The notes under the pieces were generated by a model that saw only the letters and a list, made by a program, of their open reading frames with translations, was not told where the DNA came from and made no database searches. A stretch of DNA of 64,000 bases from Microbacterium trichothecenolyticum (lineage in GTDB: Bacteria > Actinomycetota > Actinomycetes > Actinomycetales > Microbacteriaceae), in the NCBI RefSeq assembly GCF_030818955.1, contig NZ_JAUTBF010000001.1, positions 434,001-498,000 on the forward strand, read 5' to 3'. The number at the start of each line of letters is the position of its first letter. The stretch's first letter is position 1. A program made the translations under genes and the position numbers. Shown in pieces: positions 1 through 64,000 of this stretch.

Positions 1-2
1 CG

Positions 3-872
3 GGGTCCGCTGCGACGCCGGAGCCGGAGGCGGAGCCCGAGCCGGAGGCCGCGACCTCGTCGCTGGCGGCCGTCGACCCCGCCCCGTCGTCCGACGCCCT
101 CGACGACACCGCCGTTGCGGTGCTCACCCTGCGAGGTGTCACGAAGACCTTCGGCGAGCTGCGCGCCGTCGACGCGATCGACCTCACCGTGCCGGCGGGA
201 TCGTTCTACGGTCTCGTCGGCCCCAACGGTGCGGGTAAGACGACCACGCTGTCGATCATCGCGGGCCTGCTGCGCGCCGACGGTGGTTCGGTCACCATCA
301 ACGGCATCGACGCGGCCAAGCGCTCGCGCGAGACCAAGAAGATGATCGGTGTGCTGCCCGACCGTCTGCGCACCTTCGATCGCCTCACCGGTCGCCAGCT
401 GCTGTCGTACTACGGCGCGCTGCGTGGGCTCCCGGCGCCCCTGGTCGAGTCCCGCGTCGCCGATCTGGCGCGGGCGTTCGACCTGGTGGATGCCCTCGCG
501 CGCCCCGTGTCCGACTACTCGGCCGGTATGACGAAGAAGGTCATGCTCGCCGGTGCGATGATCCATTCCCCGCGGGTGCTCGTGCTCGACGAGCCTTTCG
601 AGGCGGTCGATCCCGTTTCGAGCGGCGTCATCCTCGACATCCTCGGCACGTATGTCGCCCACGGCGGCACGGTCATCCTCTCGAGCCACGGCATGGAGCT
701 CGTCGAGCGCGTGTGCTCCCGGGTGGCCGTGATCGTCTCGGGCCAGGTCCTGGCCGAGGGAACGGTCGACGAGGTGCGCGGCGAGGCGACGCTGGAGCAG
801 CGGTTCCTCGAGCTCGCGGGCGGTCTGGGCGATGTGGAGGGCCTGGAGTGGTTGCACACGTTCTCCGCCTGA
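3..872 (+). CDS. ABC transporter ATP-binding protein (5' end outside window)
   Basis: This is the ATPase subunit of an ABC exporter, pairing with the membrane gene that follows. Visible motifs are Walker A GPNGAGKTT, a degenerate signature YSAGMTKK, Walker B VLVLDEPFEAVDP and the H-loop SSHGMELVE. The frame is open from the first base of the window: before the GTG at 120 it reads an acidic, Pro/Glu-rich stretch (PEPEAEPEPEAA) and then joins the ABC domain with no stop. The true start is therefore probably to the left of the window, and the protein has a disordered acidic N-terminal extension. The substrate cannot be told. Confidence 0.9.
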   Translation, partial: GSAATPEPEAEPEPEAATSSLAAVDPAPSSDALDDTAVAVLTLRGVTKTFGELRAVDAIDLTVPAGSFYGLVGPNGAGKTTTLSIIAGLLRADGGSVTINGIDAAKRSRETKKMIGVLPDRLRTFDRLTGRQLLSYYGALRGLPAPLVESRVADLARAFDLVDALARPVSDYSAGMTKKVMLAGAMIHSPRVLVLDEPFEAVDPVSSGVILDILGTYVAHGGTVILSSHGMELVERVCSRVAVIVSGQVLAEGTVDEVRGEATLEQRFLELAGGLGDVEGLEWLHTFSA

Positions 873-2410
873 GACTGGCCATGATGGGGGGCGCCCTGCG
901 GGGCGACCCGCGCGACGTCGTCCGGCGGGGCATCGGTGTGGTTCTGCTGGTCGCGGCGACCGTCGTCGCCGCGGTGAGCGCGGCGGGTCTCGCGGATGCC
1001 GACCGCCTCACGACCGCTGTGGTCACTGTTCTCGCGGGGTCGGCGGTCACCCTCGGCTTCGCCGTGGGGCCGCCGGTCACCGCGTCGGTCGACCCGCTCG
1101 ATCCCCGTCGATTCGCGGTGGTCGGCCCGGAGCCGAGACCGCTTGCCGCGGCCCTGGCTCTGGCGGGGTTCCTCAGCGTTCCGGTGCTCGTCGTGCTGGT
1201 GCTGGGCGCCAGCCTCGCGGTCGCGTGGGGCGCGCAGGGCGCATCCGCACTGGCGAGCATCGCCTCGGTCGTGCTCGGGCTGACGACGTGCGTGCTGTTC
1301 GCGCGCGTGAGCATGGCGCTGGGTGCTCTCGTGCAGCGCCCGCGGCAGTCGCGTGAGCTCATGGGTGTGTACCTCGTGGCCGTTCTGGTGATCGTCGTGC
1401 CGGTGGGGGTCTTCCTCGGCTCGCTGGAATGGCGCGGGGCCGTCCCGTCGCAGCTCGCCTCCGCCGCCGAGGTCCTCGCGTGGACGCCGGTGGGCGCGTC
1501 GTGGGGCATCGCCGTTGCGCCCTCGCCGGGGGCGGCGTTCGGCAGCCTGCTGGTGTCGCTCGTCACGGTCGTCGTGCTCGCGCTCGCCTGGTTCGCGCTG
1601 GTCGATCGACTGTTGACGACGACGCCCCGCCCGGTCGCCGCACGCGAGCGCGCAGGCCTGGGATGGTTCGCGATCCTCCCCGGCACGCCCGGGGGAGCGG
1701 TGGCCGCCCGCAGCCTGGCGTACTGGCTGCGCGACCGCCGCTACATCGTCAACGTGGTCATCGTCCCCGTCGCGGCCATCGTCTCGACGATTCCCCTGCT
1801 CGTGGCCGGCGTGCCCTTCGAGGTCGCGGTGCTGCTGCCAGTGCCGATCATGGCGCTGTTCTTCGGCTGGCTGCCGCACAACGACCTCGCCTACGACTCC
1901 ACGGCCCTGTGGATGCACATCGCCTCCGGGGTGCGCGGCGCGTCGGATCGCATCGGACGACTCGTCCCCGTCATCCTCATCGGCGTACCCATCCTGGCGG
2001 TGACCCTGCCGTTGGCCGTGGTCGCGCACGGACGATGGGCCATCCTCCCGGCGATGATCGGGGTGTGCGCGGCGTTGTTCCTCGCCGGGCTCGGACTCTC
2101 GAGCATCTCGTCGGTGGTCGCCCCGTACGCGGTGTCTCGTCCGGGTGACAGCCCGTTCCAGCAGCCGCAGCGTTCGGGTTCGGGTGGGGTTGTCGCACAG
2201 GGGCTCGTGATGGTCGGGGCGCTGCTGGCAGCGCTCCCGTCGATCTGGCTCACCTGGCGAGCCGTGGGCGGCGAGGCCATCGACGCGATGCTCGCGCTCG
2301 GCGTGGGCATCGGAGCGGGCCTCGTGGTGCTCGTCGTGGGCGTGGCGCTGGGGGCGGCGTTGTTCGAACGCCGCGCGACGCGTCTCATGGAGTTCGCCGA
2401 AGCGACTTGA
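848..2410 (+). CDS. ABC exporter membrane subunit
   Basis: A polytopic membrane protein of about 520 residues with many hydrophobic segments, probably the permease partner of the preceding ATPase. I chose GTG 848 (reading VVAHVLRLRLAMMGG), which overlaps the ATPase gene by 25 bp and gives a short basic cytoplasmic N-terminus before the first membrane helix. ATG 881 is the alternative. An open extension up to 713 is the ATPase gene read in another frame. The overlap implies translational coupling. I recognise no specific substrate family. Confidence 0.8.
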   Translation: MVAHVLRLRLAMMGGALRGDPRDVVRRGIGVVLLVAATVVAAVSAAGLADADRLTTAVVTVLAGSAVTLGFAVGPPVTASVDPLDPRRFAVVGPEPRPLAAALALAGFLSVPVLVVLVLGASLAVAWGAQGASALASIASVVLGLTTCVLFARVSMALGALVQRPRQSRELMGVYLVAVLVIVVPVGVFLGSLEWRGAVPSQLASAAEVLAWTPVGASWGIAVAPSPGAAFGSLLVSLVTVVVLALAWFALVDRLLTTTPRPVAARERAGLGWFAILPGTPGGAVAARSLAYWLRDRRYIVNVVIVPVAAIVSTIPLLVAGVPFEVAVLLPVPIMALFFGWLPHNDLAYDSTALWMHIASGVRGASDRIGRLVPVILIGVPILAVTLPLAVVAHGRWAILPAMIGVCAALFLAGLGLSSISSVVAPYAVSRPGDSPFQQPQRSGSGGVVAQGLVMVGALLAALPSIWLTWRAVGGEAIDAMLALGVGIGAGLVVLVVGVALGAALFERRATRLMEFAEAT

Positions 2411-2447
2411 CGACACGCTCGACCGACCCGGTGGCGCGCGGCGCGGC

Positions 2448-2453
2448 TACACT
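2448..2453 (+). promoter_or_regulatory. -10 element TACACT of the DUF3039 gene
   Basis: TACACT ends 9 nt before ATG 2462, which fits a leaderless or near-leaderless transcript. No convincing -35 was found at normal spacing. Confidence 0.5.
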
Positions 2454-2461
2454 GGCACACC

Positions 2462-2728
2462 ATGAGCACGCCTCTCGACAGTCCCGACAGCGGGGGTCTC
2501 GCGACCCTGGATCGCGAGCTCGAAGAGCTCATCCGCGAAGAGAACATCGAGCCCGGTGATCACGAGCGTTTCTCGCACTACGTCAAGAAAGACAAGATCC
2601 TCGAGTCGGCCATCACCGGAAAGCCGGTGCGGGCTCTCTGCGGAAAGAAGTGGACCCCCGGGCGCGATCCCGAGAAGTTCCCCGTGTGCCCGCAGTGCAA
2701 AGAGATCTACGAATCCCTCGTCAGCTGA
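2462..2728 (+). CDS. DUF3039 family protein
   Basis: An 88-residue soluble protein matching DUF3039, a small conserved actinobacterial family of unknown function. It has an acidic N-terminal half (LEELIREENIEPGDHERFSHYV) and a C-terminal cysteine cluster, ALCGKKWTPG followed by CPQCKEIYE. The three Cys suggest a metal-binding knuckle. There is no signal peptide. It sits alone between the ABC exporter and the convergent pncB, with its own -10 element. Confidence 0.88.
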   Translation: MSTPLDSPDSGGLATLDRELEELIREENIEPGDHERFSHYVKKDKILESAITGKPVRALCGKKWTPGRDPEKFPVCPQCKEIYESLVS

Positions 2729-2811
2729 CCTCGAATCCGGGGCATCCCGCCCCGACCGCGCGGTGAGGCCTTTCCCGCGCTCGCGCGAGGCACACGCCAG
2801 GCCATGAGGTG

Positions 2812-4137
2812 TCAGTCGGCCTCGCGATACTCCGTCGAAAGAGCCGGGTCGGCCTTGCTCAGGGCCAGAGCCCGAACCGGAAGTTCTTCGCGTACACGGG
2901 CATGATGTGCCCGTGCGGCGGCGACCCCGCCGCTGCCGAGGGCCGTGGCATCCGCTTCTCCGCGCTCCATGAGCGGCACCTGCAGCGGCCGGGCGTCGGG
3001 GTGCTGTGACGCCGTCGACAGCTCCTCGAAGCCGTCGCTCACGACGATCAGCTCCGCGGTCGCGGTTCCGGCGTCGAGGGTGCGGAACGCCGCCTTGCGT
3101 CCGCCGTGCGATGCCTTCTGCGCCGAGGCCTTGGCCACGGCCACCCACGACCCGTCGGTCGCTTCGCGCGCCACGAGCTTGAACACGAGGCCGGCCGTGG
3201 GAACCCCGGATCCGGTCGCGACCGATGTTCCCACCCCGTACGCGTCGACGGGCGAGGCCGCCAGCGCGGCCAGTGCGTACTCGTCGAGATCGCTCGTGAC
3301 GGTGATGCGCGTGTCGTGCGCGCCGAGTTCGTCGAGAAGGGCACGCACCTCGCCCGCCACGATCGGCAGGTCGCCCGAGTCGATGCGCACACCGCCCAGC
3401 CGGGTTCCGGCGACCCGGATCGCGGTGCGCACGCCCTCGGCGATGTCGTAGGTGTCGACGAGCAGCGTGGTCTCGGTGCCGAGCGCGTCGATCTGCGACC
3501 GGAAGGCTTCCTCCTCGCTGTCGTGTAGCAGCGTCCAGGCGTGCGCGGCCGTGCCCATCGTGGGCACGCCCCATCGGCGGCCGGCCTCGAGATTGCTCGT
3601 CGACGAGAACCCGGCAATGTAGGCGGCACGTGCGGCGGCGACGGCTGCCCCTTCGCTCGCCCGGCGCGAGCCCATCTCGGCCAGTGGTCGATCGCCGGCG
3701 GCGACGCTCATGCGTGCGGCGGCGGTGGCGACCGCGGAGTCGTAGTTCAAGATGCTGAGGGCCAAGGTCTCGAGCAGGACCGCTTCGGCGAAGGTCCCCT
3801 CGATGGTCAGCAAGGGCGAACCGGGGAAGTACACCTCACCCTCGCGATACCCGGTCACGGTGCCCGAGAAGCGGTACTCCGAGAGGAAGTCGAGGGTCGC
3901 GGCATCCACGACGCGGTTGTCGCGCAGGAACCGCAACTCGTCGTCGCCGAAACGGAAGTCGCGGATCGCCTCCAGCAGCCGTCCGGTGCCCGCGACGACC
4001 CCGAAGCGGCGCCCGCCCGACAGGCGCCGACCGAACACCTCGAACACGCAACGTCGCGAGGCGGTGCCGTCGCGCAGTGCGGCGTCGAGCATCGTCAGTT
4101 CGTAACGGTCGGTGTGCAGGGCCGTACTGCGCGTCAT
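2812..4137 (-). CDS. pncB: Nicotinate phosphoribosyltransferase
   Basis: Converts nicotinate and PRPP to nicotinate mononucleotide in NAD salvage (Preiss-Handler pathway). The 441-residue product begins ALHTDRYELTMLDAALRDG, typical of the family. It carries TMGTAAHAWTLLH, containing the histidine that is phosphorylated in this family, and the phosphoribosyl-binding RIDSGDLP segment. Length is normal. The start ATG 4137 lies 7 nt after a TAGGCT hexamer, supporting this start and a leaderless mRNA. It is monocistronic and convergent with the DUF3039 gene. Confidence 0.95.
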   Translation of the reverse strand: MTRSTALHTDRYELTMLDAALRDGTASRRCVFEVFGRRLSGGRRFGVVAGTGRLLEAIRDFRFGDDELRFLRDNRVVDAATLDFLSEYRFSGTVTGYREGEVYFPGSPLLTIEGTFAEAVLLETLALSILNYDSAVATAAARMSVAAGDRPLAEMGSRRASEGAAVAAARAAYIAGFSSTSNLEAGRRWGVPTMGTAAHAWTLLHDSEEEAFRSQIDALGTETTLLVDTYDIAEGVRTAIRVAGTRLGGVRIDSGDLPIVAGEVRALLDELGAHDTRITVTSDLDEYALAALAASPVDAYGVGTSVATGSGVPTAGLVFKLVAREATDGSWVAVAKASAQKASHGGRKAAFRTLDAGTATAELIVVSDGFEELSTASQHPDARPLQVPLMERGEADATALGSGGVAAARAHHARVREELPVRALALSKADPALSTEYREAD

Positions 4138-4143
4138 GGCGTC

Positions 4144-4149
4144 AGCCTA
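4144..4149 (-). promoter_or_regulatory. -10 element TAGGCT of pncB
   Basis: Reading the minus strand, TAGGCT ends 7 nt before the pncB ATG at 4137. Confidence 0.6.
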
Positions 4150-4381
4150 TTGCGGGGGTCGGTGTATGCCGACCTCCGCTGCACCTGCTTGACACGGCGT
4201 CCGGTGGCGCGCTCCGGGGGATCGGCGATGAGCGCCCGCGGCGCGCGGTCGCTCGGCCGCCGACCGAAACTCCTGAGCTTTCCCGCGCGAGCGGCCGAGA
4301 CTCGCAGAGGCTGAGGCGGGATCGACCGTTTCCGCCACGGCCGGAGCGCGCCGCCGCCGACGGCCCGTCCACCTCGGCGGG

Positions 4382-4387
4382 TAGGCT
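4382..4387 (+). promoter_or_regulatory. -10 element TAGGCT of murI
   Basis: TAGGCT ends 9 nt before ATG 4396. The 258-bp pncB-murI gap holds only these two divergent promoters and no other gene that I can support. Confidence 0.6.
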
Positions 4388-4395
4388 GAATCCCT

Positions 4396-5214
4396 ATGGA
4401 TGACGCGCCGATCGGGATCTTCGACTCGGGAGTCGGCGGCCTGACCGTCGCCCGGGCCGTGTCGGCACAGCTGCCGCGCGAGTCGATCCTCTACATCGGC
4501 GACACGGCCCGCTCGCCCTACGGCCCCAAGCCCATCGCCGACGTCCGCAAGTACGCCCTCGAGGTGCTCGACACCCTCGTCGAGCAGGGCGTGAAGATGC
4601 TCGTCATCGCCTGCAACACCGCTTCGGCGGCGATGCTGCGCGACGCCCGCGAACGCTACGACGTACCCGTCGTGGAGGTCATCGGCCCGGCCGTCCGCAC
4701 CGCGATGTCGACCACCCGCAACGGCCGCATCGGCGTCATCGGCACGGCCGGCACCATCGGTTCGCGCGCTTATCAAGACATGCTCGAGGTCAACGAGCGT
4801 CTCACCGTGTTCGCCGAGGCGTGCCCGCGCTTCGTCGAGTTCGTCGAAGCCGGCGTCACCGACTCGCCCGAGGTGCTCGCCACCGCCGAGCAGTACCTCG
4901 CCCCGCTCCGGCACGCCGGTGTCGACACCCTCGTGCTCGGCTGCACGCACTACCCGTTCCTCGAGGGCGCGATCAGCTACGTCATGGGCCCCGACGTGAG
5001 CCTGGTCTCCAGTGACAGCGAGACCGCGAAAGACGTCTACCGGCAGCTCGTCTCGCGCGATCTGCTCGCGAGCCCGGATGCCGTGCCCACCCATCGCTAC
5101 GAAGCCACCGGGTCGTCGGCCGACGATTTCCTGCGCCTGGCCCATCGCCTCATGGGGCGCGAGGTGCGCGAGGTGCAGCTCGTGCAGACCGGCGCCATCG
5201 ACCTTCCGCGCTGA
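4396..5214 (+). CDS. murI: Glutamate racemase
   Basis: Interconverts L- and D-glutamate for peptidoglycan synthesis in the cytoplasm. The 272-residue protein shows the family pattern: [10 protein letters not shown] at the N-terminus with Asp10, the first catalytic cysteine C73 in [10 protein letters not shown] and the second C183 in LGCTHYPF. Length is normal. It is first in a row murI-rph-rdgB with gaps of 31 bp and 1 bp, so the three are probably co-transcribed. Confidence 0.97.
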
Positions 5215-5245
5215 GGCGCGGCATCCATTCGTCCGAGGAGGACAC

Positions 5246-5971
5246 ATGACCCGTAAAGACGGCCGTACCAACGACCAGCTCCGCCCCGTGACCATCGAGC
5301 GGGGTTGGTCGGCGCACGCCGAGGGCTCTGCGCTCATCACCTTCGGCGGCACGAAGGTGCTGTGCACCGCGTCGTTCACCAACGGCGTGCCGCGTTGGCT
5401 GACCGGCAAGGGCAAGGGATGGGTCACCGCCGAGTACGCGATGCTCCCGCGCGCGACGAACAGCCGTAACGACCGCGAGAGCATCAAGGGCAAGGTCGGC
5501 GGCCGCACGCACGAGATCTCCCGCCTGATCGGCCGCGCCCTCCGCGCCGTCGTCGACACCAAGGCGCTGGGCGAGAACACCATCGTCATCGACTGCGACG
5601 TGCTGCAGGCCGACGGCGGCACGCGCACGGCGGCCATCACGGGTGCGTATGTGGCCTTGGCGGATGCCATCGCCTGGGGCCGCGAGAAGAAGTTCATCGG
5701 CCAGCGCGCCGAGGTGCTGCGCGACTCGGTCGCCGCGGTCTCGGTCGGGATCATCGACGGCGAGCCGATGCTCGACCTCGCATACGTCGAAGATGTTCGC
5801 GCCGAGACCGACATGAACGTCGTCGTCACCGGCCGGGGGCTCTTCGTCGAGGTGCAGGGCACCGCCGAGGGGGCGCCGTTCGACAAGGCCGAGCTCGACC
5901 GTCTGCTCGAGCTCGGCGTGAACGGGTGCGCCGAGCTGCGCGGCATCCAGACCGCCGCTCTCGAGGGCTGA
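5246..5971 (+). CDS. rph: Ribonuclease PH
   Basis: Phosphorolytic 3'-5' exoribonuclease that trims tRNA 3' ends. The product is 241 residues ([20 protein letters not shown]) and contains the conserved [14 protein letters not shown], the [26 protein letters not shown] stretch at about residues 68-93, and [22 protein letters not shown] 5246 was chosen over an open upstream extension because it follows a strong Shine-Dalgarno GAGGAGG and matches the family N-terminus. It lies between murI and rdgB. Confidence 0.96.
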
Positions 5972-5972
5972 G

Positions 5973-6569
5973 ATGGCACGCGTCGTCCTGGCCACGCACA
6001 ACGCGCACAAGGTCGAGGAGTTCCAGGCGATCGTCGCGGCCGTACGTCCCGACCTCGAGGTCGTCGGATACGACGGTCCGGAGCCGGTCGAAGACGGCGT
6101 GACGTTCGCCGCGAACGCCCTCATCAAGGCGCGCGCCGCCGCGGCGCACACGGGGCTTCCTGCCCTCGCGGACGACTCGGGGATCGCGGTCGACGTGCTG
6201 GGCGGGTCGCCCGGGGTGTTCTCGGCCTACTGGGCCGGGCACAAGAAGGACTCCGCGGCCAACCTCGAACTCCTGCTCGACCAACTGTCCGACGTGGCCG
6301 ACCCGCACCGCACGGCGCAGTTCGTGTCGGTGATCGCGCTCGTGCGGCCCGACGGGCGGGAAGACACCGTGGAGGGGCGCTGGCCGGGTCGCCTCGCGAC
6401 CGCACCCGCGGGTCCGGGCGGGTTCGGCTACGACCCGATCTTCATCCCGGACGGGCAGGCGCCGGGCGAGGAGCGCACGGTCGGGGAGTGGGCGGCCGAG
6501 GAGAAGAACGCGCAGTCGCACCGCGCGCGGGCGTTCACGCAGCTCGTTCCGCTGCTCGCGAGGCTCTGA
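5973..6569 (+). CDS. rdgB: XTP/dITP diphosphatase (RdgB/HAM1)
   Basis: Hydrolyses non-canonical purine nucleoside triphosphates (XTP, dITP) to keep them out of DNA. The 198-residue protein opens with VVLATHNAHKVEEF, has the ADDSGIAVDVL segment, FGYDPIFIP, and the C-terminal SHR motif (AQSHRARA). It starts one base after the rph stop codon, so translation is probably coupled. Confidence 0.95.
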   Translation: MARVVLATHNAHKVEEFQAIVAAVRPDLEVVGYDGPEPVEDGVTFAANALIKARAAAAHTGLPALADDSGIAVDVLGGSPGVFSAYWAGHKKDSAANLELLLDQLSDVADPHRTAQFVSVIALVRPDGREDTVEGRWPGRLATAPAGPGGFGYDPIFIPDGQAPGEERTVGEWAAEEKNAQSHRARAFTQLVPLLARL

Positions 6570-6640
6570 CACGGCGGCGGGTCTCCGCGCCGTACGCGGG
6601 GCGGAAATCGCCGGAGTTCGCCGGGTGAGGGCCCGGACAC

Positions 6641-6661
6641 GAATGAAAACCGCTCTCATTC
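6641..6661 (+). promoter_or_regulatory. Zur-like operator upstream of a cation exporter
   Basis: GAATGA and TCATTC form perfect 6-bp inverted arms around a 9-bp centre. The inner 15 bp, TGAAAACCGCTCTCA, resemble the actinobacterial Zur box TGAAAA-N3-TTTTCA. The centre is 52 bp upstream of the -10 at 6703, a position more typical of activation than repression. The assignment to Zur is inference. Confidence 0.4.
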
Positions 6662-6702
6662 CCGACTACCGCGAATCCGCGCGTGCATGCCTGTGCGCCG
6701 CC

Positions 6703-6708
6703 TAGCCT
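6703..6708 (+). promoter_or_regulatory. -10 element TAGCCT of the cation exporter gene
   Basis: TAGCCT ends 7 nt before ATG 6715. Confidence 0.5.
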
Positions 6709-6714
6709 GACCCT

Positions 6715-7632
6715 ATGCACGATCACGCGCCCGCCGGCGGCATCCGGGATGCCAGCAACAGGCGCCTGCTCGCGACCGCGCTCGTGCTGACCGCCACCGT
6801 CATGCTCGTGCAGGTCGTGGGTGCGATCCTGTCGGGCTCGCTCGCGCTGCTGGCCGACGCGGCGCACATGTTCACCGACGCGGCGGCGCTCGTCGTGGCC
6901 CTCATCGCGACGGCCATCGCCTCGCGCCCGGCCGATGATCGCCGCACCTTCGGCTACCAGCGCGCCGAGGTGCTGGGGGCGCTGGCGAACGGCGTGATCC
7001 TCATCGCGCTGTGCGTGTGGGTCGGGATCGAGGCCGTACAGCGCCTGCTGGCACCCGCAGAAGCCGAGGTGCAGGGCGGGCTCATGCTCGTCGTCGCCAC
7101 CGTCGGCATGATCGCCAACGCAGTCTCGATGTGGCTGCTCGGTCGCGCGCAGAAGCGCAGCCTCAACGTCCGCGGCGCGTATCTCGAGGTGCTCGGCGAT
7201 CTCGTCGGCTCGATCGCCGTGATCGTCGCGGCGATCGTCATCCTCACGACCGGGTTCGCGCAGGCGGATGCCATCGCCTCGCTGCTCATCGCGGCACTCA
7301 TCGTTCCGCGGGCGATCGGTCTGCTGCGCGAGGTCGTCGTCGTCCTGACCGAATCGGCGCCGGTCGACGTGCAGGTCGCCGAGATCCGCGAGCACCTTCG
7401 CGGGGCGGACGGGGTCGTCGACGTCCATGACGTGCACGTCTGGCAGCTCACGCGCGAAGCGCCGGTGTTCAGCGCGCACGTGATCGTCGACGACGGAGCG
7501 TTCGCGGATGGCCGGGCCGCCGGCATCCTGTCGTCACTGCAGGGGTGCCTGAGCGATCACTTCGACGTCGAGCACTCCACCTTCCAGCTCGAGCCCGCGG
7601 GGCACGTCGAGCACGACTCGCGGCACGCGTAG
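6715..7632 (+). CDS. Cation diffusion facilitator (CDF) exporter
   Basis: A 305-residue membrane transporter of the CDF family, which exports Zn2+ or related divalent metals in exchange for protons. It has a short His-containing N-terminus (MHDHAP), six hydrophobic segments and a C-terminal cytoplasmic metal-binding domain (HDVHVWQLTREAPVFSAHV). The TM2 site DAAHMFTD supplies H51 and D55. In TM5 the usual HVLGD reads EVLGD (E158, D162), so one expected His ligand is Glu, which may affect metal preference. It stands alone, with a Zur-like box upstream and 73-bp palindromic repeats downstream. Confidence 0.92.
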   Translation: MHDHAPAGGIRDASNRRLLATALVLTATVMLVQVVGAILSGSLALLADAAHMFTDAAALVVALIATAIASRPADDRRTFGYQRAEVLGALANGVILIALCVWVGIEAVQRLLAPAEAEVQGGLMLVVATVGMIANAVSMWLLGRAQKRSLNVRGAYLEVLGDLVGSIAVIVAAIVILTTGFAQADAIASLLIAALIVPRAIGLLREVVVVLTESAPVDVQVAEIREHLRGADGVVDVHDVHVWQLTREAPVFSAHVIVDDGAFADGRAAGILSSLQGCLSDHFDVEHSTFQLEPAGHVEHDSRHA

Positions 7633-7652
7633 GCCTCGTCGGCACCGGCTGG

Positions 7653-7930
7653 CTTCGACGGGCTCAGCCACCTGCGCTGAGAGTGGTTGTTGAGCGTGTT
7701 GAAGGGTCCGGCCGGGTGCCGGTGGCTTTGACGGGCTCAGCCCCCTGTGCTGCGAGTGGTTCCTGAGCGCGTCGAGGGGTCCGGGCGGGTGCCGGTGGCT
7801 TTGACGGGCTCAGCCACCTGCGCTGAGGGTGGTTGCTGAGTGTGTCGAGGGGTCCGGGCGGGCGCTGGGGTCTTCGACCGGCTCAGCCACCTGTGCCGAG
7901 GGTGGTTCCTGAGCCTGTCGAGGGGTCCGG
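7653..7930. repeat. Four 73-bp tandem palindromic repeats
   Basis: Four units begin at 7653, 7726, 7799 and 7872, exactly 73 bp apart. Each opens with a variant of TTCGACGGGCTCAGCCACC, has a spacer of about 11 bp, and closes with the inverted arm GGTTCCTGAGC..GTCGAGGGGTCC. Each unit can therefore fold into a hairpin. The units differ at several positions, so the array is not a recent duplication. The last three units lie inside the merR reading frame. The type resembles REP/BIME elements. Confidence 0.85.
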
Positions 7931-8363
7931 GCGAGTGCGGCCACCGCGACCGAGCGACGATGCATCCGGCCGTTGCGTCGGGGGAGAGCGAGAGGGAGGA
8001 CGTGTCGGGGTAGCGGGAGCACGACGGGCACCGGGTGAGCATGTCGTGCGTGCAGTCCACGACGTGCTGGAGGAACGCCTCGGCCTGCGCGAGCAGATCG
8101 CGCTGAGCGCGGATCCAAGCGAGCCGTCGTTCGATGATCTCGGCGCGGCCCGCTTCGTCGCGGTGCAGCACGTGCCGGATCTCCTCCAGGCTCATGCCGA
8201 CTTCCTGGCACGCCTGAACGACGCGGAATCGTCGCACGTGCTCGTCGGTGTACACCCGGTGCCCCGACGCGGTCCGGTTCGGAACGACGACACCACTGTC
8301 GTGCCAGTGCCGAAGGACATGCGCAGGAACGCCGACACGTCGGGAGGCCTCGCCGATCTTCAC
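7737..8363 (-). CDS. MerR-family regulator with a repeat-derived C-terminal tail
   Basis: A MerR-type DNA-binding regulator. Residues 1-70 are the winged HTH (KIGEASRRVGVPAHVLRHW, SGHRVYTDEHVRRFR), followed by a dimerisation helix and cysteines C104, C112 and C115 (DCTHDMLTRCPSC) in the effector region. This spacing does not match the SoxR [2Fe-2S] pattern. GTG 8363 was chosen because AAAGGGG precedes it by 6 nt, and the longer ATG at 8426 would include the divergent promoter. From about residue 145 to the stop at 208 the frame runs through repeat units 4, 3 and 2, so about 64 residues are translated repeat DNA. The native stop may have been lost. Confidence 0.8.
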   Translation of the reverse strand: MKIGEASRRVGVPAHVLRHWHDSGVVVPNRTASGHRVYTDEHVRRFRVVQACQEVGMSLEEIRHVLHRDEAGRAEIIERRLAWIRAQRDLLAQAEAFLQHVVDCTHDMLTRCPSCSRYPDTSSLSLSPDATAGCIVARSRWPHSPGPLDRLRNHPRHRWLSRSKTPAPARTPRHTQQPPSAQVAEPVKATGTRPDPSTRSGTTRSTGG

Positions 8364-8379
8364 GATCGCCCCTTTCGTC

Positions 8380-8410
8380 TTGACCTCAGGTCGACCTGAA
8401 GTTTTACCGT
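8380..8410 (+). promoter_or_regulatory. MerR-type promoter with palindromic operator
   Basis: TTGACC (8380-8385) and TACCGT (8405-8410) are separated by a 19-bp spacer, the long spacer typical of MerR-activated promoters. The spacer holds the perfect palindrome TCAGGTCGACCTGA (8386-8399). The -10 ends 7 nt before the hydrolase ATG at 8417, and no Shine-Dalgarno is present, so the transcript is probably leaderless. The palindrome is also close to the merR start, allowing autoregulation. Confidence 0.75.
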
Positions 8411-8416
8411 CGAGCC

Positions 8417-9262
8417 ATGGTGACATACGACCCGGCCCTGCCCGACCCGCGTTTCGTGATGATCGGTGAGACCTCGATCGCCACGTGGGTTCTCGAGCCC
8501 GTCGGGGCAGTGCGGGGCGAGGTCGTGTTCTGTCACGGCACGCCGTGGTCTCGTCGTGTCTGGGCGCACGTGGCGCGCGAGCTCGGGAGGGACTACCGCG
8601 TGTTCCTGTGGGACATGCCGGGATACGGAGAGTCCGACCGGGATGCCGTGGCGACCGATCTGCGTGCGCAGGCGGAGCGACTGGTCGCCCTGCTGAAGCT
8701 CTGGGGGCTGCGGCGTCCGCACGTGGTGGCGCACGACATCGGCGGCGCTGTGGCCCTCATGGCGCATCTCCTGCACGGCACCGATTTCACGGATCTGTTC
8801 CTGTGGGACATCGTGACCCTCGAACCGTGGGGCTCGCCCTTCTTCGCCCTCGTGGCCGAGCACGCGGAGGTCTTCGCCCGGCTGCCCGCGAATCTGCACG
8901 CCGCCCTGGTCAAGGAGTACATCTCCGGTGCTCTCCCGCCACGCGAGAGGGCGGGACTCGTCGACATGCTCGCGAGCCCCTGGCTGGATGCCCGCGGCCA
9001 GGCGTCGTTCTACCGGCAGATCGCCGGCGTCGCCTCATCGGACACCCGCGCGATCGCGGACGCGCTGCACGCGACCCGATGCGCCGTGCGCATCGGGTGG
9101 GGCCGCGACGACCCGTGGCTTCCGCTCGGGCAGGCCTATGAGCTGCAGGCGGCGTTCCCCGGCCACGCGGAGGTCATCGTCCTCGACGAGGTCGGCCACC
9201 TCGCACCCGTCGTCCGACCGGCGGCGGTCGTCACCGCCGTCCGCGACTGGCTGTGCCGCTGA
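8417..9262 (+). CDS. Alpha/beta hydrolase with Asp nucleophile (dehalogenase/epoxide hydrolase-like)
   Basis: A 281-residue soluble alpha/beta-hydrolase. The oxyanion loop is HGTPW (residues 40-44). The nucleophile elbow reads VVAHDIGGAVA, placing Asp107 where serine esterases have Ser. The general base is probably H261 in DEVGHLAP. An Asp nucleophile is characteristic of epoxide hydrolases and haloalkane or fluoroacetate dehalogenases, so one of these activities is likely, but the substrate is not known. It is divergent from merR across a MerR-type promoter, so it is the probable target of that regulator. Confidence 0.88.
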   Translation: MVTYDPALPDPRFVMIGETSIATWVLEPVGAVRGEVVFCHGTPWSRRVWAHVARELGRDYRVFLWDMPGYGESDRDAVATDLRAQAERLVALLKLWGLRRPHVVAHDIGGAVALMAHLLHGTDFTDLFLWDIVTLEPWGSPFFALVAEHAEVFARLPANLHAALVKEYISGALPPRERAGLVDMLASPWLDARGQASFYRQIAGVASSDTRAIADALHATRCAVRIGWGRDDPWLPLGQAYELQAAFPGHAEVIVLDEVGHLAPVVRPAAVVTAVRDWLCR

Positions 9263-9284
9263 GAGGCGCTCTCGCGACGGCGTC

Positions 9285-11771
9285 TCACCCTCGACCTGAG
9301 AGCGAGTCCTCCCGCACCACGTCGGTCGCGTTCTTGTCGGGTCGGAGACCTCGCCAGCGCGCCTGACGCAGGATGCCGCCGGGGGTGAACTCCGCGAACT
9401 CGACCTCGGCGACGAGTTCGGGCCGCACCCAGATGGCGTCGCGTGTATCGGCCGCAGGAACCCCCACGAACGGGTTCTCCGCGCTGCCGAGGGGGCCGAG
9501 CAGCTCGCTGAGCCGCGCCAGCATCTGCTCGCCGAAACCCGAACCGACGCGGCCGGCGTACTGCAACCCCTCGGGGCCGGGCACGCCGACCAGCAGTGAT
9601 CCGATGGTGCCCGAACGGTTTCCCTTACCCGGGCGGATGCCGCCGATCACGACCTCTTGCGTGCGCGAGTGCTTCACCTTCAGCCACAGCTCCGACCGTT
9701 CGCCGCGGCGATAGCTCGACGACGGGTCTTTGACGACGACCCCCTCGAGCCCGAACCCCCCGCTCGTGGCGACGGCGGCATCCACGTCGTCGAAGACCGG
9801 CGGAACGACGACGGGCGCAGCGGCATCCCGCGCCAGAGATTCCAGGATGCCGCGCCGCTCGGCCAGCGGCAGCGCGGCCACGTCGCGATCGCCCACGGTC
9901 AGGACGTCGAACAGGTAGAGGTGGACGGGGGTGCGCCGGGCCTCGCGGTCGATCTCGCGCGGCTGGGCGAGGTTCATGCGCTTCTGCAGGAGCGGGAAGC
10001 TCGGCCGCCCCTGCGCATCGAGAGCGACGATCTCGCCGTCGACGACCGCGGGCTCCGGGCCGAGGCCCAGGTCGGCCGTCGTCAGTTCGGGGTAGGTCGC
10101 GGTGAGGTCGTTGCCGTTGCGTGAACGCAGCCGGAGCCGCTCGCCATCCCAGATGCCGAGACCCCGGATGCCGTCCCACTTCATCTCCACCCACGCCCGA
10201 CCCCACCGCTCGGCGGCAGCACGGGCGAGGCCCGGGGTCGCGGAGGTCGCGAGCATCGGGCGGAGGTCGGCGGGGGAGCGGTGCGGAGGCTTGGGGGTCG
10301 CGAGTGATCCCGGTTCTTCTGCGGGCGCGGCGGTCTCCGGTGCGGATACCGCGGCGTGCCCGCCGTGGTCGAGCGGGACCACCGGCTGTCCCTCGCCCTG
10401 CGGGCGGCCCTCGGCATCCGTCTTCATCCGGTGCAGGAGCCACTGCGACTTCTCGCCGCGGCCCTCCGTGCGGATGAGAGCCAGCCGGACGCGCCCGAGC
10501 GGCCCGTCCGCGCGGCCCTCGAGGGTGGCGATCACCTCGTCGTCGCGCCACTTCTCCAGCTCGTACGTGCCGGTGTCCCAGACGGTCATGATGCCGGCGC
10601 CGTATTCGCCGCGGGGGATCTCGCCGGCGAAGTCGAGGTACTGCATCGGATGGTCCTCGGTCATCACGGCGAGGCTGTTCTTCGCGGTCGTCGGCGGCAC
10701 GCCCTTCGGCACGGCCCAGCTGACCAGGACCCCGTCGTGCTCGAGCCGCAGGTCCCAGTGCAGGCGCGTCGCGTGGTGCTCCTGGATGACGAAGCGGGGC
10801 AGCCCCTCGGGCGCGGGCTCGCCGTGCGGGGCGTCGGGTACGGGCTCGGGCGTCCGGCCCGCGGTGCGCTTGGAGATGTAGGCACGGAGGGGGCCCGTGT
10901 CGCGCTCGACCGGCGCCAGGGGATCGCCCTCGCGTTCGAGCACCTCCGTGAACAGCAGGTGGCGCAGCCCGGGGTCGTCGAGCTCGTCCCACGTCCGGGG
11001 TGCGGCCACGGTCGGCTGCGCCCGGCCTCGCAGCGAATACGGGGCGATCGTCGTTTTGGAGCCGTTGTTCTGGCTCCAGTCGATGAACACCTTGCCGGGG
11101 CGTGCGGCTTTCGACATCTGGCTGACGACCAGGTCGGGGTGGTCGGCCTCGATCGCGCGGGCGAGTTCTTTCGCCACCGCGCTGGCGTCATCGCTGGACT
11201 GACGACCGTCGAGGTGGGCGTAGAGGTGGATGCCCTTGCTCCCGCTCGTGACGGGTAGCGGATCGAGGCCGATGTCTCGCAGGATGGCCCGGGCCCACCT
11301 CGCGACCTCGGCGCATTCGGCCAGACCGACGCCCGGGCCGGGGTCGAGGTCGAGCACGAGTCGGTCGGGGTTCTGCCGCTCACCCGTGGAGGAGAACCGC
11401 CACTGCGGCACGTGCAGCTCGAGGCTCGCGACCTGGGCCAGGTAGACGAGGGTGGGGAGGTCGTCGACGAGCGGGTAGTCCTTGGCGCCGGAGGAGTGGT
11501 CGATCGGGAACCGTCTCACCCACGCCGGGGCGCCCGGCTCGAGGGCTTTGGCGAAGAACGGTTCCGTGGCATCCTCCGCCGTCCCGACGCCGTCGGGCCA
11601 CCTCTTGCGGGTGACGGGGCGGTCCCGCACGTGGGGCAGCAGACGCGGGGCGATGCGCGAGTAGTAGTCGATGACCTCGCCCTTGGTGGTGCCCGTCTCG
11701 GGGTACAGCATCTTGTCGAGGTTCGACAGTCGCAGACGGCGCCCGTCGATGCGCACCGTCTGCTCCGCCAT
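9285..11771 (-). CDS. ligD: Multifunctional NHEJ DNA ligase LigD (POL-PE-LIG)
   Basis: An ATP-dependent ligase for non-homologous end joining, acting with Ku. The 828-residue protein has three domains in mycobacterial order. The primase-like polymerase spans about residues 1-300, with catalytic DLDPG (D141, D143). The 3'-phosphoesterase covers about 325-460 (QEHHATRLHWDLRLE at 330-344). The ligase runs from about 500 to the end, with adenylated K531 in EMKWDGIRG, EGVVVKD and WLKVKH. ATG 11771 was chosen from the N-terminus MAEQTVRIDGRRLRLSNLDK and a TACGCT -10 ending 7 nt upstream; the open extension to 12080 overlaps ku and is rejected. Confidence 0.96.
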   Translation of the reverse strand: MAEQTVRIDGRRLRLSNLDKMLYPETGTTKGEVIDYYSRIAPRLLPHVRDRPVTRKRWPDGVGTAEDATEPFFAKALEPGAPAWVRRFPIDHSSGAKDYPLVDDLPTLVYLAQVASLELHVPQWRFSSTGERQNPDRLVLDLDPGPGVGLAECAEVARWARAILRDIGLDPLPVTSGSKGIHLYAHLDGRQSSDDASAVAKELARAIEADHPDLVVSQMSKAARPGKVFIDWSQNNGSKTTIAPYSLRGRAQPTVAAPRTWDELDDPGLRHLLFTEVLEREGDPLAPVERDTGPLRAYISKRTAGRTPEPVPDAPHGEPAPEGLPRFVIQEHHATRLHWDLRLEHDGVLVSWAVPKGVPPTTAKNSLAVMTEDHPMQYLDFAGEIPRGEYGAGIMTVWDTGTYELEKWRDDEVIATLEGRADGPLGRVRLALIRTEGRGEKSQWLLHRMKTDAEGRPQGEGQPVVPLDHGGHAAVSAPETAAPAEEPGSLATPKPPHRSPADLRPMLATSATPGLARAAAERWGRAWVEMKWDGIRGLGIWDGERLRLRSRNGNDLTATYPELTTADLGLGPEPAVVDGEIVALDAQGRPSFPLLQKRMNLAQPREIDREARRTPVHLYLFDVLTVGDRDVAALPLAERRGILESLARDAAAPVVVPPVFDDVDAAVATSGGFGLEGVVVKDPSSSYRRGERSELWLKVKHSRTQEVVIGGIRPGKGNRSGTIGSLLVGVPGPEGLQYAGRVGSGFGEQMLARLSELLGPLGSAENPFVGVPAADTRDAIWVRPELVAEVEFAEFTPGGILRQARWRGLRPDKNATDVVREDSLSGRG

Positions 11772-11777
11772 CGCCCC

Positions 11778-11783
11778 AGCGTA
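11778..11783 (-). promoter_or_regulatory. -10 element TACGCT of ligD
   Basis: Read on the minus strand, TACGCT ends 7 nt before the ligD ATG at 11771. The rest of the 204-bp gap to ku holds nothing further that I recognise. Confidence 0.45.
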
Positions 11784-11975
11784 GGGCGGGGACGGTCGGG
11801 GATGCCGAGGGGGTTGCGGGTGAGGTGTGCCGGGCTCCGGATCAGAGGGGCGCCTTCGCGGCCCGGCGGCGGCCGGAGTGCGGCGGCGGGGATCGTGTTC
11901 CGGAGCGCGGGACGCGCCGCCTGCCCCGGCGCAAGGGGCTCGGCATCCGCCCCGGCGACGGTGTTCACTGGGCTC

Positions 11976-12827
11976 ATGCGATCGATCTGGAAGGGCGCCT
12001 TGACGTTCGGCCTCGTCAACGTGCCCGTCAAGGTGTACTCGGCGACCGAGGACCACGACGTGTCCCTGCATCAGGTGCACAACAAAGACGGCGGGCGCAT
12101 CCGCTATCAGCGCATTTGCGAGATCGACGGCGAGGTCGTGCCCTACAGCGACATCGACCGCGCCTACGACGACGGCGAGCAGACGGTCGTGCTCACCAAA
12201 GACGACCTCGCCTCGCTGCCGAGCGAGCGCAGCCGAGAGATCGAGGTCGTCGAGTTCGTGCCGAGCGACCAGGTCGACCTGCTCACCCTCGACAAGGCGT
12301 ACTACCTCGAGCCCGACTCGTCGTCACCCAAGGCTTACGTGCTGCTGCGCAAGACGCTCGAGCAGACCGACCGCACCGCGATCGTCCGCTTCTCGCTGCG
12401 GCAGAAGACACGGCTCGCCGCCCTGCGGGTGCGCGGCGACGTGCTCGTGCTGCAGACGCTGCTGTGGGCCGACGAGGTGCGCGAGGCGGCATTCCCGGCG
12501 CTCGATGAGAGCGTGCGGATCTCGGCGAAAGAACTGGAGATGTCGGCGTCGCTCGTCGACAGCTTCTCGAAGGACTTCGATCCCGGGGAGTTCACCGACG
12601 AGTACCAGGAAGAACTGCGCACCCTCATCGACGCCAAGCTCGAGCAGGGCGACGCGATCGACACCGAAGCCACGTTCGGCACACAGGAGGAGGACGACGG
12701 CGGCGAGGTCATCGACCTGATGGAGGCGTTGCGCGCGAGCGTCGAGCGCAGCCGCGCGGCGCGTCAGCAGAAGGACGAGCCGGCGAAGAAGGCACCCGCG
12801 AAGAAGAAGGCGTCGAAGGCGTCTTAG
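11976..12827 (+). CDS. ku: Ku protein (NHEJ end-binding)
   Basis: A homodimeric DNA-end-binding protein that recruits LigD to double-strand breaks. The 283-residue product starts MRSIWKGALTFGLVNVPVKVYSA, the canonical bacterial Ku N-terminus, which fixes the start inside a much longer open frame. The beta-barrel core is followed by a basic tail (KKAPAKKKASKAS), as in other actinobacterial Ku proteins, where such tails bind DNA. It is divergent from ligD. Confidence 0.96.
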   Translation: MRSIWKGALTFGLVNVPVKVYSATEDHDVSLHQVHNKDGGRIRYQRICEIDGEVVPYSDIDRAYDDGEQTVVLTKDDLASLPSERSREIEVVEFVPSDQVDLLTLDKAYYLEPDSSSPKAYVLLRKTLEQTDRTAIVRFSLRQKTRLAALRVRGDVLVLQTLLWADEVREAAFPALDESVRISAKELEMSASLVDSFSKDFDPGEFTDEYQEELRTLIDAKLEQGDAIDTEATFGTQEEDDGGEVIDLMEALRASVERSRAARQQKDEPAKKAPAKKKASKAS

Positions 12828-13573
12828 CGCGTCGGCTGATCGCCGTCTTCGAGCGTCTTCGAGTCGAGGGCGAGTGCCTCGGCCTCGGCGGGGGTCACGG
12901 CGCCCTCGCGCTTGGCGGCGGCGCGCTCTCGGAAGTAGTGCACAGCGATGAACAGCGCGGTGCCGGCGACGGCGGCCAGCAGGATCACGTCGATGTACTC
13001 GGTCACGATGTCGCGGATGAAGGGAATGTAGCCCACCGCGTACCCCAGCATCGTCAGACCGATGCCCCACACGATCGCGCCGATGAGGTTGTAGAGCGTG
13101 TACTTGCGCCACGGCATGTGACCCACACCCGCGGCGATGGGAGCGAAGGTGCGCACGACCGGGACGAAACGCGCGAGGATCACCGTCAGCCCGCCGAAGC
13201 GCTCGAAGAAGGCGTTGGTGCGCTCGACGTTCTTGCGGCTGAAGAGGCCGGAATCCTTGCGCTCGAAGATCGAGGGACCGGCCTTGTGGCCGATGAGGTA
13301 GCCCACCTCACCGCCGATGAACGCTGCCACGCCGATCGCGAGGGCCACCCACCACGCGTTGATGCCGAAGACGCCGTTCGGTGCGGCGGGCGTGGAGTGC
13401 GACAGCAGGCCCGCCATGATCAGCAGCGTGTCGCCCGGCAGCAGGAAGCCGATGAGCAGACCCGTCTCGGCGAAGATGATGAAGCACACCACGAGCAGCG
13501 CCCACGGCTGCGAGTTGGTGATGATCGTCGCGGGGTCGAGCCACGGGAGCAGCGCGCTGGTGGTGTGGATCAC
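12824..13573 (-). CDS. DedA family membrane protein
   Basis: A DedA/SNARE-associated (VTT domain) inner-membrane protein of about 249 residues. The family takes part in membrane homeostasis and includes undecaprenyl-phosphate flippases. Hallmarks are ETGLLIGFLLPGDTLL, the GGEVGYLIGHKAG segment and the [19 protein letters not shown] motif, with basic residues important in the family. I chose GTG 13573 (VIHTTSALLPWLDP). The longer frame begins inside the tRNA-Leu gene and is rejected. Its 3' end overlaps the convergent ku gene by 4 bp. Confidence 0.9.
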   Translation of the reverse strand: MIHTTSALLPWLDPATIITNSQPWALLVVCFIIFAETGLLIGFLLPGDTLLIMAGLLSHSTPAAPNGVFGINAWWVALAIGVAAFIGGEVGYLIGHKAGPSIFERKDSGLFSRKNVERTNAFFERFGGLTVILARFVPVVRTFAPIAAGVGHMPWRKYTLYNLIGAIVWGIGLTMLGYAVGYIPFIRDIVTEYIDVILLAAVAGTALFIAVHYFRERAAAKREGAVTPAEAEALALDSKTLEDGDQPTR

Positions 13574-13621
13574 ATCGGTCCCGTCGGGTCGGAGAGTCAG
13601 TGCTGGAGACAGCGGATGTCG

Positions 13622-13703
13622 TGCGGAAGGGGGGACTTGAACCCCCACGCCCGAAGGCACAGGAACCTAAATCCTGCGTGTCTGCCGATTTCACCACTCC
13701 CGC
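13622..13703 (-). tRNA. tRNA-Leu (anticodon UAG)
   Basis: The minus strand folds as an 82-nt cloverleaf. The acceptor GCGGGAG pairs with CTTCCGC (one G-U), and the anticodon stem CAGGA/TCCTG encloses the loop TTTAGGT with anticodon TAG. There is a variable arm, and the T arm has GGTTCAAGTCC. The long variable arm and the anticodon indicate leucine. The 3' CCA is not encoded. Confidence 0.93.
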
Positions 13704-13770
13704 GAGTGCGTTCATTCTAAGCGGGCGCGAGCATCGCACCGTGTGAACCAGCCGTGCGGCGGAGGGCGCG

Positions 13771-15384
13771 TCACCCGTACACGATGTCGCCCGCGACGAC
13801 GGTCGCCGCGTTGGTCGTCTCGTGGATGCCGTCAGTCGACGCGGTGAAGGGGTCGCGGTCGGCGATCGCGAGGTCGGCCGCCGCGCCGAGACGCAGCGCG
13901 CCGCTCGCGATGCCCAGCAGCTCGGCCGACCCGCGGGTGTACGCGTCGATCGCCGTCGCGAGGTCGAGGCTCTCGTGCGCCCCGAGCGGTTCGGCATCCG
14001 CTTCACCCGGCGGGCGACGAGTGACGGCGACATGGATGCCGTCCCACGGGTCGAACGTCGACACCGGCCAGTCGGAGCCCATCGCCATCGCCGCCCCCGC
14101 CCGGTGCAGCGAACCGAAGACGTAGAGTTCGTCGCGGCGCCCGTCGCCGATGGCGGGGAGGGTGCTCTGCCGAAAGAGCGCGGTGGGGCTCGCCCAGAAC
14201 GGTTGGGCGTTCGCGGCGACGCCCAGCGCGGCGAAACGCGGAACGTCGTCGGGGTGGATGAGCTGGATGTGCGCGATGTGATTGCGCACGCGCTCACGCA
14301 TCTCGTCGGGCACCGCCGCGAAGCCGTCGAGGGCGTCGCGCACGGCCGCATCGCCGATCGCGTGCACGTGCACCGCGAGACCGGCGGCGTTCAGGGCGGG
14401 CAGCAGGCGCTGCACGAGTGCGGGCGGGAAGTACGACAGCCCGCGGGAGTCTTCGCCGCCGTAGGGCTCGAGCAGGTGCGCGGTGCGGGTCTCGACGATG
14501 CCGTCGAGCAGCAGTTTCGCGGTCGCGCTGGGAAAGCCCGCGGTCGCGTTCGCCCGTGCGCGCTCCACGGCGTGAGCGACGAACGCGTCGACGCCCTCGA
14601 CCGTCAGATCGCGGGGCACCCAGATCGCGCCCGTCGCCCGTCCGCGCAGCGATCCGTCGGCGAGCACGCGCAGGTAGGCGTCGGTGAAGTCGGGGAATCC
14701 GCCGTAGGCGCCGAGCGCCGCCTCTTGCCACCCGGTGATCCCCGCCGCCAGCAGTTCCCGAGACCGGCGCAGGATGCCGCGGGCGACATCATCGGTGGCG
14801 GGCGGCGGCAGCAGCCGGGCGACGAGCTGCATCGCCCCCTCGCGCAGCGCGCCGCTCGGCACACCGTCCGGGTCGCGTTCGATGCGTCCGTCCGCCGGGT
14901 CGGGGCTGTCGCGGTCGATCCCCGCGGCTCGTAGCGCGGCCGAGTTGGCCCAGGCGCCGTGGTGATCGGCATCCAGGAGCAGGGCCGGCCGGTCGGGCAC
15001 GAGAGCGTCGAGGTGCACGGCCGACGGCCCGCTCGCGGGGAACAGCGTCGGATCCCACCCTCCGCCGACGATCCAGGGCGCTGCACTGGCGGCGGCGAAG
15101 GCTCGCACCCGCGCGTCGATCTCGGCGAGCGACACGGCCCCCGAGAGGTCGCACCGCAGCGCATCCATAGCGCCGACGCCCAGGTGCACGTGGGCGTCGA
15201 CGAAGCCGGGCGTGACGAGGCCGCCGGCGGCGTCGAGCTCGTACGCACCGCTCCCCGCGGCTTCGCGGGCCTCGGCGAGGGTACCGACGCAGGCGATGCG
15301 CCCGTCACGGATGCCGACGGCCGCACCGGCCGTGCGCGATCCGCCGCGGAAGACGACGCCGTCGGCGATCACGAGAGCACTCAC
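13771..15384 (-). CDS. Amidohydrolase family protein (YtcJ-like)
   Basis: A 537-residue metal-dependent hydrolase of the YtcJ branch of the amidohydrolase superfamily. Metal ligands are visible in VDAHVHLG (H65, H67), HVHAIGDAAVRDALDGF and the MGSDWPVSTFDPWDGI segment with the catalytic Asp. No signal peptide is present. The start is GTG 15384 (VSALVIADGVVF), 7 nt downstream of CACACT, a weak -10. The natural substrate cannot be predicted; relatives hydrolyse N-acyl or cyclic amide bonds. Confidence 0.9.
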   Translation of the reverse strand: MSALVIADGVVFRGGSRTAGAAVGIRDGRIACVGTLAEAREAAGSGAYELDAAGGLVTPGFVDAHVHLGVGAMDALRCDLSGAVSLAEIDARVRAFAAASAAPWIVGGGWDPTLFPASGPSAVHLDALVPDRPALLLDADHHGAWANSAALRAAGIDRDSPDPADGRIERDPDGVPSGALREGAMQLVARLLPPPATDDVARGILRRSRELLAAGITGWQEAALGAYGGFPDFTDAYLRVLADGSLRGRATGAIWVPRDLTVEGVDAFVAHAVERARANATAGFPSATAKLLLDGIVETRTAHLLEPYGGEDSRGLSYFPPALVQRLLPALNAAGLAVHVHAIGDAAVRDALDGFAAVPDEMRERVRNHIAHIQLIHPDDVPRFAALGVAANAQPFWASPTALFRQSTLPAIGDGRRDELYVFGSLHRAGAAMAMGSDWPVSTFDPWDGIHVAVTRRPPGEADAEPLGAHESLDLATAIDAYTRGSAELLGIASGALRLGAAADLAIADRDPFTASTDGIHETTNAATVVAGDIVYG

Positions 15385-15456
15385 CGCACCAGTGTGGCGA
15401 ACGCGCCCACGACACGCCGAGGGAATGCCCGCACGCCCGCGGCCCTTGTTCCTCCC

Positions 15457-16480
15457 ATGCAGGCGATCACGTACTCCCGAACCGGCGATTCCTCCGTCCT
15501 CGCGCTCGTCGAGCGCCCCCGTCCCGAGCCGGGACCCGGCGAAGTGCGGGTGCGCATCGTCGTGTCGGGGGTCAACCCGACCGACTGGAAGGCCCGCCAG
15601 GGCGGCCGTCCGTTCGCGTTCGACGAGGTCACACCCAACCAGGACGGCGCGGGGATCGTGGATGCCGTCGGCCCGGGCGTCTCGTCGGTCTCACCCGGAG
15701 AGCGGGTCTGGGTCTACCTCGCGCAACACGAGCGTCCGACCGGGACGGCCGCCGAGTACGCCGTCGTCCCCGCCGAACGCGCGGTACCGCTCGCCGATGA
15801 CGCGTCGTTCGCGCTCGGCGCGAGCCTGGGCGTTCCCGCCATGACGGCCCACCGCGCGCTCACCGTGCACGAAGACGGTCCGTCGCGCCTGGCACCCGGC
15901 GCGCTCGCCGGACGCACGGTGCTCGTGCAGGGCGGCGCCGGCGCCGTCGGCCACGCCGCCATCCAGCTCGCCACGTGGGCCGGTGCCCACCGTCATCGCC
16001 ACCGTCAGCAGCGACGAGAAAGAAGCGCTCGCCCGCGCGGCCGGCGCCCACCACGTGCTGCAGTACCCGAGCGCCGCGCTCGCCGATGGCATCCGTGAGA
16101 TCGCCCCTGACGGCATCGAACACATCGTCGAGGTCGCGATCGCCGACAACGCGGCCCTCGACGTCGAGGTGGTCGCCAATCACGGCAGCATCGCGTACTA
16201 CGCCGACAACGGCGGCGATGCGTTCACGGCCGCGGTGCGGGCGAGCTTCGCCAAGAACGTGCGCTGGCAGGGTCTGCTGCTGTACACCGTGGGCGAGACT
16301 GCGCTGAGGGCCGCCGCCGAAGACGTGTCGGCCGCGGTCGCCGACGCAGCGCTGCCCGTCGGGGAGGCCGCGGGGCTTCCGCTGACGTGGTTCTCGCTCG
16401 CCGAGACGGCCGCGGCGCACGACGCGGTCGCCGAGGGCGCGACCGGCAAGGTGCTGATCCGGGTGGCCGACGAGGGCTGA
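15457..16480 (+). pseudogene. NADPH:quinone oxidoreductase (zeta-crystallin-like), frameshifted
   Basis: A medium-chain dehydrogenase/reductase split by one frameshift. From ATG 15457 the frame reads the GroES-like domain (MQAITYSRTGDSSVLALVER) into the nucleotide-binding VLVQGGAGAVGHAAIQLATWAGA, then turns to His/Arg-rich nonsense. The rest of the Rossmann domain (TVIATVSSDEKEALARAAGA to the stop at 16478-16480) continues in the next frame. Removing one C from the run of three at 15986-15988 restores a full protein of about 340 residues. Both halves look well conserved, so this is either a very recent mutation or a sequencing error. Confidence 0.85.
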
Positions 16481-16537
16481 GTCGGCGGCGAGTCGCGCGG
16501 GCATGAGCCGGGCGCGTCCCCGGGCCGTCGTCGCCGG

Positions 16538-17185
16538 TCAGCCGCCGAGCGCGCTATCGCGGGTGAGCGTCGCGATCGTGGCGCCCGCCAGCGCGAGCGC
16601 GGCGATGCCGAGCGCCGTCGGGCTGCCCAGACGGTGGGCGAAGCCACCGATCACGGCGCCGCCCACCAGCGACGACCACAGCAGCAGCGGACGCTGCCAG
16701 GCGGTTCGGGAACCGCCGGTGACCAGCGATGCGAGGGCGAGCCCGAGGCTCACGAGGGTGCCGGTCGAGTAGGTGATGGCGACGCGCGCGCGTCCGTCGG
16801 CGAGGAACAGCGTGTTCAGTGCGCCCATCGCGGCCGCGAGGATCCCCGCCCGCCACAGCGTGGCGGGGCCGGCCGTGGCGAGCACCGCGCTCACGGCGAC
16901 CGCGGCGCCGGAGCCCGCGACGACCCAACCCCGGGGTCGCCGTGCCCGCACGCTGACGATCCCGCCGAGGGCGACGCCGACGACGAAGGCACTGATCAGA
17001 CCGATGGAGACGGCGGCGATCGACGGGGTGCTGCTCAGCAGGTCGACCGCGCCCTGGGTGGAGTTGCCGCTCATGAACGACACGAAGAGTCCGCCGGTGT
17101 CGAGGAACCCGATCGCGTCGACGAACCCGGCGGTGGCGGCCAGCGCCGCCGACAGGGCGAGCGCACCGCGATCGACGTCTTTCAT
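16538..17185 (-). CDS. YoaK-like membrane protein (DUF1275)
   Basis: A polytopic membrane protein of 215 residues that matches the YoaK/DUF1275 family, which has no established function. It starts ALALSAALAATAGFVDAIGFLDTGGLFVSFMSGNSTQGAV; the GFVDAIGF and SGNST segments are typical. ATG 17185 was chosen because it follows the Shine-Dalgarno GGGAGGA. An upstream in-frame ATG at 17221 has no such site. No partner gene is evident. Confidence 0.87.
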   Translation of the reverse strand: MKDVDRGALALSAALAATAGFVDAIGFLDTGGLFVSFMSGNSTQGAVDLLSSTPSIAAVSIGLISAFVVGVALGGIVSVRARRPRGWVVAGSGAAVAVSAVLATAGPATLWRAGILAAAMGALNTLFLADGRARVAITYSTGTLVSLGLALASLVTGGSRTAWQRPLLLWSSLVGGAVIGGFAHRLGSPTALGIAALALAGATIATLTRDSALGG

Positions 17186-17322
17186 CGGGTCCTCCCGTTC
17201 GCTGCGTGCCGTGGGCATCATCGTGCGTCGCGAAGGAGGCGGTGGGCAAATCGCGCCCGATGTAGCGCCTCACGACGACGCCGGGGCCGCGCACGAAGGC
17301 GCGACCCCGGCGACGGTTCGCC

Positions 17323-17349
17323 GGTGGGGCGGGCTCACGCCGCCCCACC
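17323..17349 (-). terminator. Hairpin downstream of the M28 peptidase gene
   Basis: GGTGGGGCGG and CCGCCCCACC form a perfect 10-bp stem with a 7-nt loop, just past the stop of the minus-strand peptidase gene. No U-tract is present on either side. Confidence 0.55.
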
Positions 17350-17357
17350 CCGAGTGC

Positions 17358-19160
17358 TCACTCCTGTGGGCGACGGCGAGCGAACGCCGTTGCGGCCGCC
17401 GCGATCACGCCGAGGGCCAGCATGCCCACGCCGATCGCGGGCAGCGGCGATCCCTCGACGTCGGAACCGGTGCGAGGCAGGGTGCCCGACGGCGCCTGCG
17501 CACCCGGACCGGTCGTCACGGTCGGGGCGGGTGTCGGTGCCGCCGTGGGCGATCCCGTCGGCTCGGCCGTGGGGGCGGGAGTCGGCTCCGTGGTGGGCTC
17601 GGGCGACGGCTCGCCGGGCGTGGGCTCGGGGGTGGGCTCCGGTGAGGGCTCGACGGCGGCCTCCCAGGCCAGCGCGAACGCGGCGTGGCCGATCGCGGGC
17701 GAGAAGATGTCGATCGAGTCGCGGTTCACGTTCGCGAGAGTGTCGTCGATCGTGTGGTAGTTGCGGTCCATGAAGACCCCGGCGGTGCCGCCGAACAGCG
17801 CGGCCTGCTCCTCGGTCTTGACGTCGTCGCCGCCCGAGAACAGTCCACCGGCGGGGATGCCGTTGTCGATGAACGCCTGGTAGTCGCTGCGTCCCGAGTA
17901 CTCGGTGTCGATCCACGGCTGGTCGATCGCGTCGAAGTAGTCGGTGTAGATCTTCTCGATCTCGACCGAGCCCTCGGGGATCTCCACGCCCTCGGCCGGG
18001 AACGTCGACCGGTCGGCGTCGTAGACGCCGACGGTGAAGTTCTCGGAGCCGATCATGTCGTAGTTGAGGTACGACGAGATGCGGGCGAGTTCGTCGGGGT
18101 CGTTCTGCACGAGGTCGTCGACGTAGGCGGTCGAGCCGAGCAGACCGATCTCTTCGGCGCCCCACAGGGCGAGGCGGATGCGCTTGTCGTTGGGGTTCTC
18201 GGATGCCGCGATCTTCTCGGCCAGGGCCAGGACCGCCGCCGAGCCCGAGGCGTTGTCGTTCACGCCCGGTCCTTCGGCGACACCGTCGAGGTGCGCGCCG
18301 ATGACGACGGTGTCGTCGGGGTCGCCCGCGATGCTGTCGGCGATGACATTGAAGGTCTGACCGACGAGGAACTGCTTCTCGATCACCGCGGTGCCCTCGA
18401 CCGGCGCGTCCGCGGGGGCGGCGGCGACGAGGGCGGCCAGCGTGTCACCGCTGGACTGCGGCAGGGTCGCCGCGGGGGAGTCGTCTTCGTTGCGCGGACC
18501 GGAGGCGACGTTGGTGAGCTGGTCGTCGGGGCCGGTCCCTTCTTCCGCCGGGCGCTCGTTGTTGTACACGAACACCGCGCCCGCCCCGGCTGCCGAGGCG
18601 TTGTCGATCTTGGCCTCGAAGGTGCACACCCCGCGCTGTACGAGCACGATGGCGCCGGCCGGGACGGCCGCGAAGTCGGTCGGCTCGCAGCCGAGGTGGG
18701 CCCCATCGGCGTCGACGGGCACGGCGAGTGCCCCGGTGTAGGGGGCGTCGGTGCCCTCGCTGTTGTCGAAGTGCGAACCGGTGTAGATCGTGCCGTCGAC
18801 GGTGAGCGATGCCTCACCGAACTCCGAGTACGGCACCTCGAACGTCTGCCGCGAGACGGTGAATGCGCCGGTGCCCTCCAGCACCTGCTCGGCGTACGAG
18901 GCCGCGGCTTCGTATCCGGGTCCGTTCCAGGTGCGGAAGCCTTCGTCGGCGTACGACTCGGTGATCGCCGCCAGTTCCGTCAGATGGGTCATGACATCGG
19001 CGCCCGTCAAGCCGAGGTCGTCGGGCGCGTCGCCGGGGATCGGCGCCGCGATGGCCGCCGGGGCGATCATCAAGGCGCCGCCGACGAGCGCGGTCGTCGC
19101 GACGACGGCCGACGCGCGTCGAGCGCGCGAGAAAGGGGAACGGGGGGTGTTTCGGGGCAC
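17358..19160 (-). CDS. Cell-wall-anchored M28 family aminopeptidase
   Basis: A 600-residue secreted zinc peptidase. Residues 1-39 form a signal peptide ending AAIAA. A PA domain lies at about 110-250 (DFAAVPAGAIVLVQRGVCTF). The M28 catalytic domain follows, with zinc-site segments VVIGAHLDGV, GVNDNASGSA, LWGAEEIGLLGS and YHTIDDTL. A linker of Pro/Glu/Thr repeats (PEPTPEPTPGEPSPEPT) leads to a sortase signal: LPRTG at 561-565, a hydrophobic segment and a basic tail. It is therefore predicted to be covalently attached to peptidoglycan. The start is GTG 19160, preceded by GAGAGG. Confidence 0.93.
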   Translation of the reverse strand: MPRNTPRSPFSRARRASAVVATTALVGGALMIAPAAIAAPIPGDAPDDLGLTGADVMTHLTELAAITESYADEGFRTWNGPGYEAAASYAEQVLEGTGAFTVSRQTFEVPYSEFGEASLTVDGTIYTGSHFDNSEGTDAPYTGALAVPVDADGAHLGCEPTDFAAVPAGAIVLVQRGVCTFEAKIDNASAAGAGAVFVYNNERPAEEGTGPDDQLTNVASGPRNEDDSPAATLPQSSGDTLAALVAAAPADAPVEGTAVIEKQFLVGQTFNVIADSIAGDPDDTVVIGAHLDGVAEGPGVNDNASGSAAVLALAEKIAASENPNDKRIRLALWGAEEIGLLGSTAYVDDLVQNDPDELARISSYLNYDMIGSENFTVGVYDADRSTFPAEGVEIPEGSVEIEKIYTDYFDAIDQPWIDTEYSGRSDYQAFIDNGIPAGGLFSGGDDVKTEEQAALFGGTAGVFMDRNYHTIDDTLANVNRDSIDIFSPAIGHAAFALAWEAAVEPSPEPTPEPTPGEPSPEPTTEPTPAPTAEPTGSPTAAPTPAPTVTTGPGAQAPSGTLPRTGSDVEGSPLPAIGVGMLALGVIAAAATAFARRRPQE

Positions 19161-19363
19161 GGTGAAGGCACCTCTCCGCGGGCGGCTGCGCCCGCATCAT
19201 CCAGGGGGGAATGACGCGTCGTCGTGAGAAGACGATCGCGAGACCGATTCTCAGGGCAAACTCATCAAATGGCCAGAGGCAGCCGTAATTTTTACCGTCC
19301 AGAAACACGGAATGGTTCGGATTCCCGCATTCTCGCGAGACTCCTCCGGTTGAATTCCGCGCC

Positions 19364-20650
19364 CTATGCCGCTTTTCTCGGCACGTATCGCGGTACCCAC
19401 CGGACGAATCCGACCGCCCCCACCACCGCGATGACCCCCATCGCGGCAACGCCCACCGACAGTGAGGACACCGCCGTGAGCGCCGACACGATCAGCGGGG
19501 CGACAGCGCCGCCGCCGTCGGTCAACGTGCGCCACGACCCGAGGAAGGCGGCCGGATCGGTCGGCGGAGCGACATCGGCGCCCAGGGTGAGCAGGATCCC
19601 GCTCGACAGACCGTTGCCGACGCCCAGAACGGCCGCGAACAGCGAGTACCACATGGGCGCCGAGACGAGATCGTGCGTGAGGGCGAGGGCGAAGAACCCC
19701 GAGCCCATGAGCACCATGGCGGGCAGCGCCGCCCACAGGCGCCCGAAGCGGTCCATCACCTGGCCGCTGGCGTAGAACAGCGCGAAGTCGATCGCGCCCG
19801 ACACGCCGACGACGACGGCGATGGTGCCGGCATCCAGTCCGAGCGACACACCCCACAGCGGCAGCACCACCTGGCGGGCCGAGCGCACGGCCGACAGTGA
19901 GGCCGCGGCGAGGCCCAGCCGCGCGAGCACGCCACGAAAACGCCACATCGTCCGGAAGACCCCCGCGCGCTCCGCCGCGGGGATCGCGCCGGTGACGGCT
20001 TCGCCGGTGTCCTCGGCGTCGCGGGCGTCCGGCTCGCCCCGCGCGGGTGCGGAGCCCGTGCCCACGGGGACGGCCTTCTCGGGATCGGGCCCCAGGAACA
20101 CCAGCAGGATCGTCGCCACCTGGCACACGGCGAAGAAGACGATGGATGCCGTCTCGTCGCCGAAGATCGTCAGCAGGGCGGCCGAGATGAACGGGCCGAC
20201 GAACATCCCCAGTCGGAAGGTGCCGCCCAGCAACGAGAGCGAGCGGGCGCGGAAATGCAGGGGGACCCGCGTGGTCATGAAGGAATGCCGCGCGAGTGCG
20301 AACGACGCCGCACAGAATCCGATGAGGAACACCGCCGCGGTGAACAAGAGCAATGATCCCGCGAAGACGATCCCCGTGAGCCCCGCGAGCACGATGATTC
20401 CGGCGACCCCCATCGTGAGGCGTTCACCGAATCGGGCGACCGCCCACCCTGCGGGAATGTTGCCGCACAATTGGCCGACGACCAGCGCTGCGGCCACCAA
20501 CGCGGCGAGGGCGACGTCGGCGCCGAGGCGGTTGGCGATGACGGGGATGAGGGGGATGACGGCACCCTCACCCAGCGAGAACAACAGCGTGGGGCCGTAG
20601 ATCATCGGGGCGAAGCGCACCAGCACGTTCCGGGGAGAGTCGGCTGTCAC
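19364..20650 (-). CDS. MFS transporter
   Basis: A 12-helix major facilitator transporter of about 428 residues with a long acidic central loop between helices 6 and 7. I chose GTG 20650 (VTADSPRNVLVRFAPMIYG). A TATCGT -10 ends 8 nt upstream. The longer frame to 20773 would run into prfB and is rejected. It begins 25 bp from the divergent prfB start. The 203 bp downstream to the M28 gene is comparatively AT-rich and holds no gene. The substrate is unknown. Confidence 0.85.
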   Translation of the reverse strand: MTADSPRNVLVRFAPMIYGPTLLFSLGEGAVIPLIPVIANRLGADVALAALVAAALVVGQLCGNIPAGWAVARFGERLTMGVAGIIVLAGLTGIVFAGSLLLFTAAVFLIGFCAASFALARHSFMTTRVPLHFRARSLSLLGGTFRLGMFVGPFISAALLTIFGDETASIVFFAVCQVATILLVFLGPDPEKAVPVGTGSAPARGEPDARDAEDTGEAVTGAIPAAERAGVFRTMWRFRGVLARLGLAAASLSAVRSARQVVLPLWGVSLGLDAGTIAVVVGVSGAIDFALFYASGQVMDRFGRLWAALPAMVLMGSGFFALALTHDLVSAPMWYSLFAAVLGVGNGLSSGILLTLGADVAPPTDPAAFLGSWRTLTDGGGAVAPLIVSALTAVSSLSVGVAAMGVIAVVGAVGFVRWVPRYVPRKAA

Positions 20651-20657
20651 CGTCTCC

Positions 20658-20667
20658 ACGATAGGCT
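20658..20667. promoter_or_regulatory. Overlapping divergent -10 elements of the MFS gene and prfB
   Basis: Within ACGATAGGCT, the minus strand reads TATCGT (20658-20663), ending 8 nt before the MFS GTG at 20650. The plus strand reads TAGGCT (20662-20667), ending 9 nt before the prfB ATG at 20676. The two hexamers share the TA at 20662-20663, so RNA polymerase should not be able to occupy both at once. Confidence 0.6.
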
Positions 20668-20675
20668 GATTCCAA

Positions 20676-21785
20676 ATGCTCGAACTCGATTTGACCGCCG
20701 ACATCCAGGCGCTGCGCTCGACCTTCGCCGATATCCAGGCCGTGGTCGACGTCGACGCACTCACCGCCGACATCGAACGCCTCAGCGAAGAGGCTGGGGC
20801 TCCCGACCTCTGGGACGACGTCGAGAACGCGCAGAAGGTGACCAGCCGGCTCAGTCACCGCCAGGCCGAGCTCAAGCGCATCACCGAGATCGAGCAGCGC
20901 CTCGACGATCTCGAGGTGCTCGTCGAGCTCGCCATCGAGATGGACGACGAAGACTCCGCCGACGAAGCCCGCCGCGAGCTCGCGGCCCTGAAAGACGTGA
21001 TCGGTCAGCTCGAGGTGCAGACGCTCCTCGACGGCGAGTACGACGCCCGTTCGGCGGTCGTCACGATCCGCTCGGGCGCCGGCGGCGACGACGCCACCGA
21101 CTTCGCCGAGATGCTGCTGCGCATGTACCTGCGCTGGGCCGAGCGGCACAAGTACCCCGTGAAGGTCATGGACACCTCCTACGCCGAGGGCGCCGGCATC
21201 AAGTCCGCCACCTTCGAGATCGACGTGCCCTATGCCTACGGCACGCTCTCGGTCGAGGCAGGGACCCACCGTCTCGCCCGCATCAGCCCGTTCGGCGGCG
21301 CCGACAAGCGCCAGACGAGCTTCGCCGCGGTCGAGGTCATCCCGGTCATGGAAGAAGCCGTCGAGGTCGAGGTCCCCGAGGGTGACATCCGCGTCGACGT
21401 CTTCCGGTCGTCGGGCCCCGGCGGTCAGTCGGTCAACACGACCGACTCGGCGGTGCGCATCACTCACCTTCCCACGGGCCTGGTCGTGTCGATGCAGAAC
21501 GAGAAGTCGCAGATCCAGAACCGCGCCGCCGCCATGCGCGTGCTGCAGACCCGCCTGCTGCTGCTCAAGCGCGAAGAGGAAGCGGCCAAGAAGAAGGAGC
21601 TCGCCGGCACCATCACCGCGAGCTGGGGCGACCAGATGCGCTCCTACTTCCTCTACGGTCAGCAGCTCGTGAAAGACCTCCGCACCGGCTACGAGGTCGG
21701 AAACCCCGCCGTCGTCTTCGACGGCGACCTCGACGGCCTGATCGCCGCCGGTATCCGCTGGCGCAAGCGCAAAGACGACGACTGA
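20676..21785 (+). CDS. prfB: Peptide chain release factor 2
   Basis: Releases finished proteins at UGA and UAA codons. The 369-residue protein carries the anticodon-like tripeptide S204-P205-F206 and the catalytic GGQ at 249-251 (SSGPGGQSVNTTDSAVRITH). The frame is uninterrupted: the in-frame UGA programmed frameshift that controls prfB in E. coli is absent. It starts at ATG 20676, 9 nt after a TAGGCT -10, and ends in a strong terminator. Confidence 0.97.
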   Translation: MLELDLTADIQALRSTFADIQAVVDVDALTADIERLSEEAGAPDLWDDVENAQKVTSRLSHRQAELKRITEIEQRLDDLEVLVELAIEMDDEDSADEARRELAALKDVIGQLEVQTLLDGEYDARSAVVTIRSGAGGDDATDFAEMLLRMYLRWAERHKYPVKVMDTSYAEGAGIKSATFEIDVPYAYGTLSVEAGTHRLARISPFGGADKRQTSFAAVEVIPVMEEAVEVEVPEGDIRVDVFRSSGPGGQSVNTTDSAVRITHLPTGLVVSMQNEKSQIQNRAAAMRVLQTRLLLLKREEEAAKKKELAGTITASWGDQMRSYFLYGQQLVKDLRTGYEVGNPAVVFDGDLDGLIAAGIRWRKRKDDD

Positions 21786-21809
21786 CCCGTCACCCGCGAC
21801 GGCACGAAG

Positions 21810-21848
21810 CCCTATGGATGCCGAGAACCCCGGCATCCATAGGGTTTT
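21810..21848 (+). terminator. Intrinsic terminator of prfB
   Basis: CCCTATGGATGCCG (21810-21823) and its exact complement (21831-21844) form a perfect 14-bp stem with a 7-nt loop, followed by TTTT. Confidence 0.85.
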
Positions 21849-21898
21849 CTCCGTTTCGCGACACGGCGCGTCCTGACGGCCTGCCCCGCGCCCACGCT

Positions 21899-21904
21899 TA
21901 GGCT
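21899..21904 (+). promoter_or_regulatory. -10 element TAGGCT of ftsE
   Basis: TAGGCT ends 10 nt before ATG 21914. Confidence 0.55.
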
Positions 21905-21913
21905 CATCGAGCC

Positions 21914-22936
21914 ATGATCCGGTTCGAGAATGTCACCAAGCGGTATCGCGGCACCCTGAAGCCCGCACTCAGTGGCGTCGACTTCGAGGTGCAGCGCGGG
22001 GAGTTCGTCTTCCTCGTCGGAGCCTCGGGCTCGGGCAAGTCGTCGTGCCTCCAGCTCATCCTGCGGGCCGAGACGCCCACCGAGGGGCGGGTCGTCGTGC
22101 TCGGTCGCGACCTGCGCACGCTGTCGAACCGCAAGGTTCCCTACTTCCGTCGGCACATCGGCTCGGTGTTCCAGGACTTCCGCCTGTTGCCGAACAAGAC
22201 CGTCCACCAGAACGTCGCCTTCACGCTGCAGGTCACGGGCGCATCCCGCGGCTTCATCCAGCAGGCTGTTCCCGAAGTGCTGGCGCTGGTCGGCCTCGAC
22301 GGCAAAGAGAAGCGTCTTCCGCACGAGCTCTCCGGTGGTGAGCAGCAGCGCGTCGCCATCGCCCGTGCGCTGGTCAACCGCCCGCAGGTTCTGCTCGCCG
22401 ACGAGCCCACCGGAAACCTCGACCCGGGTACCTCGATCGACATCATGCGGCTGCTCGCGCGCATCAACGCCGGAGGAACCACGGTGGTCATGGCCACGCA
22501 CGAGGCCGGCTTCGTCGACCAGATGCAGCGCCGCGTGATCGAACTGCGCGATGGCCAGATGGTGCGCGATGAGCGCCACGGCGGCTACGGCGACACCTCG
22601 AGCCTGCCGCGCCTGGCCCCCGAGGTCGAGAAGGGTGCGGCTGCGGTCGCCGCCCTCACCGCGGTGCTCGAAGTGCAGCGCGAAGTGACCAACATCACCG
22701 GCCCCGTCGAGCCGCTGCGCGGCCCCGAGGAGGCTCCTGCCTCGCCCGCTGCGGCACCCGGCGACGCCGCGACGCCGGCGATCACCACCCCGCCGGCGGA
22801 TGCGCCGCGCGAGCCGGGAACGACCACGCGTTCGATCCCGGTGGGCACGCCCGACGTCGACGCCCTCGGCCTGGCCGACAAGCTCGGTCTGGGTGAGAAG
22901 AAACACCACGACGACGAAGTGGGACCCACGTCATGA
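21914..22936 (+). CDS. ftsE: Cell division ATP-binding protein FtsE, C-terminally extended
   Basis: The ATPase of the FtsEX complex, which couples septal ring assembly to peptidoglycan hydrolase activation at the membrane. Motifs are Walker [10 protein letters not shown] (K42), signature [15 protein letters not shown] and Walker [12 protein letters not shown]. The ABC core ends at about residue 225, the normal family length, but the frame continues for about 115 residues of Ala/Pro-rich, low-complexity sequence ([20 protein letters not shown]) ending in [22 protein letters not shown] overlap with ftsX shows coupled translation. Confidence 0.95.
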
Positions 22937-23850
22937 GGTTCGGACTCATCCTGTCGGAGGCCTTCACGGGCCTGCGGCGTAACGCCTCGATGGTGATCTC
23001 GGTCATCCTCGTCACCTTCGTGTCGCTGACGTTCGTCGGCGCGGCGATGCTCATGCAGATGCAGATCGGCAAGATGCAGTCGTACTGGGCCGACCGTGCC
23101 CAGGTCGCGGTGTTCATGTGCGCCGCGGTCTCCGACGTCGACACGTGCACGCCCGGCCAGTCCGCCACGCAAGACCAGATCGACGCCGTGAAGGCGACCC
23201 TCGACGGTCCCGCGCTGGCACCGCTCATTCGCGACTACACGTTCCAGACGAACGAGGAGGTGTTCGAGAACGCCAAGGGGCTCCTCTCGGACGACCTCCT
23301 CGGCGTCGTCACCGCCGACCAGTTCAACGCGACCTTCAACATCAACCTCGTCGACCAGAGTCAATCCGACGTCATCTCCGAGGCGTTCAGCGGTCAGACC
23401 GGTGTCGAAGAGGTCAAAGACCAGATGCAGTATCTCGAGCCGCTGTTCCAGGCGCTCACGGTGGCGACCTACGTCGCTGTCGGCATCGCCGGTCTCATGC
23501 TGATCGCTGCCGTGCTGTTGATCGCGACGACCATTCGTCTCTCCGCTTTCGCGCGCCGGCGCGAGCTCGGCATCATGCGCCTCGTCGGCGCATCCAACCG
23601 CTTCATCCAGACACCGTTCATCGTCGAGGGTGTGCTCGCTGCGCTCATCGGGTCGGCATTGGCGAGCGTGGCGGTCTGGGCGATCGTCGCGGTCGGCGTC
23701 AATCGGTACCTGAAAGACCGTGTCTCCTTCATCACCTCCTGGGTCGGCGTGACCGACCTCGCTGCCGTCATCCCGTCGATCGTCGTGATCGGTGTCATCC
23801 TCGCCGCGCTGAGCGCCAGCTTTGCCATTCGCCGCTGGCTGCGCGCGTAG
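22933..23850 (+). CDS. ftsX: Cell division permease-like protein FtsX
   Basis: The membrane partner of FtsE, 305 residues with four transmembrane helices: one near the N-terminus ([19 protein letters not shown]), an extracellular domain of about residues 45-175, then three helices. The extracellular domain is expected to contact a peptidoglycan hydrolase. The start overlaps the ftsE stop by 4 bp. A short hairpin follows the stop. Confidence 0.95.
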
Positions 23851-23852
23851 GA

Positions 23853-23878
23853 CGGATGCCGGGGAGTCTCGGCATCCG
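23853..23878. terminator. Short hairpin after ftsX
   Basis: CGGATGCCG and CGGCATCCG form a 9-bp stem with an 8-nt loop immediately after the ftsX stop. No T-run follows, so termination would be weak. Confidence 0.4.
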
Positions 23879-23879
23879 G

Positions 23880-23885
23880 TAGGCT
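23880..23885 (+). promoter_or_regulatory. -10 element TAGGCT of smpB
   Basis: TAGGCT lies two bases beyond the ftsX hairpin and ends 41 nt before the smpB ATG. Unlike many promoters here it gives a leader with a Shine-Dalgarno. Confidence 0.5.
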
Positions 23886-23925
23886 GAAGGGCTCTGTGTG
23901 CCCATGATCATGAGGAGGTGGCACC

Positions 23926-24402
23926 ATGCCTCGTGAGCAGGGTGAGAAGCTCATCGCGTCGAACAAGAAGGCGCGTCACGACTACGCCATCGAGAAGACC
24001 TACGAGGCCGGTCTCGTGCTGACCGGCACCGAGGTCAAATCGCTGCGCCAGGGGCGTGCGAACCTCACCGACGGCTACGCGTACATCGACGGGGGACAGG
24101 CGTTCCTCGACGCGGTGCACATCCCCGAGTACTCGCAGGGGCACTGGACGAACCACTCGGCCAAGCGCACGCGCAAGCTCCTCCTGCACAAGGAAGAGAT
24201 CGTCAAGCTCTCGCACGCGGTGGCCGCCGGCGGATACACGCTCGTCCCGCTTCGGCTGTACTTCCTCGACGGTCGAGCCAAGGTCGAGATCGCGGTCGCC
24301 AAGGGCAAGCGCGAGTTCGAGAAGCGCCAGACCATCCGCGAGCGCGAAGACAAGCGCGAGGCCGAGCGCGCGATGCGCACGAAGAACCGGCTGGGCGAGT
24401 AG
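23926..24402 (+). CDS. smpB: SsrA-binding protein
   Basis: Binds the tRNA-like part of tmRNA and delivers it to stalled ribosomes for trans-translation. The 158-residue protein has the family core [29 protein letters not shown] and the [16 protein letters not shown] segment, and ends in a basic helical tail. ATG 23926 follows the strong Shine-Dalgarno GAGGAGG. Its partner RNA is encoded 1.2 kb downstream on the same strand. Confidence 0.97.
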
Positions 24403-24410
24403 CCCCGGGG

Positions 24411-25067
24411 TCACTCCGCGCGGAAGCGTCCCTCCACCACCGATGTCACGACGATCTCGGGCGGCTGCAGGCTGAACGTCGGTCCGCCGGCTCCCGCGGC
24501 GGCCATCGTGCGCGCCCCGAGCGGTACGGCGGGCTCCGGTCGAGCGCCGAGAAGTCCGGCATCCGCGACCTCGACGGGCACTACTGATGCCAAGCCCAGC
24601 GCGTCCGCGTAGGCGCTCGCCCGTTGGACGGCGACGTGCACGGCATCCGCGGCCACCTCGCGCTCGACACGGGTGCGAGTGGTGGGCGAGAGCCGCCACT
24701 CCACCGCGGTCACCTGCACGTCGTCTGATTCGGCGACGTCGCCGAGCCACCACGACAGCGCCCCGGCATCGGTGAAGGTCGCCGACACCTCGACGGCCGC
24801 GTGATGGACGAGGGGCAGTTGTGCGCCGTCGCTGGTCCACGGCCGGTCGGACCACACCGAGACCCGCGCGCTCGACCACTCCGACACCTCGCCCGAACGC
24901 AGGTGGGCGACCAGGCCGTCTTGCACGCTCGACGCGCGCTCCTGCGCTCGCTCGACCACGGGTCCGCGCGTCGGGCCGTCGGTCGACACGGTGACACGCA
25001 CGGCTGCTTCTTCGGCGCGGACGCGGGCGTTGCTCTCGCCCCGGACGGTGATGACGACGTCGCTCAT
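24411..25067 (-). CDS. SIMPL domain protein (DUF541)
   Basis: A 218-residue protein consisting mainly of a SIMPL/DUF541 domain (SDVVITVRGESNARVRAEEAAVRVTVSTDGPT). Its start ATG 25067 lies 7 nt downstream of a TAGGCT hexamer. There is no clear signal peptide, unlike many proteobacterial members. The biological role of the family is not settled. It lies between smpB and ssrA on the opposite strand. Confidence 0.88.
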   Translation of the reverse strand: MSDVVITVRGESNARVRAEEAAVRVTVSTDGPTRGPVVERAQERASSVQDGLVAHLRSGEVSEWSSARVSVWSDRPWTSDGAQLPLVHHAAVEVSATFTDAGALSWWLGDVAESDDVQVTAVEWRLSPTTRTRVEREVAADAVHVAVQRASAYADALGLASVVPVEVADAGLLGARPEPAVPLGARTMAAAGAGGPTFSLQPPEIVVTSVVEGRFRAE

Positions 25068-25073
25068 GCGGGG

Positions 25074-25079
25074 AGCCTA
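25074..25079 (-). promoter_or_regulatory. -10 element TAGGCT of the SIMPL gene
   Basis: On the minus strand TAGGCT ends 7 nt before ATG 25067. Confidence 0.55.
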
Positions 25080-25127
25080 TGTCAGACGGATGCCGTGCGG
25101 CGGCGGTTCGGCGGGTGTCCGGGGTGT

Positions 25128-25303
25128 GCCGTTGTGCGGAGTTCGGCGGCGACATGCCGTTGGGGTGGTGTGGTTGGCGGCGTGTCGTCCTCGACTTGCG
25201 CCCGACGGTACAGAGCCGGTCAGGGGTACTCACGGACAGGCTCGGCGGGCCTGCTGGCGTGGGGGTGCGAGGGCGGGCCGTTGTGCGGAGTTCGGCGGCG
25301 ACA
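25128..25303 (+). repeat. 27-bp direct repeat pair
   Basis: The sequence beginning GCCGTTGTGCGGAGTTCGGC and ending GGCGACA occurs at 25128-25154 and 25277-25303, identical in all 27 bases and 149 bp apart. The flanking bases after each copy also share GGGGTG at a similar offset. Confidence 0.85.
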
Positions 25304-25483
25304 CGCGCTGTGGGGTGTCGCCGCGGCGGCGTGTCGGCCCAAGCTCCGCGGGGCGGTACGCACGGAAAACGGACGACCTCACGGTCACGGTGACAGCCGC
25401 GGCCCGAAGTGCCAGACCGTGCCGGACCGCCCCCGACCGAGTGGGGCCGAGTGGGCGGAATGGCAGCGGTACGAAATCCGTTG

Positions 25484-25489
25484 TACCCT
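25484..25489 (+). promoter_or_regulatory. Possible -10 element of ssrA
   Basis: TACCCT lies 75 bp before the mature tmRNA 5' end, which would give a short precursor leader for RNase P to remove. No good -35 is seen. Confidence 0.35.
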
Positions 25490-25564
25490 GAGAAGCTCGG
25501 GTGTTTCGGCATCCGGCTTTGGAAACTCAACAGTGTGACAGTGGCCGCTCCTGACGGAGTTCCC

Positions 25565-25934
25565 GGGGCTGATCGGTTTCGACAGCGCCTGCGAACCCGC
25601 GAGAAGCGGGCCGAGGATGTGGGGTTATCTCGTAAACGCTCCCTGCAAAACAATAAGTGCCGATGCTAAGCGCACTGACTTCGCCCTCGCTGCGTAAGCG
25701 AGCCCGATAGTCCGTCAGACCGTGTGTGACCCCGCCACGGATCCTGGCGTCATTTAGGGGTCTTGCTGCGTGACGGCGCCTGGACGTCACGCGGGACTTT
25801 TCCCAGGCTGGGCTCGTCGACTTAGGTGTCTGTGACAAAGGTCGGAGCCGAGCAGAACGTCTGCACAGACTGCGCCCGGAGAAAACGCGGAGACCCAGCG
25901 TTGGACGGGGGTTCGATTCCCCCCAGCTCCACCA
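25565..25934 (+). ncRNA. ssrA: tmRNA (trans-translation RNA)
   Basis: A 370-nt RNA that rescues stalled ribosomes and tags nascent proteins for proteolysis. The 5' end GGGGCTG pairs with CAGCTCC near the 3' end to form the tRNA-like acceptor. The T arm GGTTCGATTCC and an encoded CCA close the molecule. The tag frame begins at GCC 25659 after AATAAGT, aligning with the E. coli resume site, and reads ADAKRTDFALAA before UAA at 25695-25697. Choice of the resume codon is by analogy; the ALAA end is unambiguous. Confidence 0.95.
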
Positions 25935-26014
25935 TGTGTGGCTTATGAGAAACACCGCCCGAAAGATGGTCGGTGACAGACATGAGCCCACGCCACTGTC
26001 GCACTGTGGGAAGA

Positions 26015-26044
26015 CAGAAGACCGCCCTTCGGGGCGGTCTTCTG
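26015..26044. terminator. Hairpin downstream of tmRNA
   Basis: CAGAAGACCGCCC and GGGCGGTCTTCTG form a perfect 13-bp stem closed by a TTCG tetraloop. It lies between ssrA and the convergent merR gene and may end transcription from both sides, although no long T-run follows. Confidence 0.7.
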
Positions 26045-26175
26045 CTGTATACCCGTGTGACGTCTTCCTCTGGCAGGCGGGTGACTCGACCATCAGCACA
26101 AGTCGGTGAGGTCGACATCGGCGCCTCTTTCCCCGCGTCGCGCGTCTTGATGCTCGCTGCCTCACGTCAAACGGA

Positions 26176-26664
26176 CTACGAGATCGCCTTCGGCATCTCG
26201 GGCGCGGGCGCCCCACCGTACGACGCGATCTTGTACTCCGTTGCGGCCAGCGCGAGGTGCAGTTCGCGCATGCGGGTGCGGATGCGGTCTCGCTGCTCGA
26301 TCATGATCTGCCGGCGTTCGGCAACGGTGTGTTCGCCGTCGTCGACGAGACGGATGTAGCGCTTGAGCTCCCTCATCCCCATCCCGGACAGTCGCATGCG
26401 GGTGAGAAACACGAGACGTCGCAGGTCGGCCGGTCGGTAAGCGCGATATCCCGCGCCGGCTCGTGCGGGGCACACGAGCCTCTCGGCCTCGTAGTAGCGG
26501 AGCGTGGCGGCACTCAGCCCGGTCAGCGCCGAGGCTTCCGCGATGGGGACGGGATCGGCGTCCTCCGCCGTGGCGTCGTCGAGCAGCTCGTGCAGGGCGG
26601 TGATGACGCTCTCAGCCGGCTCTTCGCTGTCGAGGAGGCGGTCGATGAGGGCTTTGGTGGACAT
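26176..26664 (-). CDS. MerR-family regulator
   Basis: A 162-residue regulator with an N-terminal helical segment of about 35 residues before the MerR winged HTH (IAEASALTGLSAATLRYYEAERL, GYRAYRPADLRRLVFLTRMRLSGMGMRELKRY), then a coiled-coil dimer helix. There are no cysteines in the effector part, so metal or redox sensing is unlikely. The next upstream gene on the same strand is an SDR oxidoreductase, 24 bp away, so the two are probably one operon. This pairing is common for MerR/SDR redox modules. Confidence 0.9.
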   Translation of the reverse strand: MSTKALIDRLLDSEEPAESVITALHELLDDATAEDADPVPIAEASALTGLSAATLRYYEAERLVCPARAGAGYRAYRPADLRRLVFLTRMRLSGMGMRELKRYIRLVDDGEHTVAERRQIMIEQRDRIRTRMRELHLALAATEYKIASYGGAPAPEMPKAIS

Positions 26665-26688
26665 ATCGAACCCATGCTCCTTTCGTTC

Positions 26689-27555
26689 TCACAGCACACG
26701 AGTGGGTGGCGTGGCATCCGGGAAGTCCGCCGACGTCGCCACCTCTGCCCAGCTTCGCACTTCGTCCCGCGCGTGCTCGTATGCGCGCGTGAGGTTGCGG
26801 ACGGCTTCCGCACCGAGCGGCAGGCGCAGGGGTGCGTGCTGCGCCGCGAGGACCTCGCGAATGGCCGCGGCAGCACGTGCGGGGTCGCCTTCCTGCCGGC
26901 CGGCGGAGGTGGTCATGTCGTGCCGCACGCCGGAGAGCACCCGGTCGTAAGCGCTGTCCGGGCCGGCGGTGAGGAGCACGCCCGGGTCGTTGAACTCCGT
27001 GCGGAACCGGCTCGGCTCCACGATGAGAACACGGATGCCGAATGGTGCGACCTCCGCCGCGAGGGCTTCCGACCAGCCCTCCAGCGCGAACTTCCCGGCC
27101 GAGTAGCTCCCCACCCCGGGGAAGGTACGCCGCCCACCTTGACTGCTCATCTGCACGATGGCTCCCGTGCCGCGGGCGCGCATCCCCGGCAGCACGGCAC
27201 GCACGAGAGCGGCCGGTCCGAAGAGATGTTGATCGAGCATGTCTCGCAGCTGGGCATCCGAGACCTCCTCGGCGGCACCCACCTGCCCGACGCCGGCGTT
27301 GTTGACGAGCACGTCCACCCGTCCGAAACGCTCGACGACCTGCTCCACGACCTCGCTCGCGCGGGTCACGTCGCGCACATCGTGCGCGATGGGCAAGAGG
27401 GCTGACCCGTAGTGCGACAGCAATGCGTCGAACCTCTCGAGCCGGCGCGCCGTGCCCGCCACTTTCTCGCCCGCCTCCAGTGCTGCGGCGGCCAACGCCA
27501 GCCCCAGGCCCGACGTGGCTCCGGTGATCATCCATACGCGTTCTTGTCCGACCAT
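26689..27555 (-). CDS. SDR family NAD(P)-dependent oxidoreductase
   Basis: A short-chain dehydrogenase/reductase of 288 residues. The cofactor site is MITGATSGLGLALA, NNAG occurs in VLVNNAGVGQVG, and the active site has Ser (VQMSSQGG) and the YSAGK catalytic Tyr/Lys pair. Arg residues after the second strand (TARRLERFD) suggest NADP(H). I chose ATG 27555 because TAACGT ends 8 nt upstream; a codon three residues earlier is possible. The substrate is unknown. Confidence 0.92.
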   Translation of the reverse strand: MVGQERVWMITGATSGLGLALAAAALEAGEKVAGTARRLERFDALLSHYGSALLPIAHDVRDVTRASEVVEQVVERFGRVDVLVNNAGVGQVGAAEEVSDAQLRDMLDQHLFGPAALVRAVLPGMRARGTGAIVQMSSQGGRRTFPGVGSYSAGKFALEGWSEALAAEVAPFGIRVLIVEPSRFRTEFNDPGVLLTAGPDSAYDRVLSGVRHDMTTSAGRQEGDPARAAAAIREVLAAQHAPLRLPLGAEAVRNLTRAYEHARDEVRSWAEVATSADFPDATPPTRVL

Positions 27556-27562
27556 GGCGAGC

Positions 27563-27568
27563 ACGTTA
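27563..27568 (-). promoter_or_regulatory. -10 element TAACGT of the SDR-merR unit
   Basis: Read on the minus strand, TAACGT ends 8 nt before the SDR ATG at 27555. Confidence 0.45.
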
Positions 27569-27681
27569 GACGTTCATGCGCACTCGAAGGCAAGCGGCCC
27601 CGACGAGATCCCCGCCGGAGATGGGCTGTCATCGCGCGATGTGTGGCAGGCATCGGCTGGCGGCGATCTCGTGCGGGCGCC

Positions 27682-27687
27682 TAGCGT
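27682..27687 (+). promoter_or_regulatory. -10 element TAGCGT of the monooxygenase-like gene
   Basis: TAGCGT ends 8 nt before ATG 27695, which helps choose that start inside a longer open frame. Confidence 0.5.
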
Positions 27688-27694
27688 CACCGTC

Positions 27695-28006
27695 ATGATT
27701 GTTCGGGTATCTGAAGCGCACACGATCGCGGGCGTCGAAGACGAGTTCGTCACCCTCCTGCTCGCGCTCGTCGCGTCGTTCCCCACGCGCTACAGAGGTC
27801 TTCTCCACCACGCCGTCCTCGTCGACCAGACGAACCCGCGGCGCGTTCAGTACGTCAGCACGTGGGCGGATGAGCACGCTCTCTCCGAGTACGCCGGCCC
27901 CAACTGGCGATCGCAGCCCGTCACGTTCCCCGACGAAGAGAACTTCCTCGTCGCACCACTGGCGCTTCACCATTACTCGTCGGTCCCGATCGACACCGGT
28001 ACGTGA
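27695..28006 (+). CDS. Antibiotic biosynthesis monooxygenase-like (ABM) protein
   Basis: A 103-residue protein with the dimeric alpha/beta-barrel ABM fold: MIVRVSEAHTIAGVEDEFVTLLLALV, then HHAVLVDQTNPRRVQYVSTWADEHALSEYAG, ending HHYSSV. Members act as cofactor-free oxygenases, heme-degrading enzymes or small binding proteins, and the sequence alone does not decide. ATG 27695 was chosen from the domain start and the -10 element. The 239 bp downstream to the HisD-like gene holds nothing I can assign. Confidence 0.75.
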   Translation: MIVRVSEAHTIAGVEDEFVTLLLALVASFPTRYRGLLHHAVLVDQTNPRRVQYVSTWADEHALSEYAGPNWRSQPVTFPDEENFLVAPLALHHYSSVPIDTGT

Positions 28007-28245
28007 AGGAGCGAGCTGGTGGGTGCCATGACGTTTCGACAGTGGCGGCGAGCCACCGTGCATGAGGTCCCCGAGGAAGACCTCGCGCGCACCCGAGGGG
28101 CGGACGCTGCACGTCGAACGATGACGCCACGGGATCAGCCCTCCTGGGCGCGGTTCCGCGGGTGTCCGGGCACACACCGTTCAACGCGTCAGACGGTCGC
28201 GGCAGCGGTCGGACGTCGTCGGATGTTCTTCGCGCGACGCGGCCG

Positions 28246-29559
28246 CTACAGGCGGGCGAGCCGCATGGTGGCCGTCGCGCTGTGGGCGGCCATGCCCTCG
28301 GAATCCGAGATCGTCTGAACGGCCGGGGCTAGGGCATCCGTCGCAGCACGAGAGACCGCCTGATACGTCAACGGCTTGAGGAAGCGCGCCACCGAGAGCC
28401 CCGCGCTGTGCTTGGCGCCGCCGGCCGTCGGCAGAACGTGGTTGGTTCCCGCCATGCCTTTGTCGGAGTACGCGACCGTGCTCCACGGGCCGAGGAACAG
28501 CGAGCCGTAGTTGCGGAGCGCGTCGTGGTACCACGCGTCGTCGCCGGTGATCACCTCGAGGTGTTCGGGGGCGAGGTCGTCCATGAGCTCGACCGCCGTC
28601 GCGCGGTCGGAGGCGACGAGCACCGTCCCGTAGTCGCGCCACGCGGCGCCCGCAATGTCGCGGGTCGCGAGGCTCGCGAGCTGCCGCTCGATCTCGACGA
28701 TGACCGCGCGTCCCAGTTCTTCGGAGGTCGTGATGAGTGCGGCGGGCGAGTTCGGGCCGTGTTCCGCCTGCCCGAGCAGATCGGCGGCGACGAGTTCGGC
28801 ATCCGCCGTGTCGTCGGCGACGACCGCGACCTCGGAGGGCCCGGCGAGCAGGTCGATCGCGACGGTGCCGAAGAGCTGCCGCTTGGCCTCTGCCACGTAG
28901 GCGTTGCCGGCGCCCACGATCATGTCGACCGGCAGATCGGCGACCAGGCCGTGGGCGAGTGCGGCGAGTGCCTGAACGCCACCCAGCACGAAGATCCGAT
29001 CGACGCCCGAGACGTGGGCCGCGTACACGACGGCGTCGTTCGCGTCACCGTCGGGTTGCGGCGGGGTGCAGGCGACGGCCGTGGGCACGCCGGCGGCCTT
29101 GGCGACCCCGATCGTCATGAAGGCGCTCGCGGTGAGCGGGAAGCGGCCGGCCGGGAGGTAGGCGCCCACCCGCCCGACGGGGATGTACCGCACTCCTGTG
29201 CGCACCCCGTCGACGAGTTCGAGCTCGAAGTCGACGAGCCGCTCGCGCTGCGCGGCGGCGAACGCACGGGTGCGGGCACCGCCGAGCTCGATCGCCTCGC
29301 GCAGGGCCGGTGCGAGGCGATCTCCCGAGCGCGCGATCTGGGCCGGCGTGAGCTCGATGTCGCGCCCGTCGTATCGGTCGAGCCGTCGGGCGTAGTCGAG
29401 CACCGCGTCGATGCCGCGCGCTTCGATGTCGAGGAGCATTCTGCTGACGGTGTCGATGACGGCCGGGTTGCGCTGCGCGGCGGGTGCATCGACGGCGGGG
29501 GACTTCAGGAACTGGAATCTGCCCTCGTGGCGAGCGAGGACCGCGGGCGTGAATTTCAT
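28246..29559 (-). CDS. HisD-like dehydrogenase, probably catabolic (HpsN type)
   Basis: A 437-residue NAD-dependent alcohol dehydrogenase of the histidinol dehydrogenase family. Active-site residues match HisD (E332-H333 in PEHLE, D366, H426), as does the Zn-site segment QAEHGPNSPA. The segment around 357-380 reads GPWSTVAYSDKGMAGTNHVLPT. In biosynthetic HisD this stretch has PE..GDY.AG.NHVLPT, whereas AY(G/S)DK..GTNH is typical of the catabolic branch that includes sulfopropanediol dehydrogenase HpsN. It is divergent from a LysR gene, with no other his gene adjacent. Confidence 0.85.
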   Translation of the reverse strand: MKFTPAVLARHEGRFQFLKSPAVDAPAAQRNPAVIDTVSRMLLDIEARGIDAVLDYARRLDRYDGRDIELTPAQIARSGDRLAPALREAIELGGARTRAFAAAQRERLVDFELELVDGVRTGVRYIPVGRVGAYLPAGRFPLTASAFMTIGVAKAAGVPTAVACTPPQPDGDANDAVVYAAHVSGVDRIFVLGGVQALAALAHGLVADLPVDMIVGAGNAYVAEAKRQLFGTVAIDLLAGPSEVAVVADDTADAELVAADLLGQAEHGPNSPAALITTSEELGRAVIVEIERQLASLATRDIAGAAWRDYGTVLVASDRATAVELMDDLAPEHLEVITGDDAWYHDALRNYGSLFLGPWSTVAYSDKGMAGTNHVLPTAGGAKHSAGLSVARFLKPLTYQAVSRAATDALAPAVQTISDSEGMAAHSATATMRLARL

Positions 29560-29565
29560 ACGCTC

Positions 29566-29586
29566 ACGCTAGGCCATACGTATGCA
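29566..29586. promoter_or_regulatory. HisD-like promoter with LacI-type operator A
   Basis: On the minus strand TAGCGT (29566-29571) ends 7 nt before the ATG at 29559. The palindrome ATACGTAT (29576-29583, within GCCATACGTATGCA) lies 5 bp upstream of that -10, in its spacer. The same 8-mer occurs at three other promoters in the region. Confidence 0.65.
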
Positions 29587-29637
29587 CAGCACAACGGGAT
29601 ATTAACCAGGAGGAACCAACGGACATACCATTGGCTC

Positions 29638-30633
29638 ATGTCGATCACCCTCGCGCAATTGCGTGCGTTCCTCGGGGCATTCGAACTCGGCTCGTTCACC
29701 GCGGCGGGCAACGAGTTGGGAATGGGGCAGGCCTCGGTCTCGGAACTGGTGGCGCGTCTCGAGGCAGAGATCGGCGCGCCGCTGTTTCACCGGCGACCAC
29801 GCCGACTGGTGCCGACAGAGGCTGCGCGCACGCTGCGCGAACACGCGTGCCGCTCGGTAGACGCCGCCGATCAGGGGGTGGCGGCCGTGCAGGATCTCTC
29901 GCGACTCCAGAGCGGTACGTGCACGTTCGGTGTGCTGCGCAACGCCGCGTACTACCGGCTGTCGACGCTGCTGCACGATTTCCATCGCGCCCACCCCGGG
30001 GTGAGCGTGCGCATGGTCGGGCTGAACTCCGCGCTCGTTGCTCGATCCATCGCGAACGGTGAGCTCGAGGCGGGGCTCGTCGTGCTGCCCGTCGACGACG
30101 CCGGACTCACGGTGCGCCCGGTACTCCGCGACGAGGTGCTCTTCGCCTTCCCGACGGGGTCGCTGCGCGAGACCGCGGTCGGAATCGACGACGTCGCCGC
30201 ACGCAAGCTCGCGCTGTACGACGCCTATGCGGGCTGGGATGACCCGACACGCCGACAGCTGCGGGAGCGGGCTCGTCTGGCAGGCCTGACGCTGCACGCC
30301 GCGATCGAGGTCGAGAGCGTCGAGACGGCCCTCGGTCTCGTCGCGCTCGGCGAGGCCACGACGATCGTCGCGTCGCGGATCGCAGAGGCTCCGGGTTTCC
30401 CCGCCGGCGTCTCGGTCGTTCCGTTCGCCGAGCCGCTCTACGACACCATCGCCCTCGTTCACCGGGAAGGCGCCGTCCTCTCGCCGGCGACGCGGCGCAT
30501 GTCGGAGATGGCCATCGACCTGCTGCAGACCGCGCCGGCGTCGCCTGCTTCGGCTTCCCCGCGCACGCACGAGCCGTTGCTGGCCCACGAGGGTGTCGAC
30601 ACGAGCGGCGCCTCGGACTCGTCAGCGACTTGA
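29638..30633 (+). CDS. LysR-family transcriptional regulator
   Basis: A 331-residue LysR regulator. The N-terminal HTH reads ITLAQLRAFLGAFELGSFTAAGNELGMGQASVSELVARLE, followed by the periplasmic-binding-like effector domain. ATG 29638 was chosen from the family N-terminus; the frame is open far upstream but only as the complement of the HisD-like gene. AGGAGGA lies about 25 nt before the ATG, too far to be a normal Shine-Dalgarno. The gene is divergent from the HisD-like dehydrogenase, its likely target, and shares operator A. Confidence 0.92.
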   Translation: MSITLAQLRAFLGAFELGSFTAAGNELGMGQASVSELVARLEAEIGAPLFHRRPRRLVPTEAARTLREHACRSVDAADQGVAAVQDLSRLQSGTCTFGVLRNAAYYRLSTLLHDFHRAHPGVSVRMVGLNSALVARSIANGELEAGLVVLPVDDAGLTVRPVLRDEVLFAFPTGSLRETAVGIDDVAARKLALYDAYAGWDDPTRRQLRERARLAGLTLHAAIEVESVETALGLVALGEATTIVASRIAEAPGFPAGVSVVPFAEPLYDTIALVHREGAVLSPATRRMSEMAIDLLQTAPASPASASPRTHEPLLAHEGVDTSGASDSSAT

Positions 30634-30708
30634 CTCTGTCGCAACGTCAACCGACAGGGTGATGTTCATGACCGCGAACGGGGGGCGATCGACCGGTCGA
30701 TCTATGCG

Positions 30709-30942
30709 ATGCCCATGTTCGTGAATATCGTCGTCAGCGACCTCGCGGCATCCGAAGCGCTCTATGCCGCAGCGGGGTTCGTGACTCTGGCGACCATCCC
30801 CGGGCCGGGCGGCGTGCCGGCGCTCATGCACCTCGGGCTCCTGGAAGAGCGCCGAGACAGAGCCGACGACGACCCGCGCCCGCACCACCTGCGCCGGAAC
30901 CACCCGCCCCCGCAGCGCACCGGCATCACCCTCGACCGGCGC
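30709..30942 (+). pseudogene. VOC (glyoxalase-like) gene remnant
   Basis: The first 42 codons from ATG 30709 read a normal VOC domain start (MPMFVNIVVSDLAASEAL, then AGFVTLATIPGPGGVPALMHL). After this the frame degenerates into Arg/Pro-rich sequence, and a short piece RTGITLD that fits the next VOC strand reappears near 30918. The C-terminal half is missing where the nitrilase gene ends. I read this as a decayed, truncated gene. Confidence 0.65.
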
Positions 30943-31758
30943 TCAATAGAGCGCGGGCCGGCGATCCGCGAACAGGTCGTTGTGGGGCGGCAGGGACTTG
31001 TCGGCGACGGAACCGAGCGGCAGGTCTCGCAGCACCTGCATACTGTCGCCCGACATCGTCGCCGGGGTGAACCATCCCTCGTGGTCGACGATGCCGCTGC
31101 CGCCGGTCCATTCGACTCCGCGCTCGGTTCCGTGCCGATCCGCGATCACGATCGGCAGGCGTGAGGAACGCGCCGCCGCCATCGCCTGGATCACCTCCGG
31201 GGGGTGCTCCCCGGGCGGACGATCCACCAGGGGCCAGTTGACGGGCAGTGCGAGCACGTGCGTACCGGCGAGTGCGAGGCGCCGCGGCACTTCGGGAAAC
31301 TCGTTGTCGTAGCAGATCGCCACCGCGAGCCGTCCGATCACGGTGTCGAACAGCGCTCCCGCGGCGTTCCCGGCGCGAAAGACGAGCTTCTCTCGCCCCC
31401 AGAGGTGACTCTTGCGATAGGAGCCGACCACACGGTCACGCTCCAACACGAGCGCGGAGTTGAACACCTCGCCGCCGCCGGCGGCCTCGGCGTATCCGAC
31501 GACCGCGACGGTGTCGTGGCGGAGCGCCGTACGCAGGTGCCCCCACCGCGGATCCGCGGGGTCCAGCGCTGCCCGCGCGGCCTCGGCCCGATCAGTGAAG
31601 ACGTAGCCGCTCGTCGAGAGTTCGGGGGCGACGATCAGGCGTGCACCGGATGCCACGGCTTCGGCGATCGCCGCCCGAATCCGCTGCAGGTTGTGCTCGA
31701 CGTCGCCCAGCACGACGGGCGGTGACACCGCTGCCGCACGAACCGTCCGGTTGTCCAC
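30943..31758 (-). CDS. Nitrilase-superfamily carbon-nitrogen hydrolase
   Basis: A 271-residue amidase-type enzyme with the complete nitrilase triad: E46 in IVAPELSTSG, K116 in SYRKSHLWG and C149 in VAICYDNEFPE. The start is GTG 31758, 22 bp after the stop of the NTF2-like gene, so the two are co-transcribed. Members hydrolyse amides, N-carbamoyl compounds or nitriles; the substrate here is not known. It is the last gene of the minus-strand catabolic run. Confidence 0.92.
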   Translation of the reverse strand: MDNRTVRAAAVSPPVVLGDVEHNLQRIRAAIAEAVASGARLIVAPELSTSGYVFTDRAEAARAALDPADPRWGHLRTALRHDTVAVVGYAEAAGGGEVFNSALVLERDRVVGSYRKSHLWGREKLVFRAGNAAGALFDTVIGRLAVAICYDNEFPEVPRRLALAGTHVLALPVNWPLVDRPPGEHPPEVIQAMAAARSSRLPIVIADRHGTERGVEWTGGSGIVDHEGWFTPATMSGDSMQVLRDLPLGSVADKSLPPHNDLFADRRPALY

Positions 31759-31780
31759 GTCGTTCGCCGCCCCCGAGGAC

Positions 31781-32761
31781 TCAGTAGATGTTCTCGAAGC
31801 CGACGGGCTCGTCGCCGCGTGCGCCGGCGATCTGCGCCCGCAGGGCGATGTCGTCCCACAGTCGTACCTCTTTCACCAGTCGCCCCTGATAGAGCGTGAA
31901 CTGCGAGATGCCGAGCACATCGACGGGCGCGCCGGTGCGTGCGCCGTAGCGTTCTACGCCGGTGTAATCCCCGACGAACTTCCAGGTGATGGCGACGCGC
32001 AGGCCGGCGTAGCGCTCGTTGTCGTTGGTCTGGATGTCGCGCACCTCGAAGCGACCGCCGGGGAATGCCTCCAGCAGGCGGAGCAGCGACCGGCGGTAGC
32101 CCTCGGGGCGCACGATCACGGCATTGCCGACGGTCAGCAGAACCAGATCGCGGTCCCAGAAGCGTTCGACCTTGTCGAGTTCTCGCGCGTTCCACACCGT
32201 CTCGATCATCTCGAGTACGTGATTCACCGCGTCCGGGTGGTCGTCCGGGCGTTCGCCCGAGTCGCCCAGGAGGCGCGGGGCGGCCGGGGCCGGGCGCAGC
32301 CACGATCCGGAGTACCCGCGAAATGCCTGGCTGCGGGCGAGCTCGTCGAGGTCGGCGCCGTGCTGAAGCGCGCCGGCGAGACTGTCGCGGACGACCCACT
32401 CCTCGACCATCCGACCGCGGCGGTACAGGCAATTGGCGATCGTACGGCTGTGCTCGCCCGAGATGATGTCGGACGAGAGCAAGAGGTGCGAGCTGAGGAA
32501 AGCGTCGTCGCCGCGAGCCTCCCAGATGACGTCATCGGCCTGCCCCACCCGGTCGGGCGTGGCGGCGATACGCATGAGCGAGCCCTCGATCACCTCTTCG
32601 CGGGTCGTGGAGGTGCCGTACGAGCCGTGCACGATGGAGTCCGGCTCGTAGTTCTCCCGGATGAAACCGATCGATCGGTCGACCCAGATGAAGTCGGTGA
32701 CCTCGCGGATGAAGTCGTCGGGGTCCGCGTAGGGGGCGTACGCGATGGGGTCCAGTGCCAT
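31781..32761 (-). CDS. Tandem SnoaL/NTF2-like protein
   Basis: A 326-residue protein with two NTF2-like (SnoaL) domains, roughly residues 10-150 (DDFIREVTDFIWVDRSIGF) and 180-320 (HVLEMIETVWNARELDKVERFWD). Such folds serve as cyclases, dehydratases, isomerases or binding proteins, and this sequence does not identify one. ATG 32761 follows a purine-rich AGAAAGAGAAG. A longer frame to 33010 is rejected because it crosses the lacI stop. It lies upstream of the nitrilase-family gene in one unit with operator B in front. Confidence 0.8.
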   Translation of the reverse strand: MALDPIAYAPYADPDDFIREVTDFIWVDRSIGFIRENYEPDSIVHGSYGTSTTREEVIEGSLMRIAATPDRVGQADDVIWEARGDDAFLSSHLLLSSDIISGEHSRTIANCLYRRGRMVEEWVVRDSLAGALQHGADLDELARSQAFRGYSGSWLRPAPAAPRLLGDSGERPDDHPDAVNHVLEMIETVWNARELDKVERFWDRDLVLLTVGNAVIVRPEGYRRSLLRLLEAFPGGRFEVRDIQTNDNERYAGLRVAITWKFVGDYTGVERYGARTGAPVDVLGISQFTLYQGRLVKEVRLWDDIALRAQIAGARGDEPVGFENIY

Positions 32762-32816
32762 GTTCTTCTCTTTCTGTCCGTCGGTGTGCTCCGGCTCGGG
32801 TGAGGCCGGGTGGGTG

Positions 32817-32830
32817 CGTATACGTATGTA
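32817..32830. promoter_or_regulatory. LacI-type operator B
   Basis: CGTATACGTATGTA contains the palindrome ATACGTAT (32820-32827), 59 bp upstream of the NTF2-like gene start and in the gap after lacI. A TATACG on the minus strand overlapping it could be the -10. Confidence 0.6.
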
Positions 32831-32871
32831 CTGCAGGATGTGTGTGCCCCAAGGGAGGGGCGCCGTTGGGG

Positions 32872-33873
32872 TCAGACGGCCGCGGGACCGAGGGTGCCGC
32901 GCTCGACGAACTGCGCCACGAACTCCCGCCGCTGCGGCGGAGGTGTGAAATCGTCGATGCGCTCGACGATCAGCTCTGCTGCGACACGCGCCATCTCTTC
33001 GTAGTCGCACGCGATCGTGGCGAGATCGATCACGGGCCAGCGAGCCGCCGGCAGATCGTCGAATCCGACCACCGAGACCCGGCCGGGCACAGCGACCCCG
33101 GCGCGGTGTGCGGTGTTGAGTGCGCCGAACGCGACGAGGTCGTTGGCGCAGAAGAGCAGCGACGGCATCTCCGCGTTCTCGGCCAGCAGGCTCTGCATCG
33201 CTTCTTCGCCCGCGTCGCTGTCGAAGGTCGCGCGCCGGACGAAGCGCTCGTCGACCGCGATGCCGTGAGAGGTCAGAGCATGTCGCAGCGAGGTCTCGCG
33301 CGCACGCGCCGTGCTCGTGGCGACTGGTCCCAGGATCGCGCCGGCTCGGCGGTGCCCCAGTGCGGCGGCGCGCTGCGCGGCGGTGTCGTACGCGGCATCC
33401 GGTGTGACGACCACGGCATCGGCCTCGACCGACGAGCTCGTCCGATTGAAGTACACGAAAGGGATGCCGCGATCGCGCAGCCGGATCGGGGTCACCGACT
33501 CGACGGGGGGAGTGGCGAGCACGACGCCGTCGACGCCTGCCGAGACGAGGCGTTCGACGATGCCCTCGTCGTCTGAGGACTCGGTCTGCAGCGTCAACTG
33601 GTAGCCGAGTGTGGCGAGGCGCCGATGCACGGGGGCGATGATGCGCACGTAGAACTGGTTCTCGAGGTCGGTCACGAGCAGGGCGATGCGTCGTGTGCGC
33701 CCCGACGACAGGGTCCGCCCCGCCTCGCTGCGCACGTAGCCCAGCTGGGCGGCCGCTTCGCGCACGACCTGCTTGGTGCGCTCGGAGACGCGCGGGTCAT
33801 CGCGCAGGGCCCGTGAGACGGTCGGTTGCGAGACTCCCGCCAACCGTGCAACCTCGTGGCTGGTCACCGGCAT
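32872..33873 (-). CDS. LacI-family transcriptional regulator
   Basis: A 333-residue repressor: HTH VTSHEVARLAGVSQPTVSRALRDDPRVSERT at residues 3-33, hinge AGRTLSSGRTRRIALLV, then the sugar-binding-like effector domain (NQFYVRIIAPVHRRLA, FCANDLVAFGAL, VSVVGFDDLPAARW). ATG 33873 has GGAGGG upstream. It lies 68 bp after the second permease gene and 110 bp before the NTF2-like gene, all in one direction. Its probable operator is the ATACGTAT palindrome found four times nearby. Confidence 0.93.
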   Translation of the reverse strand: MPVTSHEVARLAGVSQPTVSRALRDDPRVSERTKQVVREAAAQLGYVRSEAGRTLSSGRTRRIALLVTDLENQFYVRIIAPVHRRLATLGYQLTLQTESSDDEGIVERLVSAGVDGVVLATPPVESVTPIRLRDRGIPFVYFNRTSSSVEADAVVVTPDAAYDTAAQRAAALGHRRAGAILGPVATSTARARETSLRHALTSHGIAVDERFVRRATFDSDAGEEAMQSLLAENAEMPSLLFCANDLVAFGALNTAHRAGVAVPGRVSVVGFDDLPAARWPVIDLATIACDYEEMARVAAELIVERIDDFTPPPQRREFVAQFVERGTLGPAAV

Positions 33874-33941
33874 CGCTCACGCCCTCCGTTTCGTTCTGTT
33901 CGCAACACTAGCCGCGGGCTGCCCGCGGACGCCGGAGGCGC

Positions 33942-34838
33942 TCATCCCTTCACCGCGCCGTCGCTCAGACCCGAGACCAGATACTTCTGCGCGACGAACG
34001 CGATCACCACGACGGGGATCGTCAGCAGGATGGATGCCGCTCCCGCCTGCTGCAACATCGGAAGGTTTTGGCCCAGTTGCGTGGCGATGAAGACCGGCAC
34101 GGTCTTCGACGAGGTGTCGGTGAGCACCACGGCCGTCAGGTACTCCTGGAAGGCGAACAGGAAAACGAAGATCGCGGCGGTCAGGATGCCGGGGCCCATG
34201 AGGGGGATCATGATGCGCCGCAGCACGGCGAAGCGTCCGCAGCCGTCGAGCATGGCGGCCTCATCGAGCTCGCGCGGCACCTCGGCGAAGAAGTTGCGCA
34301 GCAACCAGATCGTGAAGGGCTGGTTGATCGCCACGAGCGCGATGGCGAGGGCGAACGTCGTGTCGTAGATGCCGAGCGCGCGACTGATGTCGTACATCGG
34401 CAGAACGACGGCGAAGCGGGGAAGTGCCCGGAATACCAGCGCCAGCACGAGCAACCACGCCGATATCCAGCTCGGGAACCGGGAGAGCGCGTATGCCGCC
34501 GGCAGACCGATCGCGAGGGCGACGATCGTCGCGATCGCCGCCACCGCGACGGTGTTGACCAGGTAGTCGGCGAAGTAGGTCGTCTCCCAGAGATTGACGA
34601 AGGCGTCGAACGTGGGCTGATACCCCCAGATGACGGGAGGGTTCAAGAAGGCGATGTTCGTCGGCTTCGTCACGGAAAGGGCCATCCAGATGAATGGCAC
34701 GACCATGACGATGCACAGCACCGCGAGCAGGATGCCGCTCGTCAGCCGAGATCGTGCGGCCGGTCGACGCCGCGTCGCGCGCGCCGGTGCGCCGGCGGGC
34801 GCGATCGGGTCGGCGGTGTGCGTTCGAGTCGAACTCAT
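33942..34838 (-). CDS. ABC sugar-type permease, MalG-like
   Basis: An inner-membrane permease of 298 residues with six predicted helices and the EAA loop ELDEAAMLDGCGRFAVLRRI, characteristic of CUT1-type carbohydrate importers. The first 40 residues are a polar, Arg/Ala-rich N-terminal tail. ATG 34838 overlaps the stop of the MalF-like gene (ATGA); the longer frame to 35618 is the complement of that gene in another phase. No ATP-binding subunit is encoded next to it. Confidence 0.93.
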   Translation of the reverse strand: MSSTRTHTADPIAPAGAPARATRRRPAARSRLTSGILLAVLCIVMVVPFIWMALSVTKPTNIAFLNPPVIWGYQPTFDAFVNLWETTYFADYLVNTVAVAAIATIVALAIGLPAAYALSRFPSWISAWLLVLALVFRALPRFAVVLPMYDISRALGIYDTTFALAIALVAINQPFTIWLLRNFFAEVPRELDEAAMLDGCGRFAVLRRIMIPLMGPGILTAAIFVFLFAFQEYLTAVVLTDTSSKTVPVFIATQLGQNLPMLQQAGAASILLTIPVVVIAFVAQKYLVSGLSDGAVKG

Positions 34839-35707
34839 GACAGGGCCTTCGCTTCCCGGAAGACGGTGCGGATGAAGGGGATCAGCATCACGAGGATGAT
34901 GCCGATGGTGATGACGTTCACGGCGCTGCCGAGCCCGAGCTGCTGTGCACCGTTGGCGAAAGCGATCGAGTAGACGTACATCATGATCGACTCGTTGCCG
35001 ATGGTGGCGGCCTGCGGCGACAGCGGGATGAGGCTGTCGAAGGTGCGCAGGACGTCCATGATCGTGATCAGCGCGACGAATCCCAGGGTGGAGCGGATGG
35101 TCGGGATGATCACGTGCAGGTGCATCTGCCACGCGTTGGCCCCGTCGATCGTGCCCGCCTCGATGATCTCGGCCGGCACGCCCTGCAGGCCCGCCATGAT
35201 GACCAGCACGGCGAACGGGAGCAGGAACCAGACCGTGTTGGCGATGATGATGGCCGCGTTCGGCAGCTGGTCGGTGAACCAGAGCACCGGGGTGCCCCCG
35301 AGCATCTGGATGACCCGGTTGACCAGGCCGCCGAAGCTGTCGTCGAACAGCCACGAGAACGCGACGGCTCCGACGAGGTTCGGCAGCACGTAGGAGATCA
35401 GCAGGATGCCGAGCACGAGCGGACGCGACACGCCGAGGCGATCGGTCGCCGAGGCCACGGTGTAGCCCAGCGCGACGAGGATGACGGTGCTGATGACGGT
35501 GAGCGTGACGGTGAACATCACCGCTCGTCCGAACCGCTCGTCGGTGAGAGCGCGCACGAAGTTGTCGATCCCGACGAACGTCCCCGGATTTCCGTAGGAC
35601 ACGTTTTGCAGACTCCACTCGATGGTGCGGAGCAGCGGCAGGATGAGCAGCGCTCCCATGATGAGCACACTGGGGAGCACGAGAGCCCAGAATTCTCGTT
35701 TGCGCAC
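34835..35707 (-). CDS. ABC sugar-type permease, MalF-like
   Basis: A 290-residue permease, MRKREFWALVLPSVLIMGALLILPLL, with the EAA segment EAGTIDGANAWQMHLHVIIPTIRS. It pairs with the next gene to form the membrane channel of a CUT1-type importer. It follows the solute-binding protein gene by 84 bp and overlaps the second permease by 4 bp. Confidence 0.93.
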   Translation of the reverse strand: MRKREFWALVLPSVLIMGALLILPLLRTIEWSLQNVSYGNPGTFVGIDNFVRALTDERFGRAVMFTVTLTVISTVILVALGYTVASATDRLGVSRPLVLGILLISYVLPNLVGAVAFSWLFDDSFGGLVNRVIQMLGGTPVLWFTDQLPNAAIIIANTVWFLLPFAVLVIMAGLQGVPAEIIEAGTIDGANAWQMHLHVIIPTIRSTLGFVALITIMDVLRTFDSLIPLSPQAATIGNESIMMYVYSIAFANGAQQLGLGSAVNVITIGIILVMLIPFIRTVFREAKALS

Positions 35708-35791
35708 AGTTCTCTTTCGTTCGAATGGCCGAGGTCGGGCCCGTGACGGCCGGTCTGCGCGAGGAGACCGACCGTCACGGGCGAGGCGGGA

Positions 35792-37099
35792 TCAGCCGAC
35801 GATCTGCTCTCCGAGGCTCTGCATCTGTGCGAGTCCGTCGCTGACCGACAGCTCGCCGTTGATCACCTTGGCGAGCACCGGGGTGATCGCGTTGCTGATG
35901 TCGGCGAGGTGCGGTGAGACGACGGTGGGCATCGCCGAGGCGATCGACTCGTTGGCGGCCTTGCCGTATGGGGTGTTGCTTTCGGTGACGAGTCCTTCTC
36001 GGGCCGGGTACGCCGCCGGGACCGACGCCTTGGACGCGTCCTCGCTGACCGATGCGGCCATGAGGGTGAACAGCAGATCGTGATCGATCGAGGTGTTGAA
36101 CGGGATCGACCACCCGTCGATGCTCAGTCGGTCGTACGCGTACGGGGCGTCGGCCGAGACCTTCGGTGGGGCGGCGAAGGCGAAGGAATCCGACAGGGAC
36201 GTGTTCTCGGGCTTGGTGAGGTCGGTCATGCGCCCCGAGAACATGATCGCCATTGCGGCGGTGCCGTTGTAGAGCTGCTGTTGAACTTTGGGCTGATCGA
36301 ACGTGGTGACCTGCGGGTCCATGTACGGCTTGAGAGCGAGCATGGCATTGAGAGCCTTCTCGCCGGCGTCGGACTCGATCGTCACCGCGCCCGAGTCGTC
36401 GACGAAGTCTGCGTCGAGGGAGTTCATGGCCGCCTGGAAGCCGGTCGTGATGTCTGCTGTCGCCAGCCAGGGCAGTGCGATGGGGTACTGCATCAACCCG
36501 GCTGCCTTGATCTTCTCGGCCGCTGCGGCCATCTCGTCGAACGTGGTCGGCACGGCCAGGCCGAGCTCGCTGAAGACGTCGGAGCGGTAGGCCATGACGA
36601 ACATCTGCGCCTGCATCGGGAGGGCGTAGAGCTTGCCGTCGTACGACATGCCCTGGAGCATCGACGGGCTGAGGTCGCCGAGCTTGTATTGGTCCTTGTA
36701 CTTGGCGTACAGGTCGTCGAGCGGCTGGAGCTTCTCCGTCGAGGCGAGGGTCGGGATGACGTAGCTGTACGTCTCGACGATGTCGTACGTGCCGGTCGGC
36801 GCCGACAGCGTGGCCGTCGTCTTGGTGACCTGGCCGCCGAAATCGATCGGGTCGTGCTTGACGGTCACGCCGTCGTGCGAGCAGCTCGTGGCCATCGTGT
36901 CGGTGTAGGGGTCGATGGCGGAGGAGTTGTACGCAAGCACGTTCACGGTGAGCGGCTCGGAGGGCGCGGTCACGTCGCAGGCGACGGAGGTGGAGTTGGC
37001 GTTGCCGGTGCGACTTCCGGCACCGCAACCGGTGAGGGCGAGGGCGGTGACGCCTACGACCGCGACGAGGGCGGTAAGGCGGGTGCGAGTGTTGGGCAT
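35792..37099 (-). CDS. Extracellular solute-binding lipoprotein (CUT1 family)
   Basis: A 435-residue substrate-capture lipoprotein. The signal peptide MPNTRTRLTALVAVVGVTALALTGC ends in the lipobox LTGC with C25 as the lipidation site. The mature part has family-1 binding protein features (SMLQGMSYDGKLYALPMQ, AYRSDVFSELGL). I chose ATG 37099 because it gives a clean signal peptide and TATACT ends 7 nt upstream; an ATG at 37120 lies inside the promoter. It heads the run of permeases, lacI, NTF2-like and nitrilase genes. Confidence 0.93.
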   Translation of the reverse strand: MPNTRTRLTALVAVVGVTALALTGCGAGSRTGNANSTSVACDVTAPSEPLTVNVLAYNSSAIDPYTDTMATSCSHDGVTVKHDPIDFGGQVTKTTATLSAPTGTYDIVETYSYVIPTLASTEKLQPLDDLYAKYKDQYKLGDLSPSMLQGMSYDGKLYALPMQAQMFVMAYRSDVFSELGLAVPTTFDEMAAAAEKIKAAGLMQYPIALPWLATADITTGFQAAMNSLDADFVDDSGAVTIESDAGEKALNAMLALKPYMDPQVTTFDQPKVQQQLYNGTAAMAIMFSGRMTDLTKPENTSLSDSFAFAAPPKVSADAPYAYDRLSIDGWSIPFNTSIDHDLLFTLMAASVSEDASKASVPAAYPAREGLVTESNTPYGKAANESIASAMPTVVSPHLADISNAITPVLAKVINGELSVSDGLAQMQSLGEQIVG

Positions 37100-37105
37100 G
37101 CAGCG

Positions 37106-37119
37106 AGTATACGTATGCA
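37106..37119. promoter_or_regulatory. SBP promoter with LacI-type operator C
   Basis: AGTATACGTATGCA holds ATACGTAT (37109-37116). On the minus strand the -10 TATACT (37106-37111) is embedded in it and ends 7 nt before the ATG at 37099. Repressor bound here would block the promoter directly. Confidence 0.7.
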
Positions 37120-37194
37120 CGCTCGCCGCACAACGAGGAATACGCGTTCTGACGTGTAAAATCTACCGTCATTTGCGTTTACTCGCCAGTAACA

Positions 37195-37208
37195 TGCATA
37201 CGTATAGC
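37195..37208. promoter_or_regulatory. LacI-type operator D before the MFS gene
   Basis: TGCATACGTATAGC holds ATACGTAT (37198-37205). TAGCAT (37205-37210) on the plus strand could be the -10 for the MFS gene starting at 37260. Confidence 0.6.
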
Positions 37209-37259
37209 ATTTCGTGATCGTCTCCCGCCGGCACGTTCGGCACGTTCAAAGCAGCCCTC

Positions 37260-38414
37260 GTGAACTCTTCTCCTCGCCCGCGCACCTCTGTCCCTCGTGA
37301 GCTTCTCGTCTTCACCGGTGTCGCTGCGTTCTTCGCGGCGACCGTCTACTTCCCTCAGACCCTGGCGCCGGCGATGGCGGCGTCATTCGAAATCGACGCC
37401 GCCGGGCAGAGCGCCGTGACCGGCGCGGTGCAGTTGTCGTACGGGGCAGCGATGCTCGTGATCGTGCCGCGGGCCGATCGCGCGAACCCCCGAACCCTTC
37501 TCGCCCTGTTGCTCGCGGCGAGCGCCGTCGCGGCCCTCGCGTTCGCCGCTGCGCCGTCTGCCCCCTTCGCGGCGGGGATCGGCATCGTGCTCGGTCTCAG
37601 CGCGGGTGGCGCGCAGGTCTGCGTGGTCTACGCCTCGAGTGTGGCTCTCGCGCCCCGCGGCGTCGATCGCCGAGCGCGAGACGGGATGCCGTGGGCGATC
37701 AGCGGCATCCTGCTCGGTGTGATCGTGTCGCGTCCCGTGGCGACCACGTTGGCGGCGTGGGCGGATTGGCGCTCGGCCTTCGTGGTGCTGGGGCTCGTCA
37801 GCGCGGTGCTCGCGGTGTTCGTCGAGTGGGCCGTCCCCTCACGTGCCGTGTCTTCACCTGCCCCGCACCCTCGCCTCGAACCGGCGGCAGAGGGCGTGGT
37901 CAGAAGCGCGCTGCACGCGCTCGGCTCGCGGCACATCTGGGCGTGGGCGCTGCCGCAGTCTTCGCTCTTCGCGGTGCAGTGCGCCTTCTGGGCCATCGCC
38001 CCGTTCCTGCTCACCGCGCGGTTGGGAGAAGTGGATGCCGCGTTCTCCCTGTCCGTCATCAGCGTGGCCGCCGTGAGCGGCGTGGTCGTGAGCTTCTTGC
38101 TCGGCCGGGTCGGTCGGGTGCGCCACCCGCGCGGAACGCACGCTCTCGTGTTCGCGACAGGGGCGCTCGGAGCACTCGGTCTGGTTCCGGCGGATATGGC
38201 TGCCGGGGTCGTGGTGGTCGTGCTGCTGTTTCTCGCGGCGATCGTGCTGGACGGGTCGGTCGCAGCCGGGCAGACGGTCGCTCAGCGCGAGGCGATGCGT
38301 CTCGGCCCGACCGCGAGCGCCCGGGCGAACGGTGCGTACATGGCGATCGTGTACGCGGGGGGCGCGCTCGGAAGCGCGGTAGGAGGCCTGCTCTTCCAGT
38401 GGTTCATCTCGTGA
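37260..38414 (+). CDS. MFS transporter
   Basis: A 384-residue, 12-helix major facilitator protein (ELLVFTGVAAFFAATVYFPQTLAPAMAASFEIDAAG), of the drug- or metabolite-efflux type by general appearance. The start is GTG 37260. It is divergent from the solute-binding protein gene across a 160-bp region that carries operators C and D, so it is probably controlled together with the importer. The substrate is unknown. Confidence 0.87.
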   Translation: MNSSPRPRTSVPRELLVFTGVAAFFAATVYFPQTLAPAMAASFEIDAAGQSAVTGAVQLSYGAAMLVIVPRADRANPRTLLALLLAASAVAALAFAAAPSAPFAAGIGIVLGLSAGGAQVCVVYASSVALAPRGVDRRARDGMPWAISGILLGVIVSRPVATTLAAWADWRSAFVVLGLVSAVLAVFVEWAVPSRAVSSPAPHPRLEPAAEGVVRSALHALGSRHIWAWALPQSSLFAVQCAFWAIAPFLLTARLGEVDAAFSLSVISVAAVSGVVVSFLLGRVGRVRHPRGTHALVFATGALGALGLVPADMAAGVVVVVLLFLAAIVLDGSVAAGQTVAQREAMRLGPTASARANGAYMAIVYAGGALGSAVGGLLFQWFIS

Positions 38415-38457
38415 CCCCGCGCCGACGCGCCGGCTGACGGCGGTCGTCGGCCCGCGA

Positions 38458-38997
38458 TCAGAGGGCCGAGCGGGTGTGGATGTCGCTCTCGCCCGAGACG
38501 CCGTTGAGCTCGAGGTACACGCGTCCCTCGGTGCGGGTGAGGGTCGCGGTGCTGCGCCGTTCGATCGCGCCGCTCATCCGCTCGACGAAGCCTGCATCGA
38601 AACTGTGCAGCAGCACCTCGTCGCCGCGGTGGATGCGCTTGCCCGCCCAGGCCGCGGCGACCTTGTCGGGATCGCGGTGGGTGTACACGACGGTCCGCGC
38701 AGCCTTCATGCTGCCGGTGTGCAGGCGCGCGGCATCCGGAGCGCCGACTTCGATCCACGCAACGATCGAACCGGTGAGATCGTGCACGAGCACGGCGGGC
38801 TCGTCGGTCGCGGCGACGCCCTCGCTGAAGGCGATGCCCTCCTCGTACTCGAGGCAGTAGGCGAGCACGCGCGTGAGCATGTATAGGGCCGTCTCGGAGG
38901 GATGCCGCGCCACACGGATCGACAGTTCGTCGTACACGCCGCGATCCACGTCGGAGAGCTGCACGGTGAACGTGTGAATGGTTGCGCCGATAGCCAC
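38458..38997 (-). CDS. YaeQ family protein
   Basis: A 179-residue soluble protein matching YaeQ (HTFTVQLSDVDRGVYDELSIRVARHPSETALYMLTRVLAYCLEYEEGIAFSEG). The family has a PD-(D/E)XK nuclease-like fold but no firmly established role. The start is GTG 38997, with TAGGCT ending 9 nt upstream. It is divergent from a small gene at 39062. Confidence 0.9.
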   Translation of the reverse strand: MAIGATIHTFTVQLSDVDRGVYDELSIRVARHPSETALYMLTRVLAYCLEYEEGIAFSEGVAATDEPAVLVHDLTGSIVAWIEVGAPDAARLHTGSMKAARTVVYTHRDPDKVAAAWAGKRIHRGDEVLLHSFDAGFVERMSGAIERRSTATLTRTEGRVYLELNGVSGESDIHTRSAL

Positions 38998-39005
38998 GAG
39001 GGTCG

Positions 39006-39011
39006 AGCCTA
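39006..39011 (-). promoter_or_regulatory. -10 element TAGGCT of the YaeQ gene
   Basis: Read on the minus strand, TAGGCT ends 9 nt before GTG 38997. Confidence 0.55.
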
Positions 39012-39049
39012 CGTGACCGTGTGGCCGCCGAGCGCCCGGGTATCTCGGC

Positions 39050-39055
39050 TAGCGT
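39050..39055 (+). promoter_or_regulatory. -10 element TAGCGT of the 88-residue protein gene
   Basis: TAGCGT ends 7 nt before ATG 39062. This is part of the case that the small frame is a real gene. Confidence 0.5.
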
Positions 39056-39061
39056 CGAGGG

Positions 39062-39328
39062 ATGCCGGACCCCCGCGCCCTCCGTATCGATGTCGGTCCC
39101 TTCCACCTCGCGCCGACGCCCGACGCCGGCACCTGGACCGCCTCGGCGGGCGATGACGCCGAGGCGCTGGCATCCGGGGTCACCGCGGGATGGCCGGAAT
39201 GGGTCGCGCTCGCGCAGCGCGTGCTGCAGGCCGACGCGTGGTGGCGCGAGAACGAGGCGCGCGGCGACGCGTGGGACGAGGGGTTCGCGTCGGCGCGGGA
39301 TGCCACGGCGGTGAACCCGTACCGGTGA
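39062..39328 (+). CDS. Small hypothetical protein
   Basis: An 88-residue protein that I do not recognise. It is soluble and acidic, rich in Ala and Trp (WPEWVALAQRVLQADAWWRENEARGDAWDEGF), with no signal peptide or membrane segment and no obvious motif. Support comes from actinobacterial codon bias, a TAGCGT -10 at 7 nt and a gap between two minus-strand genes with no competing frame. Confidence 0.6.
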   Translation: MPDPRALRIDVGPFHLAPTPDAGTWTASAGDDAEALASGVTAGWPEWVALAQRVLQADAWWRENEARGDAWDEGFASARDATAVNPYR

Positions 39329-39340
39329 GGCTCGGGCGTC

Positions 39341-39904
39341 TTATCGGGGCGCGTCGACGAGCACGAGGCTCTGCCGGGTGTCTGCGAGCTTGACCCACCC
39401 GTCACCGAAGAGGTACGTGATGCCATAGCCGTCGGCATCCTTCCCGATCGCCCACTCCGGGTTCTCGGTGACGTACGTGCCGGCGGTGCCGCTCTCTCGA
39501 CGCCAGCCGGCGGCGACGAGTTCCTTCTCGGCTTTCGCCGCGTCGGCGTCGTCGATCTCCGCCCAGCCGAACATCTGCACGCGGTCGGTGGTGATCTTCT
39601 GGTCGCCCCACTTGCATTGGATGCCATTCTCGAGCTGGATGGCGCCGATGCGGAACGGTTCGGACTGCGAACTCCACCCGAGACTCTTGAAGTCGTCGGC
39701 GGTGGTCTTCGGGATGATGTTCTCGCAGGTGGGCTCTTCGTCGTCGACGTCGGCAGAGGGCGAGACATCGGGTGTGGACGCCGCGGGGGCTTCGACGGCC
39801 GGTGCGCTGCTCTGAGCGATCGGGGGAGCGGCAGGAGACGAGCAGCCGGCCAGCGTCGCGAGGGCGATCGCCCCGAAGACGAGGGTGAGCGGCGCGCGCC
39901 TCAC
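39341..39904 (-). CDS. Lipoprotein of unknown function
   Basis: A 187-residue predicted lipoprotein: signal segment RRAPLTLVFGAIALATLAGC with lipobox LAGC, a Ser/Pro/Ala-rich linker, then a globular domain with two cysteines (PTCENIIPK, GIQCKWGD) that may form a disulfide. The arrangement recalls DUF3558-type lipoproteins, but I am not certain. The start is GTG 39904, overlapping the hisN stop by 4 bp (GTGA), so it is translated with hisN. Confidence 0.75.
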   Translation of the reverse strand: MRRAPLTLVFGAIALATLAGCSSPAAPPIAQSSAPAVEAPAASTPDVSPSADVDDEEPTCENIIPKTTADDFKSLGWSSQSEPFRIGAIQLENGIQCKWGDQKITTDRVQMFGWAEIDDADAAKAEKELVAAGWRRESGTAGTYVTENPEWAIGKDADGYGITYLFGDGWVKLADTRQSLVLVDAPR

Positions 39905-40722
39905 CGGGCATCCTCGTGCAGCAACGTCAGGAACGCCTCGTGCAGCACACCGTTCGTGGCGAGCGACGACTCCGCGTCGAGGCGATCGGAGCCGTCGAAC
40001 GCGGTGAACCGTCCGCCGGCTTCGCGCACGATGGGGGCGATCGCGGCGATGTCGTACTCCTTCACGCCGAATTCGGCGACGAGTTCGAGGCGTCCCTCGG
40101 CGAGCCACATGTACGGCAGGGCGTCGCCGTATGCGCGGTCGCGCCAGACCGCGCGAGCGAGCTTCTCGAGCGTCGGCACGAGGTCGACGTCATCCCACTG
40201 CTCGATGCTCTGGAAACTGATACTGGATGCCGAGATCTCCTCGACCCCGGAAACGTGGATGCGTCGCGTGTCGCCGGTGGCGGTGGTGGTCCACGCGCCG
40301 TGGCCCGTTGCGGCCCACCAGCGGCGTCCGATCGCCGGCTGGCTGACGACACCGACCTCAGGCACCCCGTCGACGGTGAGCGCGATCAGCGTCGCCCAGA
40401 CGGGGATGCCGCGCATGTAGTTGTGCGTGCCGTCGATGGGATCGATGACCCAGCGGCGCGCGGTGTCGCCCGAGGTGCCGTACTCCTCGCCCAGGATCGC
40501 GTCGTCGGGACGTTCGGCATCGAGGATGCCGCGGATCGCCCGCTCTGTGGCGAGGTCGGCCTCGGTGACATGCGTGCGATCGGGCTTCGTGTCGACGCGC
40601 AGGTTGGCGGCGTCGAAGCGCTGCATGGCCACGGCGTCGGCCGCGTCGGCCAGACGAAGGGCCAGGACGAGGTCGTCGGTGAGGGTCGCGGCGGTCGCGG
40701 CGGGCTCTTCTGTGCGGGACAC
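39901..40722 (-). CDS. hisN: Inositol monophosphatase family, histidinol-phosphatase HisN type
   Basis: A Mg2+-dependent phosphatase of 273 residues. Metal-site motifs are ILGEEYG, WVIDPIDGTHNYMRGIPVWATLIAL and EYDIAAIAPIVREAGGRF. The run GTHNYMRGIPVWATLIAL closely resembles actinobacterial HisN, which removes phosphate from histidinol phosphate, rather than SuhB-type enzymes. The start is GTG 40722, chosen because TATCCT ends 7 nt upstream; the open extension would cross into the tRNA-Lys gene. Substrate assignment rests on motif resemblance only. Confidence 0.82.
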   Translation of the reverse strand: MSRTEEPAATAATLTDDLVLALRLADAADAVAMQRFDAANLRVDTKPDRTHVTEADLATERAIRGILDAERPDDAILGEEYGTSGDTARRWVIDPIDGTHNYMRGIPVWATLIALTVDGVPEVGVVSQPAIGRRWWAATGHGAWTTTATGDTRRIHVSGVEEISASSISFQSIEQWDDVDLVPTLEKLARAVWRDRAYGDALPYMWLAEGRLELVAEFGVKEYDIAAIAPIVREAGGRFTAFDGSDRLDAESSLATNGVLHEAFLTLLHEDAR

Positions 40723-40728
40723 GGGTAC

Positions 40729-40734
40729 AGGATA
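40729..40734 (-). promoter_or_regulatory. -10 element TATCCT of hisN
   Basis: On the minus strand TATCCT ends 7 nt before GTG 40722. Confidence 0.5.
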
Positions 40735-40823
40735 ACCGGCGACCCTGAGCCGATTTGGTGCGGCAGCGTCACCCCTGGTAACGTAATCCCTCGGTTCGGA
40801 ACGCGAGTTTCGTTCCACGGAAC

Positions 40824-40896
40824 GCACCTCTAGCTCAATCGGCAGAGCAACTGACTCTTAATCAGTGGGTTCTGGGTTCGAGTCCCAGGGGGTGCA
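40824..40896 (+). tRNA. tRNA-Lys (anticodon CUU)
   Basis: A 73-nt cloverleaf. The acceptor GCACCTC pairs with GGGGTGC, the anticodon stem ACTGA/TCAGT encloses CTCTTAA with anticodon CTT, and the T arm has GGTTCGAGTCC. The 3' CCA is not encoded. Confidence 0.95.
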
Positions 40897-40903
40897 CCGA
40901 CGC

Positions 40904-40950
40904 CACAGAGGCCCTGACGGAGATTTCCCTCCGCCAGGGCCTCTGTGTTT
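40904..40950 (+). terminator. Terminator after tRNA-Lys
   Basis: CACAGAGGCCCTG..CGGAG pairs with CTCCG..CAGGGCCTCTGTG, an 18-bp stem with one A-C mismatch and a 6-nt loop, followed by TTT. Confidence 0.8.
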
Positions 40951-41067
40951 CGCACGTGTCCCGCCGAGACGCGGGCGAGGGCCTCACGGCACCTGTACCA
41001 GCGGCGGGTGGGGCGAACGCCGACGCGGCGAGGCCCCGGAGGGCCCCGCCGCGTTACGGCGTTGATC

Positions 41068-42291
41068 TCAGGTCGCGTCGCCCACCAGCACCGCGGCGCC
41101 CTCGTCCGCGGCATCCGGGTGCGCGCTGTCGACGTGCGCGAGGGTGCGACGCCCGAGCACGATGCAGGCGGCGGCGATGAGAACCGACACGCCGGCCACG
41201 ACGTAGGGCACGCCCGCGCCGGCGGCATGCCAGAGGAACGCGGCGAGCGGCGGGGCCACCGCTCCGCCGAGGAAGCGCACCGCCGAGTAGGCCGACGAGG
41301 CGACCGAGCGAGGCAGGTCGGTGGCTTCCATGACGGCTTCGGTCAGGGCGGTGTTGACGACGCCGAGCACGAGTCCGCCGACGACGATGCACGCCACCAG
41401 CGCGGCGGGGGAGTTCACCGCGAGCGCCGCGACGAGCAGGTCGATCGCGAGTAGCGGCAGGGCGAGCAGCAGGACCGAGGTGAGCCGCATGCGGCGCAGA
41501 AGGATCGGAGCGACCCACACGCTGGTGATGGCCAGACCCACGCCCCAGCCGAAGAACGTCAGGCCGATGCCCATCGCGCCGAAGCCGAGCGGGAAGGGTG
41601 AGAAGGCCAGCAGGGTGAAGAAGCCGATGTTGTAGAACAGGGCGGTCGCGGCGAGGACCGCCAACGCGGGGTTCCCCAGAGCCCGGAAGGGGGCGCTGAA
41701 CGGGATGGGGGTACGCGCCGGCGACGGTCCGCGTAGCAGCACGAGCACGGCCACGAATGCGATCGCCATGAGCACCACCACGCCGAAGAACGGTCCGCGC
41801 CAGCTGGCCTCGCCCAGGATGCCGCCGAGCAGCGGTCCCACGGCGATGCCGAGGCCCAGTGCGGCCTCGTACAGGATGATGGCGGCCGAGCTGCCCCCCG
41901 AGGCGGCCCCGACGATCGTGGCCAGCGCAGTGGAGATGAACAGCGCGTTGCCCAGGCCCCAGCCGGCGCGGAAGCCGATGACCGCGTCGACGCTGCCGCT
42001 GAGGGCGCACAGCAGCGAGAACACGACGATCAGGCCCAGCCCGACCAGGAGCGTCGCCTTGGCGCCGATGCGGCTGGAGATCCAGCTGGTGACGAGCATC
42101 GCGAGTCCGGTGACGACGAGGTAGCTGGTGAAGAGCAACTCGGTCTCGACCGGGGTGGCTTTCAGCGAGTTGGCGATCGCGGGGAGGATGGGGTCGACCA
42201 GGCCGATACCCATGAAGGCGACGACGCACGCGAACGCCACCGCCCACACCTGGGCGGGTTGTTTCCAGACGCTGGGGGTGGTGCTGCTCAT
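41068..42291 (-). CDS. MFS drug/metabolite transporter
   Basis: A 407-residue, 12-helix MFS exporter starting MSSTTPSVWKQPAQVWAVAFACVVAFMGIGLVDPILPAIANSL; the GIGLVDPILPAIA motif in helix 1 is typical of drug:H+ antiporters. ATG 42291 overlaps the stop of the marR gene (ATGA), so it is translationally coupled. The longer frame to 42381 is rejected because it runs into marR. Control by the MarR protein is likely. Confidence 0.9.
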   Translation of the reverse strand: MSSTTPSVWKQPAQVWAVAFACVVAFMGIGLVDPILPAIANSLKATPVETELLFTSYLVVTGLAMLVTSWISSRIGAKATLLVGLGLIVVFSLLCALSGSVDAVIGFRAGWGLGNALFISTALATIVGAASGGSSAAIILYEAALGLGIAVGPLLGGILGEASWRGPFFGVVVLMAIAFVAVLVLLRGPSPARTPIPFSAPFRALGNPALAVLAATALFYNIGFFTLLAFSPFPLGFGAMGIGLTFFGWGVGLAITSVWVAPILLRRMRLTSVLLLALPLLAIDLLVAALAVNSPAALVACIVVGGLVLGVVNTALTEAVMEATDLPRSVASSAYSAVRFLGGAVAPPLAAFLWHAAGAGVPYVVAGVSVLIAAACIVLGRRTLAHVDSAHPDAADEGAAVLVGDAT

Positions 42292-42743
42292 CGGGAGGCT
42301 CCGATCTTCTCGGGGGCGGACGGGGAGTGCAGGCCGACCCGGGCCGACAGGGCGCCGGCGGCGATGCGCACGGCCTCCCACTCGGCATCCGACAGGTCGG
42401 CCACGTGCGGGGCGAGTGCGGCGCGCAGCGACTGGAACCAGTGATCGAGGGCGTGCAGTCCCGCGTCGGTGGCGACGATGACGCTCACGCGCGAGTCGTG
42501 GGGGTCACGGTGTCGCTCGACGAGTCCCGCGGCGTCCATTTGGTGCACCAGGCGCGTCATGCCCGGCTGCGTGACGCGGCTGAGCGTGGCGAGCTCGCCC
42601 AGGCGCTGGGGGCCGTGGTCGCGCAGCAGCGTCAGGGTGCGCCACTGCGCGGAGGGGGCGTCGTTCTGGGTGTCGATCGCCGCGATGCGGGTGAGCGCGT
42701 GCACCGCGAGGAGGAGTCTCTGCAGATCGTCGTCGCGGCTCAT
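42288..42743 (-). CDS. MarR-family transcriptional regulator
   Basis: A 151-residue winged-helix repressor (SAQWRTLTLLRDHGPQRLGELATLSRVTQPGMTRLVHQMDAAGLVERHRDPHDSRVSVI, a full MarR HTH and wing). ATG 42743 was chosen because TATGCT ends 7 nt upstream and a 16-bp palindrome overlaps the promoter. It forms an operon with the MFS exporter that follows. Confidence 0.93.
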   Translation of the reverse strand: MSRDDDLQRLLLAVHALTRIAAIDTQNDAPSAQWRTLTLLRDHGPQRLGELATLSRVTQPGMTRLVHQMDAAGLVERHRDPHDSRVSVIVATDAGLHALDHWFQSLRAALAPHVADLSDAEWEAVRIAAGALSARVGLHSPSAPEKIGASR

Positions 42744-42749
42744 GCGGAA

Positions 42750-42773
42750 AGCATACCGTAGGTATATACCTAC
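42750..42773. promoter_or_regulatory. marR promoter and palindromic operator
   Basis: GTAGGTATATACCTAC (42758-42773) is a perfect 16-bp palindrome directly upstream of the minus-strand -10 TATGCT (42750-42755). Repressor binding would block the promoter of the marR-MFS operon. Confidence 0.75.
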
Positions 42774-42839
42774 AGCATCAATGGGGATTCGCACAGACGG
42801 ATGCCACGGCACCGAGGCCGTGGCATCCGGAAGCGGGGT

Positions 42840-43094
42840 TCAGCGCGCGAGGCGCTTCTTGAACAGTTTCTGCTGCTTCTTGGCGACGGGGGAGTCGCCG
42901 GCGATGACCTTGCCGCGCCGGGCGCGACGGGTGTCGACGACGGAGCCGATCGCGAGCGCCAGGGTGATGCCCCAGCTGAGCCACGCCAGCGCGGTGCGCC
43001 ACGTGAAGGGCTCGTCGTTGCGCAGAGCCCGTAGGAGCGTGATGCCGCCGGTGATGGCGCTGAGAAGACCCGTTCCGAAGATGTACTGGCGCAT
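42840..43094 (-). CDS. Small membrane protein of unknown function
   Basis: An 84-residue protein with two hydrophobic segments (IFGTGLLSAITGGITLL and WLSWGITLALAIGSVV) and a strongly basic C-terminus (KKQQKLFKKRLAR). I do not recognise the family. The start ATG 43094 lies 7 nt after TAGGTT. It stands alone between marR and otsA. Confidence 0.72.
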   Translation of the reverse strand: MRQYIFGTGLLSAITGGITLLRALRNDEPFTWRTALAWLSWGITLALAIGSVVDTRRARRGKVIAGDSPVAKKQQKLFKKRLAR

Positions 43095-43100
43095 GCGCCC

Positions 43101-43106
43101 AACCTA
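43101..43106 (-). promoter_or_regulatory. -10 element TAGGTT of the small membrane protein gene
   Basis: On the minus strand TAGGTT ends 7 nt before ATG 43094. Confidence 0.5.
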
Positions 43107-43224
43107 CCGAGCCCCGCACCGCGCCGTCGCGCCTTGACAGCGGACGGCGTTTACCGCATCTCGTCCCTCCCCGTGCGCCGGTGCACGCCGCTGTTAGCCT
43201 GGGAGAGATCCCCGAGGAGGACCT

Positions 43225-44685
43225 GTGACCCAGGCCGATTTCGTCGTCGTCGCCAATCGTCTACCCGTCGACCGCACGCCCGATGGCGAGGGGTGGCGCC
43301 GCTCGCCCGGTGGTCTCGTCACCGCGCTGGAGCCCGTCATGCGCCGCGCCGAGGGTGCATGGGTCGGATGGGCGGGGCAAGCCGACGTGACTCTCGATCC
43401 GTTCGACTTCGAGGGCACGCACCTCGTTCCCGTGACGCTGTCGGTCGCCGATGTCGCCCACTACTACGAGGGCTTCTCGAACGACACCATCTGGCCCCTC
43501 TACCACGACGTCATCGCGGCGCCCACGTACAAGCGCGCGTGGTGGGACGCCTACGTGCGCGTCAACCAGCGCTTCGCCGAGGCCGCCGCCGCCGTCGCGG
43601 CCGACCGGGGCATCGTGTGGGTGCAGGACTACCAGCTGCAGCTGGTGCCGAGAATGCTGCGGGAGCTGCGTCCCGACCTCACGATCGGCTACTTCCACCA
43701 CATCCCGTTCCCCGCCTACGGGCTCTACGCGCAGCTGCCCTGGCGCAAGCAGGTGCTCGAGGGACTGCTCGGCGCCGACGTGATCGGGTTCCAGCGCGTG
43801 GCCGATGCCGGCAACTTCGCCCGCGCCGTGCGGCGTCAGCTGCGTTACGAGACCAAGGCCAGCGGCATCCTCGTCCCCGAGGCCGGGGGTACGCGTATCG
43901 CCCTGGCCAAGGCCTTCCCGATCTCGATCGACGTCGACTCCTACATCGAGCTCGCCCAGAGGCCCGATATCCAGCAGCGTGCGAAAGAGATCCGCGAGGG
44001 TCTGGGCAATCCGCGCAAGATCCTGCTCGGCGTCGACCGCCTCGACTACACCAAGGGCATCCGCCATCGTCTCAAGGCATGGGGCGAGCTGCTCGAAGAC
44101 GGCCGCGCCACGGTCGAAGACGCGACCCTCGTTCAGGTCGCGAGCCCGAGCCGCGAGCGGGTCGACGCGTACGTGCAGCTGCGCGACGAGATCGAGATGA
44201 CGGTCGGGCGCATCAACGGCGACTACGACACGACCACCCACACGGCGATTCGCTACCTGCACCAGTCGTACCCGCGCGAAGAGATGGTGGCGCTGTTCCT
44301 GGCGGCCGACGTCATGCTCGTCACGGCGTTGCGCGACGGCATGAACCTCGTGGCCAAGGAATACGTCGCCAGCCGCACCGACAACCGCGGCGTGCTCCTG
44401 CTCAGTGAGTTCGCGGGCGCCGCCGACGAGATGGGCAGTGCGCTGCTGATCAATCCGCACGACATCGACGGGTTGAAGGATGCCATCGTGCGGGCGATCG
44501 ATATGCCCGCCGCCGAGCAGGGCCGGCGCATGCGGACGCTGCGCAAGCGTGTGCGCGACCATGACGTCGAGGACTGGTCGCGGGAGTTCCTCGCCGCGCT
44601 CTCGACCTTCCACGAGCGGGCTTCGTCGGCCGCCGCCGCGGCCGAGGTCGTTTCACCGTCGACCGACGAGGCGGAGCAGGCGTGA
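43225..44685 (+). CDS. otsA: Trehalose-6-phosphate synthase
   Basis: Joins UDP- or GDP-glucose to glucose-6-phosphate, the first step of OtsAB trehalose synthesis (GT20 family). The 486-residue protein has N-terminal VVVANRLPVDR and GGLVTALEPV, WVQDYQLQLVP, YFHHIPFPAYG and the donor-site ILLGVDRLDYTKGI. The start is GTG 43225, with GAGGAGGA 7 nt upstream. It overlaps otsB by 4 bp. Confidence 0.97.
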   Translation: MTQADFVVVANRLPVDRTPDGEGWRRSPGGLVTALEPVMRRAEGAWVGWAGQADVTLDPFDFEGTHLVPVTLSVADVAHYYEGFSNDTIWPLYHDVIAAPTYKRAWWDAYVRVNQRFAEAAAAVAADRGIVWVQDYQLQLVPRMLRELRPDLTIGYFHHIPFPAYGLYAQLPWRKQVLEGLLGADVIGFQRVADAGNFARAVRRQLRYETKASGILVPEAGGTRIALAKAFPISIDVDSYIELAQRPDIQQRAKEIREGLGNPRKILLGVDRLDYTKGIRHRLKAWGELLEDGRATVEDATLVQVASPSRERVDAYVQLRDEIEMTVGRINGDYDTTTHTAIRYLHQSYPREEMVALFLAADVMLVTALRDGMNLVAKEYVASRTDNRGVLLLSEFAGAADEMGSALLINPHDIDGLKDAIVRAIDMPAAEQGRRMRTLRKRVRDHDVEDWSREFLAALSTFHERASSAAAAAEVVSPSTDEAEQA

Positions 44686-45461
44686 CCGCCGCCGACGCGA
44701 CCGTCGAAGCCGTCGCCACCACCGACCTGCTGCTGGTCGCGCTCGATTTCGACGGGACGCTCGCACCGCTCGTCGACGAACCGATGACGGCGCGGATGAC
44801 GCCCGACGCCCGTGCCGTGGTCGACGAACTCGTCGCGCTGCCCCGCACCGTCGTCGCCCTGGTCTCCGGGCGCTCGCTCGGTCACCTGCGCGAGATCGCG
44901 GAGCACCGCGACGACTCACCGATCTGGCTCGCGGGGTCCCACGGTGCGCAGTTCTGGGTCCCCGGCTCGGGGATCGAGGCGGCCAGCGACGACGCCGCCG
45001 ATCTCGTGCTCCGCGACCGCCTGCACGGCGAAGTCGTGCGAGGGACGACGGGGATGGAGGGCGTCTGGATCGAGCCGAAGGAGTTCGGCCTGGGCGTGCA
45101 CACACGCACCGCGGATGCCGAGACCACCCGCATCGCCCGCGCGCTCGCCGACGACCTCGTTGCCGCCGAAGCTCCCGCGTGGCGCCGGCGTACCGGACAC
45201 GACATCCTCGAGTTCTCGTTCCGACACGAGGGCAAGGACTCGGCCGTCGCCCACCTTCGCGAGCGGGTCGGTGCGACGGGCGTGGTCTTCGCCGGCGACG
45301 ACGTCACCGACGAAGACGCGCTGCGCGCGCTCGAGGCCCAGGATCTCGGCATCCACATCGGCGGGGGCGAGACCGCGGCGACGCTTCGCGTCGACGACAT
45401 CGACGCGTTCGTCGCGGTGCTGAACGACGTGGTACGCCTGCGTCGAGCACATACCGATTAA
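44682..45461 (+). CDS. otsB: Trehalose-6-phosphate phosphatase
   Basis: A HAD-type phosphatase that releases trehalose from trehalose-6-phosphate. The 259-residue protein has the nucleophile motif LVALDFDGTLAPL near residue 19 and the C-terminal VFAGDDVTDEDALRAL metal motif. Its GTG start overlaps the otsA stop (GTGA), so both enzymes are made from one message. Confidence 0.95.
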   Translation: MTAADATVEAVATTDLLLVALDFDGTLAPLVDEPMTARMTPDARAVVDELVALPRTVVALVSGRSLGHLREIAEHRDDSPIWLAGSHGAQFWVPGSGIEAASDDAADLVLRDRLHGEVVRGTTGMEGVWIEPKEFGLGVHTRTADAETTRIARALADDLVAAEAPAWRRRTGHDILEFSFRHEGKDSAVAHLRERVGATGVVFAGDDVTDEDALRALEAQDLGIHIGGGETAATLRVDDIDAFVAVLNDVVRLRRAHTD

Positions 45462-45508
45462 TCAGGCGTTCACCGCCCGTGGCGCATCGGCGGGTCCCGC
45501 ACGAGGAA

Positions 45509-45514
45509 TAGACT
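45509..45514 (+). promoter_or_regulatory. -10 element TAGACT of ilvD
   Basis: TAGACT ends 7 nt before ATG 45521. No attenuator-like leader peptide fits between them. Confidence 0.55.
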
Positions 45515-45520
45515 TCGAGG

Positions 45521-47239
45521 ATGCCCGCACCGCAGAATCCGAACACCGGCGAGTTCGACATCAAGCCCCGCAGTCGCGTCGTCACCGACGGCATCGAAGC
45601 CACCACCTCGCGAGGCATGCTTCGTGCCGTCGGCATGGGTGACGAGGACTGGGACAAGCCCCAGATCGGCATCGCGTCGAGCTGGAACGAGATCACCCCC
45701 TGCAACCTCAGCCTCGACCGCCTCGCGCAGGGCGCCAAAGAGGGCGTCCACGCCGGCGGCGGCTACCCGCTGCAGTTCGGCACCATCTCCGTCTCCGACG
45801 GCATCTCGATGGGGCACGAGGGCATGCACTTCTCGCTCGTGTCGCGCGAGGTCATCGCCGACAGCGTCGAGACCGTCATGATGGCCGAGCGCCTCGACGG
45901 CTCCGTGCTGCTCGCGGGCTGCGACAAGTCCATCCCGGGCATGCTCATGGCATCCGCTCGTCTCGACCTCTCCAGCGTCTTCCTCTACGCCGGCTCGATC
46001 GCACCGGGCTGGGTCAAGCTCTCGGACGGCACCGAGAAGGACGTCACGATCATCGACTCGTTCGAGGCCGTGGGTGCGTGCCTCGCAGGCAAGATGAGCG
46101 AGGCCGACCTCAAGCGCATCGAGTGCGCGATCGCCCCGGGTGAGGGCGCGTGCGGTGGCATGTACACCGCGAACACGATGGCCTCCGTGGCCGAGGCTCT
46201 GGGTCTCAGCCTCCCCGGCTCCGCCGCTCCGCCGTCGGCCGACCGCCGCCGCGACTACTTCGCCCACCGCTCGGGCGAGGCCGTCGTCAATCTGCTGCGC
46301 CAGGGCATCACCACGCGCGACATCCTCACCAAAGAGGCGTTCGAGAACGCCATCGCCCTCGCCATGGCGCTGGGCGGCTCGACCAACGTCGTGCTGCACC
46401 TGCTCGCCATCGCCAACGAGGCCGAGGTCGAGCTGAACCTGCACGACTTCAACCGCATCGGCGACCGTACCCCGCACGTCGCCGACATGAAGCCCTTCGG
46501 TCAGTACGTCATGAACGACGTCGACCGCCACGGCGGCATCCCGGTCATCATGAAGGCGATGCTCGACGAGGGTCTGCTGCACGGCGACGCGCTCACCGTC
46601 ACCGGCAAGACGCTCGCCGAGAACCTCGCCGACCTCGACCCCGACCCGGTCGACGGCAAGGTCATCCACTCGTTCGACGACCCGATCCACGCCACGGGCG
46701 GCATCACGATCCTGCACGGGTCGATGGCTCCCGAGGGTGCCGTGGTGAAGTCAGCCGGTTTCGACGGCAACGTCTTCGAGGGCCCCGCGCGGGTGTTCGA
46801 GCGCGAGCGCGCGGCCATGGACGCCCTCGAGGCGGGCGAGATCAACGCCGGCGACGTCGTCGTCATCCGCTACGAAGGCCCCAAGGGCGGTCCCGGTATG
46901 CGCGAGATGCTCGCGATCACCGCGGCCATCAAGGGCGCGGGTCTCGGAAAAGATGTACTACTCTTGACGGACGGTCGATTCTCAGGCGGCACAACCGGCC
47001 TCTGCATCGGCCACATAGCTCCCGAAGCGGTCGACGCAGGTCCGATTGCCTTCGTGCGCGATGGTGATCTGATACGGGTCGATATCGCCGCTCGCACTCT
47101 CGACTTGATCGTCGATGAGGCCGAGCTGAGTTCCCGCCGCGAAGGCTGGGAACCGCTTCCCCCGCGCTATACCCGTGGCGTTCTGGCCAAGTACTCCAAG
47201 CTCGTGCACTCCGCCGCGGAGGGCGCGGTCACGGGCTGA
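45521..47239 (+). CDS. ilvD: Dihydroxy-acid dehydratase
   Basis: Converts 2,3-dihydroxy-isovalerate and -methylvalerate to the 2-keto acids in valine and isoleucine synthesis. The 572-residue enzyme has Fe-S-ligand cysteines in [21 protein letters not shown] and [13 protein letters not shown]. Length and ends match the family. It heads the ilvD-ilvB-ilvN-ilvC row, 49 bp before ilvB. Confidence 0.97.
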
Positions 47240-47288
47240 CGGCCGTCCCCCTTTTTTTTCACCTTCTTCCGGTTCTCGAGGTACTCCC

Positions 47289-49097
47289 ATGTCCATCGAT
47301 TCCCCCGCCGCGGCCGTGCCCCGCCCGCCCGCCCGCACGACCCCCGCGCCCGTGCTGACGGGTGCCCAGGCGGTCGTGCGCTCGCTCGACCTGCTCGGCG
47401 TGACCGACGTGTTCGGTCTGCCGGGTGGCGCGATCATGCCCGTCTACGACCCGCTCATGGACGACGAGCACGTCCGCCACATCCTCGTGCGCCACGAGCA
47501 GGGTGCCGGCCACGCGGCCGAGGGCTACGCCGCGGCCTCCGGCAAGGTCGGCGTCGCCATCGCGACCTCCGGCCCCGGCGCGACCAACCTCGTCACCGCG
47601 ATCGCCGACGCCTACATGGACTCGGTGCCGCTGGTGTGCATCACCGGGCAGGTGTTCTCGACCCTCATGGGAACGGACGCCTTCCAGGAGGCCGACATCG
47701 TCGGCATCACGATGCCGATCACGAAGCACTCGTTCCTGGTGAAGTCTGCCGAGGACATCCCCGGTGCGATCGCCGCGGCCTTCGAGATCGCCTCGACCGG
47801 TCGGCCCGGGCCCGTGCTCGTCGACATCACCAAGGACGCGCAGCAGGCCGAGGCGCCGTTCGTGTGGCCGCCGAAGATCGACCTGCCCGGCTACCGCCCG
47901 GTTACGAAGGCGCACGGCAAGCAGATTCAGGCCGCGGCCCAGCTGCTCGCGACCGCGAAGAAGCCCGTGCTGTACGTGGGCGGCGGCGCGATCCGGTCGA
48001 ACGCGTCAGCCGAGCTGAAGGTGCTCGCCGAGGCCACCGGAGCCCCGGTCGTGACCACGCTCATGGCGCGGGGTGCGTTCCCCGACTCGCACGAGCAGCA
48101 CCTGGGCATGCCCGGCATGCACGGCACCGTTCCCGCGGTGCTCGCGCTGCAGGAGAGCGACCTCATCGTCTCGCTGGGTGCGCGTTTCGACGACCGCGTG
48201 ACCGGCAAGGCGGCGCTGTTCGCCCCGCACGCCCAGGTGGTGCACGTCGACATCGACCCCGCCGAGATCTCGAAGATCCGCACCGCCGACGTGCCGATCG
48301 TGGGAGACCTGCGCGAAGTGCTCGTCGACCTGGATGCCGCTTTCCGCGCCGCCGACGCCGAACACCCGCACGACTACACCGAGTGGTGGACGTACCTGAA
48401 CGGTCTCCGCGAGGAGTTCCCGCTCGGCTACACGCCGACCACCGACGGCCTGCTCTCGCCGCAGCACGTGATCCAGCGCATCGGTGAGCTGACCGGCCCC
48501 GAGGGTGTCTACGCCTCCGGCGTCGGACAGCACCAGATGTGGGCCGCGCAGTTCATCAAGTACGAGCGTCCTAACGCGTGGCTGAACTCCGGCGGCGCCG
48601 GCACCATGGGCTACGCCGTTCCCGCGGCGATGGGTGCGAAGGTCGCCCAGCCCGATCGCGCCGTCTGGGCGATCGACGGCGACGGCTGCTTCCAGATGAC
48701 CAACCAGGAGCTCGCGACCTGTGTCATCAACGACATCCCGATCAAGGTCGCGATCATCAACAACTCCTCGCTCGGCATGGTGCGCCAGTGGCAGACGCTG
48801 TTCTTCGACGGACGCCACTCCAACACCGACCTGAACACGGGTCACGGCACGCGTCGCATCCCCGACTTCGTCAAGCTCGCCGAGGCCTACGGATGCCTCG
48901 CGATCCGGGTCGAGAAGGAAGACGAGATCGATGCCGCCATCCAGCTCGCGCTCGACACGAACGACCGCCCCGTGGTGATCGACTTCGTCGTGAGCGCCGA
49001 CGCGATGGTGTGGCCGATGGTGCCCCAGGGCGTCAGCAACAGCTACGTCCAGTACGCGCGCGATCACTCGCCCACCTTCAACGAGCAGGAGGACTGA
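47289..49097 (+). CDS. ilvB: Acetolactate synthase large subunit
   Basis: A thiamine-diphosphate enzyme that condenses pyruvate into acetolactate or acetohydroxybutyrate. The 602-residue protein has the catalytic Glu in [15 protein letters not shown], the FAD domain in the middle, and the ThDP motif [31 protein letters not shown] 47289 was chosen from the typical unstructured N-terminus and GAGGT upstream; the open extension to 47175 overlaps ilvD. A T8 tract precedes it (47252-47259), and the stop lies one base before the ilvN start. Confidence 0.96.
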
Positions 49098-50750
<1,653 letters not shown>

Positions 50751-50831
50751 CCTCCGCCGGAGGCTACGTCGTCCATAGCGATCGCCCAGGCGATCGCGGT
50801 GGGCTCGGCCGCGCGCTGAGTTCTGCTCCGC

Positions 50832-50865
50832 GAACGCCCCGGGACCTCGCGGTTCCGGGGCGTTC
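50832..50865 (+). terminator. Terminator of the ilv genes
   Basis: GAACGCCCCGGGACC pairs with GGTTCCGGGGCGTTC, a 15-bp stem with one G-T pair and a TCGC loop, 82 bp after ilvC. Confidence 0.75.
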
Positions 50866-50946
50866 GTCGTGTCGCGTCGTCGGTGGCGGGGATGCCGCGG
50901 ACGAGCCGGATCGGCGGGGCACGCGGCGCCTGCGGTCGTGCCCCGC

Positions 50947-50952
50947 TACCGT
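50947..50952 (+). promoter_or_regulatory. -10 element TACCGT of the two-gene membrane unit
   Basis: TACCGT ends 8 nt before GTG 50960, supporting that start. Confidence 0.45.
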
Positions 50953-50959
50953 GGAGCGC

Positions 50960-51487
50960 GTGAGCACACCGCGCGATGACGACGCCCTCTCGTGGGGCGG
51001 TGACGACGACCCTACGCTCGACGTGGGGGACAAGCGCAGCCCGGAGCATCCACGGGCCGAAGACCCCGAGCCGCTCGCCCCCGAGCGAACCGCGCGCCGA
51101 TCCCCGAGCGCACCGACACCCGACGCCGGCACGGAAACGGTGGCCGAGTCACCGGCATCCGTGTCGTCGCCCGACGACGACGCCCCCGCCTCCAGACCCC
51201 TCGGCAACGCCGGTCTCATCGGCATCGGCATGGTCGCGGCGACCTTCCTGCTCTTCGCGCTGGGCTGGCTGCTGGCCGGACGCCAGCTGCAGAGCCTCGG
51301 CATTCCGATCCCCGATGTCACCGTCGTCGCGATGACGATCGGCGCCACGGCGGCTCCGCTCGTGTGGTTCGTGACCGTGCTCGTCTTCACCCGAGGATGG
51401 CGCGCCTGGCAGCGCTTCCTGCTGCTCATCCTCGGAATCGTGCTGCTCGTGCCCTGGCCACTGTTGTCGATGGGAGACCTCGCGTGA
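50960..51487 (+). CDS. Membrane protein with acidic N-terminal tail
   Basis: A 175-residue protein I do not recognise. The first 95 residues are hydrophilic, Asp/Pro/Ser-rich and probably disordered (DDDALSWGGDDDPTLDVGD). The rest has three hydrophobic segments (LIGIGMVAATFLLFALGWLLA, VVAMTIGATAAPLVWFVTVLV and FLLLILGIVLLVPWPLL). GTG 50960 was chosen from the -10 spacing; the much longer open frame overlaps ilvC. It overlaps the next gene by 4 bp. Confidence 0.75.
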   Translation: MSTPRDDDALSWGGDDDPTLDVGDKRSPEHPRAEDPEPLAPERTARRSPSAPTPDAGTETVAESPASVSSPDDDAPASRPLGNAGLIGIGMVAATFLLFALGWLLAGRQLQSLGIPIPDVTVVAMTIGATAAPLVWFVTVLVFTRGWRAWQRFLLLILGIVLLVPWPLLSMGDLA

Positions 51488-51822
51488 GCACCGCCACTCG
51501 TTCGCGTCACCTGCCCACCTGGCTCGTCGTCACCATCGCGGGCCTCTTCGGCCTGTTCTACGCCTACGTCGTGTGGAGCTCCGTCGCGCTGCTGATCCTT
51601 CAGGTCAACGGCCCGCTCGGGCTCAACGGACTGGGATGGTTCGTGTACATCCTGCCCATCGTGTTCCCGCTCGCCGCTTTCGGGGTGTCGTTCGCCATCG
51701 GTCAACGCCGGAAAGCGGGGGAGTTCGCCCTCGTGCTGCTGGCCGGACTGACACTGTCGGCTGCGTTCTGGCTCGCGATCGTCGGTTACGGCACGACGTC
51801 GTACGGTCTCTACGGGGGCTGA
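51484..51822 (+). CDS. Small membrane protein
   Basis: A 112-residue membrane protein with three hydrophobic segments (WLVVTIAGLFGLFYAYVVW, WFVYILPIVFPLAAFGVSF and LVLLAGLTLSAAFWLAIVG). The start is GTG 51484, in a GTGA overlap with the preceding gene. The two are probably subunits of one membrane complex or a processive pair; no function can be assigned. Confidence 0.75.
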   Translation: MSTATRSRHLPTWLVVTIAGLFGLFYAYVVWSSVALLILQVNGPLGLNGLGWFVYILPIVFPLAAFGVSFAIGQRRKAGEFALVLLAGLTLSAAFWLAIVGYGTTSYGLYGG

Positions 51823-51891
51823 CGCGGCCGCGTGGCGTCCGCCGGCCGGAGCGAGAGCGCCACACGGTCGGGTGTTCGCTCGCGTGAGCGC

Positions 51892-51897
51892 TAGGCT
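51892..51897 (+). promoter_or_regulatory. -10 element TAGGCT of serA
   Basis: TAGGCT lies 94 nt before the serA start, so serA, unlike many neighbours, would have a leader of about 87 nt. Confidence 0.4.
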
Positions 51898-51990
51898 GGC
51901 AGACGGCCCGCACGGGTCGCGCGCCCGGTTCGCGCCGGCGGTGTGCGACGGTGCGCGCCGGTCCCCAGCACCGTTTCGAAGGACGCATCC

Positions 51991-53595
51991 GTGACGAAGC
52001 CCGTCGTGCTCATCGCCGAAGAACTCTCCCCCGCCACGATCGACGCGCTCGGCCCCGACTTCGACGTGCGAGGCGTCGACGGGACCGACCGCCCCGCACT
52101 GCTCTCGGCCCTGGCCGATGCGCATGCGGTGCTCGTGCGCTCGGCCACCCAGATCGACGCCGAGGCCCTGGCCGCGGCGCCGTCGCTGAAGGTCGTCGCC
52201 CGCGCCGGCGTCGGCCTCGACAACGTCGACATCAAGGCGGCGACCACCGCCGGCGTCATGGTCGTGAACGCGCCGACGTCGAACATCATCTCGGCAGCCG
52301 AACTGACCGTCGGTCACGTGCTGAGCCTCGCCCGCCACATCCCGGCCGCCCACGCGTCGCTGGCGCAGGGCCTGTGGAAGCGCAGCTCGTTCACCGGCAC
52401 CGAGCTGTTCGAGAAGACCATCGGCATCATCGGCCTGGGCCGTATCGGTGCGCTGATCGCCGCGCGCCTGCAGGCCTTCGGCATGTCGGTCATCGCGTAC
52501 GACCCCTACGTCACCGCCGCCCGCGCCCAGCAGCTCGGTGCCCAGCTCGTCTCCCTCGACGAGCTGCTCGAGCAGAGCGACTTCGTCACCATCCACATGC
52601 CGAAGACCCCCGAGACCACGGGCATGATCGGCGCCGAGCAGCTGCGCCGCATGAAGAAGACCGCCTACGTCATCAACGTCGCCCGCGGTGGCCTCATCGA
52701 CGAAGAAGCGCTGTTCGATGCCCTCACCGCGGGCGAGATCGCCGGTGCGGGTCTCGACGTGTTCTCGAGCGAGCCCCCCGCCGAGGGCGGCCCCGCGCGC
52801 AAGCTGCTCGACCTGCCGAACGTCGTCGTCACCCCGCACCTGGGTGCCAGCACCGAAGAGGCGCAAGAGAAGGCGGGCGTCTCGGTCGCCCGCTCGGTCA
52901 AGCTGGCCCTCGAGGGCGACCTGGTCCCGGATGCCGTGAACGTGGCCGGCGGTGCGATCGACCCGTTCGTGCGCCCGGGCATCGCCCTCGTCGAGATGCT
53001 GGGTCAGTTCTTCAGCGGCCTGGCCGACTCGGCGCTCACCAGCCTCGACATCGAGGTGCGCGGTGAACTCGCCGCCTACGACGTCAGCGTCTACCGCCTC
53101 GCGGCGCTGAAGGGCTACTTCAGCCGCATCGTCAGCGAGAGCGTGTCCTACGTCAACGCGCCGCTGTTCGCGGAGCAGCGCGGCGTCGAGGCACGCCTGG
53201 TCGTCGAGGCCGAGAGCCCGCTGTATCGAAACATCACGATCCTGCGCGGCACCCTGGCCGATGGCTCCAGCCTCACGGTCGCGGGCACGCTCGCCGGCAC
53301 GCGTATGGTGCCCAAGGTCGTCGCGATCAACGGCTACGACATCGAAGTGCCCATCGAGAAGCACCACCTCGTCATGCGCTACGCCGACCGCCCCGGCATC
53401 GTCGCCATCTACGGTCAGAAGCTGGGGGAGGCGGGCATCAACATCGCCGGTCTCCAGGTGGCGGCTCCGGATGCCACGGGCCGGGCGCTCTCGGTGCTCA
53501 CCGTCGATTCGCCCGTGCCCGACGAGATCCTCGGCGCGATGCGCGAGGCCGTCGGTGCCGACCTGTTCCGGCAGATCGACATCGTCGAGGGCTGA
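51991..53595 (+). CDS. serA: D-3-phosphoglycerate dehydrogenase (type 1, long form)
   Basis: Oxidises 3-phosphoglycerate to 3-phosphohydroxypyruvate, the first step of serine synthesis. The 534-residue protein has the NAD domain (TIGIIGLGRIGALIA), the active-site segments NVARGGLIDEEAL and VTPHLGASTEEAQ, an intervening domain of about 140 residues, and a C-terminal ACT domain. This long architecture is the actinobacterial one, usually inhibited by L-serine. GTG 51991 has AAGGACG upstream. Confidence 0.96.
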   Translation: MTKPVVLIAEELSPATIDALGPDFDVRGVDGTDRPALLSALADAHAVLVRSATQIDAEALAAAPSLKVVARAGVGLDNVDIKAATTAGVMVVNAPTSNIISAAELTVGHVLSLARHIPAAHASLAQGLWKRSSFTGTELFEKTIGIIGLGRIGALIAARLQAFGMSVIAYDPYVTAARAQQLGAQLVSLDELLEQSDFVTIHMPKTPETTGMIGAEQLRRMKKTAYVINVARGGLIDEEALFDALTAGEIAGAGLDVFSSEPPAEGGPARKLLDLPNVVVTPHLGASTEEAQEKAGVSVARSVKLALEGDLVPDAVNVAGGAIDPFVRPGIALVEMLGQFFSGLADSALTSLDIEVRGELAAYDVSVYRLAALKGYFSRIVSESVSYVNAPLFAEQRGVEARLVVEAESPLYRNITILRGTLADGSSLTVAGTLAGTRMVPKVVAINGYDIEVPIEKHHLVMRYADRPGIVAIYGQKLGEAGINIAGLQVAAPDATGRALSVLTVDSPVPDEILGAMREAVGADLFRQIDIVEG

Positions 53596-53614
53596 TCGGG
53601 GTCGTCCTGGGGGA

Positions 53615-53640
53615 GGGGGTCGCTGCGGCGGCCCCCTTCG
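53615..53640 (+). terminator. Terminator of serA
   Basis: GGGGGTCGC pairs with GCGGCCCCC (one G-T pair) around a 4-nt loop, 19 bp after the serA stop, followed by TTCGT. The remaining gap to the tetR gene holds no supportable gene. Confidence 0.6.
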
Positions 53641-53765
53641 TCGTTTGCAGGGTGGACGCGCGGTGGGCGTTGCGACGCCAAGCTCCGTGATCTGCACAGA
53701 GTCAGCGCGATGCGCAGCGATCTGGCTGAGGATGCGCGAATCGCTGAGCTTGCGTGGCGGCGAGG

Positions 53766-54308
53766 TCAGGTCGTCGCGGCGACGACGGCGGCGATGAGCC
53801 GGTCGAGGTCGGGGCCGTCGAGCTGGGGGCCGGCCACGGCGTTCAGATCGAGCACCGCGTTGAAGTAGAGGCCGTCGCTCACGAGCAGGACCATCTGCAG
53901 GGCCGTCTCGTCGCGAGTGTGCGCCCGCAGGCTGTCTTCCCACAGTTCTCGCACGCGACGCAGGGATGCCGAGGCGGCGTCGTTGCCGTTTTGTGCGAGA
54001 CGCGAGACGGCGAGGATCGTCACGTCGAGCGGTGACCCGGTGTTCTGCGACGAACGCAGATGGGCGGCGACGACTCCCTCGTCGGACTTCTCGATCTCGT
54101 CGACGTCTTCTTGCGCGAGACGCTCCAGGCGTTCCACGAGGGCGGCTTCGAGGGCGCTCTTGGAGTTGAAGTGGTACAGCAGTCCACCCTTGGAGACCCC
54201 CGCGCTTCGTGCCGTCGCCTCCATGGTCGCTGCGCGCTCCCCGTCGTCGACGAGGATGCGGGTGAAGGCGTCGAGAACGGCGTCGCGGGCGAGGGGAGGG
54301 CGGCTCAT
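53766..54308 (-). CDS. TetR-family transcriptional regulator
   Basis: A 180-residue repressor with an N-terminal TetR HTH (AVLDAFTRILVDDGERAATMEATARSAGVSKGGLLYHFNSKSALEAALVERL) and an all-helical ligand domain. ATG 54308 has GAGGAG upstream. It is divergent from a 14-helix MFS exporter, across a gap containing an imperfect palindrome. It is therefore the likely repressor of that exporter. Confidence 0.93.
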   Translation of the reverse strand: MSRPPLARDAVLDAFTRILVDDGERAATMEATARSAGVSKGGLLYHFNSKSALEAALVERLERLAQEDVDEIEKSDEGVVAAHLRSSQNTGSPLDVTILAVSRLAQNGNDAASASLRRVRELWEDSLRAHTRDETALQMVLLVSDGLYFNAVLDLNAVAGPQLDGPDLDRLIAAVVAATT

Positions 54309-54351
54309 GGCTCCTCGATCGTAATGGCGGACGCCTATCGCCGCGTGATAC

Positions 54352-54371
54352 TATACCGGCTGGACGGTTTA
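54352..54371. promoter_or_regulatory. Probable TetR operator
   Basis: TATACCG-N6-CGGTTTA: the half-sites match in 6 of 7 positions. It lies between the divergent tetR and MFS starts, 16 bp before the MFS ATG, and overlaps a TATAGT on the minus strand that could be the tetR -10. Confidence 0.6.
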
Positions 54372-54387
54372 GAAACGGAACGGAAGA

Positions 54388-55926
54388 ATGCTCACCTCGT
54401 CGTTGCCCACGCAAGAGATCGATGCCCCCAAGGCGGGCTGGCGCGGATGGTTCGCGCTCGTCGTGCTGATGCTGCCGGTGTTGCTCGTCTCGGTCGACAA
54501 CACGGTGCTGAGCTTCGCGCTGCCCGAGATCGCCCTATCGCTGCAGCCGTCGAGCATCGAGCAGTTGTGGATCATCGACGTCTACCCGCTCGTGCTCGCG
54601 GGGCTGCTCGTGACCATGGGCACGCTCGGAGACCGCTTCGGGCGTCGGCGCATGCTGCTGATCGGTGCGACGGGTTTCGCCGCCGTGTCGGCTCTCGCCG
54701 CCTTCGCGCCGACCGCGGCGCTGCTCATTGCGGGGCGCGCGCTCATGGGCGTCTTCGGGGCCATGCTCATGCCGTCGACGCTGTCTCTTCTGCGCAGCAT
54801 CTTCCGCGAGCGTGACGAGCGGCGGTTCGCCATCGCCGTCTGGGCGGCGGGCTTCTCCGCCGGTGCTGCCCTGGGACCGATCGTCGGCGGGTTCCTGCTC
54901 GAGCACTTCTCGTGGGGGTCGGTGTTCCTCATGGCGGTTCCCGTGCTTGTGCCGCTGCTGATCCTCGCGCCGTTCTTCGTGCCCGAGAGTCGCGACCCCG
55001 CACCGGGCCGTTTCGACCCCGTCAGCGTGCTGCTCTCGCTGGCCACGATGGTGCCGATCGTGTACGGCATCAAGAAGCTCGCGGTCGAGGGTCCCGTGTC
55101 GCTGGCGCCCGCGCTGTTCGCGGTCGGTGTCGTCTTCGGCTGGCTCTTCGTCCGCCGCCAGCGGCGCCTCGCGGCGCCCATGCTCGATATGAGCCTGTTC
55201 CGTCGCGGCACGTTCTCGGGCGCCATCCTGGTGAACCTGCTGAGCATCGTCGGACTCGTCGGTTTCCTCTACTTCGTGGCGCAGCACCTTCAGCTCGTCG
55301 TGGGACTCACGCCGATGGTGGCGGGCTTCGCGCTGCTCCCCGGCCTCGCGCTCATGATCGTCGCGGGCCTGGCGATCGTGCCGGTCGCCAAGCGCTTCCC
55401 TCCGCGGATGGTGGTCCCGGCAGCGCTCGCGTTCTCCGTCGTCGCGTACGTGATGGTGGCGCTCTCCACGGCTGATCTCGCGCTGCTGATCGTGGCCTTC
55501 AGCCTGCTGGGCATCGGTATCGGCGCAGCCGAGACCATCTCGAACGAGCTCATCCTCTCCAGCGCCCCGCCCGCGAAGGCCGGAGCCGCGAGCGCGGTGT
55601 CCGAGACCGCGTACGAACTGGGTGCCGTTCTCGGCACCGCGGTTCTGGGCGGCATCCTGGCGGCCTTCTACCGGGCGCAGCTCGTCCTGCCCGCGGGCCT
55701 GCCCGACGCCGCTGCCGACGCGGCCCGAGAGACCCTCGCCGGAGCGGTTGCCGTGTCGCACACCCTCGACAACGAGCCGCTCGCGGAGGCCCTGCGCCTC
55801 GCCGCGGCGCACGCGTTCGACTCGGGAGTCGTGGTCACGGCGCTCATCGGCGCGGGTCTCATCGTCGTGGCCGGGGTCATCGCTGCCACTACCCTGGGAG
55901 GAACCCGCAGCACGTCGACGAAGTGA
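54388..55926 (+). CDS. MFS transporter, EmrB/QacA (DHA2, 14-helix) type
   Basis: A 512-residue drug exporter with about 14 helices, including [23 protein letters not shown] in helix 1 and the loop motif [13 protein letters not shown]. Family members expel cationic dyes and antiseptics. ATG 54388 has GGAAGA upstream. It is divergent from its probable repressor tetR and ends 25 bp before leuB, so read-through could couple exporter induction to leuB expression. Confidence 0.93.
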
Positions 55927-55951
55927 CGTGCCCCGAGCTCTGAGGAGAGCG

Positions 55952-57001
55952 ATGTCGCGTGTCGTGAAGCTGGCCGTCATCCCCGGTGATGGCATCGGTC
56001 CCGAGGTCGTCGCCGAGGCCGTCAAGGTCCTCGACGCGGTCACCGCCGATTCCGGGGTCACGTTCGAGAAGACGCCGTTCTCGCTCGGCGCCGGACGCTA
56101 CCTCGAGACGGGCGACACGCTCACCGACGACGACCTCGCCGCGATCGCCGCGCACGACGCGATCCTGCTCGGCGCGGTCGGAGGCGTTCCCGGCGACCCG
56201 CGCCTGAAGGACGCGAACATCGAGCGCGGTCTGCTTCTCAAGCTCCGCTTCGAGCTCGACCACTACGTGAACCTCCGTCCCTCGAAGCTCTACCCGGGGG
56301 CGTCCGGCCCCCTCGCCGACCCGGGCGACATCGATTTCGTCGTGGTGCGCGAGGGCACCGAGGGCCCGTACGTCGGCAACGGCGGTGCGATCCGCCGCGG
56401 CACGCCGCACGAGGTGGCCAACGAGACGTCGGTGAACACCGCGTACGGCGTCGAGCGCGTCGTGCGCTACGCCTTCGCTCTCGCCGAGCGTCGCCGCCAC
56501 AAGCTGACGCTGGTGCACAAGACGAATGTGCTCGTGCACGCGGGCGGCATGTGGAAGCGGATCGTGGATGCCGTGGCATCCGAGTTCCCGGGGGTCGACG
56601 TAGACTACCTGCACGTCGACGCGGCAACCATCTTCCTGGTCACGAACCCGGGCCGCTTCGACGTGATCGTCACCGACAACCTTTTCGGCGACATCCTGAC
56701 CGACTTGGCCGGCGCCGTCACCGGAGGCATCGGCCTCGCCGCATCGGGCAACATCAACCCCGACGGCGCGTTCCCCTCGATGTTCGAGCCCGTCCACGGA
56801 TCGGCGCCCGACATCGCGGGCACCCAGAAGGCCGACCCCACGGCCGCGATCCTCTCCGTCGCCCTCCTGCTCGATCACCTCGGGCTCGTCGACGAAGCCG
56901 CCCGCGTCACCCGCGCGGTCGAGGATGACATCGCGAGTCGCGAGGGCGCCCGTACCACCGCCCAGATCGGCGACGCCATCGCCGGGCGCGTCCAGGCGTA
57001 A
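55952..57001 (+). CDS. leuB: 3-isopropylmalate dehydrogenase
   Basis: NAD-dependent oxidative decarboxylation in leucine synthesis. The 349-residue protein has [56 protein letters not shown] and [15 protein letters not shown] 55952 follows GAGGAGA; the open extension is the complement phase of the MFS gene. It is followed 54 bp later by ilvE. Confidence 0.95.
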
Positions 57002-57055
57002 CCTGGAGCGACCGGCCCCGCTTCGCCCCCGCGCACGAAGAGTTTTGGATCCCAC

Positions 57056-58162
57056 ATGACCACCATCGACACCGATCCCGACACCGGACTCGAGCCCCTC
57101 GAGTTCGCCGTCACCCGCAACCTCGCGGCCAAGAGCGCCGCCGAGCGCGACGCGATCCTCGCGAACCCCGGCTTCGGGCAGAGCTTCACCGACCACATGG
57201 TCGACATCTGCTGGTCGGTCCGTGGCGGTTGGCACCGCCCGCGCGTCTCGCCCTACGGCCCGATCTCGCTCGACCCCGCCGCCGCCGTCCTGCACTACGG
57301 TCAGGAGATCTTCGAGGGCATCAAGGCCTACCGTCATGCTGACGGCTCGGTGCACACCTTCCGCCCCGACCAGAACGGTCGCCGCCTGCAGCGCTCGGCG
57401 CGTCGCCTGGCCCTGCCCGAGTTACCGGTGCCGTACTTCCTGCAATCGCTGCGCGAGCTGATCGCCGTCGACGGAGCGTGGGTGCCCTCGGGTGAAGACC
57501 AAAGTCTCTACCTGCGTCCGTTCATGTTCGCGAAGGAGGCGTTCCTCGGCGTTCGCCCGGCGCACAAGGTCGCTTATTACCTGATCGCGAGCCCCGCGGG
57601 CGCGTACTTCAAGGGCGGCGTGCAGCCGGTCTCGATCTGGCTCAGCGAGGACTACTCGCGCGCCGGCAAGGGCGGCACCGGTGCGGCCAAGACGGGTGGC
57701 AATTACGCCGCGAGCCTGTTGCCGCAGTCCGAGGCCTACGAGAACGAGTGCGACCAGGTCGTCTTCCTCGACCAGGACCGCAATGTCGAGGAGCTCGGCG
57801 GAATGAACGTCGTGTTCGTCTACAAAGACGGCACGATCGTCACCCCGCAGTCCGACTCGATCCTCGAGGGCATCACGCGCGACTCGCTCCTGCAGCTCGC
57901 TCGCGACCGCGGACACCACGTGGTGGGGCGCAACGTCTCGCTTGACGAATGGCGCCAGGGTGTGGCATCCGGAGACATCGTCGAGGTGTTCGCGTGCGGA
58001 ACGGCTGCCATCGTCACGCCCATCGGCATCTTGAGGGGACGCGATTTCATCGACGAGCAGCCCTCGGGCACTCTCGCGCTGGAGCTTCGTCAGCACCTCA
58101 CCGACATCCAGTACGGCCGTGCCGAAGACACGCACGGCTGGCTGTATCGCCTCGACGCGTAA
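57056..58162 (+). CDS. ilvE: Branched-chain amino acid aminotransferase
   Basis: A PLP enzyme for the last step of valine, leucine and isoleucine synthesis. The 368-residue class IV aminotransferase has GQEIFEGIKAYRH, RPFMFAKEAFLGV and the PLP lysine in AAKTGGNYAASLLPQ, followed by the conserved EELGGMNVVFV and EVFACGTAAIVTPIG. It is probably co-transcribed with leuB and ends in a terminator. Confidence 0.96.
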   Translation: MTTIDTDPDTGLEPLEFAVTRNLAAKSAAERDAILANPGFGQSFTDHMVDICWSVRGGWHRPRVSPYGPISLDPAAAVLHYGQEIFEGIKAYRHADGSVHTFRPDQNGRRLQRSARRLALPELPVPYFLQSLRELIAVDGAWVPSGEDQSLYLRPFMFAKEAFLGVRPAHKVAYYLIASPAGAYFKGGVQPVSIWLSEDYSRAGKGGTGAAKTGGNYAASLLPQSEAYENECDQVVFLDQDRNVEELGGMNVVFVYKDGTIVTPQSDSILEGITRDSLLQLARDRGHHVVGRNVSLDEWRQGVASGDIVEVFACGTAAIVTPIGILRGRDFIDEQPSGTLALELRQHLTDIQYGRAEDTHGWLYRLDA

Positions 58163-58177
58163 CGCGCGTCGCATGCG

Positions 58178-58204
58178 AGGGGCTCCCGGATTCCGGGGGC
58201 CCCT
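58178..58204 (+). terminator. Terminator of leuB-ilvE
   Basis: GGGGCTCCCGG pairs with CCGGGGGCCCC (one G-T pair) around ATT, 15 bp after the ilvE stop, with TT following. It opens a 449-bp gene-free stretch (58163-58611) filled with repeats. Confidence 0.75.
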
Positions 58205-58265
58205 TCGCCGTTCGCGGCTCCGGAACGTGTCGCCCGACGGCGCCGGACGCGTCACCGCCGGTTGC

Positions 58266-58355
58266 GCCGCTGCCGGGTGCGCCGCCGCCGGGTGCGCCGG
58301 TGACGGGTGCGCCGGTGACGGGTGCGCCGCCGCCGGGTGCGCCGTCGCCGGACGC
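58266..58355 (+). repeat. 15-bp tandem repeat, six units
   Basis: Six units of the pattern GCCGNNGNCGGGTGC run without gaps from 58266; units 3 and 4 are identical (GCCGGTGACGGGTGC). In open frames they would read as five-residue Gly/Ala/Pro repeats, but no start or flanking domain supports a protein. Confidence 0.85.
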
Positions 58356-58392
58356 GCACGCGACCCGGCCGTCTCGCACATGCCGCCGAGTG

Positions 58393-58463
58393 ACGCATAA
58401 ACGCGATTCGCACTCATAAACGCGGGCAGCACGCGTTTATGAGCGCGAATCGCGTTTATGCGT
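58393..58463. repeat. Near-perfect 32-bp inverted repeat
   Basis: Two 32-bp arms (58393-58424 and 58432-58463) are complementary at 31 of 32 positions, with a 7-nt loop. Each arm holds CATAAACGCG twice, so the hairpin contains that 10-mer four times, two on each strand. The element is AT-richer than its surroundings. Confidence 0.9.
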
Positions 58464-58555
58464 GGGCCGAGCGCCGCAGCGCCGAGAGCGGGGGCGCGCG
58501 GAGAGCGGGGGCCGAGGGCCGCAGCGCGGAGAGCGTGGGCCGAGCGCCGCAGCGC
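58464..58555 (+). repeat. Three 19-bp direct repeats
   Basis: GGGCCGAGCGCCGCAGCGC occurs at 58464 and 58537, and with one change at 58509. It adjoins the long hairpin and fills the gap before the FAH gene promoter. Confidence 0.7.
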
Positions 58556-58599
58556 GGGGCAGAGGGCGGGGCACGGCCGGGCGCTGGAGTAGCCGCCGA

Positions 58600-58605
58600 T
58601 AGGCT
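58600..58605 (+). promoter_or_regulatory. -10 element TAGGCT of the FAH-family gene
   Basis: TAGGCT ends 7 nt before GTG 58612. Confidence 0.6.
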
Positions 58606-58611
58606 GGTTCG

Positions 58612-59379
58612 GTGAAGATCGCTCGATTCAGCCATCAGGATGCCATCCGCTACGGAATCGTCGACGACGGCGAGCTCGTGGTCCTCGCCGCAGACCCGAT
58701 GTTCGCGGGCTTCGACACGACGGGGGAGCGCGTGCCGCTCGGCGAGGTCACGCTCCTGGCCCCGGTCATCCCGCGGTCCAAGGTCGTGTGTATCGGCAAG
58801 AACTACCATGACCACGCCGCCGAGATGGGTGGCGAGGCACCGGCCGAGCCGCTGATGTTCCTCAAGCCCAACACGTCCGTCATCGGCCCCGGCGACGTCG
58901 TCGTGCGCCCGACGAGCTTGAGCTCGCACACCGACTACGAGGGGGAGCTCGCGGTCGTGATCGGTCGTGTCGCGAAGAACGTGCCCGCCGAGCGCGCGAG
59001 CGACTACATTTTCGGGTACACCGTCGCCAACGACGTCACCGCACGCGATCTGCAGCGCAGCGACGGACAGTGGGCGCGCGCCAAGGGCTTCGACACGTTC
59101 TGCCCCGTGGGTCCGGTGATCGAGACCGATCTCGACCTGGATGCGGCCGCCATCACGACGCGCGTCAACGGCGAGGTGCGCCAGCAGGGCCCGGTCTCCG
59201 ACATGATCCACGGCATCGGTGCGCTCATCGCCTACGCGTCCGCCGTCTTCACGCTGCTGCCCGGCGACCTGCTGCTCACGGGTACGCCCGCGGGCGTCGG
59301 CCCGTTCGTGGGCGGCGATGTCGTCGAGGTCGAGATCAGCGGCCTCGGGGTGTTGCGCAACCCCGCGCGCGATGCCTGA
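58612..59379 (+). CDS. Fumarylacetoacetate hydrolase (FAH) family protein
   Basis: A 255-residue metal-dependent hydrolase or isomerase. Family motifs are [30 protein letters not shown] and [14 protein letters not shown], with [14 protein letters not shown] near the end. The metal ligands are the Glu and Asp residues of these segments. Members act on acylpyruvates, oxaloacetate or ring-cleavage products, and the substrate here is open. The gene before gltX in this order is common in the family. It overlaps the following MFS gene by 8 bp. Confidence 0.92.
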
Positions 59380-60622
59380 GGCGACCGCGCCGCAAGGGGT
59401 CGACGTCGTCGACGTGCAGCGCCGCACGGTGCGGGTGCTGGCCGCAGGCCAGGTCCTCAGCGGGGTCGCGTTCGGCTCCACGCTGTCGCTCGGCGCGCTC
59501 CTGGCTGCCGATCTGTCGGGGCAGGAGGCCCTGTCGGGGTTCGCGACCGCGGCGGTCACGCTGGGCGCCGCACTGACGGCGATCCCACTGGCGCGGCTCG
59601 CTGCTCATCGAGGGCGTCGGCTCGCGCTGACAACGGGCAACGTCGCCGCTCTCACCGGGATCCTCGCAGTGATCACGGCGGCGGCGCTGCGCTCGTTCCC
59701 GTTGCTGCTCGCGGGCATCGCGTTGATCGGCGCGGGAAACGCCGCGACCCTGCAATCACGTTTCGCGGCGACCGACCTCGCCACGACCGCCCGTCGCGGG
59801 CGCGATCTCGCCACGGTCGTGTGGGCGACGACGGTCGGGGGCGTCGTCGGGCCTCTTCTGCTCGCGCCGGGCGAGCTCGTCGGTGCGAGCATCGGTCTAC
59901 CTCGATTGACCGGCGCCTACCTGTTCTCGTTCGCCGCGCAGGCGTGCGCCTTCGCGCTGTACGTGCTCGTGCTGCGCCCCGACCCGCTCTTGCTCGCGCA
60001 GCGTCTCGATCGCGAGCGTGCACCCTCCGCGCCTGTGGCAGCGCACGTGGACCGACCGAAACTGGCCCGTTTCGCGATGCTCGCCGTCGCCGCGTCGCAC
60101 GTCACCATGGCGGCGGTCATGGCGATGACCCCGGTTCATCTGTCGCATATCGTCGCACCGGATGCCGTGACGCTGGCGGTCGGAGTGACGATCGCGCTCC
60201 ACGTGTTCGGCATGTACGGCCTGTCGCCCGTTTTCGGCGTGCTCGCCGACCGTCTCGGCCGCGTGGTCGTCATCGTGCTCGGTCAGGCGCTGCTCGCGGC
60301 GGCTCTGGCCGTGGCCGCGCTCCTGCCGGACTCGCAGGCGGGAGTGCTCGTCGCGCTCATCCTTTTGGGGCTGGGGTGGAGTGCGGCGACGGTGGCGGGC
60401 TCCGCGCTGCTCACCGAGGCGACGCCCCTCGCGCTGCGCCCGCGTCGACAGGGACGCAGCGACACCCTGATGACGGCGTGCGCCGCGGTCGGTTCCGTTC
60501 TGGCCGGTGTCATCCTCGGCGCGGTCGGCTACGGCGGTCTCGCGCTCTGGGCGTTCCTTCCTGTTGCGGCGGTGTGCGCGGGTGCGGTCGCGGTCGGGAT
60601 GGCAGCGCGACGCGCGTCGTGA
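59372..60622 (+). CDS. MFS transporter
   Basis: A 416-residue, 12-helix MFS protein ([31 protein letters not shown]). ATG 59372 overlaps the FAH gene by 8 bp, so the two are translated together. The longer open frame covers the FAH gene and is rejected. Internal features include [18 protein letters not shown] in the loop between helices. The substrate is unknown; coupling to a FAH hydrolase suggests an organic acid or similar, but this is inference. Confidence 0.87.
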
Positions 60623-60717
60623 GGCGGTCATCGCCCGTGCGATGATGCGACGCCCGGGGCGCTTCGGTGCGCAGGGATGCCGCATGCACGATGCATCGCG
60701 GCCCGCGAGCGTCGGCG

Positions 60718-61806
60718 TCAGATCGCGTACACCAGCGCGTCGAACGGGGCGAGGTCAGCGTGCCCGCGCACGCCCAGGGCGTGGAGGGCCCGATCGACGT
60801 CGATCTCGTCGTTGAACACGTGGAACGCCACGCGCGCGCGACCCGCGCGCCCCGACGCCGTGATGCCGTGGGCGGTGAGTTGCGCGAGCGCTTCTCCGGT
60901 GGCATCCGGCCACGTGACGATCGCCGACGGTCGGTGGGGCTGGGCAAGACCGAGCCCGTCGCGAAAGCGCGCGGCCAGGCGGGTGACGTGCTCGTAGCTG
61001 GCGGTGATGTCGGCGTCGGCGAACAGTGCCAGGGCGGGTGCGGCGCCGACGAAGGCCTGCCACGCGGGCGACACGTCGAAGCGGCGTGCGTCGGACGCTA
61101 GCACGCCGCCCGTGCCGTAGCACGAGGCCCACGGGTCGTCGCCGGAGTACCACCCGGCCTGCACCGGGCGGATCTCTCGCGCGAACTCCGGCGAGACGGT
61201 GAGGAAGCCGACGCCACGGGGGCAGCACAGCCACTTGTACGCGTGGCAGACGGTGGCGTCGAACAGCGTGGCGTCCACGGGCAGCCATCCCGTGGCTTGG
61301 GTGAGGTCACACAGGGTGCGGGTGCCTGCGCGGGCGGCCGCGGCGGCGATGCCGGCGGCATCCGCCACCTCACCGGTCGCCGACTGCACGAGTGAGAACG
61401 CCACGAGCCAGGTGTCGGCCGAGATGGCGGCGGCGAGCTCCTGAAGCGGAGCGGTGCGCAGTCGTACACCGCGTCCGACTCGCGCGAACGGGGCGACCAG
61501 CGACGAGAAGTCGCCCTCGGCGCACAGCACCTCCGCGCCGTCGGGCGCCGAAGCGGCGATGAGCGAGACCATGACCGAGGTCTGCGAGCCGATCGCGACG
61601 TCGCTCAGGGGCACGTGAACGATGCGGGCGTACGAGGCGCGGGCCTCTTCGACGGCGCGCGTGGCCGCGGCGACATCGGGGTGACCGGATGCCGCGGCCG
61701 CGAGGTCGGCGCGGACGGCGGCGGCCGTGGTGCGCGAGGGAAGACCCAGGGTGCAGGCGGCGAGGTAATCGCGACCACCGGCGAAGTGCGAGGCGAGGCT
61801 GGTCAT
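60718..61806 (-). CDS. PLP-dependent aminotransferase class V (kynureninase-like)
   Basis: A 362-residue fold-type I PLP enzyme. The PLP lysine lies in VCHAYKWLCCPRGVGFL, and the Asp that contacts the cofactor lies in LCDLTQATGWLPVD. Class V members include kynureninase, cysteine desulfurase and others; the short N-terminus and SHF segment recall kynureninase relatives, but the substrate is not certain. ATG 61806 was preferred over 61839, which would extend into the divergent promoter region. The divergent LysR gene probably controls it. Confidence 0.85.
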   Translation of the reverse strand: MTSLASHFAGGRDYLAACTLGLPSRTTAAAVRADLAAAASGHPDVAAATRAVEEARASYARIVHVPLSDVAIGSQTSVMVSLIAASAPDGAEVLCAEGDFSSLVAPFARVGRGVRLRTAPLQELAAAISADTWLVAFSLVQSATGEVADAAGIAAAAARAGTRTLCDLTQATGWLPVDATLFDATVCHAYKWLCCPRGVGFLTVSPEFAREIRPVQAGWYSGDDPWASCYGTGGVLASDARRFDVSPAWQAFVGAAPALALFADADITASYEHVTRLAARFRDGLGLAQPHRPSAIVTWPDATGEALAQLTAHGITASGRAGRARVAFHVFNDEIDVDRALHALGVRGHADLAPFDALVYAI

Positions 61807-61849
61807 GAATCCAGGTTCGCCGCGGGCGGCCCATTGCACCAGGGCAGGT

Positions 61850-61861
61850 ATTGCATGTAAT
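61850..61861. promoter_or_regulatory. Probable LysR binding site
   Basis: ATTGCATGTAAT is an 11-of-12 palindrome-like element (ATTGCATGCAAT) in the 80-bp gap between the divergent aminotransferase and LysR genes. A further CATTGCA lies 18 bp to the left. Confidence 0.5.
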
Positions 61862-61886
61862 CCATCACTAGTGCTTATGTGTACGC

Positions 61887-62849
61887 ATGAACGACGTCGA
61901 CGACGCTCTCGACGCGCACGCGTTGCGCGTGGTCAAGGCGATCGCCGATGCCGGATCGATCACTGGAGCCGCTCGCTCCCTCGGGTACAGCCAGCCCGCG
62001 GTCAGCCAGCAGGTGCGCCGTCTCGAGCGCCGGGCGGGAATGCCGATCGTCGAGCGCGTCGGTCGTGGCGTCCGGCTGACCGAGGCGGGTCGGGTGCTGG
62101 CTCGCCACGCCGCCACGGTGACCACCGCACTCGATGCGGCGGCGGGCGACCTCGCCGAGCTGCGCGGACTCCGTGCCGGTCGCGTGCGCATCGTCGCCTT
62201 CCCCTCGGCGTCGTCGACCGTCGTCCCCCGGGTGATCGCGGCGGTCACCGCGCGGCGCCCCGGCGTCTCGATCAGCTTCGTCGAGGCCGAGCCGCCCGAG
62301 GCGATCGCCGCGGTCCGCGAAGATCGGGCCGACATCGCCCTCACCTACAGCTACCCCGGCGATCGTCGCGAGCACCTCGAGTCCGCGGCATCCGGGCTCT
62401 CGGTGCACCCGATGGGCGCCGACGACACGGTGGTCGTGGTTCCCGCCGATCACCCGGCGGCATCCCACGACCCGATCGACCTGTCGCAGCTCGCGGGGGA
62501 GCGCTGGATCGCCGGCTGTCCGCAGTGCCGAGGGCACCTGCTCGAGGCGTGCGAACGCGCGGGGTTCACCCCCGACATCGCGTTCGAGACCGACAACTTC
62601 ATCGCCGTCGAGAACCTCGTCGCGCAGGGGGTGGGCATGGCGATCCTGCCGCGCATGGCGGTGGCATCCCTTCCCATGCTGTCGGGCATCGCCGCACCCC
62701 GCCTGCCCGTGGCCGAGGCGAGGACGCTGCACCTGGTGACGGCGGGAGGTGCGGAGTTCGTCCCCGCGGTCGGGGCGAGCCTCGAGATCATGGCCGCCGA
62801 GCTCGCGGCGCATCGACGACTCTCGGGCGAGCGCACCGCCCCCCGGTAG
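61887..62849 (+). CDS. LysR-family transcriptional regulator
   Basis: A 320-residue LysR regulator. The HTH reads [43 protein letters not shown] at about residues 8-50, and the effector domain includes [18 protein letters not shown], with two close cysteines that might sense redox or metal. ATG 61887 starts right after the divergent promoter region. The likely target is the class V aminotransferase gene on the other side. Confidence 0.93.
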
Positions 62850-62852
62850 GCT
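62847..62852 (+). promoter_or_regulatory. -10 element TAGGCT of gltX
   Basis: TAGGCT overlaps the lysR stop codon (TAG) and ends 8 nt before ATG 62860. A GGGGGAG between them could also act as a Shine-Dalgarno for read-through message. Confidence 0.55.
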
Positions 62853-62859
62853 GGGGGAG

Positions 62860-64000
62860 ATGTCTGCCACGCCCGATCCCCGCACCACGACCGCCTCCGG
62901 CGCCGACGTTCGCGTCCGCTTCTGCCCGTCTCCGACGGGACTGCCGCACGTGGGTCTCATCCGCACCGTCCTGTTCAACTGGGCCTACGCCCGGCACAAC
63001 GGCGGCACGCTCGTCTTCCGTATCGAAGACACCGACGCCGCGCGCGACAGCGAAGAGAGCTACCAGCAGCTGCTCGAGGCGCTGCGGTGGATGAACATCG
63101 ACTGGGACGAGGGCGTCGAAGTCGGTGGACCCCACGCGCCGTACCGCCAGTCGCAACGTCACGAGATCTACCGCGAGGTGCTCGACAAGCTGATCGCCGC
63201 CGGCGCGGTCTACGAGAGCTACTCGACCGCCGAAGAGATCGACGCGCGCAACGAAGCCAACGGCCGCGCCAAGCAGCTCGGCTACGACAACTACGACCGC
63301 GACCTCACCGAGGAGCAGAAGGCCGCCTTCCGCGCCGAGGGCCGTCAGCCCGCGTGGCGCCTGCGCGTGCCCGATCACGACCTCACGTACGTCGACCTCA
63401 TCCGCGGCGAGGTGACGTTCCCCGCAGGTTCCTTCCCCGATTTCGTGCTCGTGCGCGCCGGCGGAGTACCCCTCTACCCCTTCGTGAACCCGGTCGACGA
63501 CGCGCTCATGGGCATCACCCACGTCATCCGCGGCGAAGACCTCATGCCCTCTACGGCGCGTCAGCTCGCGCTGTACTCCGCGCTGGTGGATGCCGGGGTC
63601 ACGACGTTCATCCCGCGCTTCGGTCACATGCCCCTCGTGCTGGGCGAGACCGGCAACAAGAAGCTCTCCAAGCGCGACCCGCAGGCCGACCTGTTCCTGC
63701 AGCGTGAGAAGGGCTTCATCCACGAGGGGCTGCTGAACTACCTCTCGCTCCTCGGTTGGTCGCTGTCGAGCGACCGCGACGTGTTCTCGCTCGACGAGAT
63801 GATCGCCGCCTTCGACATCACCGACGTCAACCCCAACCCGGCCCGCTTCGATCAGAAGAAGGCGGAAGCCATCAACGGCGACCACATCCGCCTTCTGGAT
63901 GCCGAGGACTTCGCGGCACGGATCGTCCCCTACCTCGCGGGTGCGGGGCTGATCGACGAGCACCCGAGCGAGGAGCACCGCGCGATCATCGCCGCCGCCG
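62860..64000 (+). CDS. gltX: Glutamyl-tRNA synthetase (3' end outside window)
   Basis: Charges tRNA-Glu with glutamate. The visible 380 residues contain the class I signature as [16 protein letters not shown] (HVGL in place of HIGH), [16 protein letters not shown], the conserved [19 protein letters not shown] and the KMSKS loop as NKKLSKRD. The frame is open to the last base, so the anticodon-binding domain lies outside the window. It starts 11 bp after the lysR gene. Confidence 0.96.

Follow-up and report, generated by a model that had tools for sequence, protein, structure and literature searches.

A gene cluster in the 64,000-nucleotide stretch of the Microbacterium trichothecenolyticum genome analysed here (the window) begins, on the reverse strand, with a HisD-family dehydrogenase (HisD1; 28246..29559; PF00815, E 6.5e-126), which is followed on the forward strand by a LysR-family regulator (29638..30633; PF03466 and PF00126). 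Next, on the reverse strand, come a carbon-nitrogen hydrolase of the nitrilase superfamily of amidases (30943..31758; PF00795, E 6.2e-32), a tandem SnoaL/NTF2-like protein of 326 amino acids (31781..32761; PF07366), a LacI-family regulator (32872..33873; PF00356 and PF13377) with the recognition helix GVSQPTVSRALR, the two CUT1-type permeases B (33942..34838; BPD_transp_1, MalG/GlcU-like) and A (34835..35707; BPD_transp_1, GlcT/MalF/UgpA-like) and a solute-binding lipoprotein (35792..37099; PF01547, E 8.8e-26). An MFS transporter lies beyond them on the forward strand (37260..38414; PF07690, E 8.3e-22); none of 29 same-genus loci matches it over half its length. Pfam returned the gene families that had been named in a preliminary description of this DNA (HisD, LysR, CN_hydrolase, SnoaL, LacI, two BPD_transp_1, SBP_bac_1 and MFS), and the LacI protein scores above the cut-off with both its HTH domain (PF00356, 53.4 bits) and its ligand domain (PF13377, 100.8 bits).

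The 8-mer ATACGTAT is found in the window at exactly four positions, 29576, 32820, 37109 and 37198, all of them intergenic: in the divergent HisD1/LysR gap (operator 1, 29576..29583), 5' of the SnoaL gene (operator 2, 32820..32827), in the importer gap 5' of the solute-binding protein gene as the proximal site (operator 3, 37109..37116) and, 89 bp away, as the distal importer site in the gap 5' of the MFS gene (operator 4, 37198..37205). None is assigned a strand, and the site centres lie 13.5 to 62.5 bp from a start codon. The preliminary description had placed these four copies in promoter gaps, seen no other copy in the window and expected the 8-mer to be rare, all of which holds: 0.04 copies per window are expected by shuffling, four copies were reached in 0 of 100 shuffles, and a search of the whole 3.735 Mb genome returned the window's four copies only, which excludes for this genome that the 8-mer is equally common at random positions. 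An order-1 model based on window composition gives about 2.3 copies per genome (0.04 per 64 kb), and the probability of four random sites falling within one 7.63 kb span is about 3e-8. The longer consensus TGCATACGTATGCA, proposed from the aligned flanks, is a fair one: each window site mismatches it at two or three positions, positions 2 and 13 prefer G and C among 74 cluster sites, and the flanks are looser than the consensus implies. A search for a wider regulon in the same genome with the pattern TRYATACGNATNYA gave no match; this pattern also misses the window's four sites and is hence uninformative. The suggestion that a -10 element is embedded in the operator at 37106 found no backing in a strict sigma-70 scan of 29500-38500, which detected no consensus promoter; by eye, the TATACT overlapping the site at 37109 is a plausible -10. 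That TATAC overlaps the palindrome would also fit sites that are promoter elements or sequence remnants without a regulator, but this is hardly credible, as both halves of the full palindrome are conserved beyond what a -10 element would require, including at the distal importer site found 55-68 bp upstream in relatives.

LacI-family regulons of the PurR, RbsR and CcpA type have palindromic, CG-centred operators with AAACGTTT-like cores. The cluster resembles them in a regulator with LacI HTH and Peripla_BP_3 domains, in an even, palindromic operator with a central CG near the regulator's own and target genes, in sites beside importer and enzyme genes and, in the extended clusters described below, in a site in the regulator's own gap. 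In contrast to these regulons, the core is ATACGTAT rather than AAACGTTT-like, and operator and gene set are conserved more widely than expected. The cluster is very probably a local LacI regulon, repressed by LacI at the four sites.

Of 197 other genomes of the genus, 26 encode an orthologue of the window LacI (57-65% identity), and LacI identity within the genus then drops from 57% to 39%. These orthologues are surrounded by a conserved cluster of CUT1 importer, LacI, tandem SnoaL protein, nitrilase-type amidase, LysR and HisD-like dehydrogenase, which in 25 of the 26 is extended by a second HisD (HisD2), an SDR, an HpaI-type aldolase, an alpha/beta hydrolase and a bicupin. The window carries the compact form, from which the aldolase module is absent; elsewhere in its own genome, the search for a bicupin gave no match (a search run without a positive control), that for an HpaI aldolase only a 36% homologue and that for further HisD proteins only HisD1 and one other HisD. 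The cluster is also found in the named strains Microbacterium sp. Leaf320 and Leaf151. Co-occurrence of motif and LacI orthologue in relatives, put forward earlier as a check, was positive, with a mean of 4.11 copies of the 8-mer in the 27 genomes with the orthologue versus 1.24 in the 171 without. Copies outside the cluster stretches average 1.37, which is the background level, and in 13 of the 27 LacI-bearing genomes all copies lie within the cluster stretch. The sites occupy homologous gaps, including LacI's own gap in extended clusters: all 25 extended same-genus loci have TGCATACGCATACA between LacI and SnoaL, the exact proximal importer site is present in all 23 whose stretch reaches the importer gap, and 22 of these 23 have another exact importer site at a distance of 55-68 bp. 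In two Propionibacteriaceae a motif match lies at the HisD 5' end, where the exact start codon is uncertain.

The motif was sought in 67 distinct loci, 62 of which encode a LacI that is at least 40% identical. At least one match was found in 62 of the 62 LacI loci and at least two in 61; all 67 loci together gave 220 matches compared with 8 in reversed sequence, none inside detected cluster genes and 11 lying more than 400 bases from any detected gene start. Among loci unused in motif building, many of them close kin of training loci, 35 of 35 had at least two matches (118 versus 7 in reversed sequence). The recognition-helix residues QP..R are kept in 59 of the 62 loci, down to 46% overall identity. 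L060 (in G161) lacks the exact 8-mer and has a single relaxed site. A co-variation of a QP to QA helix change, seen in L060 and L084, with ATACGGAT sites was considered and dropped, since L102 combines a QP helix with a TGCATACGGATACA site. L093, L094, L106, L100 and L117 were left out of the 62 because no LacI there reaches 40% identity; the first three have no sites, and L100 and L117, SnoaL loci without a LacI match (3.7 and 12.5 kb), have one match each.

This distribution bears on whether LacI is the regulator concerned. LysR (29638-30633) is encoded divergently from HisD1 around operator 1 and was found in all 26 same-genus relatives, so that it, and not LacI, might bind ATACGTAT and activate the cluster. 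We regard this as very unlikely: in the 26 relatives, a site is present in 25 of the LacI/HisD2 gaps and in 24 of the importer gaps (two of which are not reached), whereas the LysR-HisD1 region has no match above 8 bits in any of them; moreover, 14 of the 62 LacI loci keep their sites without a LysR of at least 40% identity in the stretch, although four of these stretches are shorter than 14 kb and could end before a LysR gene. Interrupted dyads are the usual form of LysR sites, which also argues against this reading. Alternatively, another conserved regulator outside the cluster might bind the motif, with LacI answering to a different site. Genome G157 has other LacI paralogues (38-40%) beside perfect motif copies, so the motif and this LacI orthologue do not correspond one to one; where the orthologue is missing, genomes have their average of 1.24 copies, with at least three in 23 of 171 and nine in one of them (G117); and 3 of 18 distant loci have LacI but no motif match. 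An outside regulator is nevertheless very unlikely, as sites beyond the clusters are at background level and L093 and L094, 21-kb SnoaL paralogue loci without LacI, have no site.

The distant loci are 18 homologous loci on plasmids of Deinococcota, Bacillota and Proteobacteria. Ten of them have the 8-mer in exact form and five in a variant form; the other three have neither, although LacI is annotated or was read in the sequence there. Such sites next to a similar gene set in distant bacteria point to a widespread route of nutrient breakdown. In Deinococcus, Phaeobacter, Pantoea, Sinorhizobium ml29 and Priestia the motif matches lie in gaps adjoining cluster genes; the Vibrio locus has a motif match and LacI is unannotated there. 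On an Arthrobacter plasmid that encodes a 65% HisD2 homologue, neither LacI nor SnoaL is annotated and there is no site over 21 kb.

In the LacI model, we infer that, when inducer is absent, a LacI dimer would sit on each of the four pseudo-palindromes around ATACGTAT and block a putative importer operon, a putative operon of the SnoaL and amidase genes, HisD1 and the MFS gene. The LacI gene is probably part of the importer operon and would thus repress itself. Once inside the cell, the compound or an intermediate would bind LacI and free the sites. The importer, SBP_bac_1 plus a MalFG-type permease pair, has the composition of a CUT1 system and, as described previously, is encoded without an ATPase: no MalK-type ATPase was found among the window cluster genes, and a single OB_MalK match lies elsewhere in the genome. 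Some CUT1 sugar importers are served by a shared ATPase of the MsiK type; the window cluster, with one OB_MalK match in the genome, would fit this arrangement, in contrast to four homologous alphaproteobacterial clusters with their own ugpC ATPase. The importer may take up a small polyhydroxylated compound, probably powered by the genome's single MalK-type ATPase.

The dehydrogenase had been called HpsN-type. HpsN, the DHPS 3-dehydrogenase of sulfopropanediol degradation, is indeed the nearest solved relative of HisD1 (8v35, E 3.8e-109, versus E 2.2e-74 for HisD 4g07) and also the closest to HisD2 of relatives. In an alignment covering HisD1 only, the catalytic Glu-His pair, the Asp-Lys and the Gln/His zinc ligands are aligned with those of HpsN, their roles being taken from PMC11382572. 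The signature GRY[A/S]H, which according to that paper includes the sulfonate-contacting His126, is replaced by GRFPL in HisD1 (46 of 48 HisD1-type matches) and by GKYPL or GRYPL in 55 of 57 HisD2-type matches. The sulfonate-recognition motif, as given there, is thus absent, and its lack in both types weakens a sulfonate pathway. HisD1 shares the family PF00815 with histidinol dehydrogenase HisD; unlike HisD, it is probably dispensable for histidine synthesis, since a separate HisD, 36% identical to the HisD2 query, lies at C1:1104168.

The SnoaL protein is 56-78% identical to 36 aligned relatives (of 58 loci found). Its AlphaFold model (pLDDT 83.8) matches the SnoaL fold, with SnoaL/NTF2-like relatives among the best 50 rows covering about one of its two domains, and such model-based matches do not fix a reaction. 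The recurrence of the amidase in the clusters suggests an amide-bearing, polyol-like substrate. The amidase would cleave a C-N bond, the HisD-like enzyme would oxidise a terminal CH2OH group, giving a carboxylate, and an intermediate might be rearranged or hydrolysed by the SnoaL protein, the SnoaL and amidase roles being guesses from family names. In most relatives, breakdown would be finished by the second HisD, SDR, HpaI-type aldolase, alpha/beta hydrolase and bicupin.

The importer gaps of relatives carry a further element. The core of an iron-box-like sequence (DtxR/IdeR pattern TWAGG-N4-CCTWA) is found in 35 of 43 of them, in its strict form in 13, and is absent from the window. Outside the cluster the pattern occurs at 9 places in 4 genomes; of six examined, five lie beside iron genes and one (G033, L127) beside a GmrSD gene. 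We offer only tentatively the broader proposal of a cross-phylum catabolic regulon that spread together with LacI and its operator, spread by transfer being a guess. Its pathway would degrade an amide-bearing polyhydroxylated compound by means of two dehydrogenases of the HisD family, SnoaL proteins and an aldolase of the pyruvate type (HpaI or RraA), and most Microbacterium-type relatives would have an iron-box-like site at the importer. On that reading the substrate would be linked to iron, for example a chelator from plants or microbes. A literature search for a benzoxazinoid link gave no paper uniting all four terms.

The preliminary description knew of no pathway with this gene set, and among the literature matches listed for gene set and motif no relevant paper appeared, so the set is undescribed in those matches. 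It is common to Actinomycetota, Deinococcota, Bacillota and Proteobacteria and adds HisD-superfamily enzymes whose substrate motif is that of neither HisD nor HpsN. An 8-mer spotted by eye becomes a testable regulon, whose strict operator is a handle for listing regulon members in other genomes, and the cluster-bearing strains Leaf320 and Leaf151 could serve in growth-substrate screens.

The 8-mer ATACGTAT, put forward in the preliminary description as the operator of a LacI regulon, lies in the window at 29576, 32820, 37109 and 37198 (operators 1 to 4), as had been claimed, with all four sites fitting within 7,630 bases. For the window, shuffled sequences (n = 100) give an expectation of 0.04 copies, and none of the 100 reached four. 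Judged by gene calls based on the ORF list and on family searches, all four sites are intergenic, in agreement with the promoter-gap placement, and the absence of further copies extends beyond the window, the whole genome (one contig of 3,735,270 bases) containing only the same four. The four-site observation is confirmed, and the LacI regulon is supported as a prediction from sequence. The minus strand carries, in this order, genes for the solute-binding protein (SBP), permease A, permease B, LacI, a tandem SnoaL protein and a carbon-nitrogen hydrolase (the amidase), past which lie LysR (plus strand) and the HisD-family dehydrogenase HisD1 (28246..29559, minus strand), with a plus-strand MFS gene beyond SBP. 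Between LysR and the amidase gene, 30709-30945 looks like a truncated small gene, of which 77 residues were compared with Pfam and matched no family.

A LacI search of 198 same-genus genomes, own included, found matches at E 1e-40 in 37, of which 27 (again including our own) have at least 57% identity, the next best reaching 39%; stretches of 20 kb were fetched around the 26 other orthologues and three weaker matches. Twenty-five of these 26 share SBP, both permeases, an alpha/beta hydrolase, an HpaI-type aldolase, an SDR, a second HisD (HisD2), LacI, SnoaL, a bicupin, the amidase (undetected in four and relocated in two of these extended loci), LysR and HisD1; the remaining one, L060, has a compact cluster, as does the window. 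Two extended stretches end before SBP, and the promoter gap upstream of SBP (the importer gap) holds two exact copies of ATACGTAT in 22 of the 23 that reach it and one copy in L058, while the HisD2/LacI gap holds an exact copy in 25/25. With a motif built on 74 sites (70 from same-genus relatives and the window's four), a fourth conserved site, TGCATACGCATACA, was found between LacI and SnoaL in all 25 extended loci, corresponding to 32820 in the window, and TGTATACGGATACA was found upstream of SBP in L060; for 29576, the motif scan gave no counterpart above 8 bits in the 26 relatives.

The suggested co-occurrence of 8-mer and LacI orthologue holds across the genus, with a mean of 4.11 copies in the 27 LacI-bearing genomes versus 1.24 in the 171 others, 23 of which have at least three. 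The fetched clusters hold 74 of the 111 copies in LacI-bearing genomes (mean outside clusters, 1.37), and in 13/27 every copy is inside the cluster; the cluster counts of G065 and G132 are lower bounds because their stretches stop short of the importer gap. One genome lacking the orthologue, G117, has nine copies, and the motif may serve a different regulator in that genome. G157 has only two (L061:249 and L061:11015), both a perfect TGCATACGTATGCA immediately 3' of TTGACA; these adjoin two LacI paralogues (38-40%), an SsuA-type binding protein, an arylsulfatase-like protein, a threonate-kinase-like protein and a HisD2/SDR pair.

Beyond the genus, a genome-contig scan using five aligned SnoaL proteins as the query yielded 58 loci with organism names, including Microbacterium, Plantibacter, Subtercola, Lumbricidophila, Nocardia, Amycolatopsis, Streptomyces, Propionibacteriaceae, Desertihabitans, Microlunatus and Agilicoccus (the Microbacterium-type cluster of L081 is in a record named Planococcus, a name that is probably wrong). 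Adding the window and the 26 relatives and removing identical SnoaL DNA leaves 67 distinct loci, of which 62 have a LacI matching at 40% or more; motif matches number at least one in 62 of these 62, at least two in 61 and at least three in 53. The 67 loci give 220 matches versus 8 in reversed sequences. Detected cluster genes contain none of the 220, and for 11 of them no gene start was detected within 400 bases. Loci outside motif training, whose kinship with the training set remains, had at least two matches in 35/35 (118 versus 7 reversed) and the exact 8-mer in 34. Among the 62 LacI proteins, the recognition helix is QP..R in 59, QA..R in L060 and L084 and unreadable in L116; a ATACGGAT-type site occurs in three loci (L060:6347, L084:5719 and L102:9951), and co-change of LacI and operator is only hinted at, because L102 reads QP despite such a site. 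The annotated loci L113 (Streptomyces) and L102 (Amycolatopsis) carry an MFS gene within the cluster, and an ABC importer homologue, looked for there, was not detected. Microbacterium sp. K24 and EST19A each have a second SnoaL copy (L093:10001-10978 and L094:10001-10978), neither with LacI or with any operator match in the motif scan.

Homologous loci also occur on plasmids of other phyla, where tblastn with the SnoaL protein returned 53 records, all below 60% identity. Eighteen were examined (four Deinococcus, two Sinorhizobium medicae, two Novosphingobium, and one each of Phaeobacter, Pantoea, Roseomonas, Roseibium, Ensifer, Alloyangia, Martelella, Vibrio, Priestia and Ruegeria), 15 with annotation, the collection's gene table being incomplete. 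Of these 15, 14 have an annotated LacI, 12 a hisD gene and 11 a CN-hydrolase or amidase; 12 have CUT1 parts, and the remaining three have an MFS gene. Deinococcus taeanensis has the complete extended set. Of the 18, 10 have the exact 8-mer, five have instead a variant that scores above the motif threshold, and three have neither, although LacI is present in these three. With an Arthrobacter HisD-only locus added, there were 22 exact 8-mers versus 4 of a control string, and 30 motif matches versus 5 reversed. Matches in Deinococcus, Pantoea, Phaeobacter, Sinorhizobium ml29 and Priestia fall in or beside gaps between cluster genes, except for two of four exact copies in Phaeobacter, one beyond the cluster and one within the SnoaL gene. 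In Vibrio pelagius (L150:13203-20930), which has no annotated LacI, the SnoaL/CUT1 genes adjoin Fe(3+) dicitrate uptake genes and siderophore receptors.

In the proposed model, transcription would be repressed at these sites and released by an imported inducer, which fits their position next to genes for the importer, the enzymes and the regulator. Operators 1 and 3 have their centres 20.5 and 13.5 bases from the start codons, so transcripts there may be leaderless, and the 68-base gap between permease gene and LacI in the window has no operator copy, so LacI is probably co-transcribed with the importer. Most importer gaps contain a second motif, which looks like an iron box: AGGCTTYCC starts at a constant 21 bases ahead of an operator in 35 of 43 gaps, these being all its plus-strand occurrences in the 67 loci (none in reversed sequence), and the strict form TWAGG-N4-CCTWA is present in 13/43. 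The iron-box-like TTAGGCTTCCCTAA or its core thus lies at a fixed distance upstream of the proximal LacI site at L042:2470-2483 and in 34 other importer gaps; among the 43, three compact clusters (window included) and five extended ones lack it. A search for TWAGGNTWNCCTWA in four genomes found 11 places, two within the cluster; of six tested among the nine outside, five, in three genomes, adjoin a haem oxygenase, FecCD/siderophore-binding or siderophore-interacting gene, and the sixth, the only G033 place, adjoins a GmrSD gene.

HisD-family enzymes oxidize a primary alcohol beside a nitrogen- or oxygen-bearing carbon to a carboxylate, as established for HisD and HpsN. Among the cluster loci, amidases of two unrelated families recur, as does an aldolase-type enzyme (HpaI or RraA), suggesting a polyol-like substrate that bears an amide and whose carbon chain finishes as pyruvate. 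The description of HisD1 as an HpsN-type dehydrogenase stands insofar as, among solved structures, HpsN is a better match than HisD; according to PMC11382572, the HpsN signature terminates in His126, a sulfonate contact, and because HisD1 reads GRFPL in its place, it should not be classed as a DHPS dehydrogenase. In the fetched actinobacterial loci, GRFPL is found in 46/48 HisD1-type matches and GKYPL or GRYPL in 55/57 HisD2-type matches, the remaining two of each showing no match or another string picked up by the search pattern, such as GRVGA, which also directly precedes GRFPL in the window's HisD1. The SnoaL model (pLDDT 83.8) matches SnoaL-fold enzymes about one domain at a time, a fold that does not fix the reaction. 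What is new is a widely shared pathway, of which we found no description in the literature searched, together with the breadth of its operator conservation.
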